From positions 62,001-126,000 of the forward strand of contig NZ_FQXQ01000006.1 in NCBI RefSeq assembly GCF_900130035.1: DNA of 64,000 nt, read 5' to 3'. The notes beneath the pieces are model-generated. The model was not told the origin of the DNA and searched no databases. It worked only from the letters and a program-made list of their open reading frames with translations. This document shows, one piece after another, positions 1 through 64,000 of this stretch. The number at the start of each line of letters is the position of its first letter. The first letter of the stretch is position 1. A program made the position numbers and the translations under genes. The stretch comes from Wenyingzhuangia marina. GTDB taxonomy: Bacteria > Bacteroidota > Bacteroidia > Flavobacteriales > Flavobacteriaceae.

Positions 1-1
1 T

Positions 2-970
2 TTTGGCTTTTATTATGAAGAAGTACAAGAAAATGCAGATGCTACAAGCTTTCAAACTTATTCTAGATTTGAGAACGGTATTTATGGAGGTCCCTCTAGG
101 GGTGTCTCAAACTCATTAGGATTTAGTTTGGCCAATACCTTAGAAGGAAAAGTAGCCAATAAAGATGATTTAGAAGGAGAAGATAAAAAAATCACCATTT
201 TAAACTCTTTAAACCTAAGTACCAGTTATAATTTCACCGCTGACAGTTTTAAACTTTCTCCTTTAAATGTAACAGCAGGAACCACTATCCTAAAGAAAAT
301 GAACCTAAACTTTGGTACTTCATTGGATCCTTATGCTTTAAAACAAAATTCAACTACAGGTAAGTTACAAAGAGTAGATGCTTTGAGTTATTTAAATGGA
401 GGACCATTACTTAGAATGACAAGAGCCAACTTTACCACAGGTTATTCATTTTCTAACAAAGATTTTGAAAAGAAAAAAGAAGGAGTTAACACAGAAGAAG
501 AGGAAGAGCCAACAGCTTATGATCAGGATTTATTTGGTGCAGATCAACAAAATACTAATGATTTTTCTGTAACCCCAGAAGATGAGGAAAATACTCAAAA
601 GCAAAAAGAAGAAACTACAGATTTGCCACAATATATTTCTAGCATGCCTTGGAACATACGTTTCTCATTTTCTACAAATTACACCAACAGTTTGGGTGAA
701 AAGAAAATATCATCTGCTTCTTTGATGTTTTCAGGAGATGTAGAATTAAGTCCAGGATGGAAAGTTGGAGCGTCTTCTGGTTATGATTTCATCAATGGAG
801 GTATTACTTATACTAATCTAAGATTTACGAGAGATTTAAGAAGCTGGAGTATGAACTTTAACTGGGTTCCTATTGGAAATTATAGTTCTTATTATTTCTT
901 TATCGGAGTTAAATCATCTGTATTGAGTGATTTAAAATGGGACAAACGTAACGTTAACAGAGATTTTTAA
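2..970 (+). CDS. lptD: LPS-assembly outer-membrane protein LptD, 3' fragment
   Basis: The reading frame is open from base 2 and ends at TAA 968-970, so this is the C-terminal part (about 322 residues) of a gene that starts before the window. The TTG at base 128 is internal. The protein is a run of alternating amphipathic strands rich in Asn, Ser, Tyr and Phe, with an acidic low-complexity insert (EEEEE, DEEN) in the middle. It ends in strand-like repeats and a DLKWDKR tail that I recognise from flavobacterial LptD/OstA. The family forms the outer-membrane barrel that inserts lipopolysaccharide. The call rests on remembered family appearance and no alignment was run. Its stop shares TTAA with the convergent cdaA. 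Confidence 0.75.
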   Translation, partial: FGFYYEEVQENADATSFQTYSRFENGIYGGPSRGVSNSLGFSLANTLEGKVANKDDLEGEDKKITILNSLNLSTSYNFTADSFKLSPLNVTAGTTILKKMNLNFGTSLDPYALKQNSTTGKLQRVDALSYLNGGPLLRMTRANFTTGYSFSNKDFEKKKEGVNTEEEEEPTAYDQDLFGADQQNTNDFSVTPEDEENTQKQKEETTDLPQYISSMPWNIRFSFSTNYTNSLGEKKISSASLMFSGDVELSPGWKVGASSGYDFINGGITYTNLRFTRDLRSWSMNFNWVPIGNYSSYYFFIGVKSSVLSDLKWDKRNVNRDF

Positions 971-1740
971 CTTAAATACATTCTAATTTTTTCTTGTAAC
1001 TCATTGGTTGTGCTATACAATTCAAAAGCACCATCAATAATAAAAGATATTTCTCCTGTTTCTTCAGAAACCACCAAACACATAGCATCTGTTTTCTCAG
1101 TAACTCCAATAGCGGCTCTGTGTCTTAATCCAAACCTACTTGGCAATTTTTTCTCTGACAAAGGCAGCACAACTCTTGTGGCTACCACATAGTTTTCTTT
1201 TACAATAATAGCACCATCGTGTAGTGGACTATTTTTATAAAAAATACTTTCTAGAATAGGAATATTGATTTCAATATTCATGCTATCTCCTTTTTCACTT
1301 AAAAAATCAAGACTATTATTTCTTTCAATTACAATTAAAGCTCCTGTTCTAGAAACACCAAATTTTTCGCAAGCCATTACCAAAGCTTCCACATCTACAT
1401 CAATAGATATTTCTGCTTTTAAAAACTTTAATTGGTTGATAAAATTTCTTTTGCTTTTAAAATTGGTTGACCCTAACATCAGCAAAAATTTACGCATTTC
1501 GGGATGAAAAATAATAATCAACGCAATAGCCCCACCACTTATTAAAGTTCCTAATAAAGAACTAAACATCTCCATATGTAAAGCCTCTGTAACTTTATAT
1601 ATTAAAAAAACAATAGCTATACCAATAAAAATATTAATGGCCACTGTACCTTTTAACAACTTATATACGTTAAATAACAAAAAGGCTACTAAAAGAATAT
1701 CTAGCAGATCAATAAAAGTAAATTCCAAAAAACTGAACAC
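967..1740 (-). CDS. cdaA: Diadenylate cyclase CdaA (c-di-AMP synthase)
   Basis: The product has 257 residues. Hydrophobic segments cover roughly residues 8-80 and would anchor it in the inner membrane. A cytoplasmic DisA_N domain follows, with the two diagnostic motifs DGA (about 175-177, in SPLHDGAIIV) and RHR (about 206-208, in LRHRAAIG). It condenses two ATP into the second messenger c-di-AMP, which controls turgor and cell-wall homeostasis in many bacteria. Length and domain order are normal for CdaA, and all catalytic residues I can recognise are present. The stop overlaps that of lptD. No regulator such as CdaR is adjacent. Confidence 0.93.
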   Translation of the reverse strand: MFSFLEFTFIDLLDILLVAFLLFNVYKLLKGTVAINIFIGIAIVFLIYKVTEALHMEMFSSLLGTLISGGAIALIIIFHPEMRKFLLMLGSTNFKSKRNFINQLKFLKAEISIDVDVEALVMACEKFGVSRTGALIVIERNNSLDFLSEKGDSMNIEINIPILESIFYKNSPLHDGAIIVKENYVVATRVVLPLSEKKLPSRFGLRHRAAIGVTEKTDAMCLVVSEETGEISFIIDGAFELYSTTNELQEKIRMYLS

Positions 1741-1839
1741 AGGCTTGTTTTTATATTGCTTGCCTAAAAGTAATCATTTTTAAAGAAACTCATATTTTGA
1801 CACCTAAAAACTAACATTTATATTCGCTTAAAATATTTT

Positions 1840-2358
1840 ATGATGGATGAAATTCTAGAAATCCTTAAATACACGCTTCCATCAGTAATTACTGGTGGTG
1901 TAGCTGCTTACTTTTTAAAACAATTTGTTTTTATGGAAAGTAACAAACGAAAGTTTGAAATGCTAAATGATAAAAAGAAACAAAGTTTACCCATAAGGCT
2001 TCAAGCTTATGAAAGAATGACCTTATTTTTAGAACGTATAAATATCACTAATCTTGCTTACAGAGTTGAGCCAGAAACATTCAATAAAATTGAATATGCC
2101 AAATTATTAATAAGTCAAATAAACGCTGAATATGAACACAATTTGGTTCAACAGATTTATATAAGTCCTGATTGTTGGACATTAATTACTAACACAAAAA
2201 CCACTATTTTAAATAACATTACCGCTTGTAGCATGCACGATAATTTAACGAGTGGAAAAGATTTACAGCAGGAGTTAATTAAAATTGGAAAAGAAGGACC
2301 ATCCCCCACACAAATTGCCCAACAATATATTCAAAAAGAAGTACAAACTATTTTATAA
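1840..2358 (+). CDS. Membrane-anchored conserved hypothetical protein
   Basis: The product has 172 residues. One N-terminal hydrophobic segment (about 10-30, LPSVITGGVAAYFLKQFVF) is followed by a charged, mostly helical soluble region (AYERMTLFLERI). I recognise it as a conserved flavobacterial protein, possibly the DUF7935 family, but I know no function. Two start codons are adjacent (ATG ATG at 1840) and either is possible. It is divergent from cdaA across about 100 bp containing a near-consensus -7 box (TATATTCG). A strong palindromic terminator follows directly. Confidence 0.8.
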   Translation: MMDEILEILKYTLPSVITGGVAAYFLKQFVFMESNKRKFEMLNDKKKQSLPIRLQAYERMTLFLERINITNLAYRVEPETFNKIEYAKLLISQINAEYEHNLVQQIYISPDCWTLITNTKTTILNNITACSMHDNLTSGKDLQQELIKIGKEGPSPTQIAQQYIQKEVQTIL

Positions 2359-2361
2359 ACA

Positions 2362-2391
2362 AAAAGCCCATGCAAATTTGCATGGGCTTTT
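2362..2391. terminator. Bidirectional palindromic terminator
   Basis: A perfect 30-bp palindrome has two 15-base arms, AAAAGCCCATGCAAA and its complement, with no spacer. The A-tract on one side and T-tract on the other let it end transcription from both the plus gene before it and the minus B12 genes after it. Confidence 0.85.
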
Positions 2392-2427
2392 CTCTTCTTC
2401 GCAACAACTTTATTAAAACTAACTAAA

Positions 2428-3489
2428 CTATTCTGTAAAATATATTTTTGAGGCACCAAGAGCTACTTTTGTTGTAAACACTTTTTCTTTAGTACTTAAA
2501 TCAAATACATAAAGATCACTTTGAGCAGTAAAGCTTGGTTCTACACCGTATAGGTTTCCGTTTTTAACTGCCATTCCATATAAACTTTGAGATATTAATG
2601 CTGTAGTTGGTAAAGTCTCTTCTCCTGAATTCACTTTATAAACCCCTCCTGATAGATAATAATATATTTGTCCGTTGTCATAAGTCATTAAACTAGGATG
2701 TTCCCCTTCTTTAAACTCTATCGTTTTTGTTATTGTATTAGTAGTAGTATTTATAATATGTATAGCTGCTTTTGTTTCACTTTTTATAGTTGGCCATGGA
2801 TCATAAACAATACTACCTTCCGATAGAACTAACAAATCTCCATTATTATTAAACAACAACTCATCTGGATTCTCTTTCACTGTAATTTCAACAACATCAT
2901 CAGTAGCTGTATCAATTACAGAAACAACATTATTTGTTCCATATGCTCCTTTGTGAGATACATATAACTTATTTCCTTTGACAACAATTTGTTCAGGACC
3001 ATTTGATACAGAAATTATTTTTTCAACAGCATTGGTATTTAAATCTGCAACAGCAATAAAATCATCTTCTGTGTTATATGGATCTCCCCAATTGGTAATA
3101 TATCCTTTATCTCCTACAACGGTCATAAAGCGAGGAGTGTTTAAGTCAGTTTTAATTTCTCCTGTTTTAATAAAAGTTTTTTTATCAACCACCGTAACCG
3201 TATTGGCATTATCTACAATAATAAAAGCACTATTTTCATTAAAAGCCATAGATTGTAAATAAGTCCCCAATTGAGTTCCGTTAGCACTTAAATAAATAAA
3301 TTGATATTTTAATGTTTGGTCTGATGACAGATAAGTAACTGAACCTGTCCCTGCTCCCGATCCTTCTCCGCTGATTAAAATTCCATTAGAATAATCTCTA
3401 TTTATTAACTCTATAGAATCATCATTATTACATGATACGATAATAAGAGCAATAACTAAAAGCTTTAATATTTGTTTGGTAATTTTCAT
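2428..3489 (-). CDS. BtuG-like surface lipoprotein, beta-propeller (DUF5074/YncE type)
   Basis: The product has 353 residues. A signal peptide ends in a lipobox, IVSC, with Cys20 as the lipidated residue, followed by an Asn/Asp-rich spacer. The remainder is repeated four-stranded blades (for example FIAVADLNTN, VVSVIDTATDD, AIHIINTTTN), a YncE-like propeller starting with GILISGEGSG. It lies 6 bp downstream of btuB under the cobalamin riboswitch. In Bacteroides, BtuG is a surface propeller lipoprotein that captures vitamin B12 with very high affinity and hands it to BtuB. By fold and position this is a BtuG-type protein. Corrinoid binding is inferred, not seen. The family call is firm; the exact ligand is likely but untested. 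Confidence 0.75.
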   Translation of the reverse strand: MKITKQILKLLVIALIIVSCNNDDSIELINRDYSNGILISGEGSGAGTGSVTYLSSDQTLKYQFIYLSANGTQLGTYLQSMAFNENSAFIIVDNANTVTVVDKKTFIKTGEIKTDLNTPRFMTVVGDKGYITNWGDPYNTEDDFIAVADLNTNAVEKIISVSNGPEQIVVKGNKLYVSHKGAYGTNNVVSVIDTATDDVVEITVKENPDELLFNNNGDLLVLSEGSIVYDPWPTIKSETKAAIHIINTTTNTITKTIEFKEGEHPSLMTYDNGQIYYYLSGGVYKVNSGEETLPTTALISQSLYGMAVKNGNLYGVEPSFTAQSDLYVFDLSTKEKVFTTKVALGASKIYFTE

Positions 3490-3495
3490 TTAATT

Positions 3496-5397
3496 TTAAA
3501 ATTTATAATTGATATTTAGGTTATAATTTCTTCCGGGCATAGGTCTTGAAATACTGTATAAATACAGCTGGTTAAAAATATTTTTAACCGCTAGTATCAC
3601 ATGTAAAGATTTGGTTCCTTTTTTTAACAACGAGACTCCTGTTCCTGCATTAAAAACAGTAAATCCATTTAATACTGCCCCGGGAGTGTTAATATTATCT
3701 TCTGTAGTATATACTTTACTCTGACTTAAATTCTGTACATAAGCTGTAAAAATATTATTTTGATAATTTACAGTGGCATTAAATAAATGTCTAGGCACAA
3801 AAATGAGTTCTTTATTTGTCTCTGTATCTTTTGCCACAGTATAGATGTAATTTGTAGCAACATCAACAGAATGGTATTTTGAAAAAGGATAACAAAAACT
3901 AGCATAAAATTCGGCTCCTTTATGGATAGATTCGTTTAAATTAATAGGAGTCCAAACATCAGGTCTGTTGATATCTCCAATAGGAGTCCAAATAATTTTA
4001 TCAAGAACATGCATATAAAACAAGGTGCTTTTAAAAGTAAACCAATCATTTTTATATTGATATCCTGCATCTATTTGTTTTGAGTTTTCTGGAATTAAAT
4101 CTTCATTACCTTGCCCTGGCCAATGCAAATCATTTAAGGTAGGCACTCTGTAATTGGTGGAAATATTTAAAAGGATTTCATTATTATCATTCAAAGCATA
4201 ATTACTTCCTAAAGAAAAAACAGTAGGTACTTTAAAAGCAGAATTAAATTCTTTTTTACTCTCAATATTATATTTCCATTGTTTGTTTATTATTGAATTA
4301 AACCCAAATGCAAAAGCATATTGTTCTCTGTATTTTTTATTTGGAACTCCACTTACATCCCCTTCTATATTTTGAATATCCACATAGGTATTGATAGTCG
4401 TTTTTTTATTAAAATGATATTTAAAATCATAATTAAACAACCATCTTTTAGATTTTCCAAAATCAAAACTATTGCTGTTTTTATTTTTAAAATACCTGTA
4501 CTCTTGTGTTAAATAAGCTGTTTTAACAACATGAGAAAACTGATTTTTCTGCACCTCCCAAACCAATAAATTACGCTGATTGATATCCTTATATTTTTCA
4601 TTCGCAGCACTTGGATTTTGCAATTCTCCCGAAAATAATCTATCTCCTTTAAAACCGGTGGTATAAAAACTTAACGTATTTCCTTCTGTAAATTGATACC
4701 CTACACTTAAATTTAATCCGTAATTTTCGTAATCACCATTACTATTCTTTAAATAATTTCCATTCGCATCTTTATACCTCTCATCAATTAAATCATAATC
4801 ATTATCGGATTTATTAAAATTTGCTCCTAACTTAAGTGCCCACTTTTCAGTTCCTAAATTGGTTTTTAAAAAATTAGAAGTCGTATTAAAACTCCCATAA
4901 GAACTAAACAATTGAAAATTTTGATGTTTGTGAAAGTACAGATTATCATTTGCATGGATAGAACCTCCAATAGCTCCAGAACCATATTTTACAGAACCTC
5001 CTCCGCTTTTTATTACAATTTCATCTGCTGTATTTAAAGACAAACTATTTAACCCTGTTTGTCCATTTCCAATAGCATTGACGTTAATTCCATTCCACAT
5101 AACTGCGGTGTTGGCTGCTGATGTTCCTCTAAAACGAGCAGAGCTTGTCCCTCCATTTCCATAATCTCTAATGGCAACTACAGAATTAAATCTTAAAGTT
5201 TCTGTAAGGTTTGTTGGGTTTTTTACAATATTATCCCCTGTTATAAGGGTAACTTTTTGACCAACTACATTATTTCTTACATAAGAATCGGCCACAATGG
5301 TAACTTTACCCAAACGATTAATTGAATCATTTTGAGCTACGGTAACAGCACAACAAAGCATGCTTAATAAAAAAAACGCATTACATAGTTTCATCAT
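3496..5397 (-). CDS. btuB: TonB-dependent corrinoid outer-membrane receptor (BtuB-like)
   Basis: The product has 633 residues. A signal peptide (about 1-21, ending VTVAQ) is followed by a plug domain (about 35-150, with LRFNSVVAIRDYGNGG and RGTSAANTAVMWNGI) and a long barrel that closes on an aromatic terminal strand (NLNINYKF). Length is normal for BtuB. The upstream leader is a cobalamin riboswitch with its own promoter, so it should be made when B12 is scarce. The next gene in the operon encodes a BtuG-like lipoprotein. Role: TonB-driven uptake of cobalamin or other corrinoids across the outer membrane. The start is the ATG ATG at 5397. Confidence 0.92.
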   Translation of the reverse strand: MMKLCNAFFLLSMLCCAVTVAQNDSINRLGKVTIVADSYVRNNVVGQKVTLITGDNIVKNPTNLTETLRFNSVVAIRDYGNGGTSSARFRGTSAANTAVMWNGINVNAIGNGQTGLNSLSLNTADEIVIKSGGGSVKYGSGAIGGSIHANDNLYFHKHQNFQLFSSYGSFNTTSNFLKTNLGTEKWALKLGANFNKSDNDYDLIDERYKDANGNYLKNSNGDYENYGLNLSVGYQFTEGNTLSFYTTGFKGDRLFSGELQNPSAANEKYKDINQRNLLVWEVQKNQFSHVVKTAYLTQEYRYFKNKNSNSFDFGKSKRWLFNYDFKYHFNKKTTINTYVDIQNIEGDVSGVPNKKYREQYAFAFGFNSIINKQWKYNIESKKEFNSAFKVPTVFSLGSNYALNDNNEILLNISTNYRVPTLNDLHWPGQGNEDLIPENSKQIDAGYQYKNDWFTFKSTLFYMHVLDKIIWTPIGDINRPDVWTPINLNESIHKGAEFYASFCYPFSKYHSVDVATNYIYTVAKDTETNKELIFVPRHLFNATVNYQNNIFTAYVQNLSQSKVYTTEDNINTPGAVLNGFTVFNAGTGVSLLKKGTKSLHVILAVKNIFNQLYLYSISRPMPGRNYNLNINYKF

Positions 5398-5433
5398 AAA
5401 TTTCCTTTGCTCCCGAAAGAATTTATATTGATG

Positions 5434-5614
5434 ATTGTGGCAGGTCTCCTGACTTGCGTCTTGTTACTACCTTCCCATTTATAAAAACAGTGGTATAAGT
5501 TTGTAACAAGCACCCTATTGGGCTAAGCTTACAGTTGCGGGGACAGTTCTTGATTTTAACAAGATTCCCTTTTAATTTTAGCTCTCAATTTCTTGAATAG
5601 CATAAAAACCAAAA
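5434..5614 (-). ncRNA. Cobalamin riboswitch
   Basis: Read on the minus strand, the leader holds the conserved pieces of the B12 aptamer in order: GGGAATC, then the B12 box core GTCCCCGCAACTGTAAGC, then GGGAAGG, then GACGCAAGTCAGGAGACCTGCC closing the 3' side. It lies between its promoter (-7 box 5621-5628) and btuB, and would switch off the btuB-btuG operon when adenosyl- or other cobalamin is bound. The exact 5' end is approximate. Confidence 0.95.
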
Positions 5615-5620
5615 TCGTGG

Positions 5621-5649
5621 CAAAAGTACGGTGTTTTTTTAGTTCTCAA
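5621..5649 (-). promoter_or_regulatory. Promoter of the btuB riboswitch operon
   Basis: On the minus strand TTG (5647-5649), an 18-bp spacer and TACTTTTG (5621-5628) match the Bacteroidota -33/-7 pattern. Transcription would start about 7 bp later, at the beginning of the aptamer. The -33 element directly follows the stop codon of the upstream gene. Confidence 0.75.
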
Positions 5650-6576
5650 TTATTTTTTATCAAAATAATTACAATACTTATGTTCTAAGCCTGTAGCTTC
5701 AGTAAAAACTGTAGGGTGAAATATTTTAGACAACACTATAATTCCATCTACCAATGTACTTGCCGATGATTGGGTAAACAAATCAAAATCTGCCAAGTAA
5801 ACTTGTTTATTTTGTACCGCTCTTAAAGTTTTCCATTCTGGTTGTGCTTCTAAAAACTTCATGTCTTCTAAAGTTCTTTCTTGGGTATAACCACAAGGAG
5901 CAATCACTAAAACTTCTGGGTTGTATTTTACTATTTTTTGCCAATCGATGACAATACTATCACCTGAGGGATGAGATAACAAATCTATTCCACCTGCATA
6001 CCCTATTTGATGAGGAATCCAATGTCCGCAATTAAAAAGGGGATCTATCCATTCTAACAACATCACACTTTTAGGCATCACTCTAGCCTCACGTTGCTTA
6101 TCAACTATATCTGCAATTTTATTTTTAAGAAAAGTAACATGGTCTTTTCCTAAAACTTCTTGATCTAAAGCTTTTGCTATGGTGATGACATTATCAAACA
6201 CATCTTCTAAAGATTGTGGAGTGATAGAAATCAGTTCTGGAATTTTTGCTAATTTATTTACTGCTAAAGAGGCACATTCAGTATCTATCTGACAAACATC
6301 ACATACATCTTGGGTAAACACAACATCTGGAGCAATTTTAGCCAAGGCAACTTCATCAACAAAGTATAAACTTTCTCCCGATGCTTTGCTTTTAGAAAAC
6401 AAGGTATTGATTTCATCACTAGTATAGCTCTTTCCTTCTAAAACACATCTTACCACGGGTGTTTTTTCTTTTAAAGCAACTTGCGGACATTCAAACGTAA
6501 TTCCATCTAACAAATCTTGCAGACCTAAATCGTAAATCATTTGTGTTACAGCTGGCATAAAAGAAGACACTTTCAT
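5650..6576 (-). CDS. Cobalamin-binding protein, BtuF-like, without signal peptide
   Basis: The product has 308 residues with the TroA/BtuF-type two-lobe fold: an N-terminal lobe (VSSFMPAVTQMIYDLGL), a cysteine-bearing loop near residue 93 (QDVCDVCQIDTEC), and a C-terminal lobe with PEVLVIAPCGY and QVYLADFD. No signal peptide or lipobox is present: the protein begins MKVSSFMP, and reading upstream in frame gives no further ATG before a stop. A cytoplasmic or non-classical location is therefore implied, unlike normal BtuF. It sits between the divergent cob operon and the riboswitch. It could bind corrinoids inside the cell, or need a start I cannot see. Confidence 0.75.
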   Translation of the reverse strand: MKVSSFMPAVTQMIYDLGLQDLLDGITFECPQVALKEKTPVVRCVLEGKSYTSDEINTLFSKSKASGESLYFVDEVALAKIAPDVVFTQDVCDVCQIDTECASLAVNKLAKIPELISITPQSLEDVFDNVITIAKALDQEVLGKDHVTFLKNKIADIVDKQREARVMPKSVMLLEWIDPLFNCGHWIPHQIGYAGGIDLLSHPSGDSIVIDWQKIVKYNPEVLVIAPCGYTQERTLEDMKFLEAQPEWKTLRAVQNKQVYLADFDLFTQSSASTLVDGIIVLSKIFHPTVFTEATGLEHKYCNYFDKK

Positions 6577-6671
6577 AGAAAATAAATTTAAGACTGCTAA
6601 TGTAAATTCTTTTTACAGATATTTTTTTTTAATCTTAAAAAACTTAGCAATCTTTGCTCAAAAATTTTGAT

Positions 6672-7175
6672 ATGATACATTACATCACCGGAGGAGAACG
6701 CTCTGGTAAAAGTAGCTATGCTCAAAAAATGGCAGAAGAATTAAGTCCAAATCCTTATTACTTAGCCACTTCTAGAATTTGGGATGATGATTTTAAAAAA
6801 CGCGTAGATAGACATATTTCTGATAGAGATGAACGATGGACAACCCTAGAGGAAGAAAAACATTTAAGTACTATTATTCCAGAAAACTCTGTAGTTGTGA
6901 TTGATTGTGTTACCTTATGGCTCACCAATTTTTACACAGATACAAAATATGATGTAGCAAAAAGTTTGTCTTTAGTTAAAGATGAACTAAACAAATTAAA
7001 AAAAGTAAATGCAACCATTATTATTATATCTAATGAAATAGGAATGGGCGTACATGCAAATACTGAAATATCAAGAAAATTCACCGAACTACAAGGTTGG
7101 GTAAATCAAGAAATTGCTAAATTAAGTAACAAAGCAACCTTTATGGTTTCTGGACTTCCAATGACTTTAAAATAA
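6672..7175 (+). CDS. cobU: CobU/CobP adenosylcobinamide kinase / guanylyltransferase
   Basis: The product has 167 residues from ATG 6672; an upstream in-frame TTG at 6654 would add six non-conserved residues. A P-loop GGERSGKS starts at residue 7. The region RHISDRDERW carries the His that is guanylylated in CobU, and VVIDCVTLWLTN and NEIGMGVHANTEISR are standard CobU motifs. It phosphorylates adenosylcobinamide and adds GMP, the first step of lower-loop assembly. It is the first gene of a tight operon (cobT starts 6 bp after its stop). A near-consensus -7 box (AATCTTTG, 6649-6656) lies just upstream; no riboswitch is visible here. Confidence 0.93.
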   Translation: MIHYITGGERSGKSSYAQKMAEELSPNPYYLATSRIWDDDFKKRVDRHISDRDERWTTLEEEKHLSTIIPENSVVVIDCVTLWLTNFYTDTKYDVAKSLSLVKDELNKLKKVNATIIIISNEIGMGVHANTEISRKFTELQGWVNQEIAKLSNKATFMVSGLPMTLK

Positions 7176-7181
7176 ATTATC

Positions 7182-8195
7182 ATGAACTTTCAAGAAACTT
7201 TACAACATAAAATAGACACCAAAACCAAACCTTTAGGATCTTTAGGGATCTTAGAAAAAATAGCTTTTAAAGTAGGAAATATTCAACAAACTACTTCTCC
7301 AATTTTATCAAAACCTGCTATTTTAATTTTTGCTGGAGATCACGGTATTGTGAATTCAGAACCTGTGAGTCCTTTTTCACAAGAAGTAACCACACAAATG
7401 GTTTTTAACTTTTTAAATGGTGGAGCAGCCATCAATGTATTTTGCCAACAGCACAACATCTCTTTAAAAATTATTGATGCAGGTGTAAACTATGATTTTG
7501 GGAAAATACCTTATTTAATTGATGCTAAAATAAACAAAGGAACTGCAGATTTTTGCATACAACCAGCCATGAATCTTGAAGATTGTAAAAAAGCAATCAA
7601 TAAAGGAAAAGAAATAGTTACCAAACAATTTACGGAAGGAACCAATATTATTGGTTTTGGAGAAATGGGGATTGGAAACACCTCTTCTGCTTCTTTACTA
7701 ATGAGTGCATATACCAAAACAGATATTAGTAAATGCGTGGGTAAAGGAACAGGACTTAATAATGATGCTACTAGGGTAAAAGCTGCTGTTTTAAGAAAAT
7801 CTCAAGAAACACACTCCAACATTACAAATCCACTGGAAATTTTAGCTACATTTGGAGGTTACGAAATTGCTATGATTACAGGAGCTATCCTCCAAGCAAA
7901 AGCATTAAATATGACGATTTTAATAGATGGTTTTATCGTAACATCCGCATTATTGGCAGCCCATGCTATAGAACCAAATGTTATAGATAATTGTATTTTT
8001 TCTCATTGCTCAGATGAACAAGGACATACCAAAATGTTACAATTTTTAAAAGCAGATGTCATTTTAAATATTGGACTGCGATTAGGTGAAGGAACAGGGG
8101 CTGCTTTGGCTTATCCTTTGGTACAATCTGCTGTAAAATTTTTAAACGAAATGGCTAGTTTTGAAAGCGCCAATGTGACCAATAAATTAAGTTAA
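7182..8195 (+). CDS. cobT: CobT nicotinate-nucleotide:dimethylbenzimidazole phosphoribosyltransferase
   Basis: The product has 337 residues, the usual length. Motifs seen are KPLGSLGILE at the N-terminus, FAGDHGIV, GEMGIGNTSSAS in the middle, and GEGTGAALA near the C-terminus, which contains the catalytic Glu of the family. It activates the lower ligand base to alpha-ribazole phosphate for attachment by CobS. Spacing is 6 bp from cobU and 1 bp to cobS, so translation is probably coupled. No genes for making dimethylbenzimidazole are nearby, so the base is presumably salvaged or made elsewhere. Confidence 0.95.
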   Translation: MNFQETLQHKIDTKTKPLGSLGILEKIAFKVGNIQQTTSPILSKPAILIFAGDHGIVNSEPVSPFSQEVTTQMVFNFLNGGAAINVFCQQHNISLKIIDAGVNYDFGKIPYLIDAKINKGTADFCIQPAMNLEDCKKAINKGKEIVTKQFTEGTNIIGFGEMGIGNTSSASLLMSAYTKTDISKCVGKGTGLNNDATRVKAAVLRKSQETHSNITNPLEILATFGGYEIAMITGAILQAKALNMTILIDGFIVTSALLAAHAIEPNVIDNCIFSHCSDEQGHTKMLQFLKADVILNIGLRLGEGTGAALAYPLVQSAVKFLNEMASFESANVTNKLS

Positions 8196-8196
8196 T

Positions 8197-8949
8197 ATGA
8201 AAAAAGAAATTGCTGTTTTTTTAACGGCTATTATGTTTTTCACAAGAATTCCTTGTCCTAAAAACATAGATCACTCCCCTGAAATACTAGCCAAAAGCAG
8301 TCGTTACTTTTCTTTGGTAGGAATTATTGTTGGAGCTTTTGGAGCCTTGGTATTTTATGTGGCTGAGTTTCTTTTTAATGATGCTATTTCCATACTCCTA
8401 AGTATGGCAGGAACTATTTGGATTACAGGTGCTTTTCACGAAGATGGTTTTGCCGATGTTTGCGATGGTTTTGGTGGCGGTTGGACCAAAGAAAAAATAT
8501 TAACCATTATGAAAGATTCTAGAGTAGGAACTTATGGAATTGTAGGTTTAGGGTTGTTATTAGCTATTAAATATCAAGCCCTTTCAGAATTTGATATTTA
8601 CAATTGTATTGTTGCCATCATTGCTGGTCATGCTATTAGCAGATTTGCTGCCACTACTCTAATTTATACAGAACCTTATGTACAAGATATCAATAAAAGT
8701 AAAGTGAAACCATCGGCAATTGGGATTCAATTAAAAGATGTCATCATTAGTGGAATCTTTGCCATTATTCCGTTGATTTTCTTTTTTAACATCTATGTAT
8801 TTCTTGCTTTTATTCCAGTAATGATATCAAAATACATGTTGGCAAAATATTTTCACAAATGGATTGGTGGGCACACAGGTGATTGTGCAGGTGCTACACA
8901 ACAAGTTTCGGAAGTCGTCTTTTATTTAAGCTTATTAATTATTCTATGA
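8197..8949 (+). CDS. cobS: CobS adenosylcobinamide-GDP ribazoletransferase
   Basis: The product has 250 residues and is a polytopic inner-membrane protein. It carries the conserved acidic motif of CobS, FHEDGFADVCDGFGGG (about 82-97), followed by MKDSRVGTYG, and has several hydrophobic helices afterwards. It joins adenosylcobinamide-GDP to alpha-ribazole (phosphate), the last condensing step. Its TGA overlaps the ATG of cobC (ATGA, 8946-8949). Confidence 0.95.
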   Translation: MKKEIAVFLTAIMFFTRIPCPKNIDHSPEILAKSSRYFSLVGIIVGAFGALVFYVAEFLFNDAISILLSMAGTIWITGAFHEDGFADVCDGFGGGWTKEKILTIMKDSRVGTYGIVGLGLLLAIKYQALSEFDIYNCIVAIIAGHAISRFAATTLIYTEPYVQDINKSKVKPSAIGIQLKDVIISGIFAIIPLIFFFNIYVFLAFIPVMISKYMLAKYFHKWIGGHTGDCAGATQQVSEVVFYLSLLIIL

Positions 8950-9485
8950 TTCTTTATTTAATAAGACATACCACACCAGACATAGACAAAGGAATTTGTT
9001 ACGGGCAAGCAAACCTTCCACTTTCTGAGGATTTTGAAGAAGAGGCTAATTTTTTATTATCAAAACTAAAAAACCACGAAATTCAACAAGTCATTAGTAG
9101 TCCTTTACAAAGATGTACTAAATTGGCTAACAAAATAAAAGCTGATTTCACCACAGATGATAACTTAAAAGAATTAGATTTTGGAGATTGGGAATTGATG
9201 GATTGGAATAAAATTCCGCAAGAAGAAATTGATCCTTGGATGCAAGATTTTGTTCATGTTCCCGTTCCTAACGGAGAAAGTTATATGGATTTATATTTAA
9301 GAGTTTTGTCTGTGTATCAGAACATAAAAAAAGACAAAACCGCTTTGGTTACTCATGCTGGAGTCATCAGAAGTATTTTAGCACATATCACCCAAACAGA
9401 CTTAACAAATTCTTTTGATTTTAAAATTCCTTACGGAACCATTGTACAAATAGATACTGAAACCAACCAATATCAAATTCTTTAA
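8946..9485 (+). CDS. cobC: CobC alpha-ribazole phosphatase (histidine phosphatase family)
   Basis: The product has 179 residues starting at the ATG that overlaps the cobS stop; a longer in-frame version from 8883 would lie within cobS and is not needed. The phosphohistidine motif is near residue 7 (LIRHTTPD), with the second-site motifs SSPLQRC, ELDFGDWE and VTHAGVIR. It removes the phosphate from alpha-ribazole-5'-phosphate or from adenosylcobalamin phosphate. The operon position with cobU, cobT and cobS supports the specific role over a generic phosphoglycerate-mutase-like phosphatase. Confidence 0.9.
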   Translation: MILYLIRHTTPDIDKGICYGQANLPLSEDFEEEANFLLSKLKNHEIQQVISSPLQRCTKLANKIKADFTTDDNLKELDFGDWELMDWNKIPQEEIDPWMQDFVHVPVPNGESYMDLYLRVLSVYQNIKKDKTALVTHAGVIRSILAHITQTDLTNSFDFKIPYGTIVQIDTETNQYQIL

Positions 9486-9487
9486 AT

Positions 9488-10612
9488 ATGAAGTTTTTTA
9501 CTCATCTTTTTATTATATGCACTCTTATTGCTTGTCAACCTAAAGCAAATAAAAAAACAGAAAACAAGGCTGTTATCAAGCCAGAGTTTGCCAAAGGATT
9601 TACATATGAAAAATATGCTAAGTATATAAAAGTGATTGTAAAAACTCCCTATAAAGGAGCCACAACTCCATATGAATATATTATTGTTAAAGGAGATACA
9701 GTTATCAAACCGAGTAATGAAAATCAAATCATAATCAACACTCCTTTAAAAAAAATCATCGCTACTTCTACCACACAAATTCCTGTTTTAGAAGCTTTAA
9801 AAAGTGAAACTTTATTAAAAGGATATCCCAACACCAAGTTCATCTCTTCTAAAAAAACCAGAACTTTAATAGACAACGGTAGCATTGTAGATATTGGTCA
9901 TGAAGAGCATATGAATACAGAAATGGTTTTGGATATTCAGCCTGATATCTTGTTTGCTTTTGCGGTAAACAACATCAACAAAAACTTTACCACCTTAAAA
10001 AAAGCAGGAATCCCCATTGTGATTGATGCTAGTTGGCTTGAAGAAACTCCTTTGGGTAGAGCAGAATGGATTAAGTTTTTTGCCTTGTTTTTAAACAAAG
10101 AAAAAGAAGCAAATTTAGTTTTTGATGAAATCGTGAAGAACTATCACACAGCGTTAAAAACTATTCCTGACAACATTCATAAACCCAATGTTTTATACGG
10201 AGGAATTTACAATGATATTTGGTACACTCCTGCTGGAGATAGTTATGTAGCACAAATTATGAAAGATGCAGGCACCAACTATTATTGGCAAAATACAGAA
10301 AGCACAGGAAGTTTGGCTTTACAATTTGAAGAAGTATTTGTAGAAGCTAAAAATGCAGATTTTTGGTTTGCTCCTGGTTATGCTCTTGATAAAAAAGCAT
10401 TGGCTAATAACAACAAACACTATTCAAGTTTTAAACCTTTTAGCACCAATAATATTTATACGTACACAAATACTGTTGGAGAAACTGGTGGATTAGTATT
10501 TTTTGAATTGGGTGCTTTAAGACCTGATTTAATTTTAAAAGATTTTATTAAAATATGTCATCCAGAGTTATTACCAGATTATGAAACTACTTTTTTTAAG
10601 AGGTTGGAGTAA
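9488..10612 (+). CDS. ABC-type corrinoid/iron-complex substrate-binding lipoprotein (BtuF/FecB-like)
   Basis: The product has 374 residues. A lipobox LIAC places the lipidated Cys at residue 16. The mature part has the TroA-like fold of the FecB/BtuF group: KKIIATSTTQIPVLEAL, then LDIQPDILFAF, GIPIVIDASW, a helix linker, NVLYGGIYND and a closing lobe. It starts 2 bp after cobC, so it belongs to the B12 salvage operon and most likely hands corrinoids to an inner-membrane permease. Neither the permease (BtuC) nor the ATPase (BtuD) is encoded in this window. A different metal-chelate ligand remains possible. Confidence 0.8.
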   Translation: MKFFTHLFIICTLIACQPKANKKTENKAVIKPEFAKGFTYEKYAKYIKVIVKTPYKGATTPYEYIIVKGDTVIKPSNENQIIINTPLKKIIATSTTQIPVLEALKSETLLKGYPNTKFISSKKTRTLIDNGSIVDIGHEEHMNTEMVLDIQPDILFAFAVNNINKNFTTLKKAGIPIVIDASWLEETPLGRAEWIKFFALFLNKEKEANLVFDEIVKNYHTALKTIPDNIHKPNVLYGGIYNDIWYTPAGDSYVAQIMKDAGTNYYWQNTESTGSLALQFEEVFVEAKNADFWFAPGYALDKKALANNNKHYSSFKPFSTNNIYTYTNTVGETGGLVFFELGALRPDLILKDFIKICHPELLPDYETTFFKRLE

Positions 10613-10650
10613 ATTTTATATTAAATATAAAATTTCGTTGGCTGTTTTGT

Positions 10651-10678
10651 CTGGTGCTTGAATCCTTTCGAGTACCAG
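10651..10678. repeat. Hairpin repeat, copy 1
   Basis: As plus-strand RNA this folds into a 12-bp stem (two G-U pairs) closed by the loop TCCT: CTGGTGCTTGAA, then TTCGAGTACCAG. The core GAATCCTTTCGAGTACC recurs at about 11274-11290 on the other side of the small gene. No T-run follows, so it is not an ordinary terminator. Confidence 0.6.
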
Positions 10679-10703
10679 AGGGGGCATGCAAAATTTTATA
10701 GGT

Positions 10704-11201
10704 TTATAGATGTTTTGAGTCTATAGACTCACAGAGATTTCGTATAATTTTTAAAAAGTTCATAAACTCAGAACTGTAAATTATTTTATGAGTATCGCTT
10801 CCAAGTATGACAACTTCTTTTTGGACAATACAACCATTTACAAAAAATAATATCTTTAATTCTGAGTAAGTTCCTATGTCTAAAAAACCTTTGTTTTTTA
10901 TCCTATCTAATTCAATTTGCTTGTTTTTTGATTCAAAAAACATGTTAATATATTTCTTAATTTTTTCAACCTTTATTTTATTAATCAAAGTAGATTTTTC
11001 TTTAAGACTATGATTATATATAGAATCATTTACAATACTAAATTTATATTCAAACACTTTATTAGCGTCCCAATACTTTATTTGTATACTGTCCGATTTA
11101 ATCTCTCCTTTGTTAGGTGGCAGTTCTTGAATTTTACTTTCGCAAAATTCAATATTAAATTGATATAAAAAGGTAAAAAATATTATTAATAAGCCTCTCA
11201 T
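10704..11201 (-). CDS. Hypothetical secreted protein
   Basis: The product has 165 residues. An N-terminal hydrophobic stretch (about 3-17, GLLIIFFTFLYQFNI) looks like a signal peptide and a Cys follows at position 20, but the lipobox is poor (IEFC). The rest is charged, Lys/Ile/Ser-rich and predicted soluble, with no motif I recognise. Both flanks carry a related hairpin repeat, and the gene separates the B12 operon from parC. This looks like an accessory insertion rather than part of either neighbour. The reading frame is intact. Confidence 0.6.
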   Translation of the reverse strand: MRGLLIIFFTFLYQFNIEFCESKIQELPPNKGEIKSDSIQIKYWDANKVFEYKFSIVNDSIYNHSLKEKSTLINKIKVEKIKKYINMFFESKNKQIELDRIKNKGFLDIGTYSELKILFFVNGCIVQKEVVILGSDTHKIIYSSEFMNFLKIIRNLCESIDSKHL

Positions 11202-11270
11202 TATTATTATTTCATGCGTTTATTACGTTGATTTTTTGAATTATGGAGTATTTTCTATCTTCATTCTGTT

Positions 11271-11291
11271 GCTCGAATCCTTTCGAGTACC
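11271..11291. repeat. Hairpin repeat, copy 2
   Basis: CTCGAA, TCCT, TTCGAG forms a stem-loop whose core matches the repeat at 10651-10678 (shared GAATCCTTTCGAGTAC). It lies between the orphan gene and the 3' end of parC. Confidence 0.6.
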
Positions 11292-11320
11292 TATTAAGTA
11301 TTAAACTATTTTTTTAAAAG

Positions 11321-13897
11321 TTAAAATAACGTTGGCTGATCTCCATTAATCTCCTCTTCATCTTCTACTTCAATGTCATTTTCAGCAGGACTATATGGTA
11401 ATGGTTCTAGCCTATTAACTAGTTTAATTTTATCATCCGTTAATTGATTTCCTAAAGCTTTAATTCCTTTAACAGCTATAAAATCTTCTAAATCTATTAC
11501 CAAATTATCTAGGTTACGCTTGCTAAATACCACCTCAACATTAGGTCTATAATCGGTAACTACAATTTGTAATTGTGTTTTAGGATGTTCACTAATAAAG
11601 AATTCTTCCTTGTCAGGAGAATCTATCACAAAGCGTTTTACGTAATATTTTTCTTTTTCTCCTTCGTAATAAATAGCAGAAATAGGCTTGTTTGGTTCCC
11701 ACTTTTCTAACACTACCATGTCATCTTCAAAATGCGTAGTTAAAGCTGGTGTAATGGTTTTTATTTTTCCAGATTGTGTGGCTACCAACAATTTATCTTT
11801 AGCCGTAAATTCCCCTAATAATTCTCCTCTACCATCAACATTTAAACGCTGTACAGTATCATCAAACCATATTTTACGAGGCTTTAAAGTAGAAGTCCCT
11901 GCTGATTTAAATTCAATCTTCTTAACTGGATATTTGGTAATTAAATTCCCTTTTGAAGAACGTCCTTTAATCATCAAATCAGAAAAATCTATATCCCACT
12001 TTAATTTCTTTAAGCCAGCCAATGGTTTTAATTCAATAGAAACCGTTTCTGCTTCTCCATTAGGATTGGCAGTAAAATACCAAACTACAGAACCTTTATT
12101 TCCAGCAGTTAAATCGTATTCTTTATCTCTAGTAACTCCAGTAACATTAAAACGTTTCATATAACTTGGACCAGAACGACCATCACGATACATCATATTG
12201 TAAATGGTACGTTTGTCACTTTTCTTAAAGATGGCCACATGAATAATGTCTTTACCAACAAATGTTTTTTGAGCCACTTTGCTCACAATCATCGTTCCGT
12301 CTTTTCTAAAAACTATCACATCATCAATATCGGCACAATCTGCAACAAATTCATCTCTTTTTAAAGAAGTCCCCACAAAACCTTCGGCTCTGTTTACGTA
12401 TAATTTTTCATTACGCATTACCACTTTGGTAGCTTCAATATCATCAAAAGTTCTAATTTCTGTCATACGAGGTTTTTCTTTCCCGTATTTTTCTTTCAAA
12501 CTCTTAAAGTAATCAATAGCAAACTCTATTAAATTGTCTAAATGATGTTTAACTGTTGCTATTTCATCTTCTAAACTTTCAATAATTTGCTTGGCTTTAT
12601 CTATATCGAACTTAGAAATTCGCTTGATTCTAATTTCTGTTAAACGAACAATATCTTCTTCTGTAATGGCTCTTTTTAAATGCGATATATGTGGTTTTAA
12701 TCCTTTATCAATAGCAGAAATTACTCCTTCCCAAGTACTTTCCTCTTCAATGTCACGATAAATTCTATTCTCTATAAAAATACGCTCTAGAGAGGCAAAA
12801 TGCCATTTTTCTTGCAACTCTCCTAACTGAATTTCTAACTCTCTTTTTAATAAATGCAGGGTGTTATTGGTTGATATTTTTAAAATATCAGACACTCCAA
12901 CAAACACGGGTTTATGATCTTGAATGACACAACACAATGGAGAAATAGAAACCTCACAATTGGTAAAAGCGAACAAAGCATCAATAGTTTTATCAGGTGA
13001 AACGCCTGGAGGTAAATGAATTAAAATCTCAACATTTCTAGCAGTGTTATCCTCTATTTGTTTGATTTTAATTTTCCCCTTGTCATTTGCTTTTAAAATA
13101 GATTCTATTAACGTTGATGTAGTAGTTCCAAAAGGAATTTCGTTTACCACCAAAGTCTTTTTATCTAACTGAGATATTTTGGCACGAACTCTTACTTTTC
13201 CTCCTCTGGCACCATCATTATAATTGGTGACATCCACTACTCCCCCTGTTAAAAAATCTGGAAACAAAGTAAAACTTCTCCCTCTTAATATTTTAATAGA
13301 AGCATCTATCAACTCATTAAAGTTGTGTGGTAAAATTTTGGTTGATAATCCTACAGCAATTCCCTCACCTCCTTGTGCCAAAAGCATTGGAAACTTTACT
13401 GGTAAATTGATAGGCTCTTTTCTACGTCCATCATACGAAGCTTGCCAATCTGTTGTTTTTGGATTGAACACTACTTCTAAAGCAAACTTAGACAAACGAG
13501 CTTCTATATAACGAGCTGCTGCTGCTCGGTCTCCTGTAAGAATATTCCCCCAGTTTCCTTGCATATCTATCAACAATTCTTTCTGCCCAATTTGTACCAT
13601 GGCATCAGAAATAGAAGCATCTCCGTGTGGATGATACTGCATACAGTGCCCTACCAAATTAGCAACCTTGTTGTAACGTCCATCATCTAAATCTTTCATA
13701 GACTGCATAATACGTCTTTGCACAGGTTTAAAACCGTCTGCAATGGCTGGTACTGCACGTTCTAAGATTACGTAAGAAGCATAGTCTAAAAACCACTCTT
13801 TGTACATTCCTGTAACTTTGGTAATGGTCTCTTGACTTTCTACCGGTTTATGATTTTCAAATTCGTTTTCTTCTTGATTGTTGATGTCGTCTTGCAT
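11321..13897 (-). CDS. parC: DNA topoisomerase IV subunit A
   Basis: The product has 858 residues. The winged-helix/breakage-reunion core carries ERAVPAIADGFKPVQRRI, YHPHGDASISDAMV and the catalytic Tyr at about residue 130 (DRAAAARYIEARLS). A tower and coiled-coil region and a C-terminal DNA-binding domain follow, ending in an acidic tail (DIEVEDEEEINGDQP). It cuts and rejoins DNA to unlink daughter chromosomes with ParE, whose gene lies 53 bp upstream in the same direction. The position matching the quinolone-sensitive Ser of E. coli is Ala94 here, which I believe is normal for this lineage. Topoisomerase IV rather than gyrase is inferred from the adjacent parE-type gene. Confidence 0.93.
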   Translation of the reverse strand: MQDDINNQEENEFENHKPVESQETITKVTGMYKEWFLDYASYVILERAVPAIADGFKPVQRRIMQSMKDLDDGRYNKVANLVGHCMQYHPHGDASISDAMVQIGQKELLIDMQGNWGNILTGDRAAAARYIEARLSKFALEVVFNPKTTDWQASYDGRRKEPINLPVKFPMLLAQGGEGIAVGLSTKILPHNFNELIDASIKILRGRSFTLFPDFLTGGVVDVTNYNDGARGGKVRVRAKISQLDKKTLVVNEIPFGTTTSTLIESILKANDKGKIKIKQIEDNTARNVEILIHLPPGVSPDKTIDALFAFTNCEVSISPLCCVIQDHKPVFVGVSDILKISTNNTLHLLKRELEIQLGELQEKWHFASLERIFIENRIYRDIEEESTWEGVISAIDKGLKPHISHLKRAITEEDIVRLTEIRIKRISKFDIDKAKQIIESLEDEIATVKHHLDNLIEFAIDYFKSLKEKYGKEKPRMTEIRTFDDIEATKVVMRNEKLYVNRAEGFVGTSLKRDEFVADCADIDDVIVFRKDGTMIVSKVAQKTFVGKDIIHVAIFKKSDKRTIYNMMYRDGRSGPSYMKRFNVTGVTRDKEYDLTAGNKGSVVWYFTANPNGEAETVSIELKPLAGLKKLKWDIDFSDLMIKGRSSKGNLITKYPVKKIEFKSAGTSTLKPRKIWFDDTVQRLNVDGRGELLGEFTAKDKLLVATQSGKIKTITPALTTHFEDDMVVLEKWEPNKPISAIYYEGEKEKYYVKRFVIDSPDKEEFFISEHPKTQLQIVVTDYRPNVEVVFSKRNLDNLVIDLEDFIAVKGIKALGNQLTDDKIKLVNRLEPLPYSPAENDIEVEDEEEINGDQPTLF

Positions 13898-13950
13898 AAA
13901 ATAGCAACTAATTAAATATGTTTTACTTTTTATTCTTTTAAGTTAATGTC

Positions 13951-15807
13951 TTAATTTTCCTCAATAACATCCAACTCATATTTCAGATTGTCAATAATAA
14001 ATTCTTGACGGTCTGGTGTGTTTTTACCCATATAGAATTCTAACATAGATTCAATAGATTGTTCTTTGTCTAACATCACAGGATCTAAACGAATGTTTTC
14101 TCCAATAAAATGTTGGAATTCATCTGGTGAAATTTCTCCCAATCCTTTAAATCGTGTAATCTCTGCTTTTCCTGTTAATTTTTCTATGGCATTTTGTTTT
14201 TCCTCTTCGGAATAACAATAAATGGTTTCTTTTTTATTTCTTACTCTAAACAAAGGCGTGTCTAAAATATACAAATGTCCTTCTTTAATCACTTCAGGAA
14301 AAAACTGTAAAAAGAAAGTAATCAATAACAAACGAATGTGCATACCATCCACATCGGCATCAGTAGCAATAATAACGTTGTTGTATCTTAAATTTTCTAT
14401 TCCGTCTTCAATATTTAACGCGGCTTGTAATAAGTTAAACTCCTCATTTTCGTACACAATTTTTTTAGTTAACCCATAACAGTTTAAGGGTTTTCCTTTT
14501 AAACTAAATACGGCTTGAGTATTTACATTACGAGATTTGGTAATAGATCCACTTGCAGAATCTCCCTCTGTAATAAATAAAGAAGTTTCCAAATGTCCTT
14601 CTTTTTTAGAATCTTCTAAATGAATTCTACAATCACGTAATTTTTTATTGTGTACACTTGCTTTTTTAGCTCGTTCTCTAGCAATTTTTCTAATTCCAGA
14701 CAATTCTTTACGTTCCTTTTCTGCCTGCATTACTTTACGCTGAATGGCTTCTGCAGTCGTAGGATTTTTATGTAAATAATTATCTAAATTGGTTTTAACA
14801 AAATCGTTGATATAAGTTCTTACCGTTGGCAAATCTCCTCCCATTTCAGTAGAACCCAACTTGGTTTTGGTCTGACTTTCAAAAACAGGTTCCATCACCT
14901 TAATGGCAATGGCACTTACAATAGATTTACGAACATCCGAAGCCTCGAAATTTTTACCAAAAAACTCTCTAATGGTTTTTACCACTGCTTCTCTAAACGC
15001 ATTCTGATGCGTTCCTCCTTGCGTGGTATGTTGTCCGTTGACAAAAGAATGATACTCTTCGCTGTATTGCGTTTTACTATGAGTCATGGCAATTTCAATA
15101 TCATCTCCTTTTAAATGGATAATAGGATAAGCCAAGGTATCTTCGTGAATATTTTCTTCTAATAAATCCTTTAATCCATTTTCAGATACAAACTTTTCAC
15201 CATTAAAAACTATTGTTAACCCTGGATTTAGGTATACATAGTTTTTAATCATTTTAATGACATATTCACTACGGAATTTGTAATTCACAAAAATGGAAGC
15301 ATCTGGATGAAAAATGACCCTAGTACCTCTACGAATAGTTGTTGCTTCTAAAGGAGTTTGATTGACCAACTCTCCTTTTTCAAATTCGGCCGTGGTGGTT
15401 TGTCCGTCACGAATAGACTGAATAGAAAAACTACTAGACAAAGCATTCACCGCTTTGGTACCTACTCCGTTTAATCCAACAGATTTTTTAAACGCACGAG
15501 AATCATACTTTCCTCCTGTGTTCATTTTAGAAACCACATCTACTACTTTCCCTAAAGGAACTCCACGTCCGTAATCTCTTACTTTAACCACCTCATCTTT
15601 TACAGAAATTTCAATGGTTTTCCCAACGCCCATCACAAATTCATCAATGGAGTTGTCTATGACTTCTTTAATTAAAATATAAATTCCATCATCTTGCGAT
15701 GATCCGTCCCCTAATTTACCAATATACATCCCTGGTCGCATACGAATATGCTCTTTCCAGTCTAACGATCGTATATTATCTTCGGTATATTTTGTTTCTT
15801 CACTCAT
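13951..15807 (-). CDS. parE: DNA topoisomerase IV subunit B
   Basis: The product has about 618 residues from ATG 15807; an ATG two codons upstream (15813) is also available. The GHKL ATPase motifs are present: [32 protein letters not shown] and the QTKTKLG loop. The TOPRIM half shows [11 protein letters not shown] and [12 protein letters not shown]. The length lacks the extra insertion of some GyrB proteins and suits ParE. It supplies ATP-driven strand passage for topoisomerase IV with ParC, the next gene. Confidence 0.93.
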
Positions 15808-15904
15808 AAACAAAGCTCTGATTTAGGTTCTTGTTAAATTTAAGGTTTTATTCGTCTTTACCGACAGTCTGTAAAATTGAATTATCAACAGGTTTTTAAC
15901 GCAA

Positions 15905-16801
15905 TCATCGTTCTTTTTTTGATACAATTCTAACACCTAGAATTACAATCACAACTCCAATTGCTTGTATAAAAGTAATACTTTCTCCCAAAACAATAGT
16001 TGCTAATACAATAGTAAATACAGGACCAATACTTCCGATGATCGCAAACTTAGAAGCCCCTAGTTTCTGAATGGCATAAGACACTAAATAAGAAGGCAGT
16101 ACCGTACAAAAAACAGCCATCAGTATCTCGTATTGATATACCTCCGCTGGATAATTTAAAACAGACTGTCTATCTGAAATTAAATAATGAATAATTACAG
16201 AACTACATGCCACAACCATAGCCATTGAGGTAAAACGAATGGTTCCGAATTTTGGAATTAACCAACCACTCCCCACCAAATACGATGCATATGTTAACGC
16301 ACTCATAAAAATAAGTCCAGCTCCTAAAAACAAATGATCATCATGATTGATTTGCAACTCCGAAGCAAAAGTTAAAAAGACACCAAAATAAGTGATTACA
16401 ATGGCCCAAATTTGTTGTTTGGTAATTTTGGTTTTTAAAAACAAAGCACCTATCAATACCACCAATGTTGGATACACAAACAAAATGATTCGCTCTAAAC
16501 TTGCGGATAAAAATTTTAATCCGTAAAAATCAAAAAAGCTAGCTACGTAATAACCTATTACCCCAAAAAGAACTAACCACAAATAATGCTTTTTTTCTAG
16601 ACCTGTTTTTACCTCATTCCTTTTAACTGCTAAAATCACCAAATAAAAAGGCAATGCAAACAACATTCTTAACAAAAGAATGTGAACAGTTGGAACTTGA
16701 AAGTCATAAATTAATTTTACAATAATCGCTTTTGATGAAAATAGAAATACTGCCAACAAAGCAATCAATACACCAACAGTATTTTCTGATATTTTTTTCA
16801 T
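15905..16801 (-). CDS. EamA-family (DMT) membrane transporter
   Basis: The product has 298 residues and about ten hydrophobic helices in two EamA repeats (first GVLIALLAVFLFSSKAIIVK, second near YASYLVGSGWLIPKFG). The family exports metabolites or amino acids, and the substrate cannot be read from sequence. It is separated from parE by 91 bp and from ychF by a terminator, so it is probably its own unit. A second EamA transporter lies at 31468-32415. Confidence 0.85.
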   Translation of the reverse strand: MKKISENTVGVLIALLAVFLFSSKAIIVKLIYDFQVPTVHILLLRMLFALPFYLVILAVKRNEVKTGLEKKHYLWLVLFGVIGYYVASFFDFYGLKFLSASLERIILFVYPTLVVLIGALFLKTKITKQQIWAIVITYFGVFLTFASELQINHDDHLFLGAGLIFMSALTYASYLVGSGWLIPKFGTIRFTSMAMVVACSSVIIHYLISDRQSVLNYPAEVYQYEILMAVFCTVLPSYLVSYAIQKLGASKFAIIGSIGPVFTIVLATIVLGESITFIQAIGVVIVILGVRIVSKKER

Positions 16802-16814
16802 GATTTTATCATAT

Positions 16815-16856
16815 TAAAAAAGCCAATTCATAAATGATGAATTGGCTTTTATTTTT
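16815..16856 (-). terminator. Intrinsic terminator after ychF
   Basis: Stem AGCCAATTCAT / ATGAATTGGCT with a 5-base loop. A T-run follows on the minus strand, just downstream of the ychF stop. Confidence 0.8.
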
Positions 16857-16871
16857 TATTGATGGAGAAAA

Positions 16872-17963
16872 TTAGACATTAAATCTAAAATTCATCATAT
16901 CTCCATCTTGTACTATGTATTCTTTTCCTTCTACAGATAATTTTCCTGCTTCTTTTACTTTGGCTTCACTTCCTAAAGTAACATAGTCGTTATATTTAAT
17001 GACTTCTGCACGGATAAATCCTTTTTCAAAATCTGTGTGAATTACTCCAGCCGCTTGTGGTGCAGTATCTCCAATATTAATGGTCCAAGCTCTTACTTCT
17101 TTTACTCCTGCAGTAAAGTAGGTTTGTAAGTTTAATAACTTATAAGCAGCACGGATTAATTTTGCAGCACCTGGCTCCTCTAAACCAATATCAGATAAAA
17201 ACTCTTTACGCTCTTCAAAACTTTCTAATTCATTGATATCTGCTTCTGTTCCAACAGCTAAAAATAATACTTCAGCATTTTCATCTTTTACAGCTTCTTT
17301 TACCAACTCAACATATTCGTTTCCATCTACTGCTGATTCTTCATCAACATTACAAACGTACATTACAGGTTTGATGGTAATGAATTGTAATGGTTTTACA
17401 AACTCTAATTCTTTTTCTGTAAAAGACAATGCACGAACCGAAACTGCTGCTTCTAAAGAAGTTTTAATCCTGTCTAAAACATCAAATTCAGCTTGTGCTT
17501 CTTTATTTCCTGTTTTAGCTAATTTTTTAACTCTTTCTAAACGCTTTTCAACCGTTTCTAAATCTTTTAATTGTAACTCAATATCAATCGTTTCTTTATC
17601 TCTAATAGGATCAATAGAACCATCAACATGAATAATATTATCATCATTAAAACAACGTAACACATGTAAAATAGCATCTGTTTCACGAATGTTTGCTAAA
17701 AATTGGTTTCCTAAACCTTCTCCTTTACTTGCTCCTTTTACCAATCCAGCAATATCAACAATTTCTACAGTTGCAGGTACTACTCTTTCTGGATTTACCA
17801 AAGACTCTAATTTCTCTAATCTTGGATCTGGTACATTTACCACACCAATATTAGGTTCAATTGTACAGAATGGAAAGTTTGCACTTTGCGCTTTTGCATT
17901 AGACAAACAATTGAATAGCGTTGATTTTCCAACGTTTGGTAATCCTACAATACCTGCTTTCAT
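16872..17963 (-). CDS. ychF: YchF/OLA1-type ATPase
   Basis: The product has 363 residues, the standard length. The G1 P-loop GLPNVGKST is at the N-terminus and [20 protein letters not shown] is G3. The G4 element is NVDE instead of NKxD, the feature that makes YchF prefer ATP. The C-terminus is the TGS domain ([13 protein letters not shown]). It is a ribosome-associated P-loop protein linked to stress and translation. A -7 box TATCTTTG lies 23 bp upstream of the ATG (17986-17993). Confidence 0.95.
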
Positions 17964-17985
17964 GAGTTTTTATTTTTAGAAGTGG

Positions 17986-17993
17986 CAAAGATA
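17986..17993 (-). promoter_or_regulatory. ychF promoter -7 box
   Basis: TATCTTTG on the minus strand fits TAnnTTTG. Transcription would begin about 15 bp before the ychF ATG. No clear -33 element is seen. Confidence 0.5.
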
Positions 17994-18118
17994 TTAAAAG
18001 CTAATTATTAATGATGAATTGTAAATGATTAATTATGATAGAATCTACTATTTCATAAAAACATAAACCTAAGGTTTAATATTCTTTGTATTTTAGTAAT
18101 GAATTTAAATCCCCGAAC

Positions 18119-18517
18119 ATGAATTTATCAATGAGTATTCCCGCTTTGTTGTTTCCTGCCATCTCTTTATCAATGTTGGCCTATAACGCACGTTATTTAG
18201 CCATTGCTTCTTTAATTAGGCAATTACACAAAGAATATCAAGATTCTCACGAAAAAAATATTGGAGATCAAATTAAAATATTGAGTAAAAGATTAACCTT
18301 AATTAGAGCTACTCAAGGTTTTGCTATTTTAAGTTTTATGGGAGCTGTATTAACCATGTTACTCCTTTTTTTAATGATGCCTTTAACCGCTGATGCTGTT
18401 TTTATTATTAGCCTTTGCTGTATGATGGTTTCTTTGATTTTATTGTTTATTGAAATTCAAGTATCTACCAAAGCTTTACAAATACAATTGAAAGATATTA
18501 AAGGAAAGTATATTTAA
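18119..18517 (+). CDS. DUF2721 family membrane protein
   Basis: The product has 132 residues starting at ATG 18119; the longer frame from TTG 18086 adds non-conserved residues. An N-terminal hydrophobic helix carries SIPALLFPAISLSMLAYNARYLAIASLIR, typical of DUF2721. A charged middle (QDSHEKNIGDQIKIL) is followed by two more helices. Function is unknown. It stands alone and is followed by a terminator shared with the convergent uxuA. Confidence 0.8.
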   Translation: MNLSMSIPALLFPAISLSMLAYNARYLAIASLIRQLHKEYQDSHEKNIGDQIKILSKRLTLIRATQGFAILSFMGAVLTMLLLFLMMPLTADAVFIISLCCMMVSLILLFIEIQVSTKALQIQLKDIKGKYI

Positions 18518-18540
18518 AGTTTTAATATTAAATTTTAAAC

Positions 18541-18580
18541 AAAAAAGAGATGCTATTTTTTCAATAACATCTCTTTTTTT
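18541..18580. terminator. Bidirectional terminator
   Basis: AAAAAAGAGATG pairs with CATCTCTTTTTT, extended by four more pairs with one mismatch. It lies between two convergent genes and has A- and T-tracts on both sides. Confidence 0.8.
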
Positions 18581-18598
18581 ATATAAAAATTCAGCTAT

Positions 18599-19762
18599 TT
18601 AAGCTTCACTTCTTTTTATTCCTAGCTCTAATCCTCTAAGTTCAGCCAAACCTTTTAATCTACCAATAGCTGTGTATCCACAATATGCTTTGTCATTGGT
18701 TAAATCATCAATCATTTGGTGACCGTGATCTGGTCTCATTGGAATTTCAATTCCTCTTTGCTTTTCAATTTTAGCAACTGCTTTTACTACTTCATACATA
18801 TCGCTAGAACCTCCTAAGTGATTGTCTTCAAAAAAGCTTCCATCAGCTTCTCTTCTTACATTTCTTAAATGTAAAAAGTGAATTCTATCCGCAAACTTTT
18901 CTATCATTTTAGGTAAATCATTATCCGGATTTGCCCCTAAAGATCCTGTACAAAAAGTAATTCCGTTACTAGGGCTATCAATAAACCCAACTAAATCTTC
19001 TAAATCTTTTTCTGATTTAATAATTCTTGGCAATCCTAAAATATCCATTGGTGGATCATCTGGATGAATAGCCATTACAATTCCATTTTCTTCAGCAATA
19101 GGAACTACTTGATTTAAAAAGAATGATAAATTTGATTTTAAATCTGCATGACTTAAACCATCATACTGCGCAATCATTGCTTTAAATTCGTCCATAGACA
19201 AATCGTCTACCGTTCCTGGCAATCCTTTTAAAATACAATCAGACAAACGTGTTTTTTCTTCTGATGACATATTCTCAAAAGATTCTTTTGCTTTGGCTTG
19301 AACCTCTGGAGTATAATCTTTTTCTGCCCCTTCTCTTTCCATCAAATAAATTTCAAAAACAGCCATTTCAACTTTATCAAAACGCAAAGCCGTAGCTCCG
19401 TTTTTTAAAGGCCAAAAAAGTTGAGTTCTTGTCCAATCTAGCACAGGCATAAAATTGTAACACACATTTTTAATTCCACATGCCGCTACATTTTTTAAAC
19501 TTTGCTTGTAATTTTCTATACGGTGTAAATAATCTCCCTTTTGTAATTTGATGTTTTCATGAATAGGAATACTTTCTATAAAAGACCATTCTAAACCAGC
19601 CTCTTCAATCATGTTTTTTACTTTCATGATTTCTTCTACTTCCCAAATATCACCATTTTTCACATGATGTAAAGCCGTTACCACTCCTGTTGCACCAGCC
19701 TGTGCTATGTGAGATAATTGAACAGAATCATTTACCCCAAACCATCTAAATGTTTGTATCAT
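18599..19762 (-). CDS. uxuA: Mannonate dehydratase UxuA
   Basis: The product has 387 residues, normal for UxuA. Typical stretches are TFRWFGVNDSVQLSHIAQAG at the start, the metal-site region CYNFMPVLDWTRT, MAIHPDDPP, FCTGSLGA, and RPDHGHQM near the end. It removes water from D-mannonate to give 2-keto-3-deoxygluconate in glucuronate catabolism. It is 20 bp downstream of a short-chain dehydrogenase, and the pair sits divergent from a LacI regulator with an operator between them. Confidence 0.95.
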   Translation of the reverse strand: MIQTFRWFGVNDSVQLSHIAQAGATGVVTALHHVKNGDIWEVEEIMKVKNMIEEAGLEWSFIESIPIHENIKLQKGDYLHRIENYKQSLKNVAACGIKNVCYNFMPVLDWTRTQLFWPLKNGATALRFDKVEMAVFEIYLMEREGAEKDYTPEVQAKAKESFENMSSEEKTRLSDCILKGLPGTVDDLSMDEFKAMIAQYDGLSHADLKSNLSFFLNQVVPIAEENGIVMAIHPDDPPMDILGLPRIIKSEKDLEDLVGFIDSPSNGITFCTGSLGANPDNDLPKMIEKFADRIHFLHLRNVRREADGSFFEDNHLGGSSDMYEVVKAVAKIEKQRGIEIPMRPDHGHQMIDDLTNDKAYCGYTAIGRLKGLAELRGLELGIKRSEA

Positions 19763-19782
19763 TTTTCTAACTTATATCTTTA

Positions 19783-20598
19783 TTAAACACCACTAAAGGC
19801 ACTAAATCCACCGTCAATTGGCACTACGATTCCTGTTACAAATTTTGAAGCATCACTTAACAACCACTGTACTGTTCCGTTTAATTCTTCCGATTCTCCA
19901 AAACGTTTCATAGGTGTATTTTTAATAATGGTATTTCCTCTTTCTGTATAAGAACCATCTTCATTAGTTAACAAACGTAAATTTTGTTTTCCAATAAAAA
20001 AACCTGGAGCAATGGCATTTACTCTTATTTGATCTCCAAATTTTAATGCAAAATCAGAAGCCAACCACTTGGTAAAATTGTCAATCGCTGCTTTAGATGC
20101 AGAATAACCTACAACTCTTGTAATCGCTTGTGCTGCCGCCATTGAAGAAACATTAATAATACTTCCTTTTCCATTCGCCACAATCTCTTTACCAAAAATT
20201 AAACATGGTAACACTGTTCCATCTAAGTTTAACTCAGATACTTTTCTAAAATCTGCCATTTGTAAATCAAAGAAAGTTTTATCTGGTGAAATGGTTGCTC
20301 CTGGCATATTTCCTCCAGCAGCATTTACCAAAGCATCAATTTTTCCCCACTTGGCAATAATTTTATCTTTTACTTCTGTTAAAGAAGCTTCGCTTAACAC
20401 ATCACATGCGTATCCAACAACATCTTTTCCTATTTTTTCTAACTCTGCTAATTTTGCAGCAACCGTATCTTCGCTTCTACTAATAATTACCACTTTAGCT
20501 CCTTCGCTTAACAAATGCTCTGCAATGCTACCTCCTAACACTCCTGCCCCACCTGTAACGACAATCACTTGATCTTTGATATTGAATAATTGTGCCAT
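19783..20598 (-). CDS. SDR-family mannonate/fructuronate oxidoreductase
   Basis: The product has 271 residues from ATG 20598; the longer GTG version (20631) would read through the operator and is unlikely. The Rossmann motif is TGGAGVLGGSIAE, then NAAGG, the catalytic Tyr-Lys in GYSASKAAI, and a C-terminal PIDGGF. Immediate linkage to uxuA argues that it interconverts fructuronate and mannonate, the step done in E. coli by the unrelated UxuB. Substrate assignment is by context only. Confidence 0.82.
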   Translation of the reverse strand: MAQLFNIKDQVIVVTGGAGVLGGSIAEHLLSEGAKVVIISRSEDTVAAKLAELEKIGKDVVGYACDVLSEASLTEVKDKIIAKWGKIDALVNAAGGNMPGATISPDKTFFDLQMADFRKVSELNLDGTVLPCLIFGKEIVANGKGSIINVSSMAAAQAITRVVGYSASKAAIDNFTKWLASDFALKFGDQIRVNAIAPGFFIGKQNLRLLTNEDGSYTERGNTIIKNTPMKRFGESEELNGTVQWLLSDASKFVTGIVVPIDGGFSAFSGV

Positions 20599-20617
20599 TC
20601 TAACTTTAATTTTATAT

Positions 20618-20637
20618 TTTCGTGTACGCACACGAAA
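20618..20637. promoter_or_regulatory. LacI-type operator of the uxu locus
   Basis: TTTCGTGTACGCACACGAAA is an inverted repeat with perfect 8-base arms and a 4-base centre containing CG, the form bound by LacI-family regulators. It lies 20 bp upstream of the SDR start, in the divergent spacer with the LacI gene. On the minus strand it overlaps a possible -7 box (TAATTTCG), so binding would block transcription. Confidence 0.75.
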
Positions 20638-20683
20638 TTAATAAAAAATAATGAACCAAACAGCATCCATCACTATTTTAACA

Positions 20684-20691
20684 TAATTTTG
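20684..20691 (+). promoter_or_regulatory. LacI gene promoter -7 box
   Basis: TAATTTTG fits TAnnTTTG and lies 33 bp upstream of the TTG start of the regulator. Confidence 0.5.
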
Positions 20692-20724
20692 CACTGGTTT
20701 TTACGGAATTAACAAAATAAGGCA

Positions 20725-21765
20725 TTGAAAAGCATCAAAGACATCGCATTAAAGGCAAACGTTTCTATTGGAACTGTAGACAGAGTTTTACACAATAGAC
20801 CGGGCGTTTCTGAAAAAACCAAAAAAAAAGTTCTTAAAATTATTGAGGACTATAATTATACGGTAAATCCTGTTGCTAGTATTTTGGCATCTAAAAAAAC
20901 GTATACCATAGCGACTCTTTTACCAGAAAACATAAATTCTGATGAATTTTGGGAATCTCCTAAACAAGGAATTGCTAATGCCATGGAAGAAATTAAAAAT
21001 CTTGGATTTTTAATCAACAACTTTCATTTTAATCAATTTTCATCAAAAACCTATATTGATGCTTTTCATAAAATGGTAAACAGCAAACCTAGTGCGGTAT
21101 TAATTGCTCCTATTTTTAACAAAGAAACCAAAGAGTTGATTGGTTTGTTAGAAAATGAAAACATCCCTTATGTATTTATCAATACCGAAACAGAAGGACT
21201 TAACAATCTATCTTTTATTGGGCAAGATTCTTTTAAAAGTGGATTGCTAGCAGGAAAATTAATGAATTGGGTATTACCTAAAAAAGCTGAAATTTTAATT
21301 ATTGAAATCAGAAAAGACATTTCTAACTATACTTCTATTAACAAAAGAATTAATGGATTTAAAGATTTTTTTAAAACCTCTAAAAAATCGATTACTATTC
21401 ACAACTTACATTTTGAACATATTGAAAATAGTGAAACATTAAAAAATCAACTTAGCAATTATCTTTCTGAACATACTCATATTAAAGGAATATTTGTTCC
21501 TTCAAGTAAAGTTAGTGCTGTAGCTAAAATAGTTGAAAGCTTAGACAGAAAAGATATTGAAATTGGTGGTTTTGATACAACAAACAAAAACATTAAATAT
21601 TTAAAAAATGGAACTGTTGATTTTTTAATCAGCCAAAAACCTATTCAACAAGGGTACGATGGAATTAAGTTGCTCTTTAATTATTTAACCCATCAAATAA
21701 AACCCGAGAAATACTATTTTTCTCCAATTGAAATAGTTTTAAAAGAAAACGTAGATTTTTTATAG
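20725..21765 (+). CDS. LacI-family transcriptional regulator of hexuronate use
   Basis: The product has 346 residues. The DNA-binding domain starts at once (SIKDIALKANVSIGTVDRVLHNRPG, residues 3-27), followed by the hinge and a periplasmic-binding-protein-like sensor. The start is TTG 20725: no in-frame ATG precedes it and the helix-turn-helix would be cut by any later start. Divergent placement and the perfect operator argue that it controls the uxu genes, probably with a hexuronate or mannonate-pathway intermediate as inducer. The ligand is not evident from sequence. Confidence 0.88.
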   Translation: MKSIKDIALKANVSIGTVDRVLHNRPGVSEKTKKKVLKIIEDYNYTVNPVASILASKKTYTIATLLPENINSDEFWESPKQGIANAMEEIKNLGFLINNFHFNQFSSKTYIDAFHKMVNSKPSAVLIAPIFNKETKELIGLLENENIPYVFINTETEGLNNLSFIGQDSFKSGLLAGKLMNWVLPKKAEILIIEIRKDISNYTSINKRINGFKDFFKTSKKSITIHNLHFEHIENSETLKNQLSNYLSEHTHIKGIFVPSSKVSAVAKIVESLDRKDIEIGGFDTTNKNIKYLKNGTVDFLISQKPIQQGYDGIKLLFNYLTHQIKPEKYYFSPIEIVLKENVDFL

Positions 21766-21806
21766 CAACTAAATCACATCCGTTTTTATAGCTAATTTCA
21801 ATGCCT

Positions 21807-21814
21807 TATATTTG
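21807..21814 (+). promoter_or_regulatory. dapD promoter -7 box
   Basis: TATATTTG lies 27 bp upstream of the ATG at 21842. Confidence 0.6.
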
Positions 21815-21841
21815 CCCCATCATTTTTTGAAAACAAATAAC

Positions 21842-23008
21842 ATGAATACAATAGAAGATTTTAAAGCATACGTAGCAGATGTTGAAGCTACAGAAGGATA
21901 CACAAAACCATTAGCATTTGGATTAGGAATTCGCCGCTCTAAAGGAGACAAAGTTTTGGACGTAAACTTTCCAGGAATTAACTGGGATACTGCTTTTGGA
22001 ACTGCTGCATTATTACAAGATGTAACAGGTTTTAAAGGAAGTGAAAATGGATTTGTAACTGTTTCTAAAGCTCAATTACAAAATGCTTTTGACAACTTTG
22101 CTGCTTTTCATGGAGAAATAGAAAAACACCCAAACATTATTCTTATTCAACAATTGTTAGAGAACATTGCATCTCCTAGCAATACATATCAAGAAATTGA
22201 TGTAGTTGCTTATTTCTTATTTGATAAAGATCAACCTGTTAATGATGCTGTAGAAGGATACTTTAAACTCCAATGTTTATCGCAATTACACGTATTGCCA
22301 CACGGATTGTCTTTAGAAGGTGTTTTTGGAAAATTAAACAACATTGCTTGGACCAACCAAGGACCGATTTTACCAGAAGATTTATCTGCAGAAAGAATTA
22401 AAGCTACTTTTAAAGGAGAAAACATTGTGGTAACACATGTAGACAAATTCCCTTATATGGTAAACTACCACGTACCAAACGGAGTAAGAATTGCTAGTGG
22501 ATCTCAAGTTCGTTTAGGAGCACATTGTGCTGTAGGAACAACAGTAATGCCTGCTGGTTATATTAACTTTAATGCAGGTACTAAAGGAAATGCTATGATT
22601 GAAGGTAGAGTTTCTGCTGGAGTTGTAGTAGGTCACGATTCTGATTTAGGTGGTGGAGTTTCTATTATGGGAACTTTATCTGGTGGTAACAAAAACGTAA
22701 TTTCTATTGGAGATAAATGTTTATTAGGAGCTAACTCTGGAACAGGAATTTCTTTAGGATTTGGATGTACTATTGCTGCTGGAGTTTATGTAACTGCTGC
22801 TGCTAAAGTTTGGTTATATGATGCCAACAAACAACCTGTAGACATCAACGGAAACAAAGTTGAAGAAAGACAAAACATTGTAAAAGGTGCTGAGTTAAAC
22901 GGAAAAGACAAATTGTTATTCTTATTAGATTCTACTAACGGACACTTAACTTGTCGTCCTAACCCAAAAACGATTGAATTAAACGAAGCTTTACACGTAA
23001 AGAACTAA
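21842..23008 (+). CDS. dapD: Tetrahydrodipicolinate N-succinyltransferase, long type (DapD)
   Basis: The product has 388 residues from ATG 21842; the upstream TTG overlaps the promoter. The C-terminal half is a left-handed beta-helix with hexapeptide repeats (QVRLGAHCAVGTTVMP, NFNAGTKGNAMIEGR, GGGVSIMGTLSGG, CLLGANSGTG). It ends IELNEALHVKN. The N-terminal half and overall length resemble the epsilonproteobacterial DapD (386-401 residues) rather than the about 271-residue flavobacterial form. It makes N-succinyl-2-amino-6-ketopimelate in lysine and peptidoglycan synthesis. No other lysine gene is adjacent, so a second, differently used copy is possible. Confidence 0.8.
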   Translation: MNTIEDFKAYVADVEATEGYTKPLAFGLGIRRSKGDKVLDVNFPGINWDTAFGTAALLQDVTGFKGSENGFVTVSKAQLQNAFDNFAAFHGEIEKHPNIILIQQLLENIASPSNTYQEIDVVAYFLFDKDQPVNDAVEGYFKLQCLSQLHVLPHGLSLEGVFGKLNNIAWTNQGPILPEDLSAERIKATFKGENIVVTHVDKFPYMVNYHVPNGVRIASGSQVRLGAHCAVGTTVMPAGYINFNAGTKGNAMIEGRVSAGVVVGHDSDLGGGVSIMGTLSGGNKNVISIGDKCLLGANSGTGISLGFGCTIAAGVYVTAAAKVWLYDANKQPVDINGNKVEERQNIVKGAELNGKDKLLFLLDSTNGHLTCRPNPKTIELNEALHVKN

Positions 23009-23074
23009 AATTTGTTTAACTATAATTTCAAACCACCTTTTCTTTTTTTTGGATTAGGTGGTTAAAAAAATACT

Positions 23075-23722
23075 ATGAAAAAAATATTTGTACTAATTTC
23101 TCTTGTTATTACTTTAACAGGATGCAGTTCAACACTCTTATCTGTAAAAGACAATAACATCACCCCACACCAATACAAAAAGCCCTTATTTATTACAACT
23201 GGTTACTATAGTACTAAATCTGGATTTGCTCAATTTTTCAGTTCTAAAGCTACAGAACTTAATAAAGTTTCTGATATCAACAAAAGCCTTTTAAATAATC
23301 TTTTAAAAAGGTTTAGCTCTAATGGTATAAAATTTTCAGCTCATATTGTTAATATAAATATAGAAGAAGAGAAAAAACCCAAACTAAATGATAATGAAAA
23401 TGCTGATGATATATCTAAAAAAGCTGAAATATTAAGTATTATTAATAGTAAAAATATTGACATATTAATTAAAATTATTCCAACTAACATTAGCACTGCG
23501 CATTACACTTCTCCTTCAACAGGGCTAAATGGAGAATTTTCTATGAACAGTTCAAGTAATTTATCATTTAAATACACAATTACCGCAATAGACACAAAAT
23601 CTAATAAAGAAGTTTGGAAAGGCACCTATGAAGTAGATAATGCCAATTCCTTTTTAGATAATACACCTAGTGTACTTGCTAAAAAAGTTCATTTGAAATT
23701 AATGGAAGATCAACTTTTTTAA
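23075..23722 (+). CDS. Lipoprotein, tandem paralogue A
   Basis: The product has 215 residues with signal peptide and lipobox LTGC (Cys17). The mature protein contains KKPLFITTGYYSTKSGF, a long Lys/Asn-rich middle, SSNLSFKYTITAIDTKSNKEVWKGTYEVDNA and a C-terminal helix. The next gene has the same plan (KRVLFVTDSYY, SSNLMYTYVFTGIDISKDTVVWNSEY). These two are clearly related. I do not recognise a named family. An outer-membrane-attached protein of unknown role is all that can be said. Confidence 0.75.
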   Translation: MKKIFVLISLVITLTGCSSTLLSVKDNNITPHQYKKPLFITTGYYSTKSGFAQFFSSKATELNKVSDINKSLLNNLLKRFSSNGIKFSAHIVNINIEEEKKPKLNDNENADDISKKAEILSIINSKNIDILIKIIPTNISTAHYTSPSTGLNGEFSMNSSSNLSFKYTITAIDTKSNKEVWKGTYEVDNANSFLDNTPSVLAKKVHLKLMEDQLF

Positions 23723-23791
23723 AAAAGTATTCATTTCTTAAAATTAGACATAAGGAATAATTATTGTAGCTTCATTATAAAATTAATTTCC

Positions 23792-24427
23792 ATGAAGAAA
23801 ATCATCTATTTTCTATTTGCCCTTATCATTATCAGCTGCAATAGCCCTAAAACAACTATTAGTCAAAAAAAAGATGATATCCCTCCAACTTATAAACGAG
23901 TTTTATTTGTTACTGATAGTTATTATACCAATCAGAATATCATTAAGAAAATTTTTGACACAGAACTTAAAAATAAATTAACCATTTCTAAAATCAACAC
24001 AAAAATTGTTGAATTTGCTAAAGAACAATTAGGAGAACAAAATAAATATGCTGATTTTTATTTGATTAAAAACAACTTGGACAAAACACTTGTTTTAAGT
24101 CAGGAAGAAATTCAGCAAAACATAGATGAAGAAGTCTTAGATAAAAACATTGATTTGGTAATTACTATTTTTCAAAAAGACATCCAAAGACTTTACAATA
24201 AAATAAATAGCAAAGAAAAAGTTTTTGAAAAAGACACCTATAATGCTACTACAAATTCTAGCAATTTAATGTATACTTATGTTTTTACAGGAATAGATAT
24301 TAGCAAAGACACTGTGGTTTGGAACAGTGAATATGGTGTACAAAATGCAGATGATATATTTAACAACATCCCAAAACAAGTGGCACAAAGTTTAGTAAAT
24401 CAACTCAACGAAAATCACTTGTATTAA
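23792..24427 (+). CDS. Lipoprotein, tandem paralogue B
   Basis: The product has 211 residues with lipobox IISC (Cys16). It shares with the preceding gene the early block FVTDSYY, a late block ending VVWNSEYGVQNAD and a final LVNQLNENHLY helix. The spacing of 69 bp and similar length suggest a local duplication followed by strong divergence. Function is unknown. A terminator follows. Confidence 0.75.
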   Translation: MKKIIYFLFALIIISCNSPKTTISQKKDDIPPTYKRVLFVTDSYYTNQNIIKKIFDTELKNKLTISKINTKIVEFAKEQLGEQNKYADFYLIKNNLDKTLVLSQEEIQQNIDEEVLDKNIDLVITIFQKDIQRLYNKINSKEKVFEKDTYNATTNSSNLMYTYVFTGIDISKDTVVWNSEYGVQNADDIFNNIPKQVAQSLVNQLNENHLY

Positions 24428-24436
24428 ACAATTCAC

Positions 24437-24472
24437 AAACCACTCTTTTTTTGATTGAGTGGTTTTGTTTTT
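24437..24472 (+). terminator. Intrinsic terminator
   Basis: Stem AAACCACTC / GAGTGGTTT, then TGTTTTT. It ends the lipoprotein pair. Confidence 0.75.
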
Positions 24473-24475
24473 CAC

Positions 24476-24483
24476 TACTTTTG
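24476..24483 (+). promoter_or_regulatory. Promoter -7 box of the dus gene
   Basis: TACTTTTG begins four bases after the terminator above and ends 14 bp before ATG 24498. It supports that ATG over the upstream alternative start. Confidence 0.6.
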
Positions 24484-24497
24484 CCAAAATTTTTTGG

Positions 24498-25445
24498 ATG
24501 TCAATTACACTTTTATCATCTCCTTTACAAGGATTTACAGATTTTCGTTTTCGTAACGCATTCCATCATTATTTTGGAGGAATAAATACATTTTACGCTC
24601 CTTATATTAAGATGAATGGTAAAATGGTGATTAAAAACAATTACCAAAGAGATTTAAATCCTGAAAACAATCAAGTTTCTGAATTAATTCCTCAGGTAAT
24701 GACCAACAATCCCGATGAATTTTTATTTGTTATTAAATACATTCAATCTTTAGGCTACAAAGAATTAAACTGGAATTTAGGTTGTCCTTATCCAATGGTC
24801 ACCAAACAAGGAATGGGATCTGGAATGATTTGCCAACCTCAAAAGATTGATGAAGTTTTACACAAAGCACATAACGAAAGTGATGTAACCATTTCTATGA
24901 AAATGAGAATGGGTTATGAAGAACCAACCGAAATTTTAGAGGTATTCCCTATTCTAGAAAAATATCCATTAAAAAATATTGCCATTCACGCTCGTATTGG
25001 TAAGCAACTCTACAAAGGAGGGACTGATTTAGACTCTTTCCAAAAATGTATAGAAAACAGTCCTCATAAATTATATTATAACGGAGATATTACCAGTGTA
25101 CAAGCTTTTAGAGAATTACAAGAACGTTTTCCTAGCATCGATCATTTTATGATTGGTCGTGGTTTAATTGCAGATCCTTTTTTACCTAGCATGATTCAGA
25201 ACAACACCACTGAATATCCTGAAAACAGATGGCAGATTTTCAAAGAATTCCACGACACCATTTATCAACAATATGATGAAGCTTTGTCTGGTCCTACTCC
25301 TATTAAAATGAAAATGTTAGGGTTTTGGGAATACTTTTCTCAATCTTTTGACAATCCTCAAAAAACATATAAAGCTATTAAAAAGGCTGGAAATCAAGTA
25401 AAATACAAAGCTGCTGTGGCAGAAATTTTTGCCAAGCAACAATAA
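24498..25445 (+). CDS. tRNA-dihydrouridine synthase family protein
   Basis: The product has 315 residues from ATG 24498. It is an FMN-binding TIM barrel: LSSPLQGFTDFRFRN at the N-terminus, the catalytic Cys in WNLGCPYPMVTKQGMGSG, SMKMRMGYEE, IHARIGKQLYKGG, YYNGDI and FMIGRGLIADPFL. These are the Dus motifs. It reduces a uridine in tRNA to dihydrouridine. The closest known group looks DusC-like, but the target base cannot be told. Confidence 0.9.
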   Translation: MSITLLSSPLQGFTDFRFRNAFHHYFGGINTFYAPYIKMNGKMVIKNNYQRDLNPENNQVSELIPQVMTNNPDEFLFVIKYIQSLGYKELNWNLGCPYPMVTKQGMGSGMICQPQKIDEVLHKAHNESDVTISMKMRMGYEEPTEILEVFPILEKYPLKNIAIHARIGKQLYKGGTDLDSFQKCIENSPHKLYYNGDITSVQAFRELQERFPSIDHFMIGRGLIADPFLPSMIQNNTTEYPENRWQIFKEFHDTIYQQYDEALSGPTPIKMKMLGFWEYFSQSFDNPQKTYKAIKKAGNQVKYKAAVAEIFAKQQ

Positions 25446-25509
25446 ATTAATTGGTTAAAATAAGCTTTACAAATACAATTTAAAATACTGTATTCCATTT
25501 TATTATGAA

Positions 25510-25517
25510 TAGCTTTG
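25510..25517 (+). promoter_or_regulatory. Promoter -7 box of the DnaJ-KTSC gene
   Basis: TAGCTTTG lies 25 bp before ATG 25543. Confidence 0.5.
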
Positions 25518-25542
25518 CAGCCGCAACCTGAAAAAACAAAAC

Positions 25543-25989
25543 ATGAAGCGTATTAACGAATATAAAAAGCTTTTTAAAGTAGAAGGAGCTATCTCTCTTA
25601 AAGAGTTAAAGACTACTTACAGAGGATTGGTAAAACAATGGCATCCTGATAAATTTCAGGACGAAGAAAAGAAATTAGAAGCCGAAGAAGTAAGCACTAG
25701 AATTATTGACGGTTATCATTTCTTGGTAAGTATTGCTCCAGAAACCAAAGAAGCAAACCTAGAAGAATACAAAAAAACCATTACCGAATCTCAAGTAGCA
25801 GATTATCATCACAAAAGTATGTTGTTAGAAGTAACTTTTACCGATGGAAATACTTATGAATATTTTGGAGTGAACCATAAATTATTCCTAAAGTTTGTAA
25901 ACAGTAAATCTATCAACAACTTTGGAAGACGTAATATTTTTAATTCTTTTACGTACAGAAAATCTAAAAAAGGAACTGTAGAAGCATAA
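25543..25989 (+). CDS. J-domain protein with C-terminal KTSC domain
   Basis: The product has 148 residues. Residues 1-75 form a J domain with the HPD tripeptide at 34-36 (VKQWHPDKF), so it should stimulate an Hsp70 (DnaK). Residues 90-145 (MLLEVTFTDGNTYEYFGVNHKLF, then FNSFTYRK) match the KTSC domain, a small fold named after a lysyl-tRNA synthetase-associated group. There are no Gly/Phe or zinc domains. This co-chaperone is therefore a specialised class, with its client unknown. It is monocistronic, with its own promoter. Confidence 0.8.
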   Translation: MKRINEYKKLFKVEGAISLKELKTTYRGLVKQWHPDKFQDEEKKLEAEEVSTRIIDGYHFLVSIAPETKEANLEEYKKTITESQVADYHHKSMLLEVTFTDGNTYEYFGVNHKLFLKFVNSKSINNFGRRNIFNSFTYRKSKKGTVEA

Positions 25990-26110
25990 ACAAAAACTGT
26001 TATCTTTAATAAATCACAAAATAAGATGATGATGAGTAGCTCGCTATTTTTCATCATCTTTTTTTATATCGATTACCTATCAACCTATTAAATACTAGCA
26101 ATAAATAAAC

Positions 26111-26118
26111 TATTTTTG
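26111..26118 (+). promoter_or_regulatory. Promoter -7 box very close to the ATG
   Basis: TATTTTTG ends four bases before ATG 26123. A start about 7 bp after the box would give a leaderless or almost leaderless message. Confidence 0.5.
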
Positions 26119-26122
26119 CATC

Positions 26123-27685
26123 ATGGTAAAAGAGATTCAACTTCGTATAAAACTGCAAGAGGAGACCAAGGCAAACATTCTAGAAATGAAAGCTGCGGAA
26201 TGGTTAAGTATTTCTAGAAAAGACATTACAACCGTAAAAGTCTTACGTAAATCTATCGATTCTCGTAAACCTCAAATTTACTTTAATTACAAAGTAGCAG
26301 TTTACGTTAAAGAAGCGGCTCCAGAACAATCTGAATATCAATTTAATTACCAAGACGTTAGCAACAAACCAGAAATTCATATTGTAGGATTTGGTCCTGC
26401 AGGAATGTATGCAGCTTTGCGTTGTATTGAATTAGGATACAAACCTGTGGTTTTAGAACGTGGTAAAAATGTACAAGACAGACGTAGAGATTTACGTCAA
26501 ATCAACCAATTCCACAACGTGAATGAAGATTCTAATTACTGCTTTGGTGAAGGTGGTGCAGGAACTTATTCTGACGGAAAACTATACACACGAAGTTTAA
26601 AACGTGGTGATGTTCGTAGAATTTTTGAAAACTTGGTATATCACGGGGCTACAGAACAAATTTTAATTGATGCACATCCGCATATTGGAACTAATAAATT
26701 ACCAAAAATTATTGCCAAGATTCGTGAAAATATTATCCATTATGGTGGAGAAGTTCATTTTGAATCTAGAGTCGTTGACATCATTACCAAAAACAACAAA
26801 TTACAAGCCATTCAATTACAAGATGGAAGAGAACTAAGCGCTAAAGCTTTGATTTTAGCTACAGGTCATTCCGCTCGTGATATTTATGAATTGTTAGATA
26901 AAAAACAAATTGCTTTACAAGCAAAATCTTTTGCTATGGGGGTTCGTGTAGAACATCCTCAACAAATTATTGATGGAATTCAATATCATTGTGAAGGAAG
27001 CAGACATGAATTATTACCTGCTGCTGCCTACGGTTGGGTAGAACAAGTCCGTGAACGTGGAGTATACTCTTTTTGTATGTGCCCAGGTGGATTTATTGTT
27101 CCTGCTGCCACAGCCAATGGAGAAGTGGTGGTGAACGGAATGTCTCCCTCTAAACGAAACAATATTTTTGCCAATTCTGGGATTGTGGTAGAAATCAACG
27201 CACAAAAAGATTTACAAAAATACGAGCAATACGGAGCGTTAAAAGGATTACAATATCAAAAAGATTTAGAACGATTGGCTTTCACTGCTGGCGGAAGAAC
27301 ACAAACAGCCCCCGCACAAAGATTAACCGATTTTATTGATGGAAAATTATCACCTGAATTAAATCCAACCTCTTACCAACCCGGATTAAATTCTGCTCCT
27401 TTACATTCTTTATTACCTAAAGCCATTGGGGGTAGATTGCGTAAAGGCTTTGCACAAATTGGAGCCAAAATGCACGGATACAATACCAATGAAGCAAATA
27501 TTGTTGGAGTAGAATCTAGAACCTCATCTCCTGTAAACATTCCTAGAAAAGAAAACTTAGAACACCCAGAAATTCAGGGATTATACCCTTGTGGTGAAGG
27601 AGGTGGTTATGCAGGTGGAATTATTTCTGCCGCTATGGATGGTGAACGTTGTGCTGAGGCAGCCATTCAGAACTTAAAAGCATGA
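26123..27685 (+). CDS. FAD-dependent dehydrogenase (COG2509-like)
   Basis: The product has 520 residues. An N-terminal domain of about 85 residues precedes the dinucleotide-binding motif GFGPAGMYAALR (about 93-104). ERGKNVQDRRRD and YCFGEGGAGTYSDGKLYTR follow, then ALILATGHSARD and a C-terminal PCGEGGGYAGGIISAAMDG that closes the FAD site. This is the uncharacterised bacterial FAD-dehydrogenase family, whose substrate is unknown. Nothing in the neighbours identifies a pathway. Confidence 0.85.
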   Translation: MVKEIQLRIKLQEETKANILEMKAAEWLSISRKDITTVKVLRKSIDSRKPQIYFNYKVAVYVKEAAPEQSEYQFNYQDVSNKPEIHIVGFGPAGMYAALRCIELGYKPVVLERGKNVQDRRRDLRQINQFHNVNEDSNYCFGEGGAGTYSDGKLYTRSLKRGDVRRIFENLVYHGATEQILIDAHPHIGTNKLPKIIAKIRENIIHYGGEVHFESRVVDIITKNNKLQAIQLQDGRELSAKALILATGHSARDIYELLDKKQIALQAKSFAMGVRVEHPQQIIDGIQYHCEGSRHELLPAAAYGWVEQVRERGVYSFCMCPGGFIVPAATANGEVVVNGMSPSKRNNIFANSGIVVEINAQKDLQKYEQYGALKGLQYQKDLERLAFTAGGRTQTAPAQRLTDFIDGKLSPELNPTSYQPGLNSAPLHSLLPKAIGGRLRKGFAQIGAKMHGYNTNEANIVGVESRTSSPVNIPRKENLEHPEIQGLYPCGEGGGYAGGIISAAMDGERCAEAAIQNLKA

Positions 27686-27699
27686 TAAAATAAAAAAGC

Positions 27700-27835
27700 T
27701 GTACGCCACCCTAAATTCGTTTCAGAGTCGCACCAAAAACTTTACAAAACCATCAACGTATAAGATGCTGAAACAAGTTCAGCATGACGGAAAGAAAAAA
27801 AACGTCATCCCGAAATAAATTCAGAATGACGTTTA
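27700..27835. repeat. Cluster of three palindromic repeats
   Basis: Three related units lie in tandem. Unit A is around 27703-27733 (GCCACCCTAAATTCGTTTCAG). Unit B, at 27765-27785, is ATGCTGAA, ACAAG, TTCAGCAT. Unit C, at 27802-27834, has arms beginning AAACGTCAT and ending ATGACGTTT around ATAAA. They share the pattern GTCAT, CTGAA, TTCAG, ATGAC of a widespread bacterial intergenic repeat. Unit C can also terminate transcription in both directions. Confidence 0.7.
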
Positions 27836-27877
27836 TTTAAACAATCTCTTTTTATTGATGTTCTATAAAACTAGAAA

Positions 27878-28933
27878 CTATTCTTTAGCTAAATACACAG
27901 AAGAAGCAGCCATTAAATCACTATTAAACATAGGACTAATGTTTCCTCCTGAACCAATATTATTAAAAGCTAAAATTCTTCCTCCTCCATTACCAGCTTC
28001 GGCAATGTATACAATTTCCGAATCAGCATCATAAGCAACATCTACAGGATTTCCCATCATCGTATTAGAACCTGCAACTCTTGTTTGATTCGCTAATGAA
28101 ATCATTCCTCCATTTTCAGTAGCATTTAATTTATTAGAAAAATCTTTAATAATATGGAACCCTCCATCATCTTGTCCGTTTGATGCCATTGCAATATCTG
28201 TCATCACCAATACATCAGAACCAACATCATAAGTAATTCCGTGCGTTCTTACAATTCCCTCTATAGCAATACGTTTGCTTGCACTTATAGAAGTATTAGT
28301 TGTGTTACTTAAAAAATTAGAAAAAACAGCCAATTCATTTGTAGCATCTACAACAGCATATAAATCATTTCCGTTAAAAGTAATTCCCCAAAGTTTAAAA
28401 TCAGTAACAACGGTATTTCTAAGTGTAAAACTTCCGTTAGTCATTTCGTAAATGTATAAAGTACCATCAGGAGTGTTCATGTCTCCGTCTACATCAGCGT
28501 TATCAGCTACAACATATAAATTTCCGTTAACAGCAACTTCTCTTGGGCTCATCATATCGCTACTTCCTGTAACACCTACACTAATAGAAGTCCCTCCTAA
28601 AATACTATTAATATTTACAAATCCTTCTAAACTATTACCTGAACGAGATGCCTGAAATACTGATTCAGATTCAGAATCATAATAAACACCATCTGCTGCT
28701 GTTGAAGAAGTCACTAATGTTTTTGATGAAATATCTTGACTAGAAGTAACATCGTAAACAGTAATATCTCCGTTTGAATTGTTGGATGCAAAAAGACTTA
28801 GTTTAACATCTCCCATAATAAGGTTATTGTCATCTCCGTTATCATTACATGATACCGCTAAAGTAGAGGCAACCATAGCCATTGCAACTACAAGTTTTGA
28901 ATTTGATTTTTTCATTACATTCTTAAATTTCAT
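27878..28933 (-). CDS. Putative propeller-like lipoprotein
   Basis: The product has 351 residues, or 345 if the second in-frame ATG is used (MKKSNSK). A lipobox LAVSC places the lipidated Cys at residue 29, or 23 in the short form. The mature protein is a string of beta strands with repeated short blades (ITVYDVTSSQ, LYVVADNADVDGDMN, VDVAYDADSEIVYIAEAGNGGG), which suggests a propeller. Low Lys and high Ser/Asn/Asp content fits a secreted surface protein. There is no receptor or enzyme partner nearby, so its ligand is unknown. Confidence 0.7.
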   Translation of the reverse strand: MKFKNVMKKSNSKLVVAMAMVASTLAVSCNDNGDDNNLIMGDVKLSLFASNNSNGDITVYDVTSSQDISSKTLVTSSTAADGVYYDSESESVFQASRSGNSLEGFVNINSILGGTSISVGVTGSSDMMSPREVAVNGNLYVVADNADVDGDMNTPDGTLYIYEMTNGSFTLRNTVVTDFKLWGITFNGNDLYAVVDATNELAVFSNFLSNTTNTSISASKRIAIEGIVRTHGITYDVGSDVLVMTDIAMASNGQDDGGFHIIKDFSNKLNATENGGMISLANQTRVAGSNTMMGNPVDVAYDADSEIVYIAEAGNGGGRILAFNNIGSGGNISPMFNSDLMAASSVYLAKE

Positions 28934-29180
28934 GATTTTTATTTTTATGATTACACCTTACTTACGCAAGAATAATGAGGATGGTTTTAAAAAATTGAAA
29001 AAAATTTAAGAGAATTTCTATTCTTGTTTTCTCTACAAACGCAAAACACAATAAACCAAAACATTACATAAAAAAAGAAAGCAACTACGTAGAATTTAAA
29101 AAGCTTAAGTACATTTAGCTTTTTTGGTTTATATTTAAATTTCAAAAAAAAATGGGAAGACTGTGTTATAAACAATAAAA

Positions 29181-29975
29181 ATGACCAACGATTATTACTA
29201 TTCTATCAATATTAGAAAGACAACACCTTTTTGTGCAGAAAATTATATTCTAAAAACTTCCGAAATCAAGTTGTTTCTTGAGCGAGAATTTGGAGACTCG
29301 ATGAAAGAGTTTTCTTTATCTGAACAATCAGAGGTGTTAAATAAATTAAAGATTAAGTTTAAAGAAAGACTGACTTCCAATCAGTATACCAGTGATAAAA
29401 TAATCAATGATCTTCTAACAAATTTAGAACGTTTTCTAAAAGATGCTGCACTTACATGCAGTTTATATATTAGTACAATAAATCAAATTGATGAAATGCC
29501 TATTCAGGATAGAATTCCGACCAAATTTATTGGAAAAATCCCCGTCAATGAATACACAATTGGAATTCCTCAAATTTTTGCTCATTCTTTTTTAGATGGA
29601 ATGGTTAAAGTCTCAAATACCTTGAGAATCATGACAGAAGAAAGGAAAACACCATACATTGAGGCAGAGACAAGAGCAAAAATTAATAACATCTATTATG
29701 AATTTGATAATGCCTTCCCTAATATTTGGGACGTAAGAAATTCGTGGCAACATATTGAAGATCGCATGAGAGGTAAAGGGAAATTTGAAAAAGAACTTAA
29801 CGCAAAAATGTTAGTACTGTCTACTTTAAATGGGCACAATCTAACATATACCATCTCCGATGGTCATATTCATTCGATAGAAATTTCCAAAAAAAGTCTT
29901 ATCAAAGCTCAATATTTTGTTCAACAAACTTGGGATTGTTTTGAATGGATTAAAGGAAAAGAAATAATACAATGA
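29181..29975 (+). CDS. Orphan protein with a HEPN-like RNxxxH motif
   Basis: The product has 264 residues with no signal peptide or membrane segment. The central region is helical (about 140-200) and contains WDVRNSWQHIED. R186, N187 and H191 match the RX4-6H catalytic pattern of HEPN ribonucleases, where a polar residue follows the Arg. Helices before and after would fit the four-helix HEPN bundle. It lies in an accessory patch next to a repeat cluster, with no antitoxin or nucleotidyltransferase beside it. A HEPN role is a motif-based inference only. Confidence 0.5.
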   Translation: MTNDYYYSINIRKTTPFCAENYILKTSEIKLFLEREFGDSMKEFSLSEQSEVLNKLKIKFKERLTSNQYTSDKIINDLLTNLERFLKDAALTCSLYISTINQIDEMPIQDRIPTKFIGKIPVNEYTIGIPQIFAHSFLDGMVKVSNTLRIMTEERKTPYIEAETRAKINNIYYEFDNAFPNIWDVRNSWQHIEDRMRGKGKFEKELNAKMLVLSTLNGHNLTYTISDGHIHSIEISKKSLIKAQYFVQQTWDCFEWIKGKEIIQ

Positions 29976-30118
29976 TGTTTATAACAAAACCTAAACTGCA
30001 TTAAAACTCAGTTTAGCCAAAACACGTTCCACTCTCCCTTTCACATTTCTTGAACTCACTTCTTTTTTGTTCTTAGTTTACATTACCTTGCAGTAGCAAA
30101 TCAATATCTATTTCTGCA

Positions 30119-31429
30119 ATGTCTACAAACCACAAAAATCAATCAAGTATCCTTTCTAAACTAGGAATTACACAATTAAATCCTATGCAAGAAACTGCTC
30201 AAGAAGCCATTGCTACTAACAAAGATGTTGTTTTGTTATCGCCTACAGGAACGGGAAAAACCTTGGCTTTTTTATTGCCTATGCTAGAAAAGTTAAATTC
30301 AGATAGCAAAGAAGTACAGACATTGATTATTACTCCTTCTAGAGAATTAGCCATACAAATTGAGCAGGTTTTTAGAGAAATGGGAACGGGTTACAAAGCC
30401 AATTGTGTGTATGGGGGTAGACCGATGTCTAAAGATAAAATTGAGTTGGCACATACGCCAACCGTTTTGATTGGAACACCGGGTAGAATTGCAGATCATT
30501 TACGTAAAGGAAGTTTTGAAACATTTGATATTGCTACCTTAATTTTAGATGAGTTTGACAAATCTTTAGAAGTTGGTTTTGAAGCAGAGATGAGTGAAAT
30601 TGTGGAATTACTTCCATCTATCAAACAAAAAATATTAACCTCAGCCACTCAAGAAATTGAGATTCCAACTTTTGTAGGCATTCAAAACCCTATAGAGATT
30701 AATTTTTTAGGTGAGAAAAAATCTCAATTAATCATCAAAAAAGTATTGTCTCCGGACAAAGACAAATTAAAAACTTTGGTAGATACACTTTGTCATATTG
30801 GAAATAAATCTGGAATCATCTTTTGTAATTATAAAGACAGTATTGCTAGGGTAAGTGATTATTTAAACGATTATGAAATTCCACACGGTTGCTTTTATGG
30901 AGGTTTGGAACAAAAAGACAGAGAACGTGCTTTGATAAAATTCCGTAATGGAACTTATCATATTTTAATAGCAACCGATTTAGCTGCTCGTGGTTTAGAC
31001 ATTCCAGAAATTGATTTTTTAATCCATTATCAATTGCCTTTAAAAGTAGAAGAATTCACCCATAGAAATGGTAGAACTGCTAGAATGAATAGTGAAGGAA
31101 CAGCCTATGTAATTCAATGGAAAAAAGAAGACTTACCAGATTTTATTACTATTGATGATGTAGCACATTTGCAACAAAATACATTACCTGAACCATCTCC
31201 ATGGAAAACCTTGTTTATTTCTGGAGGAAGGCAAGACAAAATATCAAAAGGAGATATTGTAGGTTTGTTAATAAAAAAAGGAAAGTTATCTGGAAATCAA
31301 GTGGGGGTGATAGAACTAAAACATGATTGTGCGTTTGTATCTGTAAAAATTAAAAACACCAAACCTTTGTTAGACATTATTAACAACGAAAGATTAAAGA
31401 AAAAGAAAGTTAGAATTACCGAAATTTGA
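30119..31429 (+). CDS. DEAD-box RNA helicase, DEFD variant with DbpA-type RNA-binding domain
   Basis: The product has 436 residues. Motifs in order: Q-motif region NPMQE, I SPTGTGKT (41-48), Ia TPSREL, Ib TPGR, II DEFD (144-147, not DEAD), III SAT, and VI HRNGRTAR. The last 75 residues (KGDIVGLLIKKGKLSGNQVGVIEL, then VRITEI) look like the DbpA C-terminal domain, which binds 23S rRNA hairpin 92. A role in large-subunit assembly follows from that domain if it is functional. It is preceded by no close neighbour on the same strand. Confidence 0.85.
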   Translation: MSTNHKNQSSILSKLGITQLNPMQETAQEAIATNKDVVLLSPTGTGKTLAFLLPMLEKLNSDSKEVQTLIITPSRELAIQIEQVFREMGTGYKANCVYGGRPMSKDKIELAHTPTVLIGTPGRIADHLRKGSFETFDIATLILDEFDKSLEVGFEAEMSEIVELLPSIKQKILTSATQEIEIPTFVGIQNPIEINFLGEKKSQLIIKKVLSPDKDKLKTLVDTLCHIGNKSGIIFCNYKDSIARVSDYLNDYEIPHGCFYGGLEQKDRERALIKFRNGTYHILIATDLAARGLDIPEIDFLIHYQLPLKVEEFTHRNGRTARMNSEGTAYVIQWKKEDLPDFITIDDVAHLQQNTLPEPSPWKTLFISGGRQDKISKGDIVGLLIKKGKLSGNQVGVIELKHDCAFVSVKIKNTKPLLDIINNERLKKKKVRITEI

Positions 31430-31467
31430 TTTCTTACTTTTATATCATCAACATGAAAAAGTAAACA

Positions 31468-32415
31468 ATGCAAACCACATCAACCAAACCTCATACCAGA
31501 AACGAAAAAATTCTCTTAATAGCCATGATTCTTAGCATGTGTACCTGGGGGACTAGTTGGACTTGTGCTAAAGTTTTGGGGACTTATACAAGCGCTTTAA
31601 ACCTAAGTATGATGCGTTTTATTTTAGTCCCTTTGACTTTAATTCCGCTAACTTATTTTGCTAAAATTAAAGTCAATGTAAATAAAAAAGGATGGTTTCA
31701 TGTAGCAGGAGCATCTATCTTTATTTTATTGTACACCTTGTTCTTTTTTAGAGGAGTTCATGAAGGATTTCCTGGAGCTGGTGGCGTTTTAGTAACAACC
31801 ATCAATCCTATATTTGCATACATTATTGGATTGGTCATCAGTAAAATACTACCGAGCAAACAAGAATACCTTGGATTGCTTTTTGGATTTTTAGCAGGAA
31901 TGGTTTTGTTAAAAGTTTGGGACAATACAGCAGCCATTTTAGATGTAGGAAATATCTATTTTTTATTAGCTGCTTTTGTTTGGGCTGTGATGAGTAAAAT
32001 TAGTTCTCACGCCAATAAATTTGGAAACGCTATTGGGTTTAGCTTATGGACTCATATTCTAGCAGCATTAATTATTGCTTGTTTTGTTGATTTTAAAGAA
32101 CTTAAACAATTATTAATCACAGCTGACACCAAATTCTGGTTAAATATTTTATATTTCGGTGTGGTAAATTCAGCCTTAGCCACTACCTGCTTCTTATATG
32201 TAACGGCTAGAATTGGGGCTGAAAAAGCCAGTACTTATATTTTTATTGTTCCTAGCACCGCTGTATTAACCTCTTTTATATTTATAGGAGAACAAATTTT
32301 ATGGAATACAGTTGTTGGAGGTGTTTTAGGAATTTTAGCCGTATTTATCATCAACGGAAAGTTTAATCGTAAAAAGAAGAAAAAAGTAAATGTGATGAGA
32401 AACATTGCTCGATAA
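31468..32415 (+). CDS. EamA-family (DMT) membrane transporter
   Basis: The product has 315 residues and about ten hydrophobic helices in two EamA repeats (first MCTWGTSWTCAKVLG, second FLLAAFVWAVMSKISS). It starts 38 bp after the helicase, so co-transcription is possible but functionally obscure. The C-terminus is strongly basic (KFNRKKKKKVN). Substrate is unknown. It ends in a perfect palindromic terminator. Confidence 0.85.
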   Translation: MQTTSTKPHTRNEKILLIAMILSMCTWGTSWTCAKVLGTYTSALNLSMMRFILVPLTLIPLTYFAKIKVNVNKKGWFHVAGASIFILLYTLFFFRGVHEGFPGAGGVLVTTINPIFAYIIGLVISKILPSKQEYLGLLFGFLAGMVLLKVWDNTAAILDVGNIYFLLAAFVWAVMSKISSHANKFGNAIGFSLWTHILAALIIACFVDFKELKQLLITADTKFWLNILYFGVVNSALATTCFLYVTARIGAEKASTYIFIVPSTAVLTSFIFIGEQILWNTVVGGVLGILAVFIINGKFNRKKKKKVNVMRNIAR

Positions 32416-32416
32416 A

Positions 32417-32460
32417 CATAAAAAATCCCAAAATGAAATTTCATTTTGGGATTTTTTATG
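32417..32460. terminator. Perfect palindromic bidirectional terminator
   Basis: This 44-base perfect palindrome has two 22-base arms, each with a core of ATCCCAAAATGAAA or its complement. It lies between two convergent genes and serves both. Confidence 0.85.
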
Positions 32461-32479
32461 TTTTATAAATTGGAGTATT

Positions 32480-33790
32480 TTATCTTCTATTTCTACCTCT
32501 ACCTAATTTAGAAGCTGCACTTTTTTTAGCTTGCACCCACTTTGGTGTTTCACCTGGTTTGGCTTTCTTTTTAGCCGTTTTAGGTTTTTGAGCAGCTTTT
32601 GGAGAACTGGTTCTAGAAGGCCCTTTTTTCATCGCTTTTAATTCTTCAGCTGTTGGTGCTTTAAAATCAAAACCTTCTAAAGATTGCATCGGTAATTTTA
32701 ATCCTAGTAATTTTTCAATATCTAAGGCAAATTTTATTTCCTCACCACAAACCAAAGAAATAGCATGTCCACTTGCTCCTGCTCTACCTGTACGTCCAAT
32801 TCTGTGAACGTAATCTTCTGGTACATTTGGCAATTCGTAATTAATTACGTGTGGTAACAACGGAATATCTAATCCACGAGCTGCAATGTCTGTAGCTACC
32901 AACACTCTCACTGAACTTTTCTTAAATCCCTCTAAAGCTTTGGTTCTTGCTGCCTGACTTTTATTTCCGTGAATAGCAGAAGCGGTAATCCCTGCTTTTG
33001 CCAATCTTTCTGCCAATTTATTAGCTCCGTGTTTGGTACGTGTAAAAATTAAAACCTGACTCCAGTTTCCTTTTTTTACCATGCCAATCACAGCTTCTGG
33101 TTTGTCTCCTTTATTTACATTGTAAAAAGTTTGTTTTACTTTTTCTGCAGTCGTGTTTTGTGGAGCAGACTCCACCGACACTGGACTATTCATAAAAGTA
33201 TTGGCCAATGCTTTAATGTCTGGAGAAAAAGTAGCAGAAAACAATAAGTTCTGACGTTTTTGTGGAACCAACGCTAATATTTTTTTAATATCACGTAAAA
33301 ATCCCATGTCCAACATTCTATCGGCCTCATCTAAAACCAATATCTCAATTTTAGACAAAGACAATGCATCTTGACTAATTAAATCTAATAATCTACCTGG
33401 TGTAGCAACCAATACATCTACTCCTCTTCTCAAAGTTGTAATTTGTGGTTTTGGTTTTACTCCTCCGAATATTACGGCTGATTTTATATCTAAAAACTCA
33501 CTATATTCTCTTACGTTTTCATAAACCTGTGCTGCCAACTCTCTTGTTGGTGTTAATACCAAAGCACGTATAGGTCTTCTTTTCCACTTATTTTGAGTAG
33601 ATAATGAATGTAATAATGGTAATGTAAATCCTGCTGTTTTTCCTGTTCCTGTTTGTGCAGATGCCAATACATCTTTACCTTGTAAAATATGTGGAATGGC
33701 TTTTTGCTGAATGGCTGAGGGCTCAGTATATCCCTTTTTGTTGATGGCTTTTAAAATAGCCTCTGATAATCCTAAAGATTCAAATGTCAT
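32480..33790 (-). CDS. DEAD-box RNA helicase, RhlE-like
   Basis: The product has 436 residues. It carries the canonical set: Q motif [21 protein letters not shown], Ia [21 protein letters not shown] and [12 protein letters not shown]. The C-terminus is a long basic, disordered tail ([20 protein letters not shown]), as in RhlE-type cold-shock helicases. It probably remodels structured RNA. The 5' leader starts after TACCTTTG (33835-33842). Confidence 0.9.
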
Positions 33791-33834
33791 AAATATATTT
33801 TAAGAATGGCTTCAAGCCGATTCTGTAGCGGCTG

Positions 33835-33842
33835 CAAAGGTA
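33835..33842 (-). promoter_or_regulatory. Promoter -7 box of the RhlE-like helicase
   Basis: TACCTTTG on the minus strand, giving a leader of about 40 bases. Confidence 0.55.
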
Positions 33843-33974
33843 CGACTTAATAAATGATATTGCGATTCTTTTTTATATTGTTTGATAATGAGATAGATAG
33901 ACACATCTATCCTCATAAATTTAGAAGCCAAAAGCTACAAATATTTAAGAAGAATGCTTTAGCTTCGTATTACT

Positions 33975-34829
33975 ATGAAAATCACAGAAACACACACTTC
34001 TCCTAACTTACCGTACGGCATTAGATTATCTGATTATGCTGTGGGAATTTTTGCTAGTATTCCAAGTAAAGCAGGAATTAAAAAAGCTATTAAAAAAGGA
34101 TTGATTTTGGTGAACAATCAACGTGGAGTTTCAGGACAATTTATTGTTGGAGGAGAAAAAATTGAATTGTTAGAAGATGAAAACCTTATCAAAAAAAACA
34201 TCGATTTAGCCTTAGAAGTCCTTTGGGAAGATGATTATTTAGCTGTGATTTATAAGCCTGCTGGTCTATTGGTTAGTGGTAACAAAGCCAAAACAGTCAC
34301 CAACGCTTTGCCTTTTAACTTAAAACCTAGTACACAAGAAAACGCAGTAAAACCACAACCTGTACACCGATTAGATTTTGCAACAAGTGGATTGTTATTA
34401 ATTGGAAAAACAGCTGATAGCATTAGAGAATTAGGAAAATTATTTGAAAACAAAACGATTCAAAAAACTTATGAGGCCGTAACTATTGGTAAAATGAAAA
34501 ACCAAGGAACTATTAATTTCCCTATTGATGGAAAAGAAAGTTTGTCTAGTTATCTTCTTTTAAAAACAGTTAACTCAGAAAGATTCGAAAAACTAAACTT
34601 GGTACAATTAACCCCACATACAGGACGAAGACATCAATTAAGAATTCACTGTGCACATATTGGAAATCCTATTTTAGGAGATGTTGAACACGGTATTGAA
34701 GAAAAAATTTTAAAAGGAAAAGGATTGTTTTTACATGCCAAATCTTTGGAGTTTACACATCCTTACACTCAAGAAAAACTAGTAATTCAAAAAGAAACCC
34801 CTGCAAAATTCAACAGATTATTTATTTAA
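33975..34829 (+). CDS. RluA-family pseudouridine synthase
   Basis: The product has 284 residues. An N-terminal S4-like RNA-binding domain (about 20-60, KAGIKKAIKKGLILVNN) is followed by the synthase domain with the catalytic motif HRLDFATSGLLL, YEAVTIG, LTPHTGRRHQLRIH and NPILGD. It isomerises uridine to pseudouridine in rRNA or tRNA. The exact target is not evident, and the divergent helicase neighbour is suggestive of RNA metabolism but proves nothing. Confidence 0.88.
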   Translation: MKITETHTSPNLPYGIRLSDYAVGIFASIPSKAGIKKAIKKGLILVNNQRGVSGQFIVGGEKIELLEDENLIKKNIDLALEVLWEDDYLAVIYKPAGLLVSGNKAKTVTNALPFNLKPSTQENAVKPQPVHRLDFATSGLLLIGKTADSIRELGKLFENKTIQKTYEAVTIGKMKNQGTINFPIDGKESLSSYLLLKTVNSERFEKLNLVQLTPHTGRRHQLRIHCAHIGNPILGDVEHGIEEKILKGKGLFLHAKSLEFTHPYTQEKLVIQKETPAKFNRLFI

Positions 34830-34921
34830 AAAATTGAATCTTAAACCTTTATTATTAGAAACACAAAATCCAGCCTTTAGAGCTGGATATCTATGTAAAA
34901 TAAACTTACTAATTGTCATAT

Positions 34922-35025
34922 AAAAAAGGGCAAGCTGCCTACATCACACCGCTACAACCAAGTACCCTTGCTGCGTTCCCGCCCTGGGGGATTCCGAGGG
35001 AGCTAGTTGTGTAGGACTTGCCCGG
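34922..35025 (-). ncRNA. ffs: Signal recognition particle RNA, 4.5S type
   Basis: Read on the minus strand, the domain-IV core GGCGGGAACGCAGCAAGGGTA is clear, as are the closing stem GGGCAAG / CTTGCCC and a terminal T-run (TTTTTT) that ends transcription. The length is about 100 bases, with no Alu domain. It binds Ffh to target membrane proteins. This gene occupies most of an otherwise empty 336-bp gap; the remaining bases hold only a short hairpin (34868-34888). Confidence 0.93.
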
Positions 35026-35028
35026 CGG

Positions 35029-35059
35029 CAAATTTACAACCTTATTACAATTCTCACAA
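35029..35059 (-). promoter_or_regulatory. Promoter of the SRP RNA
   Basis: TTG (35057-35059), 20 bp and TAAATTTG (35029-35036) form a consensus Bacteroidota promoter directly upstream of the RNA. Confidence 0.8.
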
Positions 35060-35129
35060 CATTTAGCACATCATTTTTTAACATTCAATTCATCTTATTC
35101 AAAGCGTACACTTTAGCCCAAGAAATACC

Positions 35130-35137
35130 TATATTTG
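35130..35137 (+). promoter_or_regulatory. Promoter -7 box of the DUF4199 gene
   Basis: TATATTTG lies 29 bp upstream of ATG 35167. Confidence 0.55.
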
Positions 35138-35166
35138 CCATTAAATTTTAAATAGAAAACATTCAA

Positions 35167-35682
35167 ATGAATTCATTTTTTAGCACAAAACCTGTTTTAA
35201 AATTCGGAATCCTTTCCGGACTTTTATTAGTTTTAAATGAAGTAATCATCAATACCGTAACACAAACCAATCCATATATTGGAGAAAGAGATTCAGTATT
35301 TTCTTTAATTGGTTTAATTATTCCTGTAATAGTAATTGTATTTGCTATTAACTTCTTAAAAAAGAACAGCAACATTGAAAGTTTTGGACAAATTGTTAAA
35401 CCTGGTTTAATCATTGGGTTGATTACCGCTCTGGTTTATATTGCTTATACATTGTTATTTATTTATAGCATTGAACCTGATACTTTAAATCAGTTTGATG
35501 AAATCAATCGTCAGCGTTTAATTGCAAATGGTCAAGTTAAAAATAGTAAAGATATTGCCGATGCAGTACAACTATCAAGAAATGCTTTCTTACCAGGGAC
35601 TATTTTGTTTAGTATTGCCGTTAATTTATTCATAGGTTTTATTACTGCGGTAGTAACTGCTATATTTGTACGTAATAAATAA
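35167..35682 (+). CDS. DUF4199 membrane protein
   Basis: The product has 171 residues with four hydrophobic segments (FGILSGLLLVLNEVI, LIGLIIPVIVIVFAI, PGLIIGLITALVYIAYTLLFIY, GTILFSIAVNLFIGFITAVVTAIFV). This is the DUF4199 layout common in Bacteroidota. Function is unknown. It ends 7 bp before a membrane-type glycosyltransferase, a pairing I regard as frequent in flavobacteria, so a role beside that enzyme is plausible. Confidence 0.8.
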   Translation: MNSFFSTKPVLKFGILSGLLLVLNEVIINTVTQTNPYIGERDSVFSLIGLIIPVIVIVFAINFLKKNSNIESFGQIVKPGLIIGLITALVYIAYTLLFIYSIEPDTLNQFDEINRQRLIANGQVKNSKDIADAVQLSRNAFLPGTILFSIAVNLFIGFITAVVTAIFVRNK

Positions 35683-35689
35683 AACAAGC

Positions 35690-36643
35690 ATGCAAATATC
35701 TATTGTAATTCCATTGTTAAATGAGGCGGATTCTTTACAAGAATTACACCAATGGATTGTAACAGTAATGAATCAAAATAATTACAGTTACGAACTTATC
35801 TTTATTGATGATGGAAGTACAGATGGTTCTTGGGACATGATTAAGGCATTGCAAACTCAGAATCCAAATGTAAAGGGAATTAAATTCTTAAAAAACTTTG
35901 GAAAATCTCAAGGATTAAATGCTGGTTTTATTAAAGCCGAAGGTGATGTTATTATTACCATGGATGCTGATTTACAAGACAGTCCCGAAGAAATTCCGGA
36001 ACTTTACAACATGGTTATTCAAGGAGGTTACGATATTGTAAGTGGATGGAAAAAGAAACGTTACGATTCTAAAATCAGAAAAAACATTCCTTCAAAATTA
36101 TTCAATTGGGCTGCTAGAAAAACTTCTGGAATCCAATTAAATGACTTTAATTGTGGATTAAAAGCCTATCAAAAAAAGGTCATCAAAAGTATTGATGTTA
36201 CCGGTGAAATGCACCGATACATTCCTATTTTGGCTAAAAATGTTGGTTTTAAAAATATTGCAGAGAAGCCTGTACAACATCAAGCAAGAAAATATGGGGA
36301 AACCAAGTTTGGAATTGATCGTTTTACCAACGGTTTTTTAGATTTAATCACTTTGTGGTTTTTATCAAAATTCGGAAAACGCCCTATGCATTTCTTTGGT
36401 TTGATGGGAACTTTTATGTTTTTATTTGGTTTTATATCAACCTCATATATTGGAATTCAAAAACTACTCATTGTTTTCTATTATCACGAAACAGCCAAAT
36501 TAGTTACTAATAACCCCTTATTTTATATCGCCCTAACCACCATGATTTTAGGAACGCAATTGTTTATTGCTGGATTTATTGGTGAAATGATTTTAAAGAA
36601 CAGAAAAACTAACAATTTGTACTACATTGAAAAAGAAATATAA
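35690..36643 (+). CDS. Family 2 glycosyltransferase, polyprenyl-phosphate type (GtrB/DPM1-like)
   Basis: The product has 317 residues from ATG 35690. The GT-A domain carries SIVIPLLNEADSL, FIDDGSTDGSW, GKSQGLNAGFIKAEGD and the DxD-like ITMDADLQDSPEEIPEL. Two C-terminal membrane helices (PMHFFGLMGTFMFLFGFI and ALTTMILGTQLFIAGFIGEMIL) are typical of enzymes that load a sugar on undecaprenyl phosphate. Likely an envelope glycan donor; the sugar is unknown. It lies 7 bp after DUF4199. Confidence 0.88.
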   Translation: MQISIVIPLLNEADSLQELHQWIVTVMNQNNYSYELIFIDDGSTDGSWDMIKALQTQNPNVKGIKFLKNFGKSQGLNAGFIKAEGDVIITMDADLQDSPEEIPELYNMVIQGGYDIVSGWKKKRYDSKIRKNIPSKLFNWAARKTSGIQLNDFNCGLKAYQKKVIKSIDVTGEMHRYIPILAKNVGFKNIAEKPVQHQARKYGETKFGIDRFTNGFLDLITLWFLSKFGKRPMHFFGLMGTFMFLFGFISTSYIGIQKLLIVFYYHETAKLVTNNPLFYIALTTMILGTQLFIAGFIGEMILKNRKTNNLYYIEKEI

Positions 36644-36699
36644 ATCAGATTCTATATCTTTATATTAATAAAAACACTAATCTAACTTAATAATAAAAC

Positions 36700-38418
36700 A
36701 TGGTAACTCCTGAAATTATTGAAGCTTCAAAGCAATGGCTAACTTCTACATTTGATGCCGAAACTCAAAAAGAAATTCAAGATTTAATAGATAATAATCC
36801 CGAAGAATTAACAGACAGATTCTACAAAAACATGGAATTTGGAACTGGTGGTATGCGTGGCGTTATGGGAGCAGGAACCAACAGAATTAATAAATATACT
36901 TTAGGTAAAGCTACTCAAGGTCTTTCTGATTTTTTAATTCAGAACAACCCAAATAAAGAATTAAGTACCGTAATTGCTTATGATTGTCGTCATAACAGTA
37001 AAGAATTTGCCAAAGTAGTAGCAGATGTTTTCACTGCCAACGGAATTAAAGTTTTTTTGTTTGATGACTTAAGAACTACTCCAGAATTATCTTTTGCGGT
37101 TAGATATTTAAAAGCAGATGCTGGAATTGTTTTAACAGCTTCTCACAACCCACCTGAATACAACGGATACAAAGTATATGGTGCAGATGGTTGTCAAATA
37201 ACTCCTCCAAATGATGGGTTGATTATTAACGAAGTAAACAAAGTTTCTTTTGATAAAATTAATTTCAACGCAAACGAAGACTTATTAACTTATATTGGTG
37301 AAGAAGTAGACAATGCTTTTAACCAAGTATCTGTAGACAACGGAACTTTTGGAGATGTTGATAGAAGCGCGTTAAAAATTGTTTTTACCGCTTTACATGG
37401 AACTTCAATCAAATCAGTTCCTCAAGTTTTAGACAAAGCAGGATTTAGTGATGTACATATTGTAGAAGAACAAGCCACTCCAAATGGAGACTTCCCAACT
37501 GTAAAATCACCAAACCCTGAAGAGCCCGAAGCTTTAGAAATGGCTACATCATTAGCAAACAAAATTGGTGCTGATATTTTAATGGGATGTGATCCTGATA
37601 GTGACCGTTTAGGAATTGCTGTAAGAGATTTAGAAGGAAATATGAAGTTATTAAATGGTAACCAAACCATGATTTTAATGACTGATTTCTTAATCAACCA
37701 AAAGAAAAAAGCCGGAAAATTAAACGGAACTCAATTTACTGCAACTACTATTGTTTCTTCTGAAATGGTAAAAGTTTTAGCAGACCATTACGGAATTGAC
37801 ACCGTAATTACTTTAACCGGATTTAAATGGATTGGAAAAGCAATTGCAGATAATCCATCTAAAGATTTTGTAGGAGGTGGAGAAGAAAGTTTTGGTTACA
37901 TGATTGGTGATTTTGTTCGTGATAAAGATGCCGTAACTTCTTGTTTGTTAGCTTGTGAAATGGCTGCCCATGCAAAAGCAAACGGAACTACTTTATACAA
38001 ACAATTATTAGATATTTATATTCAACATGGATATTATAAAGAGAGTTTAATTTCTATTACTAAAAAAGGAATGGACGGTGCTACTCAAATTCAAGAAATG
38101 ATTGCAGATTTCCGTGCCAACCCAATGAAAGAAATTTTAGGATCTCCTGTAAAATATGTTTGCGATTATGAATCGTCAATCAAAAAGAATTTAATCACTG
38201 GAGAAGAAACAACTATTGACATTCCAAAATCTAACGTATTAATTTACCATACGGAAGACGGAACCAAAGTTTGTGTAAGACCTAGTGGTACCGAACCAAA
38301 AATAAAATTCTACTTTGGTGCAAAAGGAACTTTAACAAGTCACGACCAAGCAGAAACAGTAGAAGCCCAATTAGATCAAAAAATTAAAGATGTAATTGTG
38401 GCCTTAAACCTAAATTAA
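36700..38418 (+). CDS. Phosphohexomutase (phosphoglucomutase/phosphomannomutase)
   Basis: The product has 572 residues, the long bacterial PGM type. It has the phosphoserine loop TASHNPPEYNGYKVYG, the metal loop DPDSDR, the sugar loop GGGEESFGYMIGD and the phosphate loop RPSGTEPKIKFY. It converts hexose-6-phosphate to hexose-1-phosphate, the precursor of nucleotide sugars, which fits the adjacent glycosyltransferase. Glucose versus mannose preference cannot be read reliably. Confidence 0.92.
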   Translation: MVTPEIIEASKQWLTSTFDAETQKEIQDLIDNNPEELTDRFYKNMEFGTGGMRGVMGAGTNRINKYTLGKATQGLSDFLIQNNPNKELSTVIAYDCRHNSKEFAKVVADVFTANGIKVFLFDDLRTTPELSFAVRYLKADAGIVLTASHNPPEYNGYKVYGADGCQITPPNDGLIINEVNKVSFDKINFNANEDLLTYIGEEVDNAFNQVSVDNGTFGDVDRSALKIVFTALHGTSIKSVPQVLDKAGFSDVHIVEEQATPNGDFPTVKSPNPEEPEALEMATSLANKIGADILMGCDPDSDRLGIAVRDLEGNMKLLNGNQTMILMTDFLINQKKKAGKLNGTQFTATTIVSSEMVKVLADHYGIDTVITLTGFKWIGKAIADNPSKDFVGGGEESFGYMIGDFVRDKDAVTSCLLACEMAAHAKANGTTLYKQLLDIYIQHGYYKESLISITKKGMDGATQIQEMIADFRANPMKEILGSPVKYVCDYESSIKKNLITGEETTIDIPKSNVLIYHTEDGTKVCVRPSGTEPKIKFYFGAKGTLTSHDQAETVEAQLDQKIKDVIVALNLN

Positions 38419-38421
38419 TGA

Positions 38422-40254
38422 ATGAAAAATTTTAAAAGATTTTTATCCTATGCCTTGCCATACAAATGGCAAGGTTTTTTTGCCATATTATTTAACATAC
38501 TATATGCCTTATTCACCGCTTTATCGTTTGTAACTTTAATGCCTGTATTAAGTGTTATTTTTGGTGAAACAGATCCTAATTTTACAAAACCTGATTTCCC
38601 TGGAATTACACATTTAAACAAAGAATACCTAGAAACTTTTTTAAATTATTTTGTAACTACAAACACCCAAAACAATGGTATTGAAAACACGTTAACTCTG
38701 ATGGTTGCTGGAGTTGTTTTTGTCTTTTTGTTAAAAAATATTTTTGGTTACTTGGGTAATATTTATATGATGTTTTTAAAAAACGATGTTTTAAAAGACA
38801 TCCGTAATGAAATGTTTGAGAAAATTATTTCTTTACCTGTTTCCTTCTATTCAGAAAAAAGAAAAGGAGATGTGATTTCTAGAGCAACCAACGATATTGG
38901 TATCGTAAATAATACTTATTTAGATTTGGTGATTACTTTTATTAGAGAGCCTTTAAATATTGTTTTCACGTTGATTATCATGTTTAATATGAGTTGGGAA
39001 TTGTCTCTATTTATATTCACATTCATTCCTGTTTCTGGATTTGTAATTTCTATCATCACAAAAAAAATAAAACAACAATCTACCGCTATTTTTCAACAAG
39101 GAGGAAATATGTTAAGTAGTATTGAAGAAGCCATTACAGGACTAAGAATTATCAAAGCTTTTAATGCTGAAAAATTTATTATTAACAGATATAATGAATT
39201 AAGCGATAAAATTCTTAGGCTTAGTAATAAAATGGGGAAACGTGCCTCTGCTTCTAGTCCTACTAGTGAATTTTTAGGAATTGCAACCATTGCTTGTTTG
39301 CTTTGGTTTGGGGGAAGAATGGTATTGGTAGGAGAATCTATAGAACCTAGTCAGTTTATTGTTTTTATGGGATTGGCTTATAATATTTTAACCCCTGCAA
39401 AAGCTATTTCTAAAGCCAACAATAGTATTAGAACAGGAAATGCAGCAGCAGATAGAGTCATTGAAATTTTAGACAGCACCAATCCATTAGCAGATCAAAA
39501 AAATGCTGTGGAAATTACAGGATTCAATCATGAAATTGTTTTTGATAATATTTCTTTTAAATACCATCAAGAATATGTGTTAAAGAATTTTTCTTTAACC
39601 ATTCCTAAAGGAAAAACAGTAGCGTTAGTTGGCCAATCTGGTAGTGGAAAATCTACTTTGGCTAATTTAATTACTCGTTTTTGGGATGTAAACGAAGGAA
39701 AAATCACCATTGATGGTATTGATATTAAAACCATCAACACAAAATCTTTAAGAGCCCAAATGGGAATTGTAGCTCAAGAAGCTTTGTTGTTTAATGATAC
39801 TATTAAAAACAATATTGCCTTGGGTATTTCTGACGCTACTGATGAAGCAGTCATGCAAGCTGCAAAAATTGCAAATGCACACGAGTTTATCAAAGATATT
39901 CCTTTAGGATATAACAGTCCTGTTGGAGATAGTGGTGGATTGCTTTCTGGGGGACAAAAACAAAGAATTGCTATTGCTAGAGCTGTGTTTAAAAATCCGC
40001 CAATTATGATTTTAGATGAAGCCACATCAGCTTTAGATACAGAATCTGAACACTTGGTACAACAAGCTTTAGAAAACATGATGGAAAACAGAACTTCTAT
40101 TGTGATTGCTCACCGATTATCAACCATTCAGAATGCGGATTTAATTGTAGTGATGAAAAAAGGGGAAATTGTAGAACAAGGAAAACATGAGGAGTTAATT
40201 AATTTAAAAGGAACTTATTACAATTTGGTGAATATGCAATCTTTAGAATCATAA
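38422..40254 (+). CDS. ABC exporter, MsbA-like (fused permease and ATPase)
   Basis: The product has 610 residues. The N-terminal half holds six membrane helices and the exporter domain. The C-terminal ATPase shows Walker A GQSGSGKST, signature LLSGGQKQRIAIARA, Walker B IMILDEATSALD and the H-loop IAHRLST. It starts 3 bp after the mutase stop, so they form an operon. Probable lipid A or other lipid-linked envelope export; drug export is an alternative. Confidence 0.88.
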   Translation: MKNFKRFLSYALPYKWQGFFAILFNILYALFTALSFVTLMPVLSVIFGETDPNFTKPDFPGITHLNKEYLETFLNYFVTTNTQNNGIENTLTLMVAGVVFVFLLKNIFGYLGNIYMMFLKNDVLKDIRNEMFEKIISLPVSFYSEKRKGDVISRATNDIGIVNNTYLDLVITFIREPLNIVFTLIIMFNMSWELSLFIFTFIPVSGFVISIITKKIKQQSTAIFQQGGNMLSSIEEAITGLRIIKAFNAEKFIINRYNELSDKILRLSNKMGKRASASSPTSEFLGIATIACLLWFGGRMVLVGESIEPSQFIVFMGLAYNILTPAKAISKANNSIRTGNAAADRVIEILDSTNPLADQKNAVEITGFNHEIVFDNISFKYHQEYVLKNFSLTIPKGKTVALVGQSGSGKSTLANLITRFWDVNEGKITIDGIDIKTINTKSLRAQMGIVAQEALLFNDTIKNNIALGISDATDEAVMQAAKIANAHEFIKDIPLGYNSPVGDSGGLLSGGQKQRIAIARAVFKNPPIMILDEATSALDTESEHLVQQALENMMENRTSIVIAHRLSTIQNADLIVVMKKGEIVEQGKHEELINLKGTYYNLVNMQSLES

Positions 40255-40271
40255 ACATAAAATAAGAACGT

Positions 40272-40312
40272 ATAAAAACAGCGTATTGATGGTTTCAATA
40301 CGCTGTTTTTAT
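40272..40312. terminator. Bidirectional terminator
   Basis: An 18-bp perfect stem (ATAAAAACAGCGTATTGA and its complement) with a 5-base loop, between convergent genes. Confidence 0.85.
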
Positions 40313-40313
40313 T

Positions 40314-40853
40314 TTAAAAAGTAACTTCAGTAGCTCCCAAACCATATCGCTGATAAGAAGCTTCTTCATATTTTAAAGAGTATCGATTAAAAATACTATA
40401 CAATCCATCCTTTAAAACTCCTTCTCCTACTCCATGAATAAATACAATTTTTGGTATTCTATTTTTAATAGCAAAATCAACCTTATGCTGAGCCGTATCT
40501 AATTGTTTGTTTAAAATATCTCCATTAGACATTCCTGATTTAGATTTCACCAACTTTTCAATATGCAAATCAACCTCCATGACCACACCATACTTTTCTT
40601 GTTTGGATTTTTTAGAACTTCTTTTATTTTGCTCTACAAGTGAAGCTTTTTGACGTAACATTTTGTTGTTGATATCTGAGAATTTTGACATTTCAGACTG
40701 TTCTACCTTTACTAAAATCAACTGATTTATTTGATATTCTAACTCAAATCCATCTTCATCCAAAACAAGCACACTGTTTTTCAATACTTTAGAGACAACT
40801 CCTTTTATAATAGAGTCTTTCACCAGTACTTTATCACCTGATTTAAGTTTCAT
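40314..40853 (-). CDS. Smr-domain protein (DUF2027-like)
   Basis: The product has 179 residues. The N-terminal 55 residues resemble the KOW-like beta domain KSGDKVLVKDSIIKGVVSKVL. A basic linker (QNKRSSKKSKQ) is followed by a C-terminal Smr domain with VDLHIEKLV (DLHI motif) and FIHGVGEGVLKDG (HGxG motif). Smr domains nick DNA or cut RNA and are found in MutS2. It stands alone here. Nuclease activity is inferred from the family. Confidence 0.85.
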   Translation of the reverse strand: MKLKSGDKVLVKDSIIKGVVSKVLKNSVLVLDEDGFELEYQINQLILVKVEQSEMSKFSDINNKMLRQKASLVEQNKRSSKKSKQEKYGVVMEVDLHIEKLVKSKSGMSNGDILNKQLDTAQHKVDFAIKNRIPKIVFIHGVGEGVLKDGLYSIFNRYSLKYEEASYQRYGLGATEVTF

Positions 40854-40896
40854 TGTTCCTTAATTATATATTAACATGTGTTTATACCTTAGCTCC

Positions 40897-40904
40897 TATA
40901 TTTG
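40897..40904 (+). promoter_or_regulatory. Promoter -7 box of the phosphatase gene
   Basis: TATATTTG lies 26 bp upstream of ATG 40931. Confidence 0.55.
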
Positions 40905-40930
40905 TTTTTTAAAATATAAAAACACCCTAA

Positions 40931-41569
40931 ATGAACATCCTACATAAAACAAATGTTAAGGATTTTTTTGAAAGAGCTATTAGAAATACAAAGTTAGATA
41001 TTCAAAGAGAAACTTTACTAGAAAATATTGCGAATAAAATTGCAAAAACAATTCTTAAAAAAGGAGAAGTAAATATTAACTTTATCTGTACACATAACTC
41101 TAGAAGAAGTCAGTTTGCACAAATTTGGGCGTATTTTGCTATGGAATATTATGGAATTAATAACGGATTTAGTTTCTCTAGCGGAACCAGTGCCACAACA
41201 TTTTACACAAGTACTTTAAAAGCTTTAGAAGAATCTGGTTTTAAATTTAGTTTAGAAGAGTTTAGTCATAAAAACCCAAAATATATTATTAATTACAATG
41301 GAGCTAAAAAAGAAATCTTAGGTTATTCTAAAGTAGTAGAAGACCCAATTAATAAAACTCCTTTTATTGCCATTACTACTTGTGGAAATGCTGATGAAAA
41401 TTGTCCTGTTATTTTAGAGGTATCAGCTCGTTTTCATTTACCATACAAAGATCCTAAATGGAGTGATGATGAAGATAATGAAAAAGAAATATACTTAAAT
41501 ACTTCAAAAATCATTGCAGGAGAAATGGGAATCTTATTCAAGAAAGTTAAGGAACAATTGTTATCCTGA
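40931..41569 (+). CDS. Low-molecular-weight phosphatase / arsenate-reductase-fold protein
   Basis: The product has 212 residues. The CX5R catalytic loop of the family is CTHNSRR (C53 to R59), with SSGTSATTFYTSTLKAL downstream and a late VSARFHLPYKDP. The usual acidic general-acid region is replaced by SARFHLPYKDPKW. This group is often called low-molecular-weight protein-tyrosine phosphatase, or thioredoxin-coupled ArsC. No ars genes are adjacent, so phosphatase activity on protein or a small molecule is as likely. It is 115 bp before the TraB/GumN gene. Confidence 0.75.
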   Translation: MNILHKTNVKDFFERAIRNTKLDIQRETLLENIANKIAKTILKKGEVNINFICTHNSRRSQFAQIWAYFAMEYYGINNGFSFSSGTSATTFYTSTLKALEESGFKFSLEEFSHKNPKYIINYNGAKKEILGYSKVVEDPINKTPFIAITTCGNADENCPVILEVSARFHLPYKDPKWSDDEDNEKEIYLNTSKIIAGEMGILFKKVKEQLLS

Positions 41570-41684
41570 GACAAAACATTTAATATATAGTATTAAAAAG
41601 AGGAAATAATTCAATATTCCCCTTATATAAAACAAGTTGTTTTTATATTTTTAGCTTTCTTATCAATTGTTATGCTAAAAATAT

Positions 41685-44600
41685 ATGTCATTAAAAAAAA
41701 CACTTCTATTATTTACATGTCTTCATGTATTAATTTCTCAAGCTCAAGAAAAAAATAGTTTACTCTGGAAAATTTCTGGAAATAATCTAAAAAAAGACTC
41801 CTATTTATATGGAACCATGCATGTTAGTGAAAAAATTGCATTTCATTTAGACGATGTTTTTTTTGAATCTTTATTAAAAGCTGATTTTGTTGCTCTAGAA
41901 ACAGACCCAACTTATTGGTTAGATAATATTTATAAAGACAACGAATTAAATAATCAACTAAACCAATCTTTAAGCTCTTTCAATTTAGATTTTTACAACA
42001 CTCCTTTTAAGTTGGAACAATACAAACAAGAAGAACTCATGTTTTTCTTATCGAGAGAAAGTATGTTATTAAATAGAGTTCTATACAGAACTAATCCAAT
42101 GACTCAAAACTTTCAAGAAGATACATTCTTAGATATGTTCATTTATCAATCAGGTAAAAGATTTGGAAAACCAATTTATAGTTTAGAAGATTACGATCGT
42201 TCTTCTTATTTGGTTAAAAAAGCAACTGCAGCAGCACCCAAAGAAAAAGCTGATATTTGGTTGCAAAAATTATTAAAAAAACAGAATTATTACGATTTAA
42301 TGAATAATGCTTACAGAGATAGAAACATCTATTTTTTAGACTCATTAAACAAAGGATCTAATACGGAATTCTTCATGAAAAACATGCTTTACAAGCGTAA
42401 TGAGGAGATGGCTAATAATATTGAAAAAATTGCTACGAATGGAAGTTTATTCTCTGCTATTGGTGCTGCACATTTGGCTGGAGAAAAAGGAGTTATTCAA
42501 CTTTTAAGAAACAAAGGGTATAAAGTAACGCCCTTACTATCAAAAGAAAGTAGTAAAGGAAAAGGACTAAAACAGAAAATTGAAAACACCATTGTTGAAA
42601 CAAAATTTACCGAACAAACTAGTTTAGACGGTTTTTTTAGTGCAAAACTTCCTAACAAATTATACGAATTAAATATTGTAAATAATACGGTTTATTTATG
42701 TCCTGATTTGGTTAATGGATCTTATGTAATTGTTACTAGAATTTCTACTTTCTCTAAATTATATAATGATAATATTGATAAAGAAAATATTGATCGGTTG
42801 TTAACAGAAACCATCCCTGGTAAAATTATATCTAAAACACCTATAGAGAAACAAGGTATAAAAGGATTGGACATTGTGAACAAAACAAAATCTGGAGATT
42901 TTCAACAATATCAAATATTCTTTACTCCTTTGGAAATTTTAATTTTTAAAATGGCAGGAAAAAAGGATTACGTAAAAAACTATGGATCTCAATTCTTTAA
43001 CTCTTTAAAGTTTAACCAGACTTCTTCCTCTTTTACCAAAGTACATCCTATATATGGAGGTTTTCATGTAGAAGTTCCTAATTATCATTCTTTTACCAAT
43101 ATCTCTAACACAGGGCATAGACTACTTCAAGCTATTGATGATAACCAAAATTATTATTTTGTAAAAGAAGTTACCCTTAATGATATTGATTATATTGAAG
43201 AAGATGAATTTGAACTTAAAAGAATTCAAGAACGTTTTTATATAAATAATGAATTTGAGTTCTCTCCAAAAGATTTTATCTTTTCTAAAAAAGAAAAAAG
43301 TTATCAAAGTAGTTCTAAATTAAAAGCATCAATCGGTAAATATTTACATTTAAAAACCTATACAAATGGAGCTCATTATTATTTACTAGGCTATTTATCT
43401 GAAAAAAATGAACCAAACGAACGTTTTTTTAAATCATTTAAAATAACTGATTTTACCTATTCTAAAGAAAATTTTGAAATAAAAAAAGACACCTCATTGT
43501 TTTTTAATGTAAACACTACAACAAAACCTTTATTCAAAAATTATCAGAACCAATATGGTAACGAAAAAAAGAAAGATTATGAACCTTTTGAAAGAACAGC
43601 AGTATATAATAGTAGAGCTAATGAAACCGTTTTTGTAACATTACAAAAAGACCACGATTTATCATCATACAAAAACATAGATTCTTTGTGGAATGACATT
43701 AGTTACAAACCTAACTTTTCATTTGAATCTATAACCAACAACTTTAGATCTTTTAAAGTATATAAGAAAGAAAAAGGGAAAAATAACAAGGGATATTATT
43801 ACAACTATTTGCTAAAAGATTCTTTAAGTAGTAAAGCCATAAAAGTAAACCATCTTGTGACAAACAATGTTTTGTATAAATTAGAAACTTTAACAGATAC
43901 ACTACATAATGAAAGTGAATTTATAAAACAATTTTATAGTTCATTTACACCAAAAGACACAGTTATTGGAAAGCCATTATTTAAAGACAAAGTAGACATT
44001 TTTATTACCGCACTAAAAAATAAAGATAGTATTGTTTTAAATGCATCTGACTATATAAAGTTTGACAAGAGTAACATACATAAACTGGTTAACCTTTTAA
44101 AGAAATATGACTTTGCAGACAATCAATTAAAAATTAAAAAAGACTTAATTAAACAATTGGCAAAGTTTAAGGACAAAAAAGTTCAAAGTTTTTTAGAGAA
44201 AACTTATGAAAACTCTTTTGATAATCCAAACAATCAATTTGCAATTGTATCCTCTATTACCAATGAAAAAAACGAAGAGAGCTACAAAAAATTACTGAGT
44301 TTATTTAAGACAGACATTCCATTAACATCCTCTAAATATAAGATTACCAACTTATTTTCTAAACTAAGTGATTCTCTAGAACTGGCTAAAAATCTATATC
44401 CAGATATATTAAGCTTTAGCACAATTTCCGAATACAAAGATCCTATATATAATTTATTAGCAAAACTGGTAGAAAAAGAAACTATTGATCCTTTGTTCTA
44501 TGAAGATTTTAAAAATCAAATTTTAACAGATGCTAAAATAGAATTGAAGAGACAAATAAATAAAAAAATTGAAAACGCCTCTTCAAACTACAATTATAAC

Positions 44601-45242
44601 AACAATTCTAATTACTATTCAGAAGATGATCCATTAAATAATTTTGTGAAAATTCTTTTTCCTTTTAGAAAAGAGAAAAACATCAAAAACTTTTTTAACA
44701 GACTTAATTATACAGAAAATTATTATGTAAAAAGCACATATGTTACACTCAAACTAAAAGAAGATAATAAATTGGAGAAGAAGTTTTTTAATAATTTATT
44801 AGCAAAATTAAACAGTAGAGGTGTATTATATAAAAAGCTAGAAAACATTAAACGAACTGATATATTTCCAAAAAAATATAAAACCAAAGAAGAAATCTAC
44901 AAATCTTACCTATTTAAAAATAATCAGAAAGAAAACTTACAAGACACCATTGTATTTATAGATAAAAAAGAATTTATAAAATCAAAAATACCTTATGAGG
45001 TTTATTTTTACAAATCTAAACCACATATAAATTCAAACTCCTATGACAAAAACTGGAAACTGAGCTATATAAGCTTTAAAAAGAAAGAAGAAATTGGTAT
45101 AAAACATTATTATAAAATGGAAAACAAAGCTATAGATGAAACCAAACCTATCGAAAAAACTATAGAAATAGCAACTGAAAAAATTAAGCTAAAAGATAGA
45201 AAAAGGGTGAATTTAGAGGAGACAAATTATTATGGATACTAA
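41685..45242 (+). CDS. Oversized TraB/GumN-family secreted protein
   Basis: The product has 1185 residues. A signal peptide (about 1-21, LLLFTCLHVLISQAQ) leads to a TraB/GumN domain in about residues 25-285: LYGTMHVSEK with the GxxH motif at 43-46, FVALETDP, and GAAHLAGEKGVI near 258. These are the metalloprotease-like signatures of the TIKI/TraB fold. The remaining 900 residues are Lys/Asn-rich, mixed helix and strand, with no known domain I can name. Typical family members are about 300 residues, so three quarters of this protein is extra. Confidence 0.75.
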   Translation: MSLKKTLLLFTCLHVLISQAQEKNSLLWKISGNNLKKDSYLYGTMHVSEKIAFHLDDVFFESLLKADFVALETDPTYWLDNIYKDNELNNQLNQSLSSFNLDFYNTPFKLEQYKQEELMFFLSRESMLLNRVLYRTNPMTQNFQEDTFLDMFIYQSGKRFGKPIYSLEDYDRSSYLVKKATAAAPKEKADIWLQKLLKKQNYYDLMNNAYRDRNIYFLDSLNKGSNTEFFMKNMLYKRNEEMANNIEKIATNGSLFSAIGAAHLAGEKGVIQLLRNKGYKVTPLLSKESSKGKGLKQKIENTIVETKFTEQTSLDGFFSAKLPNKLYELNIVNNTVYLCPDLVNGSYVIVTRISTFSKLYNDNIDKENIDRLLTETIPGKIISKTPIEKQGIKGLDIVNKTKSGDFQQYQIFFTPLEILIFKMAGKKDYVKNYGSQFFNSLKFNQTSSSFTKVHPIYGGFHVEVPNYHSFTNISNTGHRLLQAIDDNQNYYFVKEVTLNDIDYIEEDEFELKRIQERFYINNEFEFSPKDFIFSKKEKSYQSSSKLKASIGKYLHLKTYTNGAHYYLLGYLSEKNEPNERFFKSFKITDFTYSKENFEIKKDTSLFFNVNTTTKPLFKNYQNQYGNEKKKDYEPFERTAVYNSRANETVFVTLQKDHDLSSYKNIDSLWNDISYKPNFSFESITNNFRSFKVYKKEKGKNNKGYYYNYLLKDSLSSKAIKVNHLVTNNVLYKLETLTDTLHNESEFIKQFYSSFTPKDTVIGKPLFKDKVDIFITALKNKDSIVLNASDYIKFDKSNIHKLVNLLKKYDFADNQLKIKKDLIKQLAKFKDKKVQSFLEKTYENSFDNPNNQFAIVSSITNEKNEESYKKLLSLFKTDIPLTSSKYKITNLFSKLSDSLELAKNLYPDILSFSTISEYKDPIYNLLAKLVEKETIDPLFYEDFKNQILTDAKIELKRQINKKIENASSNYNYNNNSNYYSEDDPLNNFVKILFPFRKEKNIKNFFNRLNYTENYYVKSTYVTLKLKEDNKLEKKFFNNLLAKLNSRGVLYKKLENIKRTDIFPKKYKTKEEIYKSYLFKNNQKENLQDTIVFIDKKEFIKSKIPYEVYFYKSKPHINSNSYDKNWKLSYISFKKKEEIGIKHYYKMENKAIDETKPIEKTIEIATEKIKLKDRKRVNLEETNYYGY

Positions 45243-45294
45243 ATAATAGTTGATTTCATAACTCTAGAAAAAGTCATAGCTATGCATTTAATAT

Positions 45295-45327
45295 AAAAGC
45301 CTTCACAAAATGTGAAGGCTTTTATAT
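45295..45327 (+). terminator. Terminator of the TraB/GumN gene
   Basis: A 13-bp perfect stem AAAAGCCTTCACA and its complement, loop AAA, then a T-rich run. Confidence 0.85.
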
Positions 45328-45366
45328 TTTTGAGTAAATTCCAATTTATCTAACTTCTGTATAAAC

Positions 45367-45397
45367 AAAAAAACTTCTGTTTTCACAGAAGCTTTTT
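45367..45397 (-). terminator. Terminator of tRNA-Leu
   Basis: CTTCTGT, GAAA, ACAGAAG on the minus strand, then TTTTTTTG. It lies directly downstream of the tRNA. Confidence 0.7.
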
Positions 45398-45398
45398 G

Positions 45399-45480
45399 TA
45401 CGGGCGGAGAGACTCGAACTCTCACACCTCGCGGCACTAGATCCTAAGTCTAGCGTGTCTACCAATTCCACCACGCCCGC
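45399..45480 (-). tRNA. tRNA-Leu (anticodon UAG)
   Basis: On the minus strand GCGGGCG pairs with CGCCCGT, the D-loop is GTGGAATTGGTAGACACG, the anticodon loop is CTTAGGA with TAG, a long variable arm follows, and the T-loop is TTCGAGT. The CCA end is not encoded. It reads the CUA codon. The surrounding 328-bp gap between CDSs holds only this tRNA, its promoter and two terminators. Confidence 0.95.
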
Positions 45481-45501
45481 TGTTAAAATCTTTAACGACT
45501 G

Positions 45502-45530
45502 CAAATATAAACAATAGTTACAATTTGCAA
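45502..45530 (-). promoter_or_regulatory. Promoter of tRNA-Leu
   Basis: TTG (45528-45530), 18 bp and TATATTTG (45502-45509) on the minus strand. Confidence 0.65.
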
Positions 45531-45570
45531 AGAGAAATATTATATTTTAGTAATACTTTAATATTTCATC

Positions 45571-46968
45571 ATGAAAAACATCAATCAATACATTTCTAAA
45601 CACAAAGAACGCTTTTTAAATGAACTTATTGAGCTCTTAAAAATCCCTTCTATTAGTGCCGATTCAAATTACAGGCCGCAAGTTTTACAAACTGCCAACC
45701 ACGTTTCCAATGCTTTAGCAGAAGCTGGTTGTGAAAACATACAAATTTTACAAACCAAAGGAAATCCTGTAGTGTATGCAGATAAAGTGATAGATCCTAA
45801 TTTACCTACCGTTTTGGTTTACGGTCATTATGATGTGCAACCTGCCGATCCTATAGAACTTTGGGACACTCCTGCCTTTGAACCGACCATAAAAAAAACA
45901 AAAATTCACCCAGAAGGAGCTATTTTTGCCAGAGGCGCTTGCGATGACAAAGGCCAAATGTTTATGCACATTAAAGCCATTGAGTTTTTAATTGCTACAA
46001 ATCAACTGCCATGTAACGTAAAATTTATGATTGAGGGAGAAGAAGAAATTGGATCTCCAAGTCTTGCTCCGTTTATTAAAGAGCATGCTGAATTGTTTAA
46101 AAATGATGTAATCTTAATTTCTGACACTGGAATGATTTCTAACGATCAACCTTCTATTACTACAGGTTTGCGTGGATTGAGTTATGTAGAAATTGAAGTT
46201 ACAGGTCCAAACAGAGATTTACATTCTGGATTTTATGGAGGTGCTGTGGCAAATCCTATCAATATTTTAAGTCAGATGATTGCCAAACTTCATGATGAAA
46301 ACAACCATATTACCATTCCTGGTTTTTATGATGATGTATATGAATTGTCTGAAGAAGAAAGAGCAGAAATGGCCAAAGCTCCATTTGAACAAAAAGATTA
46401 TAACAAAGCATTAAATATTGAAGAAGAATGGGGTGAAAAATCTTATTCTACTATTGAAAGAAGTACTGTAAGACCTACTTTAGATGTAAATGGTATTTGG
46501 GGTGGTTATATTGGCGAAGGGGCTAAAACCGTGTTGCCATCAAAAGCTTTCGCTAAAATTTCTATGCGATTGGTACCCGGCCAAGATCCCGATAAAATCA
46601 CTCAATTATTCACAGACTACTTTATGAGCTTGGCTCCAAAATCTGTAAAAGTAGTGGTAAAACCTCATCATGGAGGAAAAGCTTATAGAACGCCATTGGA
46701 GTCAACAGGATATCAAGCAGCCTATAAAGCATATGCAGAAACTTTTACCAACGCACCTATTCCACAACCTTCAGGAGGTAGCATTCCAATTGTTTCCTTA
46801 TTTAGTGATGTTTTTAATAGTCATACTATTTTAATGGGATTTGGATTAAACAGTGATGCCATTCATTCTCCAAACGAACATTATGGATTGTTTAACTTTT
46901 ACAAAGGGATAGAAACCATTCCTTATTTTTATCAATACTTTACCCAAATACATCAACAAAATGCGTAA
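45571..46968 (+). CDS. M20-family dipeptidase
   Basis: The product has 465 residues. Metal-site motifs are VYGHYDVQPADP (His/Asp), ARGACDDKGQM and EGEEEIGSPS, with the dimerisation domain in the middle and HSPNEHYG near the end. It is a zinc-dependent peptidase of the dipeptidase/carnosinase group, acting in the cytoplasm (no signal peptide). The next gene overlaps by 8 bp. Confidence 0.9.
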   Translation: MKNINQYISKHKERFLNELIELLKIPSISADSNYRPQVLQTANHVSNALAEAGCENIQILQTKGNPVVYADKVIDPNLPTVLVYGHYDVQPADPIELWDTPAFEPTIKKTKIHPEGAIFARGACDDKGQMFMHIKAIEFLIATNQLPCNVKFMIEGEEEIGSPSLAPFIKEHAELFKNDVILISDTGMISNDQPSITTGLRGLSYVEIEVTGPNRDLHSGFYGGAVANPINILSQMIAKLHDENNHITIPGFYDDVYELSEEERAEMAKAPFEQKDYNKALNIEEEWGEKSYSTIERSTVRPTLDVNGIWGGYIGEGAKTVLPSKAFAKISMRLVPGQDPDKITQLFTDYFMSLAPKSVKVVVKPHHGGKAYRTPLESTGYQAAYKAYAETFTNAPIPQPSGGSIPIVSLFSDVFNSHTILMGFGLNSDAIHSPNEHYGLFNFYKGIETIPYFYQYFTQIHQQNA

Positions 46969-47428
46969 TGAACATACTTATAAAATTGGCTTAGAGTGGA
47001 AAGGGAAACTTACCACTGATAAAAGAAACAGGTTACGCTATGAGCGTATTTATGAACTAAATTTTGATAACAAACCTAGTTTAATGGGTTCTGCTGATGC
47101 TACTTTTCATGGTGATGATAGTTTATACAATCCTGAAGAAATGCTCCTCTGTGCTTTGTCATCATGCTATATGATGTCTTTCTTTTATTTATGTAGTTTA
47201 AAAAATATTGAAATTGTTGGTTACAGTGACGAACCTATTGGAATGATAAAAGTAAATCCTAACGGAAGTGGACAATTTGAAGAGGTTACCTTACAACCTT
47301 CTATTTGTATTAAACATAAAGATGCTAAAGAAATTGAAGTGATTTTTAACGAAGCTCATGATTATTGTTTTATAGCCAGATCTTGTAATTTTAACATCAA
47401 CCATGCTCCTAAAATAGATTATTATTAA
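46961..47428 (+). CDS. OsmC/Ohr-family protein
   Basis: The product has 155 residues. It shows the OsmC-type region EEMLLCALSSCYMMSFFYLC with its reactive Cys, and a late CFIARSCNFN segment that includes the second Cys. The family reduces organic or fatty-acid hydroperoxides. The ATG overlaps the dipeptidase by 8 bp, so translation is coupled. The stop shares TTAA with the convergent esterase. Confidence 0.85.
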   Translation: MRNEHTYKIGLEWKGKLTTDKRNRLRYERIYELNFDNKPSLMGSADATFHGDDSLYNPEEMLLCALSSCYMMSFFYLCSLKNIEIVGYSDEPIGMIKVNPNGSGQFEEVTLQPSICIKHKDAKEIEVIFNEAHDYCFIARSCNFNINHAPKIDYY

Positions 47429-48153
47429 ATGTAAATAGTAACCATTTTTCTCCAATACTTGGCCCTATGTGCTTCACCATCCCATTCATTAAATTGATAA
47501 GAAATTCCTTTTTCATCAAGAATGGTTTTTAATTTATAGTTGCTTTCTAAAAACAAATCATCTTTACCAATCACTAAGACGATATCTAAATTTTTAATAT
47601 CAGCTATTAAAGCTTCATCGTGCAAATTTTTTAAATATTGATTTGGCATATGATAATACACAAAATCATTGTGGTACCCTCCTAACAAATCATCAAAATA
47701 ACCTTTACAAACAGTTAAATCATAACGCCCGCTCATTCCCACAACTTTGCAAAATAAATTAGGATGTCTCATGGCAATATTTACAGCATGATAAGCTCCT
47801 AAACTACAACCCGCAGAAATCACATTTGGATTGTTATTTACTTGATGCATTAAAGGAAAAACCTCGTTTAACAAATAATTTTCGTACTGGCAATGTCTGT
47901 AAATTCTATGGCCAGGATGATCATGTGCATTATAAAAAGTTTCTGTATCAACACTATCAATACAAAAAATCTGCAAATGTCCTTCATTAATTTTTTCTTC
48001 TAAAGCTTTAATAACTCCCCAATCTTCATAATCAAAAAAACGTCCCATTCTTGGCGGAAAAAACAAAACTTTTGCTCCAGAATGACCAAAAATCAACAAT
48101 TCCATTTCTTTTTCTAAATTGGGACTGTGCCATTTATGGTATTCTCTTTTCAT
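47425..48153 (-). CDS. Putative esterase (alpha/beta hydrolase)
   Basis: The product has 242 residues. The nucleophile elbow is AGCSLGAYH (Ser in GxSxG), with YHKWHSPNLEKEMELLIFGHSG at the start and a His in GEAHRAKYW near the end, giving a plausible Ser-Asp-His triad. It resembles the esterase D/PF00756 group. It is cytoplasmic and sits 15 bp after a GDSL-like hydrolase, forming a pair that may act on the same ester or acylated sugar. Confidence 0.8.
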   Translation of the reverse strand: MKREYHKWHSPNLEKEMELLIFGHSGAKVLFFPPRMGRFFDYEDWGVIKALEEKINEGHLQIFCIDSVDTETFYNAHDHPGHRIYRHCQYENYLLNEVFPLMHQVNNNPNVISAGCSLGAYHAVNIAMRHPNLFCKVVGMSGRYDLTVCKGYFDDLLGGYHNDFVYYHMPNQYLKNLHDEALIADIKNLDIVLVIGKDDLFLESNYKLKTILDEKGISYQFNEWDGEAHRAKYWRKMVTIYI

Positions 48154-48168
48154 AGCTTTTCTTTATAA

Positions 48169-48777
48169 TTAAGACATTTCTAAAACCGGAAATGATTCTT
48201 TATGAGTTTTAATAATATCAAACCAAATCTTATATCCTTTTTTATTTAAATGCAAACCATCCTCTATAAAATAGTCTTTATTTGGTTTTCCAGAAGCATC
48301 TAACATGGCTTCATAAATATCAATAAAATAAAAGTTTTTATCTTCTTTAGATATTTCCTTAATGTTACTATTTGTATAACGAATACTACCTTCTAAATAC
48401 CATCGGCTAGGGCTAGGTTTTATAGAAACAAAAGTTACGGGAATATTTCCATAATCTTTTCTAATTTGATCTAATAAAGTTCTAAAAAACAGTACTATTT
48501 CCTCTGGATGTCTCCCATCTCCTAAATCATTATCTCCTGCATAAATCATGACTGCTCTAGGATTTAATCCTTTGAAATTTTTTTTATAAAACCAAGAACA
48601 GGCTGCTAGTGTAGAACCTCCAAATGCTAAATTAATTGGGGCATATTCTTTAAAAAGAATTGGAAGTTCATTCCATAAATTAAAAGAAGAACTCCCATAA
48701 AAAACCATATCAGGCTTGTATTTTATTTTATTTTTTTCTCGTTCTAATCTTTCTAACTCTTCATGATACCAAAACAT
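48169..48777 (-). CDS. SGNH/GDSL-family hydrolase
   Basis: The product has 202 residues. Block I is FYGSSSFNLW (Ser), block II is FGGST (Gly), block III is YAGDNDLGDG (Asn) and block V is DGLHLNKKGY (Asp, His). The SGNH set is complete. It starts MFWYHEELERLEREKNKIKYKP, without a signal peptide. It deacylates or hydrolyses an ester; the natural substrate is unknown. Confidence 0.85.
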   Translation of the reverse strand: MFWYHEELERLEREKNKIKYKPDMVFYGSSSFNLWNELPILFKEYAPINLAFGGSTLAACSWFYKKNFKGLNPRAVMIYAGDNDLGDGRHPEEIVLFFRTLLDQIRKDYGNIPVTFVSIKPSPSRWYLEGSIRYTNSNIKEISKEDKNFYFIDIYEAMLDASGKPNKDYFIEDGLHLNKKGYKIWFDIIKTHKESFPVLEMS

Positions 48778-48849
48778 CTTCCTCTTTTTTAAATCGAGGG
48801 CTAAAGTTAATCAAAATTTATGCTTCAGGCATAACATCCTGAAATTTAA

Positions 48850-49218
48850 CTATTTTATAAAGCCTAATTCTTTTTGTTTCTTTTTTGTTAAGCTTTTCAC
48901 TACCAAATCATAAGAATGATCTATCCATTTTTTTATGTCATCTGTAGACATATCAGAAGCTAATAAAATAGTGTTCCAATGTTTTTTATTCATGTGAAAA
49001 GCTGACGTTACTGACGAATATTTTTCTCTTAATTCAATAGCCATTTCTGGATCACATTTTACATTTACTGCGTGTGGTATCCTTTCCAAACCTGTTAAAG
49101 CAAACATTTTATCAGACACTTTAAACACCAAAGTAGATTCGTCAAAAGGGAAACTCTCACTTACATGAGCTTTGGAAATACAATACGTTCTTAAATCTTC
49201 TATATTCATTTTTATCAA
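48850..49218 (-). CDS. MmcQ/YjbR-family protein
   Basis: The product has 122 residues, or 119 if the internal ATG (MNIEDLRTYC) is used. It matches the YjbR/CyaY-like fold: SESFPFDESTLVFKVSDKMFALTGL, VNVKCDPEMAIELREKY and the C-terminal IDHSYDLVVKSL. These proteins are called DNA-binding by structural similarity to MmcQ, but their role is not established. Confidence 0.85.
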   Translation of the reverse strand: MIKMNIEDLRTYCISKAHVSESFPFDESTLVFKVSDKMFALTGLERIPHAVNVKCDPEMAIELREKYSSVTSAFHMNKKHWNTILLASDMSTDDIKKWIDHSYDLVVKSLTKKKQKELGFIK

Positions 49219-49261
49219 TTTTTCTTAGGACAGAACAGGATGCCCACTAAGATACATTTTG

Positions 49262-49269
49262 TAAGTTTG
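49262..49269 (+). promoter_or_regulatory. Promoter -7 box of the aldehyde dehydrogenase
   Basis: TAAGTTTG lies 25 bp upstream of ATG 49295. Confidence 0.5.
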
Positions 49270-49294
49270 TAAATCAAACATTGTATATTTTCTA

Positions 49295-50635
49295 ATGATT
49301 ATTACCACCAATCCATATACTCAAAAAAAAATTCAACAATATTCTTTTTTAAAAGATGAGGAGTTAAATTTAAAACTAAATACAGCTCAAAAAAGTTATA
49401 AAAATTGGAAAAATACTTCTTTTAAAGAAAGAGAACAATTGGGTATAAAACTAAAAGAATTGATGCTGAGTCGTAAAGAATCATTGGCAAATCTTATTAG
49501 TACAGAAATGGGAAAACCCATTACTCAGTGCTTAGCAGAAGTAGTCAAAACAAGTACATTGGTTGATTATTTTACAAGTAATACAGCCAATTTTCTTAAA
49601 AATATAGACTTAGATGAAAACACTTATGTGAGTTATCACCCTACAGGAGCTGTTTTTGGTATTATGCCATGGAATTTTCCACTTTGGCAAGTATTCCGTT
49701 ATGCGTTTCCAAACATTATAGCTGGAAATGTTTGTTTGTTAAAACATGCTCCAAATGTTACGGGTTGTGCCATAGCCATTCAGCAATTATTTGAAGATGC
49801 AGGTTACCCAAAACATGTTTTCACCAATTTAATTATTGATATTCCACAAGTAGAACAAGTAATTGCTCATAATGTGGTGCAAGGAGTTTGCCTAACAGGA
49901 AGTACAAAAGCAGGAAGTTCTGTAGCTGCTTTGGCAGGGAAATATTTAAAAAAATCGGTATTAGAATTAGGAGGTACAGACGCTTCTATTATTATGGAAG
50001 ATGCTGATTTTGATACTGCTTTAACTTCTGCTTTTGATTCTAGAACCGCCAATTCTGGTCAAGTATGTATTGCTGCCAAAAGAATTTTTGTACCTAAAAA
50101 CAAATTGGAATATGCTATTGCCTTTTTTAAACAGAAAATAGCGGATTTAAAACAAGGAAATCCTTTAGAGGAAAGCACTCAAATAGGTCCTATTTCTAAA
50201 GCTGAGTTTTTACCTATTTTGCAAAATCAAGTGGAAAAAACCATTAAAAACGGAGCTGAATTAATAGTAGGTGGAAAAATTAAAGAACCTTTTTACGAAA
50301 CCACTTTGTTAGTTGTAAACAAAGAAAACTCTATGTTAAAAGAAGAAATTTTTGGTCCCGTTATTTGTGTTATTCCTTATGAAAATACTGATACTTTAAT
50401 TGAAGAAGTTAACAATTCTGAATATGGATTAGGTACTGCTATTTGGACAAAAAATATTGGAAAAGCCAAATCACTCGCAGAAAAAATAGAAGCAGGTTAT
50501 GTATCCATCAATTTTAAAGTAACCAGCGATCCTAAATTTCCTTTTGGAGGAATTAAAAAATCTGGTTACGGAAAAGAATTAGGAGAACATGGTTTAAAAA
50601 CTTTTTTAAATGCCAAAACCAACACCATTGCTTAA
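49295..50635 (+). CDS. NAD(P)-dependent aldehyde dehydrogenase (succinate-semialdehyde type)
   Basis: The product has 446 residues. Key elements are the N-terminal TEMGKPITQCLAE, the cofactor site IMPWNFPLWQVFR, VCLTGSTKAGSSVA, the glutamate motif LELGGTDASI and the catalytic Cys in NSGQVCIAAKR, followed by LKEEIFGPVI. The group includes succinate-semialdehyde dehydrogenase (GabD-like). The substrate remains open. It ends on the shared TTAA with hemW. Confidence 0.88.
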   Translation: MIITTNPYTQKKIQQYSFLKDEELNLKLNTAQKSYKNWKNTSFKEREQLGIKLKELMLSRKESLANLISTEMGKPITQCLAEVVKTSTLVDYFTSNTANFLKNIDLDENTYVSYHPTGAVFGIMPWNFPLWQVFRYAFPNIIAGNVCLLKHAPNVTGCAIAIQQLFEDAGYPKHVFTNLIIDIPQVEQVIAHNVVQGVCLTGSTKAGSSVAALAGKYLKKSVLELGGTDASIIMEDADFDTALTSAFDSRTANSGQVCIAAKRIFVPKNKLEYAIAFFKQKIADLKQGNPLEESTQIGPISKAEFLPILQNQVEKTIKNGAELIVGGKIKEPFYETTLLVVNKENSMLKEEIFGPVICVIPYENTDTLIEEVNNSEYGLGTAIWTKNIGKAKSLAEKIEAGYVSINFKVTSDPKFPFGGIKKSGYGKELGEHGLKTFLNAKTNTIA

Positions 50636-51756
50636 ACCCAAAATAATTCACTAGCAATTCCATCAGCTAAAAACTTTCCTTTTTGTGTAGTTTTTAGCTG
50701 ATTTTGTTTTAACATTAAAGTACCGTTTTCTAAAAAAGGTTGAATCTGTTTTTCCAAAAAGATACTGGTTTTTATTCCAAAATCTTGAGATACTTTTTCT
50801 AAAGACACCCCCCAAATAGTTCTTAACCCAGTCATAATATATTCATTATACTGATCTTTAACTGTTAATATTTCTTGACCAGATGGCAAACTATTTTCTA
50901 ATAAAGACTTAATATATTTAGCATTGTTTGCTACGTTCCAACTTCTAATATTCCCATTAAAAGAATGTGCCGAGGGTCCAAAACCTAAATACCATTTTCC
51001 TAACCAATAAGACGTGTTGTGTTTTGAATAAAAGTTAGGTTTTCCAAAGTTTGATATTTCATAATGATCAAATCCTGCTTGGGTTAAGGTGTTAACTAAA
51101 ATATCAAAATGTTGAGCCGCCAAACTTTCATTAATAACAGGATATGTTCCTTTTTTGATAAAATCTGCCAAAGCAGTTCCCTCCTCCACCGTTAAAGCAT
51201 AAGAGGAAATATGTGAAATTCCAAATTTTAAAGCTTGTTGAATATTTTGTTTCCACTCCTCATTAGATAATCCCGGAATTCCATACATCAAATCAATAGT
51301 AATATTGTTAAAATATTGAGTAGCCGTATGTAAACATTGTTTTACTTCTTCTGATGAATGTGCCCTATTCATCATCTGCAACTCTTTATCACCAAAAGAT
51401 TGCACCCCTATACTTAACCTATTAATTTCTGTTTGTGCTAATTCTTTTATTTTATCATCTGTTAAATCATCAGGATTGGCTTCTAAAGTAATTTCAGGAA
51501 TCTCAATTACTTTATAGTATTGCCTGATCGTTTTAATAATGTTTTTAATTTCATCAACATCCAAAATACTTGGTGTTCCTCCTCCAAAATAAATAGTCTT
51601 TACCGTTTTATTTTTAAATTCATCAGCCCTTAAAATAATTTCTTGTACCAATGCTTTTAACAAAGGCTCTTTATTTTTTAAAGAAGTAGAAAAATGAAAA
51701 TCGCAATAATGACATGCTTTTTTACAAAACGGGATGTGTAAATAAATACCTGACAT
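50632..51756 (-). CDS. hemW: HemW-type radical SAM protein
   Basis: The product has 374 residues. The cluster motif is CKKACHYCDFHFS (CX3CX2C), then FGGGTPS and the SAM-binding segments IGVQSFGDKEL and DLMYGIPG. The C-terminal region contains GFGPSAHSF and the final HemN-like fold. HemW handles heme and is often mislabelled coproporphyrinogen oxidase. The three Cys plus a downstream Cys-lacking C-terminus fit HemW better than HemN. Confidence 0.88.
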   Translation of the reverse strand: MSGIYLHIPFCKKACHYCDFHFSTSLKNKEPLLKALVQEIILRADEFKNKTVKTIYFGGGTPSILDVDEIKNIIKTIRQYYKVIEIPEITLEANPDDLTDDKIKELAQTEINRLSIGVQSFGDKELQMMNRAHSSEEVKQCLHTATQYFNNITIDLMYGIPGLSNEEWKQNIQQALKFGISHISSYALTVEEGTALADFIKKGTYPVINESLAAQHFDILVNTLTQAGFDHYEISNFGKPNFYSKHNTSYWLGKWYLGFGPSAHSFNGNIRSWNVANNAKYIKSLLENSLPSGQEILTVKDQYNEYIMTGLRTIWGVSLEKVSQDFGIKTSIFLEKQIQPFLENGTLMLKQNQLKTTQKGKFLADGIASELFWV

Positions 51757-51897
51757 TTTTATTGATTATTTGTTGATTTGTTTAACTGCTTAGTTGCTAT
51801 TGACAATAATTAGTAATTAACCCCTGAGTACTTTATTTTTATTCTATTGATATTAATCCCTTAAACAATTTCACAAATAAACGATTAAGCAACTCAA

Positions 51898-52452
51898 CTA
51901 TTTTACTATTTTACTCTCATTCTGACTTACAAAACTTGCCCAACCACTGTAATTTTTTCCTCCAACTTTTACACCGCTGTTAAAAAAGTGACAAACAGCT
52001 GCAGCCAAACCGTCGGTAGCATCTAAATTTTTGGGTAAGGTTTTTAAATCTAACAAACTCTTAAGCATCATTGCTACTTGTTCTTTACTGGCATTTCCAT
52101 TTCCGGTAATGGCCATTTTAATTTTTTTTGGTAAATATTCCGTTACTGGAATATCTCTAGACAAACCGGCAGCCATCGCTACTCCTTGTGCCCTACCCAA
52201 CTTTAACATTGATTGTACATTTTTTCCAAAAAAAGGAGCTTCAATAGCCAATTCATCAGGATGATAAGTATCTATTAACTCTATGGTTCGTTCAAAAATC
52301 AAGCGTAGTTTTACATAAGGATCGCTGTATTTACTTAACAACAATTCGTTCATTTGAACAAATTCCATTTTTTTTCCTACAACCTTAATTACTCCAAATC
52401 CCATAATGGTGGTTCCGGGGTCTATACCTAATATAATTTTTTCTACAGCCAA
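51898..52452 (-). CDS. ruvC: Holliday-junction resolvase RuvC
   Basis: The product has about 184 residues. IILGIDPGTTIMGFG carries the first catalytic Asp, DELAIEAPFFGKNVQS the Glu, and DATDGLAAAVCHF the last Asp pair. It cuts Holliday junctions with RuvAB. The longest frame begins at ATG 52503, but a -7 box (TATCTTTG, 52476-52483) lies inside that extension, so the TTG at 52452 giving MAVEKIILGIDPG is the better start. Confidence 0.9.
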   Translation of the reverse strand: MAVEKIILGIDPGTTIMGFGVIKVVGKKMEFVQMNELLLSKYSDPYVKLRLIFERTIELIDTYHPDELAIEAPFFGKNVQSMLKLGRAQGVAMAAGLSRDIPVTEYLPKKIKMAITGNGNASKEQVAMMLKSLLDLKTLPKNLDATDGLAAAVCHFFNSGVKVGGKNYSGWASFVSQNESKIVK

Positions 52453-52475
52453 TAAAGTGGATTTAACTATTTTAG

Positions 52476-52483
52476 CAAAGATA
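52476..52483 (-). promoter_or_regulatory. ruvC promoter -7 box
   Basis: TATCTTTG on the minus strand, about 24 bp upstream of the proposed TTG start. No -33 element is clear. Confidence 0.5.
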
Positions 52484-52508
52484 GCTAAATTGAATGCTAC
52501 CATGGTGC

Positions 52509-53405
52509 ATGCTTAAATCAATTCGTAAACATTTTACTTTGCTCAACAACATATTAAAGTATATGGTGAGTTGTATTGCCTTGTTTTATATTGCATATAG
52601 AATTTACACCACTACTTTTAGTGTTTCAGATCTTTATCATTTTTTAAATCCTGTAATGCTTATTTTTATTATTCTTCTGTCTTTTGGGAATTGGACTTTT
52701 GAAATTTTAAAATGGAAAATTGTGATTCAGACTTTTGAAAAAATTTCTTTTAAAAAAGCAGCTTATGAAACTTTGGTGGCTTACACCTATGGATTGATTA
52801 CCCCTTTTAACTCAGGAAATTATTTCAAAAAAATTCTTTTCTATTCCAAAAAGCACAGTAAAAAAATCGTGTTTTTAAATTTGTCCAAAGGGATTTATCA
52901 AATGATGACCACTATTATTTTTGGAAGTTGGGGAGTTTATTATTTGATGGATAATATTGATGCTAGAGCTTTTAATCAACAAACATTTTTAATTATTACT
53001 AGTTTTATAGGATTGATAGTTTTTGTTGTTTTCAGAAAAAAAATCATCCCATATATTAAAAATATTCCTGTAAAAGTTCACATTCAATTATTTCTGTTTT
53101 CGGTAATCAAATTTCTTTTCTTTTCGTTCTTGTTGATGATCTTATTACATCAATCCAACATAAATTCACTAACATTATATGCAGGTATTTGTGCCATTTA
53201 TTTATTAAGTTCTTTACTACCCATTTTAAATATTTTAGATTTTGCCATTAAAGGAAGTATGGCTCTCTTTATATTGGTTCCTTTAGGATATTCCGAAGCA
53301 AATATTTTAATTGCTTATTTTATTTTATGGATTTGCAACCATGCTGCTCCAGCCATTACAGGAAGTTTTTTACAGTTTTATCATCTTAAAAAAGAACAAA
53401 TATGA
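52509..53405 (+). CDS. Lysylphosphatidylglycerol-synthase-type membrane protein (UPF0104-like)
   Basis: The product has 298 residues from ATG 52509 (an ATG five codons earlier also exists). Eight or so hydrophobic helices hold ETLVAYTYGLITPFNSGNYFKKILFY and a late LSSLLPILNILDFAIKGSMALF, the pattern of the flippase-like transmembrane part of MprF/AglD. There is no soluble synthase domain. The ATG of the next glycosyltransferase overlaps its stop (53402-53405), so they are translationally coupled and likely act on one lipid or glycan. Confidence 0.75.
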   Translation: MLKSIRKHFTLLNNILKYMVSCIALFYIAYRIYTTTFSVSDLYHFLNPVMLIFIILLSFGNWTFEILKWKIVIQTFEKISFKKAAYETLVAYTYGLITPFNSGNYFKKILFYSKKHSKKIVFLNLSKGIYQMMTTIIFGSWGVYYLMDNIDARAFNQQTFLIITSFIGLIVFVVFRKKIIPYIKNIPVKVHIQLFLFSVIKFLFFSFLLMILLHQSNINSLTLYAGICAIYLLSSLLPILNILDFAIKGSMALFILVPLGYSEANILIAYFILWICNHAAPAITGSFLQFYHLKKEQI

Positions 53406-54484
53406 TTGTCATAATCCTTTATAGTTTGATGATTCTTCTTTTTATAGTTGGATTGATTCGTCTGCCTAAAACAGAAATTGATAAAACAATTCCTCAAAAA
53501 AAAATCAGTATTCTTATCCCATTCAGAAACGAAGAAAATACTTTGGATGCACTTTTAAAAAGTATTCAACATTTAGAATACAACTCAGATAACTTTGAAA
53601 TTCTTTTGATTGATGATGAATCTACAGACGCTTCTGTAAAAATCATTAAAAGATGGCAAGATAAAATACCAAACCTTAAAATATTAAACAACCATAGAGT
53701 AAGTAATTCTCCTAAAAAAGATGCCATTCAAGTAGGAGTACGAGGTGCTCAATTTGATTTTATCATCACTACAGATGCAGATTGTATACTTCCTAAAAAT
53801 TGGTTATTGGCTTATAATACCATTATTCATCAAAAACAAAGTTTGTTTGTAGCAGGTCCTATTGCACTTAAAACCCAAAAGAATTTTGTAGAACAATATC
53901 AAAAATATGACAATCTAAGTTTGATAGGAGTTACCATTGGTAGTTTTGGAATTAAACACCCCATGATGTGTAATGCTGCCAATATGGGTTTTGATAAAAA
54001 TGTTTATTTACAAATGCAATCTCATCAAACCAACATTACAAGTGGTGACGATGTTTTTACTCTGGAAAACTTTGTAAAACAATTTCCTAAAAAAGTACAT
54101 TATTTAAACACTACGGAAGCACTAGTCGTTACAAAAGCGGAAAACAATTGGAAAAGTGTAATTCAGCAACGTATTCGTTGGGCAGCCAAAAGCACACATT
54201 ATAAAAGTTTGTTTACCAAAACAATTGGATTATTGGTTTTAATCACCCAGTTATTCATCGTATTTGGATTGATGTTAAAACCGCTATTTATTTTTTACTT
54301 ATTGCTAGTAAAAATCGGAATTGACTTTGTCATTATCATTATTACTAGTAAAAAATTAAAACAAAAAATCAGCATTCCACAATACGTATTGACGGGAATA
54401 CTTTATCCTTTTTTAAATACTTCTATAGGAATAAAAGCACTTTTTGGTGGTTATCATTGGAAAGGAAGAAACTTTAAAAGATAA
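53402..54484 (+). CDS. Family 2 glycosyltransferase, membrane
   Basis: The product has 360 residues. An N-terminal helix (IVIILYSLMILLFIVGLI) precedes the GT-A domain: ISILIPFRNEENTLDALL, LIDDESTDASVK, ITTDADCILP (DxD) and SGDDVFTLENFVKQF, then QQRIRWAAKS. Two or three C-terminal helices follow (LLVLITQLFIVFGLMLK). The Q-x-x-RW motif marks a processive or polyprenyl-linked enzyme. It pairs with the preceding membrane protein. The product is not known. Confidence 0.85.
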   Translation: MIVIILYSLMILLFIVGLIRLPKTEIDKTIPQKKISILIPFRNEENTLDALLKSIQHLEYNSDNFEILLIDDESTDASVKIIKRWQDKIPNLKILNNHRVSNSPKKDAIQVGVRGAQFDFIITTDADCILPKNWLLAYNTIIHQKQSLFVAGPIALKTQKNFVEQYQKYDNLSLIGVTIGSFGIKHPMMCNAANMGFDKNVYLQMQSHQTNITSGDDVFTLENFVKQFPKKVHYLNTTEALVVTKAENNWKSVIQQRIRWAAKSTHYKSLFTKTIGLLVLITQLFIVFGLMLKPLFIFYLLLVKIGIDFVIIIITSKKLKQKISIPQYVLTGILYPFLNTSIGIKALFGGYHWKGRNFKR

Positions 54485-54494
54485 AATTATTATA

Positions 54495-54902
54495 ATGGAA
54501 ATTAAACTTTACAAATTAAATCTTAATTCAAGAGAAAAAAAATTATCTCCTTATACTTTAACAATAGAAGGAAGACAAATAACATATTTTAACATTCATA
54601 AAGAACATACTAAAAGTATTGTTGAAACAAAATTTTATACATTTGAACGCGACAACAAATACAAACATCGCTTCAAAAATTTAAAACTAAATTATCGATT
54701 TATGATAAATGGAAATGACGAATGGGAAGATGACTCAATTGCTTTCCTTCAAGGTTATGTTAGGCTAAATTTTTATCAAATAGTAAAATTAAACTGGATA
54801 CATAACAAAAGTTGGATTCAAAAACCTGAAAATATAAAATGGTTAATCAGTATACCAATCTCTATATTTACTGCTTATGTGACATCCAAATTAACATCTT
54901 AG
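54495..54902 (+). CDS. Hypothetical protein with C-terminal anchor
   Basis: The product has 135 residues from ATG 54495. It is charged and strand-rich (FYTFERDNKYKHRF), with one C-terminal hydrophobic helix (WLISIPISIFTAYVTSKL). No family is recognised. It starts 11 bp after the glycosyltransferase stop and so may belong to that operon. Confidence 0.6.
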   Translation: MEIKLYKLNLNSREKKLSPYTLTIEGRQITYFNIHKEHTKSIVETKFYTFERDNKYKHRFKNLKLNYRFMINGNDEWEDDSIAFLQGYVRLNFYQIVKLNWIHNKSWIQKPENIKWLISIPISIFTAYVTSKLTS

Positions 54903-54903
54903 C

Positions 54904-55038
54904 TTACTTCCCCAAAAACTGAGCAATTAAAGTATCCGCATTTTTTAACAAATACAACACAAAAAACAACACGGCTACTAATAAAATAACTCTAAGTCTG
55001 TTTGGCTTTTTTCTTTTTGGTCTTGTAAACTCTGTCAT
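54904..55038 (-). CDS. Small single-helix membrane protein
   Basis: The product has 44 residues: a basic start (MTEFTRPKRKKPNRLR), one hydrophobic helix (VILLVAVLFFVLYLLK) and a short polar end. It begins three bases after the mnmD stop (55041-55043) on the same strand. The clear membrane topology, correct codon use and tight spacing support a real gene despite its size. Function is unknown. Confidence 0.6.
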   Translation of the reverse strand: MTEFTRPKRKKPNRLRVILLVAVLFFVLYLLKNADTLIAQFLGK

Positions 55039-55040
55039 AT

Positions 55041-55706
55041 TTATATTTTTTTAGTACCTCTTAACATTTCTCTTTTCCCTGGAGGGCCAGGCAATCTTTC
55101 AACTTCAAAACCTACAGTTTGCATAGCTCTACGCACACTTCCTTTGGCTGCATACGTTACTATTTTCCCACCTGGTTTTAAGGCGGTAAACATCAAAGCA
55201 AAAATTTCTTCAGTCCACAAATCTGGTTGCACTCTAGCTCCAAAAGCATCAAAATAAATCAAATCAAATGCATCTACATCGTGTAAATTGTGGAAAAACA
55301 TCTGACGTTTGGTCAACCTAAAATTAGGCGTTACCTCTTGTGGTTTGTTCCAAGAAGTTAAGTGCATCTCCTCAAACTTGTGCGATAAATTCCTAGTATC
55401 TAATTCCGACACATAGTTCAAAGCCAACAATTCATCTTCTCTAACAGGATAAGCCTCTACACCAACATAATCTATTTTACGTTGATCTTTAGCCGTTTCT
55501 AACATGGTAATAAAGGCATTCAATCCTGTACCAAAACCAATTTCAAGAATAGAAAAATCATCTTTTTCCATAGATTTATACCCCATCTCAATAAACACAT
55601 GATAGGCCTCTTGAATAGCACCATGCGTGGAATGATAATTCTCGTTCCATGCAGGGAGGTGAATCGTAGTAGATCCATCAGATGTTATGATAATTTGTCT
55701 TTTCAA
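55041..55706 (-). CDS. mnmD: MnmD tRNA wobble-uridine methyltransferase
   Basis: The product has 221 residues. The SAM-binding motif is ILEIGFGTGLNAF, with VEAYPVREDE next, then DLIYFDAFGARVQPDLWTEE and a C-terminal LPGPPGKREMLRG. It matches the methyltransferase half of MnmC without the oxidase half, which is MnmD. It methylates 5-aminomethyl-2-thiouridine at tRNA position 34. The 44-residue membrane gene is next downstream. Confidence 0.9.
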   Translation of the reverse strand: MKRQIIITSDGSTTIHLPAWNENYHSTHGAIQEAYHVFIEMGYKSMEKDDFSILEIGFGTGLNAFITMLETAKDQRKIDYVGVEAYPVREDELLALNYVSELDTRNLSHKFEEMHLTSWNKPQEVTPNFRLTKRQMFFHNLHDVDAFDLIYFDAFGARVQPDLWTEEIFALMFTALKPGGKIVTYAAKGSVRRAMQTVGFEVERLPGPPGKREMLRGTKKI

Positions 55707-55766
55707 AACAGTTGGTTTATGGCAGCAAATATATACATTAATATACTTTGTTAAAAAGTGTTTTTA

Positions 55767-55799
55767 TTGCATACTTTACAATTTTTATATTTACTTTTG
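55767..55799 (+). promoter_or_regulatory. ilvE promoter
   Basis: TTG (55767-55769), 22 bp and TACTTTTG (55792-55799), ending 33 bp before ATG 55833. It also excludes the longer start at 55758. Confidence 0.6.
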
Positions 55800-55832
55800 T
55801 TCTCTATAAATATTTTTTTTACAAACGAAATC

Positions 55833-56906
55833 ATGGGAATTAACAACCAGAACATCACGATTAAAAAATCTACTACCACAAAAATTAATGAGGTAGATTT
55901 TAGCAATTTATCGTTTGGAGAAAACTTTACAGATCACATGTTTGAATGTGATTATATTGATGGGAAATGGACAAATGCACAAATTAGACCTTATGGTCCT
56001 ATTTCTCTAGACCCATCAGCTAAAGTATTCCATTACGGTCAAGCAATTTTTGAAGGAATGAAAGCCTACAAGTCTGTCGATGGTGCCGTCTGGTTATTTA
56101 GACCTGAAGATAACTTAATCAGATTAAACAAATCTGCTGTGCGTTTGGCAATTCCTGAATTTCCTAAAGATTTATTCTTTGATGGAATGGAGTTGTTGTT
56201 AAATATTGATAAAGAATGGATACAAACTACTGAAGGTAGTTCTATGTACATCCGTCCTTTTATTATTGCTACAGAGCCAGGAGTTTCGGCTTCGCCAGCA
56301 AAGCGTTATAAATTTATGTTTATTTTATCTCCAGCACAATCTTACTACAGCGGAGAAGTAAAAGTATTATTTGCTGATAAATTTAGCCGTTCTGCAAGTG
56401 GAGGGGTTGGATTTGCTAAATGTGCAGGAAACTACGCAGGGCAATTCTATCCTACAAAATTAGCGAACGAAGCAGGTTATCAACAAGTAGTATGGACAGA
56501 TTCTAGTACTCACGAAAAATTAGAAGAAGCGGGAACAATGAACGTTTTCTTTAGAGTCGGTGATACTTTAATTACAGCTCCAACTTCCGACAGAATCTTG
56601 GATGGTATTACACGTAAAAGTGTAATTGCTATTGCAGAAAAAGAAGGATACAACGTTGAAGTAAGAGATATTTCTGTTTACGAAATTGAAGAAGCTGCAA
56701 AAAACGGAACTTTATTAGAAATGTTTGGAGCAGGTACAGCAGCGGTTATCAACCCTATTGTAAGTTTTCATTTTAAAGGAAATGATTATGATCTTCCTAA
56801 GTTAGAAAACAGTTATGCTTCAATTATTAAAAAGAAAATTACCGACATTCAAACAGGTAAAGCAGAAGATCCATTTGGTTGGAAATATGCTGTAAGGTCT
56901 ATTTAA
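55833..56906 (+). CDS. ilvE: Branched-chain amino acid aminotransferase
   Basis: The product has 357 residues from ATG 55833. [27 protein letters not shown], the PLP-Lys region [11 protein letters not shown] and [10 protein letters not shown] are typical of type II branched-chain aminotransferases. It interconverts Leu, Ile and Val with their keto acids using PLP. It stands alone between its promoter and a terminator. Confidence 0.93.
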
Positions 56907-56927
56907 AAAAACAGACTCATAAAACTC

Positions 56928-56953
56928 AAAAGAGCCTAATAGGCTCTTTTTTT
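56928..56953 (+). terminator. Terminator of ilvE
   Basis: AAAAGAGCCT, AAT, AGGCTCTTTT and three more T: a 10-bp perfect stem. Confidence 0.85.
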
Positions 56954-56954
56954 G

Positions 56955-56962
56955 TAAATTTG
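56955..56962 (+). promoter_or_regulatory. nadA promoter -7 box
   Basis: TAAATTTG starts one base after the ilvE terminator and lies 18 bp upstream of ATG 56981. Confidence 0.6.
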
Positions 56963-56980
56963 TACTTCAAAACTAATGTA

Positions 56981-57979
56981 ATGGACACTTTAGCAAAAGC
57001 AAAAGAAAACTTAAACAATAAAGGTTTTTTAGATATTGAGACCAAAGATACTACAGATTATGTAGCGGAAATCAATCGATTAAAAAAGGAGAAAAATGCT
57101 GTCATCTTAGCCCACTATTATCAGGAAGAAGCCATTCAAGATATTGCTGATTTTGTAGGAGATAGTTTACAACTAGCCCAAGAAGCAGCAAAAACTGATG
57201 CAGATGTGATTGTATTTTGCGGGGTTCATTTTATGGCAGAAACTGCTAAAATTTTAAACCCTAAGAAAAAGGTTTTATTACCAGATTTAAAAGCTGGTTG
57301 TTCTTTGGCAGATTCTTGTCCACCAGAAGAATTTAAAGCTTTTAAAGCCAAGTATCCTGACCACAAAGTAGTAACATACATCAACTGTTCTGCTGAAATT
57401 AAAACAATGAGTGATATTGTTTGTACTTCATCAAATGCAGTAAAAATCATCAACTCTTTTCCAAAAGATCAAAAAATCATCTTTGCTCCAGATAAAAACT
57501 TAGGAGATTATTTAAACAAAGAAACTGGTAGAGACATGGTTTTATGGGATGGAGCTTGTATGGTACACGAAGCTTTTTCTATTGAAAAATTATTGACTCT
57601 GGCTGCAGAACACCCTGATGCTGAAATTATTGCACATCCAGAATCTCCTTCACATATTTTAAAAACAGCAAGCTATATTGGTTCTACTGCTGGTTTGTTA
57701 AAATATGCTAGAGAGAGTAAAAAAGATAAATTTATTGTAGCTACCGAAGCAGGTATTTTACATGAAATGATAAAACAAGTGCCTAACAAGCATTTGATTC
57801 CTGCCCCTGCAGAAGAAGACAATAGTTGTGCTTGTAGCGAATGTTTTTACATGAGAATGAACACCATGAAAAAGTTATTCTTATGTTTAGAACATGAATT
57901 ACCAGCTATAGAAGTTGATGAAAAATTAGCAGCTGATGCTTTGCTACCTATCGAAAGAATGTTAGCACTTTCTAAATAA
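56981..57979 (+). CDS. nadA: Quinolinate synthase
   Basis: The product has 332 residues from ATG 56981; the long frame from 56879 overlaps ilvE. The iron-sulfur ligands are in [22 protein letters not shown] and [29 protein letters not shown] is the substrate site. It condenses iminoaspartate with dihydroxyacetone phosphate to quinolinate in NAD synthesis. The next gene, nadB, supplies the iminoaspartate and begins 3 bp later. Confidence 0.95.
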
Positions 57980-57982
57980 AAT

Positions 57983-59572
57983 ATGATTAAAACAGATTTT
58001 CTAGTCATCGGTTCTGGAATTGCAGGACTTTCTTATGCACTAAAAGTTGCGAATCACTTTAAAGATGCTCAAGTTATTTTGGTAACAAAAGCAGAAAAAG
58101 AAGAAAGCAACACCAAATATGCTCAAGGTGGTATTGCTACAGTAACCAATACTGATACTGATTCTTTTGAACAACACATTCAAGACACCTTAATTGCTGG
58201 TGATGGTTTGTGTGATGAAGCTGTGGTGAGAATGGTGGTTGAAGAAGCTCCTAAAAGATTAGAAGAACTCATTGCTTGGGGAACAAAATTTGATAAAACC
58301 AATCAAGGTGATTACAGTTTAGGACGTGAAGGAGGACATTCTCAAAATAGAATTTTACATCATAAAGATGTGACTGGTTCTGAGATTGCTCGTGCTTTGT
58401 TAGAAGCTGTAGATAAAATTCCAAACATCACTTTATTAGAAGATCATTTTACTATAGATTTTATTACCGATCATCATATTCTAAGAGCACAAGGTCACGA
58501 AAAAACTGTGACTCACAGAGATGAAATTACCTGTTACGGTGCTTATGTGTTAGATGAAAAAACACAAGAAATAAAAACCATTCAAGCAAAAGCAACTTTG
58601 TTAGCAGCTGGTGGTAGCGGTCAAGTTTATAGAACTACAACCAATCCTAAAATTGCAACAGGTGATGGAATTGCCATGGCTTATAGAGCCAAAGCAAAAG
58701 TTCAAGATATTGAATTTATTCAGTTTCACCCAACTGCTTTACATCAAGAACCTGCCCAATCTCCTGCCTTTTTAATTACAGAAGCAGTTCGTGGGGAAGG
58801 TGGAATCTTAAGAAACATTCACGGAGAACGTTTCATGGAAAAATATGACGATCGTTTAGAATTAGCTCCAAGAGATGTTGTAGCCAGAGCGATTGATACC
58901 GAGTTAAAATTAACAGGTGAAGATTATGTGTATTTAGATTGTAAACACATCGACCCAGATCATTTTGTAAATCATTTTCCAAACATTACCAAAAAATGTA
59001 AATCTTTAGGTATTGATGTACATAAAGACTTTATTCCTGTAACGCCTGCTGCACATTATATATGTGGTGGTGTGGCTGTAAATATGAATGGAGAGACTAC
59101 TATAGAAAATTTATACGCTTGTGGAGAATGTTCCAGAACAGGTTTGCATGGAGCCAATAGATTAGCTTCAAATTCTTTGATAGAAGCCGTAGTTTATGCG
59201 CACAAAAGTTTTGAACACATCCTTACAAAATTTAATTCTTTAACTTTTAGAGATGATATTCCTGACTGGGATGATACAGATACTTCTCAAAACAAAGAAA
59301 ACATTTTAATTACTCACGATAGAAAAGACATTCAAAAAATCATGAGTAATTATGTAGGTATTGTTCGTTCTGATGAGCGTTTACAAAGGGCTGCTAACAG
59401 GTTAGATATACTATATCAAGAAAATAAAGAACTATATAAAAAAGCAAAACTTTCTGTACCCATTTGTGAGTTAAGAAATATGATTACGAATGCTTATTTA
59501 ATCATACAAGCTTCTATGGAACGTAAAGAAAATAAAGGGGGATTTTATAATCAAGATTGCTCAAAATCATAA
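57983..59572 (+). CDS. nadB: L-aspartate oxidase
   Basis: The product has 529 residues. FAD binding is VIGSGIAGLSYAL, the active-site region is REGGHSQNRILHHKD, with QFHPTAL and EAVRGEGGILRN, and ANRLASNSLIEA follows. It oxidises aspartate to iminoaspartate for NadA. It forms an operon with nadA (3-bp gap). The C-terminal helical region is normal length. Confidence 0.95.
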   Translation: MIKTDFLVIGSGIAGLSYALKVANHFKDAQVILVTKAEKEESNTKYAQGGIATVTNTDTDSFEQHIQDTLIAGDGLCDEAVVRMVVEEAPKRLEELIAWGTKFDKTNQGDYSLGREGGHSQNRILHHKDVTGSEIARALLEAVDKIPNITLLEDHFTIDFITDHHILRAQGHEKTVTHRDEITCYGAYVLDEKTQEIKTIQAKATLLAAGGSGQVYRTTTNPKIATGDGIAMAYRAKAKVQDIEFIQFHPTALHQEPAQSPAFLITEAVRGEGGILRNIHGERFMEKYDDRLELAPRDVVARAIDTELKLTGEDYVYLDCKHIDPDHFVNHFPNITKKCKSLGIDVHKDFIPVTPAAHYICGGVAVNMNGETTIENLYACGECSRTGLHGANRLASNSLIEAVVYAHKSFEHILTKFNSLTFRDDIPDWDDTDTSQNKENILITHDRKDIQKIMSNYVGIVRSDERLQRAANRLDILYQENKELYKKAKLSVPICELRNMITNAYLIIQASMERKENKGGFYNQDCSKS

Positions 59573-59592
59573 AAAACAATATCTTTATACGG

Positions 59593-59913
59593 ATGAGATT
59601 TTTAGCATACTTACTTTCTTTAATCGTTTTTGTCATGATAGCACTACCATGCACAGATAGTATTTTTGATTCTATAAACAAAAGTGTAAGTACTGAAATT
59701 CACGAATCTCATCAAGAACATTCACAAGATATTCATGATGAATGTACCCCACTTTGTACCTGTAATTGTTGTGGGACTTCTATTACTCTCCCTGTTTTAA
59801 TTACGTTTAAACAAAATAATCTCAAAAATTACGACACTTGTAATTTTTTCTACGCTTACCATTATCATTATAAATTTGCCAAAGGTCTTTGGCACCCACC
59901 AAACATTGGTTAA
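59593..59913 (+). CDS. Small Cys/His-rich secreted protein (DUF6660-like)
   Basis: The product has 106 residues from ATG 59593. A signal peptide (MRFLAYLLSLIVFVMIALPC) is followed by a His/Cys-rich stretch with HESHQEHSQDIHDECTPLC and CNCC, then an aromatic tail (FFYAYHYHYKF). Such proteins sit before heavy-metal RND pumps in flavobacteria and may bind the metal outside the inner membrane. Metal binding is inferred from composition. It is 61 bp upstream of the pump. Confidence 0.65.
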   Translation: MRFLAYLLSLIVFVMIALPCTDSIFDSINKSVSTEIHESHQEHSQDIHDECTPLCTCNCCGTSITLPVLITFKQNNLKNYDTCNFFYAYHYHYKFAKGLWHPPNIG

Positions 59914-59974
59914 ACCATTTTAGTAGGACAAGTACGTCTTGTCATCACATAAAGTTTAACCAAATACAACAAAC

Positions 59975-62900
59975 ATGTTTGATAAAATCATAGCTTATTC
60001 GGTTAAGAATAAGTTCATCATAGGGCTATTTATGTTAGCGCTAACCATTTGGGGTGTCTATTCTTTAAGACAAATCCCTATTGATGCCGTTCCTGACATC
60101 ACTAACAATCAGATTCAAATTATTACGGTAAGTCCTACCTTGGCAACACAAGAAGTAGAACAATTTATAACCACTCCTATTGAATTGTCTTTGCAAAGTC
60201 TACAAAAAACAGAAGAGATTCGTTCCATTTCTCGTTTTGGATTGTCTGTAATTACCGTCGTTTTTCAAGAAGATTATGATATTTATCTGGCCAGACAATT
60301 GGTCAGTGAACGATTAAAAGAAGCTCAAAGCAACATTCCTAACGGATTAGGAACGCCAGAAATGGCTCCTATTTCTACAGGATTGGGAGAAATCTATCAA
60401 TACGTAGTAAGACCTAAAAAAGGTTTTAAAGAACAATATTCAGCAAGTGATTTAAGAACCATACAAGATTGGATTGTAAAAAGACAATTGTTAGGAATTG
60501 AAGGAGTTGCTGAAATTAACTCCATGGGAGGTTACTTAAAACAATACGAAGTAGCTATTGATCCAATGGTTTTAAAATCAATGAATTTAAACATCACCAA
60601 TATTTTTGATGCTCTAGAAAAAAGTAATGAAAATACCGGTGGAGCTTACATAGAAAAAAAACCAAACACCTATTACATCCGTGCAAAAGGAATTGCAAAA
60701 TCTTTAGAAGATATTGGAAATATTGTGATTCAAAAACAAAACAACACTCCTATTTTAATTAAAGATGTGGCAACGGTTCACTTTGGAAAAGCTCCAAGAT
60801 ATGGAGCTTTGGTTCGTGATGGTGAAGAAGTGGTCGGTGGAAAAGTAATGATGTTTAAAGGAGCGAATTCTGCAGAAGTGACAGAATTGGTTAAACAAAG
60901 AGTTATTCAAATCCAGAAATCTTTACCTGAAGGTGTTATCGTAGAACCTTATTTGGTTAGAGATAAATTAATTTCTACAGCCATAGGAACCGTGGAAAAA
61001 AACCTCATTGAAGGAGGTTTAATTGTCATCTTCATTCTTGTTTTATTATTAGGAAACTGGAGAGCTGGATTGATTGTGGCCTCGGTAATTCCTTTTGCTA
61101 TGTTGTTTGCCATCTCTATGATGAACTTATTAGGAATTTCTGCCAACTTAATGAGTTTAGGAGCCATTGATTTTGGATTGATTGTAGATGGAGCCGTGAT
61201 TATTGTAGAAGCGATTGTACACAGGTTACAAATAAAACATGCTGGAAAGCAACTGACAAAAAAAATGATGAATAAAGAAGTTATTACTTCTTCACAAAAA
61301 ATTAGAAGTTCTGCAGCCTTTGGAGAAATCATCATTTTAATGGTTTACATTCCCATTTTAGCATTGGTAGGTATTGAAGGAAAAATGTTTAAACCTATGG
61401 CACAAACCGTGATGCTAGCCATTGCAGGAGCTTTAATTTTATCTTTGACTTATGTTCCTATGATGGCTTCCCTATTTTTAAATAAAAACATTACCTCTAA
61501 AACAACCTTTGCCGACAAACTGATTGATGCTGTTCAAAAAAGATATCAACCTGTTTTAGAAAAAGCTTTAAAACATCAAAAGAAATTTATGGGAGGTACT
61601 ATTGCTGTTTTCTTAATTACCTTATTGGTTTTTACTAAAATGGGAGGAGAGTTTATTCCTACTTTGGAAGAAGGAGATTTGGCTATGCAACAAATTTTAC
61701 CGCCTGGAAGCTCCTTAACACAAAGTATTGAAACTGCTAAACGAATTCAGAACAAGTTGATGAAAGAGTTTCCTGAAATAGAAGATATTGTAGCCAATAT
61801 AGGATCTGCTGAAATTCCTACCGACCCGATGCCTGTAGAAATCGCAGATTACACTTTGGTAATGAAACCTAAAAAAGAATGGACCTCAGCAGAAAACAGA
61901 CAAGATTTATTTGAAAAAATTGAGACTTCTTTACAAGATATTCCTGGAGTTGGTTATGAATTTTCTCAACCCATTCAGCTTCGTTTTAATGAGTTGATGA
62001 CCGGAACCAAAGCAGACATCGCTATTAAATTATTTGGTGATGATTTAGATCTGTTGTATAACAAAGCCAAAGAATCAGAAAAAATTATTAAACAAATTCC
62101 AGGTGTTGGAACTATAAATGTTGAGCAAACTATAGGAATGCCTCAAATTATTATTGAATACCAATATTCAAAATTGGCTCAGTACGGTTTACATATCCAA
62201 GATGTTAACAAAATTATTAGAACTGCATTTGCAGGAGAAAAAGCCGGAATTATTTACGAAGGAGAAAAAAGATTTGACTTGGTCGTTCGACTAAATGAAA
62301 ATTCAAGAGCAGAAATAGATGATCTACAGAACCTGTTTATTTCATTAGATGATGGAAATCAAATTCCGTTAAGTACTATTGCTAACATTCAACTGAAAGA
62401 TGCTCCTATGCAAATTTCTAGAGAAAACACCAATAGACGAATTGTAATTGGAGTAAATGTAGGCGATACTGATGTAGAAACTTTGGTTACTCAAATTCAA
62501 GAAAAATTAGATAGTGAATTAGAACTACCCTCTGGATATTATTTTACTTATGGAGGACAGTTTGAAAATTTAAAAGCGGCTAATGCTCGTTTATCAGTGG
62601 CATTACCAATTGCTTTGGCATTAATTTTCATCCTGCTTTATTTTACATTTGGATCTTTTAAACAAGCTCTTTTAATTTTTACAGCCATTCCATTATCTGC
62701 CATTGGTGGTGTTTGGGCATTACAATTAAGAGGAATGCCCTTTAGTATCTCAGCAGGAATTGGATTTATTGCTTTGTTTGGAGTAGCCGTATTAAACGGA
62801 ATTGTATTGATTGGTTATTTAAACCAACTAAAAAAAGAAGGAATGGAAAATGTATATGATAGAATTTTAGAAGGAACCAAAGTCCGTTTAAGACCTGTAA

Positions 62901-64000
62901 TTTTAACCGCTTCCGTTGCTTCATTAGGATTTTTGCCAATGGCTTTATCTACTTCTGGTGGAGCTGAAGTTCAACGCCCATTAGCTACCGTTGTGATTGG
63001 CGGCTTGATTTCTGCAACTTTTTTAACCTTGGTCATTCTACCCATTTTATATCAGTGGATAGAAAGCTGGCAACCTAAAAAATTAACTTCAATTTCTAAA
63101 ACAACATTAATAATTTTTATTTTTACAGGCTTAGGAATATCGTCACAAGCACAAGAAAAATCAATTTCTTTAGAAGATGCCGTTCAAATAGCTTTGAAAA
63201 ATCATCCTAAAATAAAAGCAGGATCTTTAGAAGTTTCAAAAAACGAATCTTTACAAAATGTAACTTATAATTTAGGAAACACCTCTATTGGTTATAAAGG
63301 AGATGGTTTGTTTGTAAAAAATAATCAACAAGTCAATCAAATTGAAGTGTCTCAAAACTTTAACAATATTGGAATTTCTAAAGCGAATAATCGCTTACAA
63401 AATGAAATCACACAACAAAGCACTTTGGATCAATTATTAATAATTAGCGAAGTTTCTTATCAAGTTAAACAAACCTTTTACCAATTTCAACATCAAAAAA
63501 AATTACAAAACATGTATGCTAAATTGGTTAAAGCGTATCAAAAATACAGCAACATTGCCAATGCAAGAGTTAATGCTGGTGCTAGCAACCCAATGGAAGC
63601 ATATACTTTAAGTTCCAAATTAAAGGAATATGAATTGCTTATAAAACAATTGCGTTTAGAAACAGAAAATTCTAAAAAACAACTACAATCTTTCCTAAAC
63701 AGTGAGGTAGCGTTTTGTCCAAATAATAATTTTAAAAAAGCCACCCTTGAATTTAACGATAGCACCCAGCTTGTTTGGTTAGAAAAAAGTAAGCAAAATA
63801 TTGCCATTGCCCAAGCAAAAATGAAAGTGAGTAAAACACAGTTAAATCCTAGTTTTAGTATTGGTTATGCTGCTCAAAATTACGTGCAGGGAGGTTGGCT
63901 AAATGGTATTTCTGGAGGGATTAGTATTCCTTTATTTAACAATCAAACCAAACGAAAAATTAAAGCTCAAGAACTTGATGTAGAAATTGCTAAAAACAAA
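59975..64000 (+). CDS. Heavy-metal RND efflux pump fused to a TolC-like domain (partial)
   Basis: The frame is open from ATG 59975 to the window end (1342 codons, no stop). Residues 1-1030 are a CzcA-type RND pump: IPIDAVPDITNNQIQ, the proton-relay helix AIDFGLIVDGAVIIVEA with D399, D405 and E412, and the second helix set. D405 together with D399 and E412 is the zinc/cobalt/cadmium (CzcA) pattern rather than the copper/silver (CusA) one. At 1040-1060 a signal-peptide-like helix ends in SQAQ, and from 1062 a TolC outer-membrane factor begins (SLEDAVQIALKNHPKIKAGSLEV). It is joined in frame, and the 3' end lies outside the window. Confidence 0.88.
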   Translation, partial: MFDKIIAYSVKNKFIIGLFMLALTIWGVYSLRQIPIDAVPDITNNQIQIITVSPTLATQEVEQFITTPIELSLQSLQKTEEIRSISRFGLSVITVVFQEDYDIYLARQLVSERLKEAQSNIPNGLGTPEMAPISTGLGEIYQYVVRPKKGFKEQYSASDLRTIQDWIVKRQLLGIEGVAEINSMGGYLKQYEVAIDPMVLKSMNLNITNIFDALEKSNENTGGAYIEKKPNTYYIRAKGIAKSLEDIGNIVIQKQNNTPILIKDVATVHFGKAPRYGALVRDGEEVVGGKVMMFKGANSAEVTELVKQRVIQIQKSLPEGVIVEPYLVRDKLISTAIGTVEKNLIEGGLIVIFILVLLLGNWRAGLIVASVIPFAMLFAISMMNLLGISANLMSLGAIDFGLIVDGAVIIVEAIVHRLQIKHAGKQLTKKMMNKEVITSSQKIRSSAAFGEIIILMVYIPILALVGIEGKMFKPMAQTVMLAIAGALILSLTYVPMMASLFLNKNITSKTTFADKLIDAVQKRYQPVLEKALKHQKKFMGGTIAVFLITLLVFTKMGGEFIPTLEEGDLAMQQILPPGSSLTQSIETAKRIQNKLMKEFPEIEDIVANIGSAEIPTDPMPVEIADYTLVMKPKKEWTSAENRQDLFEKIETSLQDIPGVGYEFSQPIQLRFNELMTGTKADIAIKLFGDDLDLLYNKAKESEKIIKQIPGVGTINVEQTIGMPQIIIEYQYSKLAQYGLHIQDVNKIIRTAFAGEKAGIIYEGEKRFDLVVRLNENSRAEIDDLQNLFISLDDGNQIPLSTIANIQLKDAPMQISRENTNRRIVIGVNVGDTDVETLVTQIQEKLDSELELPSGYYFTYGGQFENLKAANARLSVALPIALALIFILLYFTFGSFKQALLIFTAIPLSAIGGVWALQLRGMPFSISAGIGFIALFGVAVLNGIVLIGYLNQLKKEGMENVYDRILEGTKVRLRPVILTASVASLGFLPMALSTSGGAEVQRPLATVVIGGLISATFLTLVILPILYQWIESWQPKKLTSISKTTLIIFIFTGLGISSQAQEKSISLEDAVQIALKNHPKIKAGSLEVSKNESLQNVTYNLGNTSIGYKGDGLFVKNNQQVNQIEVSQNFNNIGISKANNRLQNEITQQSTLDQLLIISEVSYQVKQTFYQFQHQKKLQNMYAKLVKAYQKYSNIANARVNAGASNPMEAYTLSSKLKEYELLIKQLRLETENSKKQLQSFLNSEVAFCPNNNFKKATLEFNDSTQLVWLEKSKQNIAIAQAKMKVSKTQLNPSFSIGYAAQNYVQGGWLNGISGGISIPLFNNQTKRKIKAQELDVEIAKNK

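Follow-up and report, generated by a model that had tools for sequence, protein, structure and literature searches.

A protein with a predicted BtuF fold, four conserved cysteines and no export signal adjoins the BtuB–BtuG locus of Wenyingzhuangia marina

The fate of cobamides between the inner membrane and the enzymes is poorly known in bacteria; in animals, MMACHC/CblC is a cytosolic B12 decyanase and dealkylase that works by glutathione or flavin chemistry. At the cell surface, btuG is described as exclusive to Bacteroidetes and as encoded in almost all Bacteroidetes B12 loci (PMC6143338, PMC10404256). BtuM, an S-component, is reported to use a single cysteine to decyanate B12, and the same account states that BtuCDF is missing from many Gram-negatives that need B12 and possess BtuB (PMC6072759). 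For E. coli BtuF, an aromatic B12 cage formed by Y50, W66, W85, F162, F168 and W196 has been described, with contacts given for Y50, W85 and F162 (PMC5269720). DUF71-B12 proteins, PP-loop ATPases marked by the motif ENGE[FY]H, have been proposed to act as CbiZ-like amidohydrolases whose product re-enters via CbiB (PMC3541065), and a signal-less protein of B. theta, BtuX (BT_1949), has been newly named (PMC12751083).

The window, meaning here the whole stretch of 64,000 nucleotides of W. marina DNA that was analysed, contains three minus-strand open reading frames encoding proteins of 353, 633 and 308 residues, which match DUF5074, a TonB plug and barrel, and Peripla_BP_2 in Pfam, respectively, and which the initial annotation had taken for a complete surface B12 capture unit. 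We label the third of these, a signal-less BtuF-fold protein, FCYT. The features of the locus are as follows.

2428..3489, minus strand: btuG-like surface lipoprotein, propeller (PF16819), N-terminus MKITKQILKLLVIALIIVSCNNDD, lipobox Cys20 read by eye
3496..5397, minus strand: btuB, TonB-dependent receptor, plug and barrel by Pfam, PDB matches BtuB-type
5422..5628, minus strand: cobalamin riboswitch (RF00174), upstream of btuB-btuG and downstream of FCYT
5650..6576, minus strand: FCYT, signal-less BtuF-fold protein with C30, C92, C95 and C228, also H185
6577..6671, no strand: divergent intergenic region between FCYT and cobU, with the same divergent layout in related Flavobacteriaceae loci
6672..7175, plus strand: cobU (PF02283, 1.5e-51), ATG at 6672, listed open reading frame from TTG 6654
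7182..8195, plus strand: cobT, by profile matches
8197..8949, plus strand: cobS, by profile matches
8946..9485, plus strand: cobC-type alpha-ribazole phosphatase (TIGR03162 above cut-off), ATG at 8946, listed open reading frame from TTG 8883
9488..10612, plus strand: BtuF-type binding protein by Pfam, exported (lipoprotein by eye), behind cobU/T/S/C

The BtuCD genes are found on another contig, unlinked to this locus, and the exported BtuF (9488–10612) is likely to be their partner. The genome also encodes a PduO-type adenosyltransferase and a MetH-sized B12-binding protein.

The surface components resemble the Bacteroides BtuB–BtuG complex in that the two genes are adjacent and lie behind a cobalamin riboswitch. 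Bacteroides BtuG chains are the best PDB matches of the BtuG-like protein (E 2.9e-18), and a profile built from 13 BtuG-like homologues matches BtuG over positions 5–357 (E 4.2e-65), covering the entire seven-bladed propeller; the lipobox Cys20 is invariant in all 13 aligned homologues, and the lipoprotein is encoded directly beside btuB. At E ≤0.001, the BtuB protein of the window matches just four PDB chains, all of BtuB type and the best of them from Bacteroides (E 2.2e-27), placing its plug and barrel nearest to B12 receptors; it scores below the cut-off of the NCBI equivalog TIGR01779 (97.3 vs 599.7 bits). On this sequence evidence, btuB and the btuG-like gene, with a cobalamin riboswitch ahead of them, make up the capture pair usual in Bacteroidota, which is known biology. 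The suggestion that a marine-type flavobacterium uses BtuG-type surface capture is thus upheld by the PDB and profile matches, and it is nothing new, because btuG has been described as phylum-wide. As for the complete capture unit, the BtuB and BtuG-like pair stands, and FCYT is not to be counted in it.

The cobalamin riboswitch, which sits inside the interval originally annotated and had not been listed there, matches RF00174 over its full length with 104.1 bits against a gathering threshold of 31.5. Cobalamin riboswitches were also found in all 10 related loci scanned. Since FCYT lies upstream of the riboswitch in the window, regulation of FCYT by B12 is not supported here.

FCYT had been singled out as a BtuF-like protein without an export signal, and its gene start agrees with that description. 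In alignment, the ATG at 6576 coincides with the beginning of mature E. coli BtuF; it is preceded by 12 codons without ATG, GTG or TTG and then by an in-frame TAA, so that no earlier start could supply a signal peptide. Judging signal peptides from open reading frame starts and by eye rather than with a predictor, we found that even the longest possible reading frame leaves at most 10 residues before domain position S5 in 108 of 132 distinct homologues; the other 24 could start further upstream, with no extension that reads convincingly as a signal peptide. This set was obtained by dropping homologues below 150 bits and removing 6 identical rows of 138, the weak matches L019–L021 not being aligned. 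An export or lipoprotein signal of the BtuF kind is thus missing by these starts, and FCYT is probably cytosolic. Because an exported lipoprotein BtuF is encoded 2.9 kb away, FCYT is not the periplasmic binding protein of the unit, and the gene at 9488–10612 rules it out as the BtuF of the locus.

Structurally, FCYT is a separate family with a predicted BtuF fold. Its AF2 model (pLDDT 92.9) has the class III binding-protein fold, with Vibrio BtuF 5ysc as the top Foldseek match (E 1.1e-14) and with Z 22.0 and an rmsd of 2.9 over 236 residues against E. coli BtuF 1n2z in VIA. FCYT shares this fold, the Peripla_BP_2 family and a B12 locus with BtuF; unlike E. coli BtuF, in which they have no counterpart, it carries four conserved cysteines. 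What had been noticed as a Cys-rich loop (TQDVCDVC) turned out to be a family signature, with C30, C92, C95 and C228 all present in 130 of the 132 homologues; the two exceptions are a fragment without C30 and one homologue lacking all four. The signature is not a product of selection bias only, as 55 of the 56 rows not drawn from a Cys-containing pattern (window included) have all four cysteines and one has none, although the FCYT profile itself contains Cys columns and some bias remains in this figure. The loop with C92 and C95 is the least confident part of the model (block pLDDT 67).

At about 16–18% identity, MAFFT places E29, Q89 and E175 of FCYT at Y50, W85 and F162 of E. coli BtuF, and C30, C92 and C228 at S51, G88 and G217, with C95 in a gap; hhalign gives the same residue pairs, except that C92 falls in an insertion. 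These two methods were used in place of hmmalign, which, for exported BtuF against the FCYT profile, produced mostly gaps at key columns. C30, C92 and C228 would therefore by alignment lie at or beside the BtuF cavity, with C30, C92 and C95 probably contributed by the N lobe and C228 by the C lobe, together with E29, Q89, E175, W186 and often H185. Most of the aromatic cage is absent, its positions reading E, L, Q, E, F/Y and S in 49 FCYT rows (with W66 placed unsurely), and 102 of 132 homologues have F or Y at the F168-equivalent position. Since the cavity differs from that of E. coli BtuF, corrinoid binding cannot be carried over by homology. The cage, however, describes E. coli-type BtuF, as the exported Bacteroidota BtuF (9 of 22 given were aligned) also lack most of it; moreover, three of these nine have a Cys in the C228 column, which makes the contrast between FCYT and BtuF less sharp inside the phylum.

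To place FCYT in its genomic context, we listed neighbours within about 7 kb for the best 80 of at least 587 relatives, of which 77 have FCYT itself in its cluster. In these best 80 loci, some of which lie on short contigs so that the counts are minima, the neighbours include a TonB receptor in 62, DUF71 in 38, DUF6580 in 38, cobU in 31, cobT in 29, an exported BtuF in 21 and btuG in 20. Cluster labels for DUF6580, DUF71, Sir2 and CWC rest on Pfam searches of one or two sequences, either cluster members or closely related to them, and those for TonB receptor, Cob, BtuC, BtuD, BtuF and BtuG on resemblance and position. Inspection by eye showed no evident B12 gene beside FCYT in several distant taxa; a scan of viral contigs gave no relatives, PHROGs gave no match, and no binding or activity data for the family were found in the open-licence PMC literature. 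Called at ≥238 bits (next match 84.9) and with the partial G388 left out, FCYT occurs in 48 of 296 genomes, three of them among the 30 genomes of the family to which W. marina belongs. This patchy distribution indicates that B12 can be used without it.

Genomes with FCYT are rich in DUF71, which is present in 40 of 48, vs 44 of the 248 others, leaving out two DUF71 genomes and, for DUF6580, one genome with matches only below the cut-off. The 39 DUF71 copies neighbouring FCYT carry E[NQ]GE[FY]H, 37 of them as the exact DUF71-B12 motif, and the copy in the W. marina genome reads ENGEFH. FCYT and DUF71 share B12 loci and may be functionally linked. CbiB was found in none of the 84 DUF71 genomes and in one of the 48 FCYT genomes, 47 thus lacking it, with P values that are confounded by kinship because a single family accounts for most of the sampled genomes that have CbiB. 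This sample does not bear out the published idea of re-entry via CbiB, and for it DUF71 as a CbiZ replacement feeding CbiB is rejected.

We tentatively favour, at rather less than even confidence, a reading of FCYT as a cytosolic protein that handles corrinoids once they have been imported, by means of a thiol or metal site that may act on the upper ligand. BtuB and BtuG, by homology to known families, would bind cobamides on the cell surface, and import would, likewise by homology, fall to the exported BtuF with the unlinked BtuCD. FCYT, related to BtuF but cytosolic and still built on the two-lobe class III binding-protein fold, would work after this step, taking the imported corrinoid, which its locus context makes it plausible that it binds, and removing or reducing the upper ligand at its thiol (or thiol-bound metal or cluster) site, so that the processed corrinoid could be used by adenosyltransferase and CobU/MetH. 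It would act whichever inner-membrane importer is present, together with the ATP pyrophosphatase DUF71-B12. Such cytosolic upper-ligand processing would resemble that of MMACHC/CblC, which differs in fold and in its glutathione or flavin chemistry. The upper-ligand chemistry itself is suggested by analogy with BtuM, a precedent for cysteine-on-cobalt chemistry in uptake (PMC6072759), from which FCYT differs in being soluble and of another fold.

FCYT might instead simply buffer or carry corrinoid in the cytosol, perhaps ligating cobalt through a cysteine, and pass it on without chemistry. A binding-protein fold and an occurrence in B12 loci with either importer type would suit this role, yet four near-invariant cysteines, two Glu and a Gln exceed the needs of one axial ligand, and we consider it unlikely. 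The four cysteines could also hold a metal ion or Fe–S cluster and, with DUF71-B12, serve an ATP-dependent modification of the corrinoid periphery (e.g. a side-chain amide) rather than of the cobalt. The DUF71 co-occurrence, proximity and motif described above are consistent with this, as are a Cys-rich protein adjoining FCYT in 6 of the best 80 of at least 587 loci (the one tested being a Pfam CWC protein) and a Cys-rich C-terminal extension on FCYT itself in L098, L101 and L011, for which L098 gave no Pfam CWC match; however, DUF71 is missing from 8 of the 48 FCYT genomes and present in 44 genomes that lack FCYT, and we hold this reading to be improbable as well.

The ligand need not be a corrinoid. 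In VIA, the first rank for FCYT is the heme-binding protein 2r79 (Z 23.9) and not BtuF, so the fold does not reveal the ligand, and four cysteines suggest metal. The cavity, lacking most E. coli BtuF aromatics, may bind another ligand. It is nevertheless quite unlikely that FCYT serves as a cytosolic sensor, or binds free metal, heme or the like, and sits in B12 loci by chance, given a neighbourhood specific to B12 salvage and uptake and the cobalamin riboswitches in every related locus scanned. An extra periplasmic BtuF, exported without a classical signal, would explain the shared fold and the place beside btuB, but we regard it as highly improbable: most homologues leave no room for a signal, and the locus already holds an exported BtuF. 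The two BtuF Glu at the E72 and E202 positions, which we take to dock to BtuC, are both present in 9 of 9 exported BtuF aligned, whereas in FCYT the E72 position is variable (V in the window) and the E202 position mostly E/D (Q in the window). Furthermore, none of the 38 loci with DUF6580 (best 80 of at least 587) has a BtuF nearby.

Returning to the corrinoid-handling reading, FCYT offers a concrete protein to test, a probable cytosolic BtuF relative with four conserved cysteines that is tied to Bacteroidota B12 loci and found in other phyla too, and it warns that BtuF-like genes need not encode transporter parts. A broader proposal, which we hold to be doubtful as a whole, is that FCYT founds a family of cytosolic thiol or metal-cluster corrinoid processors that share the fold of periplasmic binding proteins and are the bacterial equivalent of CblC; these would work in B12 scavengers without CbiB, alongside DUF71-B12 and one or the other importer, BtuFCD or DUF6580, the latter as an unrecognised BtuM-like inner-membrane B12 transporter. 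DUF6580 would then be a candidate importer at the inner membrane for B12 users with BtuB and no BtuCDF and, if this is true, would fill part of that gap (PMC6072759). No paper on DUF6580 was found in the open-licence PMC literature. Its model has a predicted S-component fold, the first 18 VIA rows being S-components or CbiMQO by title, with weak Foldseek E-values (best 0.12); the DUF6580 near FCYT models closest to the B12 transporter BtuM (Z 13.5), from which it differs in having no invariant Cys in 24 sequences. Over whole genomes, the association of FCYT with DUF6580 is not significant (25/48 vs 93/248, P 0.08), and we therefore use only the exclusion at the locus level: DUF6580 and an exported BtuF occur together in none of the FCYT loci (best 80 of at least 587), only one or the other being present, and at least four switches between them are seen on the FCYT tree (77 rows, 60 labelled).

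The locus holding FCYT, a 308-aa protein with a BtuF fold, lies in a 3.24 Mb genome and is arranged as follows:

5650-6576, minus strand: FCYT (ORF call)
5422-5628, minus strand: cobalamin riboswitch (104.1 bits)
3496-5397, minus strand: btuB (ORF and domain matches)
2428-3489, minus strand: btuG-like gene (ORF and domain matches)
Plus strand, divergent from the minus-strand FCYT, btuB and btuG-like group: cobU, cobT, cobS and cobC, in that order
9488-10612, plus strand, after cobC: exported lipoprotein BtuF

The pairing of BtuB with a BtuG-like propeller proposed in the initial annotation was borne out, with the receptor matching only four BtuB-type chains in the PDB (best E 2.2e-27) and the propeller matching solved BtuG chains at E 2.9e-18 as a single sequence and 4.2e-65 (positions 5-357) as a 13-sequence profile. 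The passages on BtuG in PMC6143338 and PMC10404256 describe it as exclusive to Bacteroidetes and encoded by almost all of their B12 loci; this half of the locus is ordinary, known biology. Beyond btuG lies a DUF7935 gene (1840-2358), and a similar protein, labelled by resemblance, occurs near FCYT in seven loci. BtuCD is represented on another contig by one full-length FecCD (BtuC) beside an ABC ATPase, together with two weak FecCD matches in the genome. The same order, BtuF-CobC-CobS-CobT-CobU divergent from FCYT and the receptor, recurs in Wenyingzhuangia, Flavicella, Tenacibaculum and Algibacter, with BtuG also present in 8 of the 11 such loci that are whole, and on the FCYT tree the window protein sits beside a Wenyingzhuangia homologue (73% identity; Flavobacteriaceae).

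FCYT had been annotated as lacking a signal peptide, and this held on closer inspection: in alignment, residue 1 falls at the N-terminus of mature E. coli BtuF, an in-frame TAA lies upstream of the ATG with none of the 12 codons in between being a start codon, and 108 of 132 distinct homologues have no room for a signal peptide, as judged from ORF starts. FCYT was rejected as the periplasmic BtuF on these grounds, and a leaderless periplasmic BtuF is very improbable. Its predicted model (pLDDT 92.9) adopts the class III binding-protein fold, with Vibrio BtuF as the top Foldseek match; in VIA a heme binder came first (Z 23.9), and E. coli BtuF scored Z 22.0. A third Peripla_BP_2 protein of 270 aa, likewise without an evident signal peptide, is encoded on contig C8 of this genome (L123:5732-6544, minus strand), abutting a pyrF-looking gene.

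All four cysteines (C30, C92, C95 and C228) are present in 130 of the 132 homologues; C30 is absent from one N-terminally cut fragment, and homologue L018 carries S, T, L and Y instead. Because the pattern used in the named scan contained C92 and C95, the rows that came from searching whole genomes, 56 with the window protein among them, were tallied apart, giving four cysteines in 55 and none in one. Q89, E175 and W186 are invariant (132/132), E29 occurs in 126 and H185 in 104. In MAFFT and hhalign alignments to E. coli BtuF, which rest on ~16-18% identity, E29, Q89, E175 and S207 lie opposite Y50, W85, F162 and W196, given as contact residues in PMC5269720. C30 sits just after the Y50-equivalent position, C228 lies opposite G217 in a C-lobe loop, C92 lies opposite G88 in MAFFT and within an insertion in hhalign, and C95 has no partner. 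As a control, nine of the 22 exported BtuF from these loci were aligned: they too lack most of the E. coli cage, and in three of them a Cys falls in the C228 column. What sets the FCYT pocket apart is thus evident in the N-lobe cysteines and less so elsewhere. In the class III fold, ligands are located in the loops after the strands; the FCYT pocket residues lie in model loops directly after strands E23-27, E85-88, E169-174 and E222-225, and the four cysteines may share one site; the block of the model with the C92/C95 loop has pLDDT 67. Cys-rich small proteins adjoin FCYT in 6 of 80 loci (one, L054:7830-8153, is Pfam CWC), and in L098 (6953-8068), L101 (2151-3233) and L011 FCYT itself has a Cys-rich C-terminal extension.

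These 80 loci are the best 80 of at least 587 relatives, with neighbours counted within about 7 kb and under cluster labels assigned by us: TonB receptor 62, DUF71 38, DUF6580 38, cobU 31, cobT 29, cobC 27, cobS 27, exported BtuF 21, btuG 20, BtuD 16 and BtuC 11. Cobalamin riboswitches were found in each of the 10 loci, out of the 80, that were scanned. DUF6580 and exported BtuF never occurred together in one locus (P 5.6e-8, confounded by kinship), and their alternation requires at least four switches on the FCYT tree (60 labelled rows). FCYT is thus found with two different inner-membrane routes, pointing to a step after import.

DUF6580 (PF20221; ~190 aa) lies between the TonB receptor and FCYT, for example at L068:6293-6877 (plus strand) and in 37 other loci. 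The best VIA matches of its predicted model (pLDDT 87.0) were BtuM (Z 13.5, rmsd 3.6, 170 residues), and, judging from their titles, the first 18 rows are S-components or a cobalt transporter of related type; Foldseek on its own was weak (best E 0.12). Its modelled fold makes DUF6580 a candidate inner-membrane B12 transporter.

Tentatively, we favour a reading in which FCYT would receive imported corrinoid in the cytosol and process its upper ligand at a thiol or thiol-metal site, before adenosylation or MetH loading; that FCYT is not exported and is involved in B12 metabolism stands on far firmer ground than this chemistry. The window genome has a PduO-type adenosyltransferase match and none for the CobA type, as well as a MetH-sized B12-binding protein and a weak second match. 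That FCYT is a passive carrier is unlikely. A binder of a non-corrinoid ligand is distinctly unlikely. We consider a metal protein acting with DUF71 as doubtful as the passive carrier. Among 296 genomes of the phylum, FCYT (at least 238 bits; next match 84.9) occurs in 48, including 3 of the 30 sampled from the family that the window belongs to, and DUF71 is present in 40 of these 48 versus 44 of the 248 others; the window genome encodes DUF71, with an ENGEFH motif, on another contig. Searches of open-licence literature found no description of the FCYT family, which may be annotated elsewhere as a plain cobalamin-binding protein; its fold and pathway are known, its proposed compartment and its pocket new.

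The section of PMC3541065 on DUF71-B12 proposes that it supplies CbiB with cobyric acid by cleaving pseudo-B12. CbiB was found in 57 of the 296 genomes, most from one family, in 1 of the 48 FCYT genomes and in none of the 84 DUF71 genomes over the cut-off, so the proposal is at odds with the DUF71 genomes sampled here. DUF6580 is present in 25 of 48 FCYT genomes versus 93 of 248 others, which is not significant; the search that found it in these 118 genomes gave no match in the window genome. Elsewhere in the window, positions 34924-35030 (minus strand) encode a Bacteroidales-type small SRP RNA (RF04183, 114 bits), although the genome is flavobacterial.
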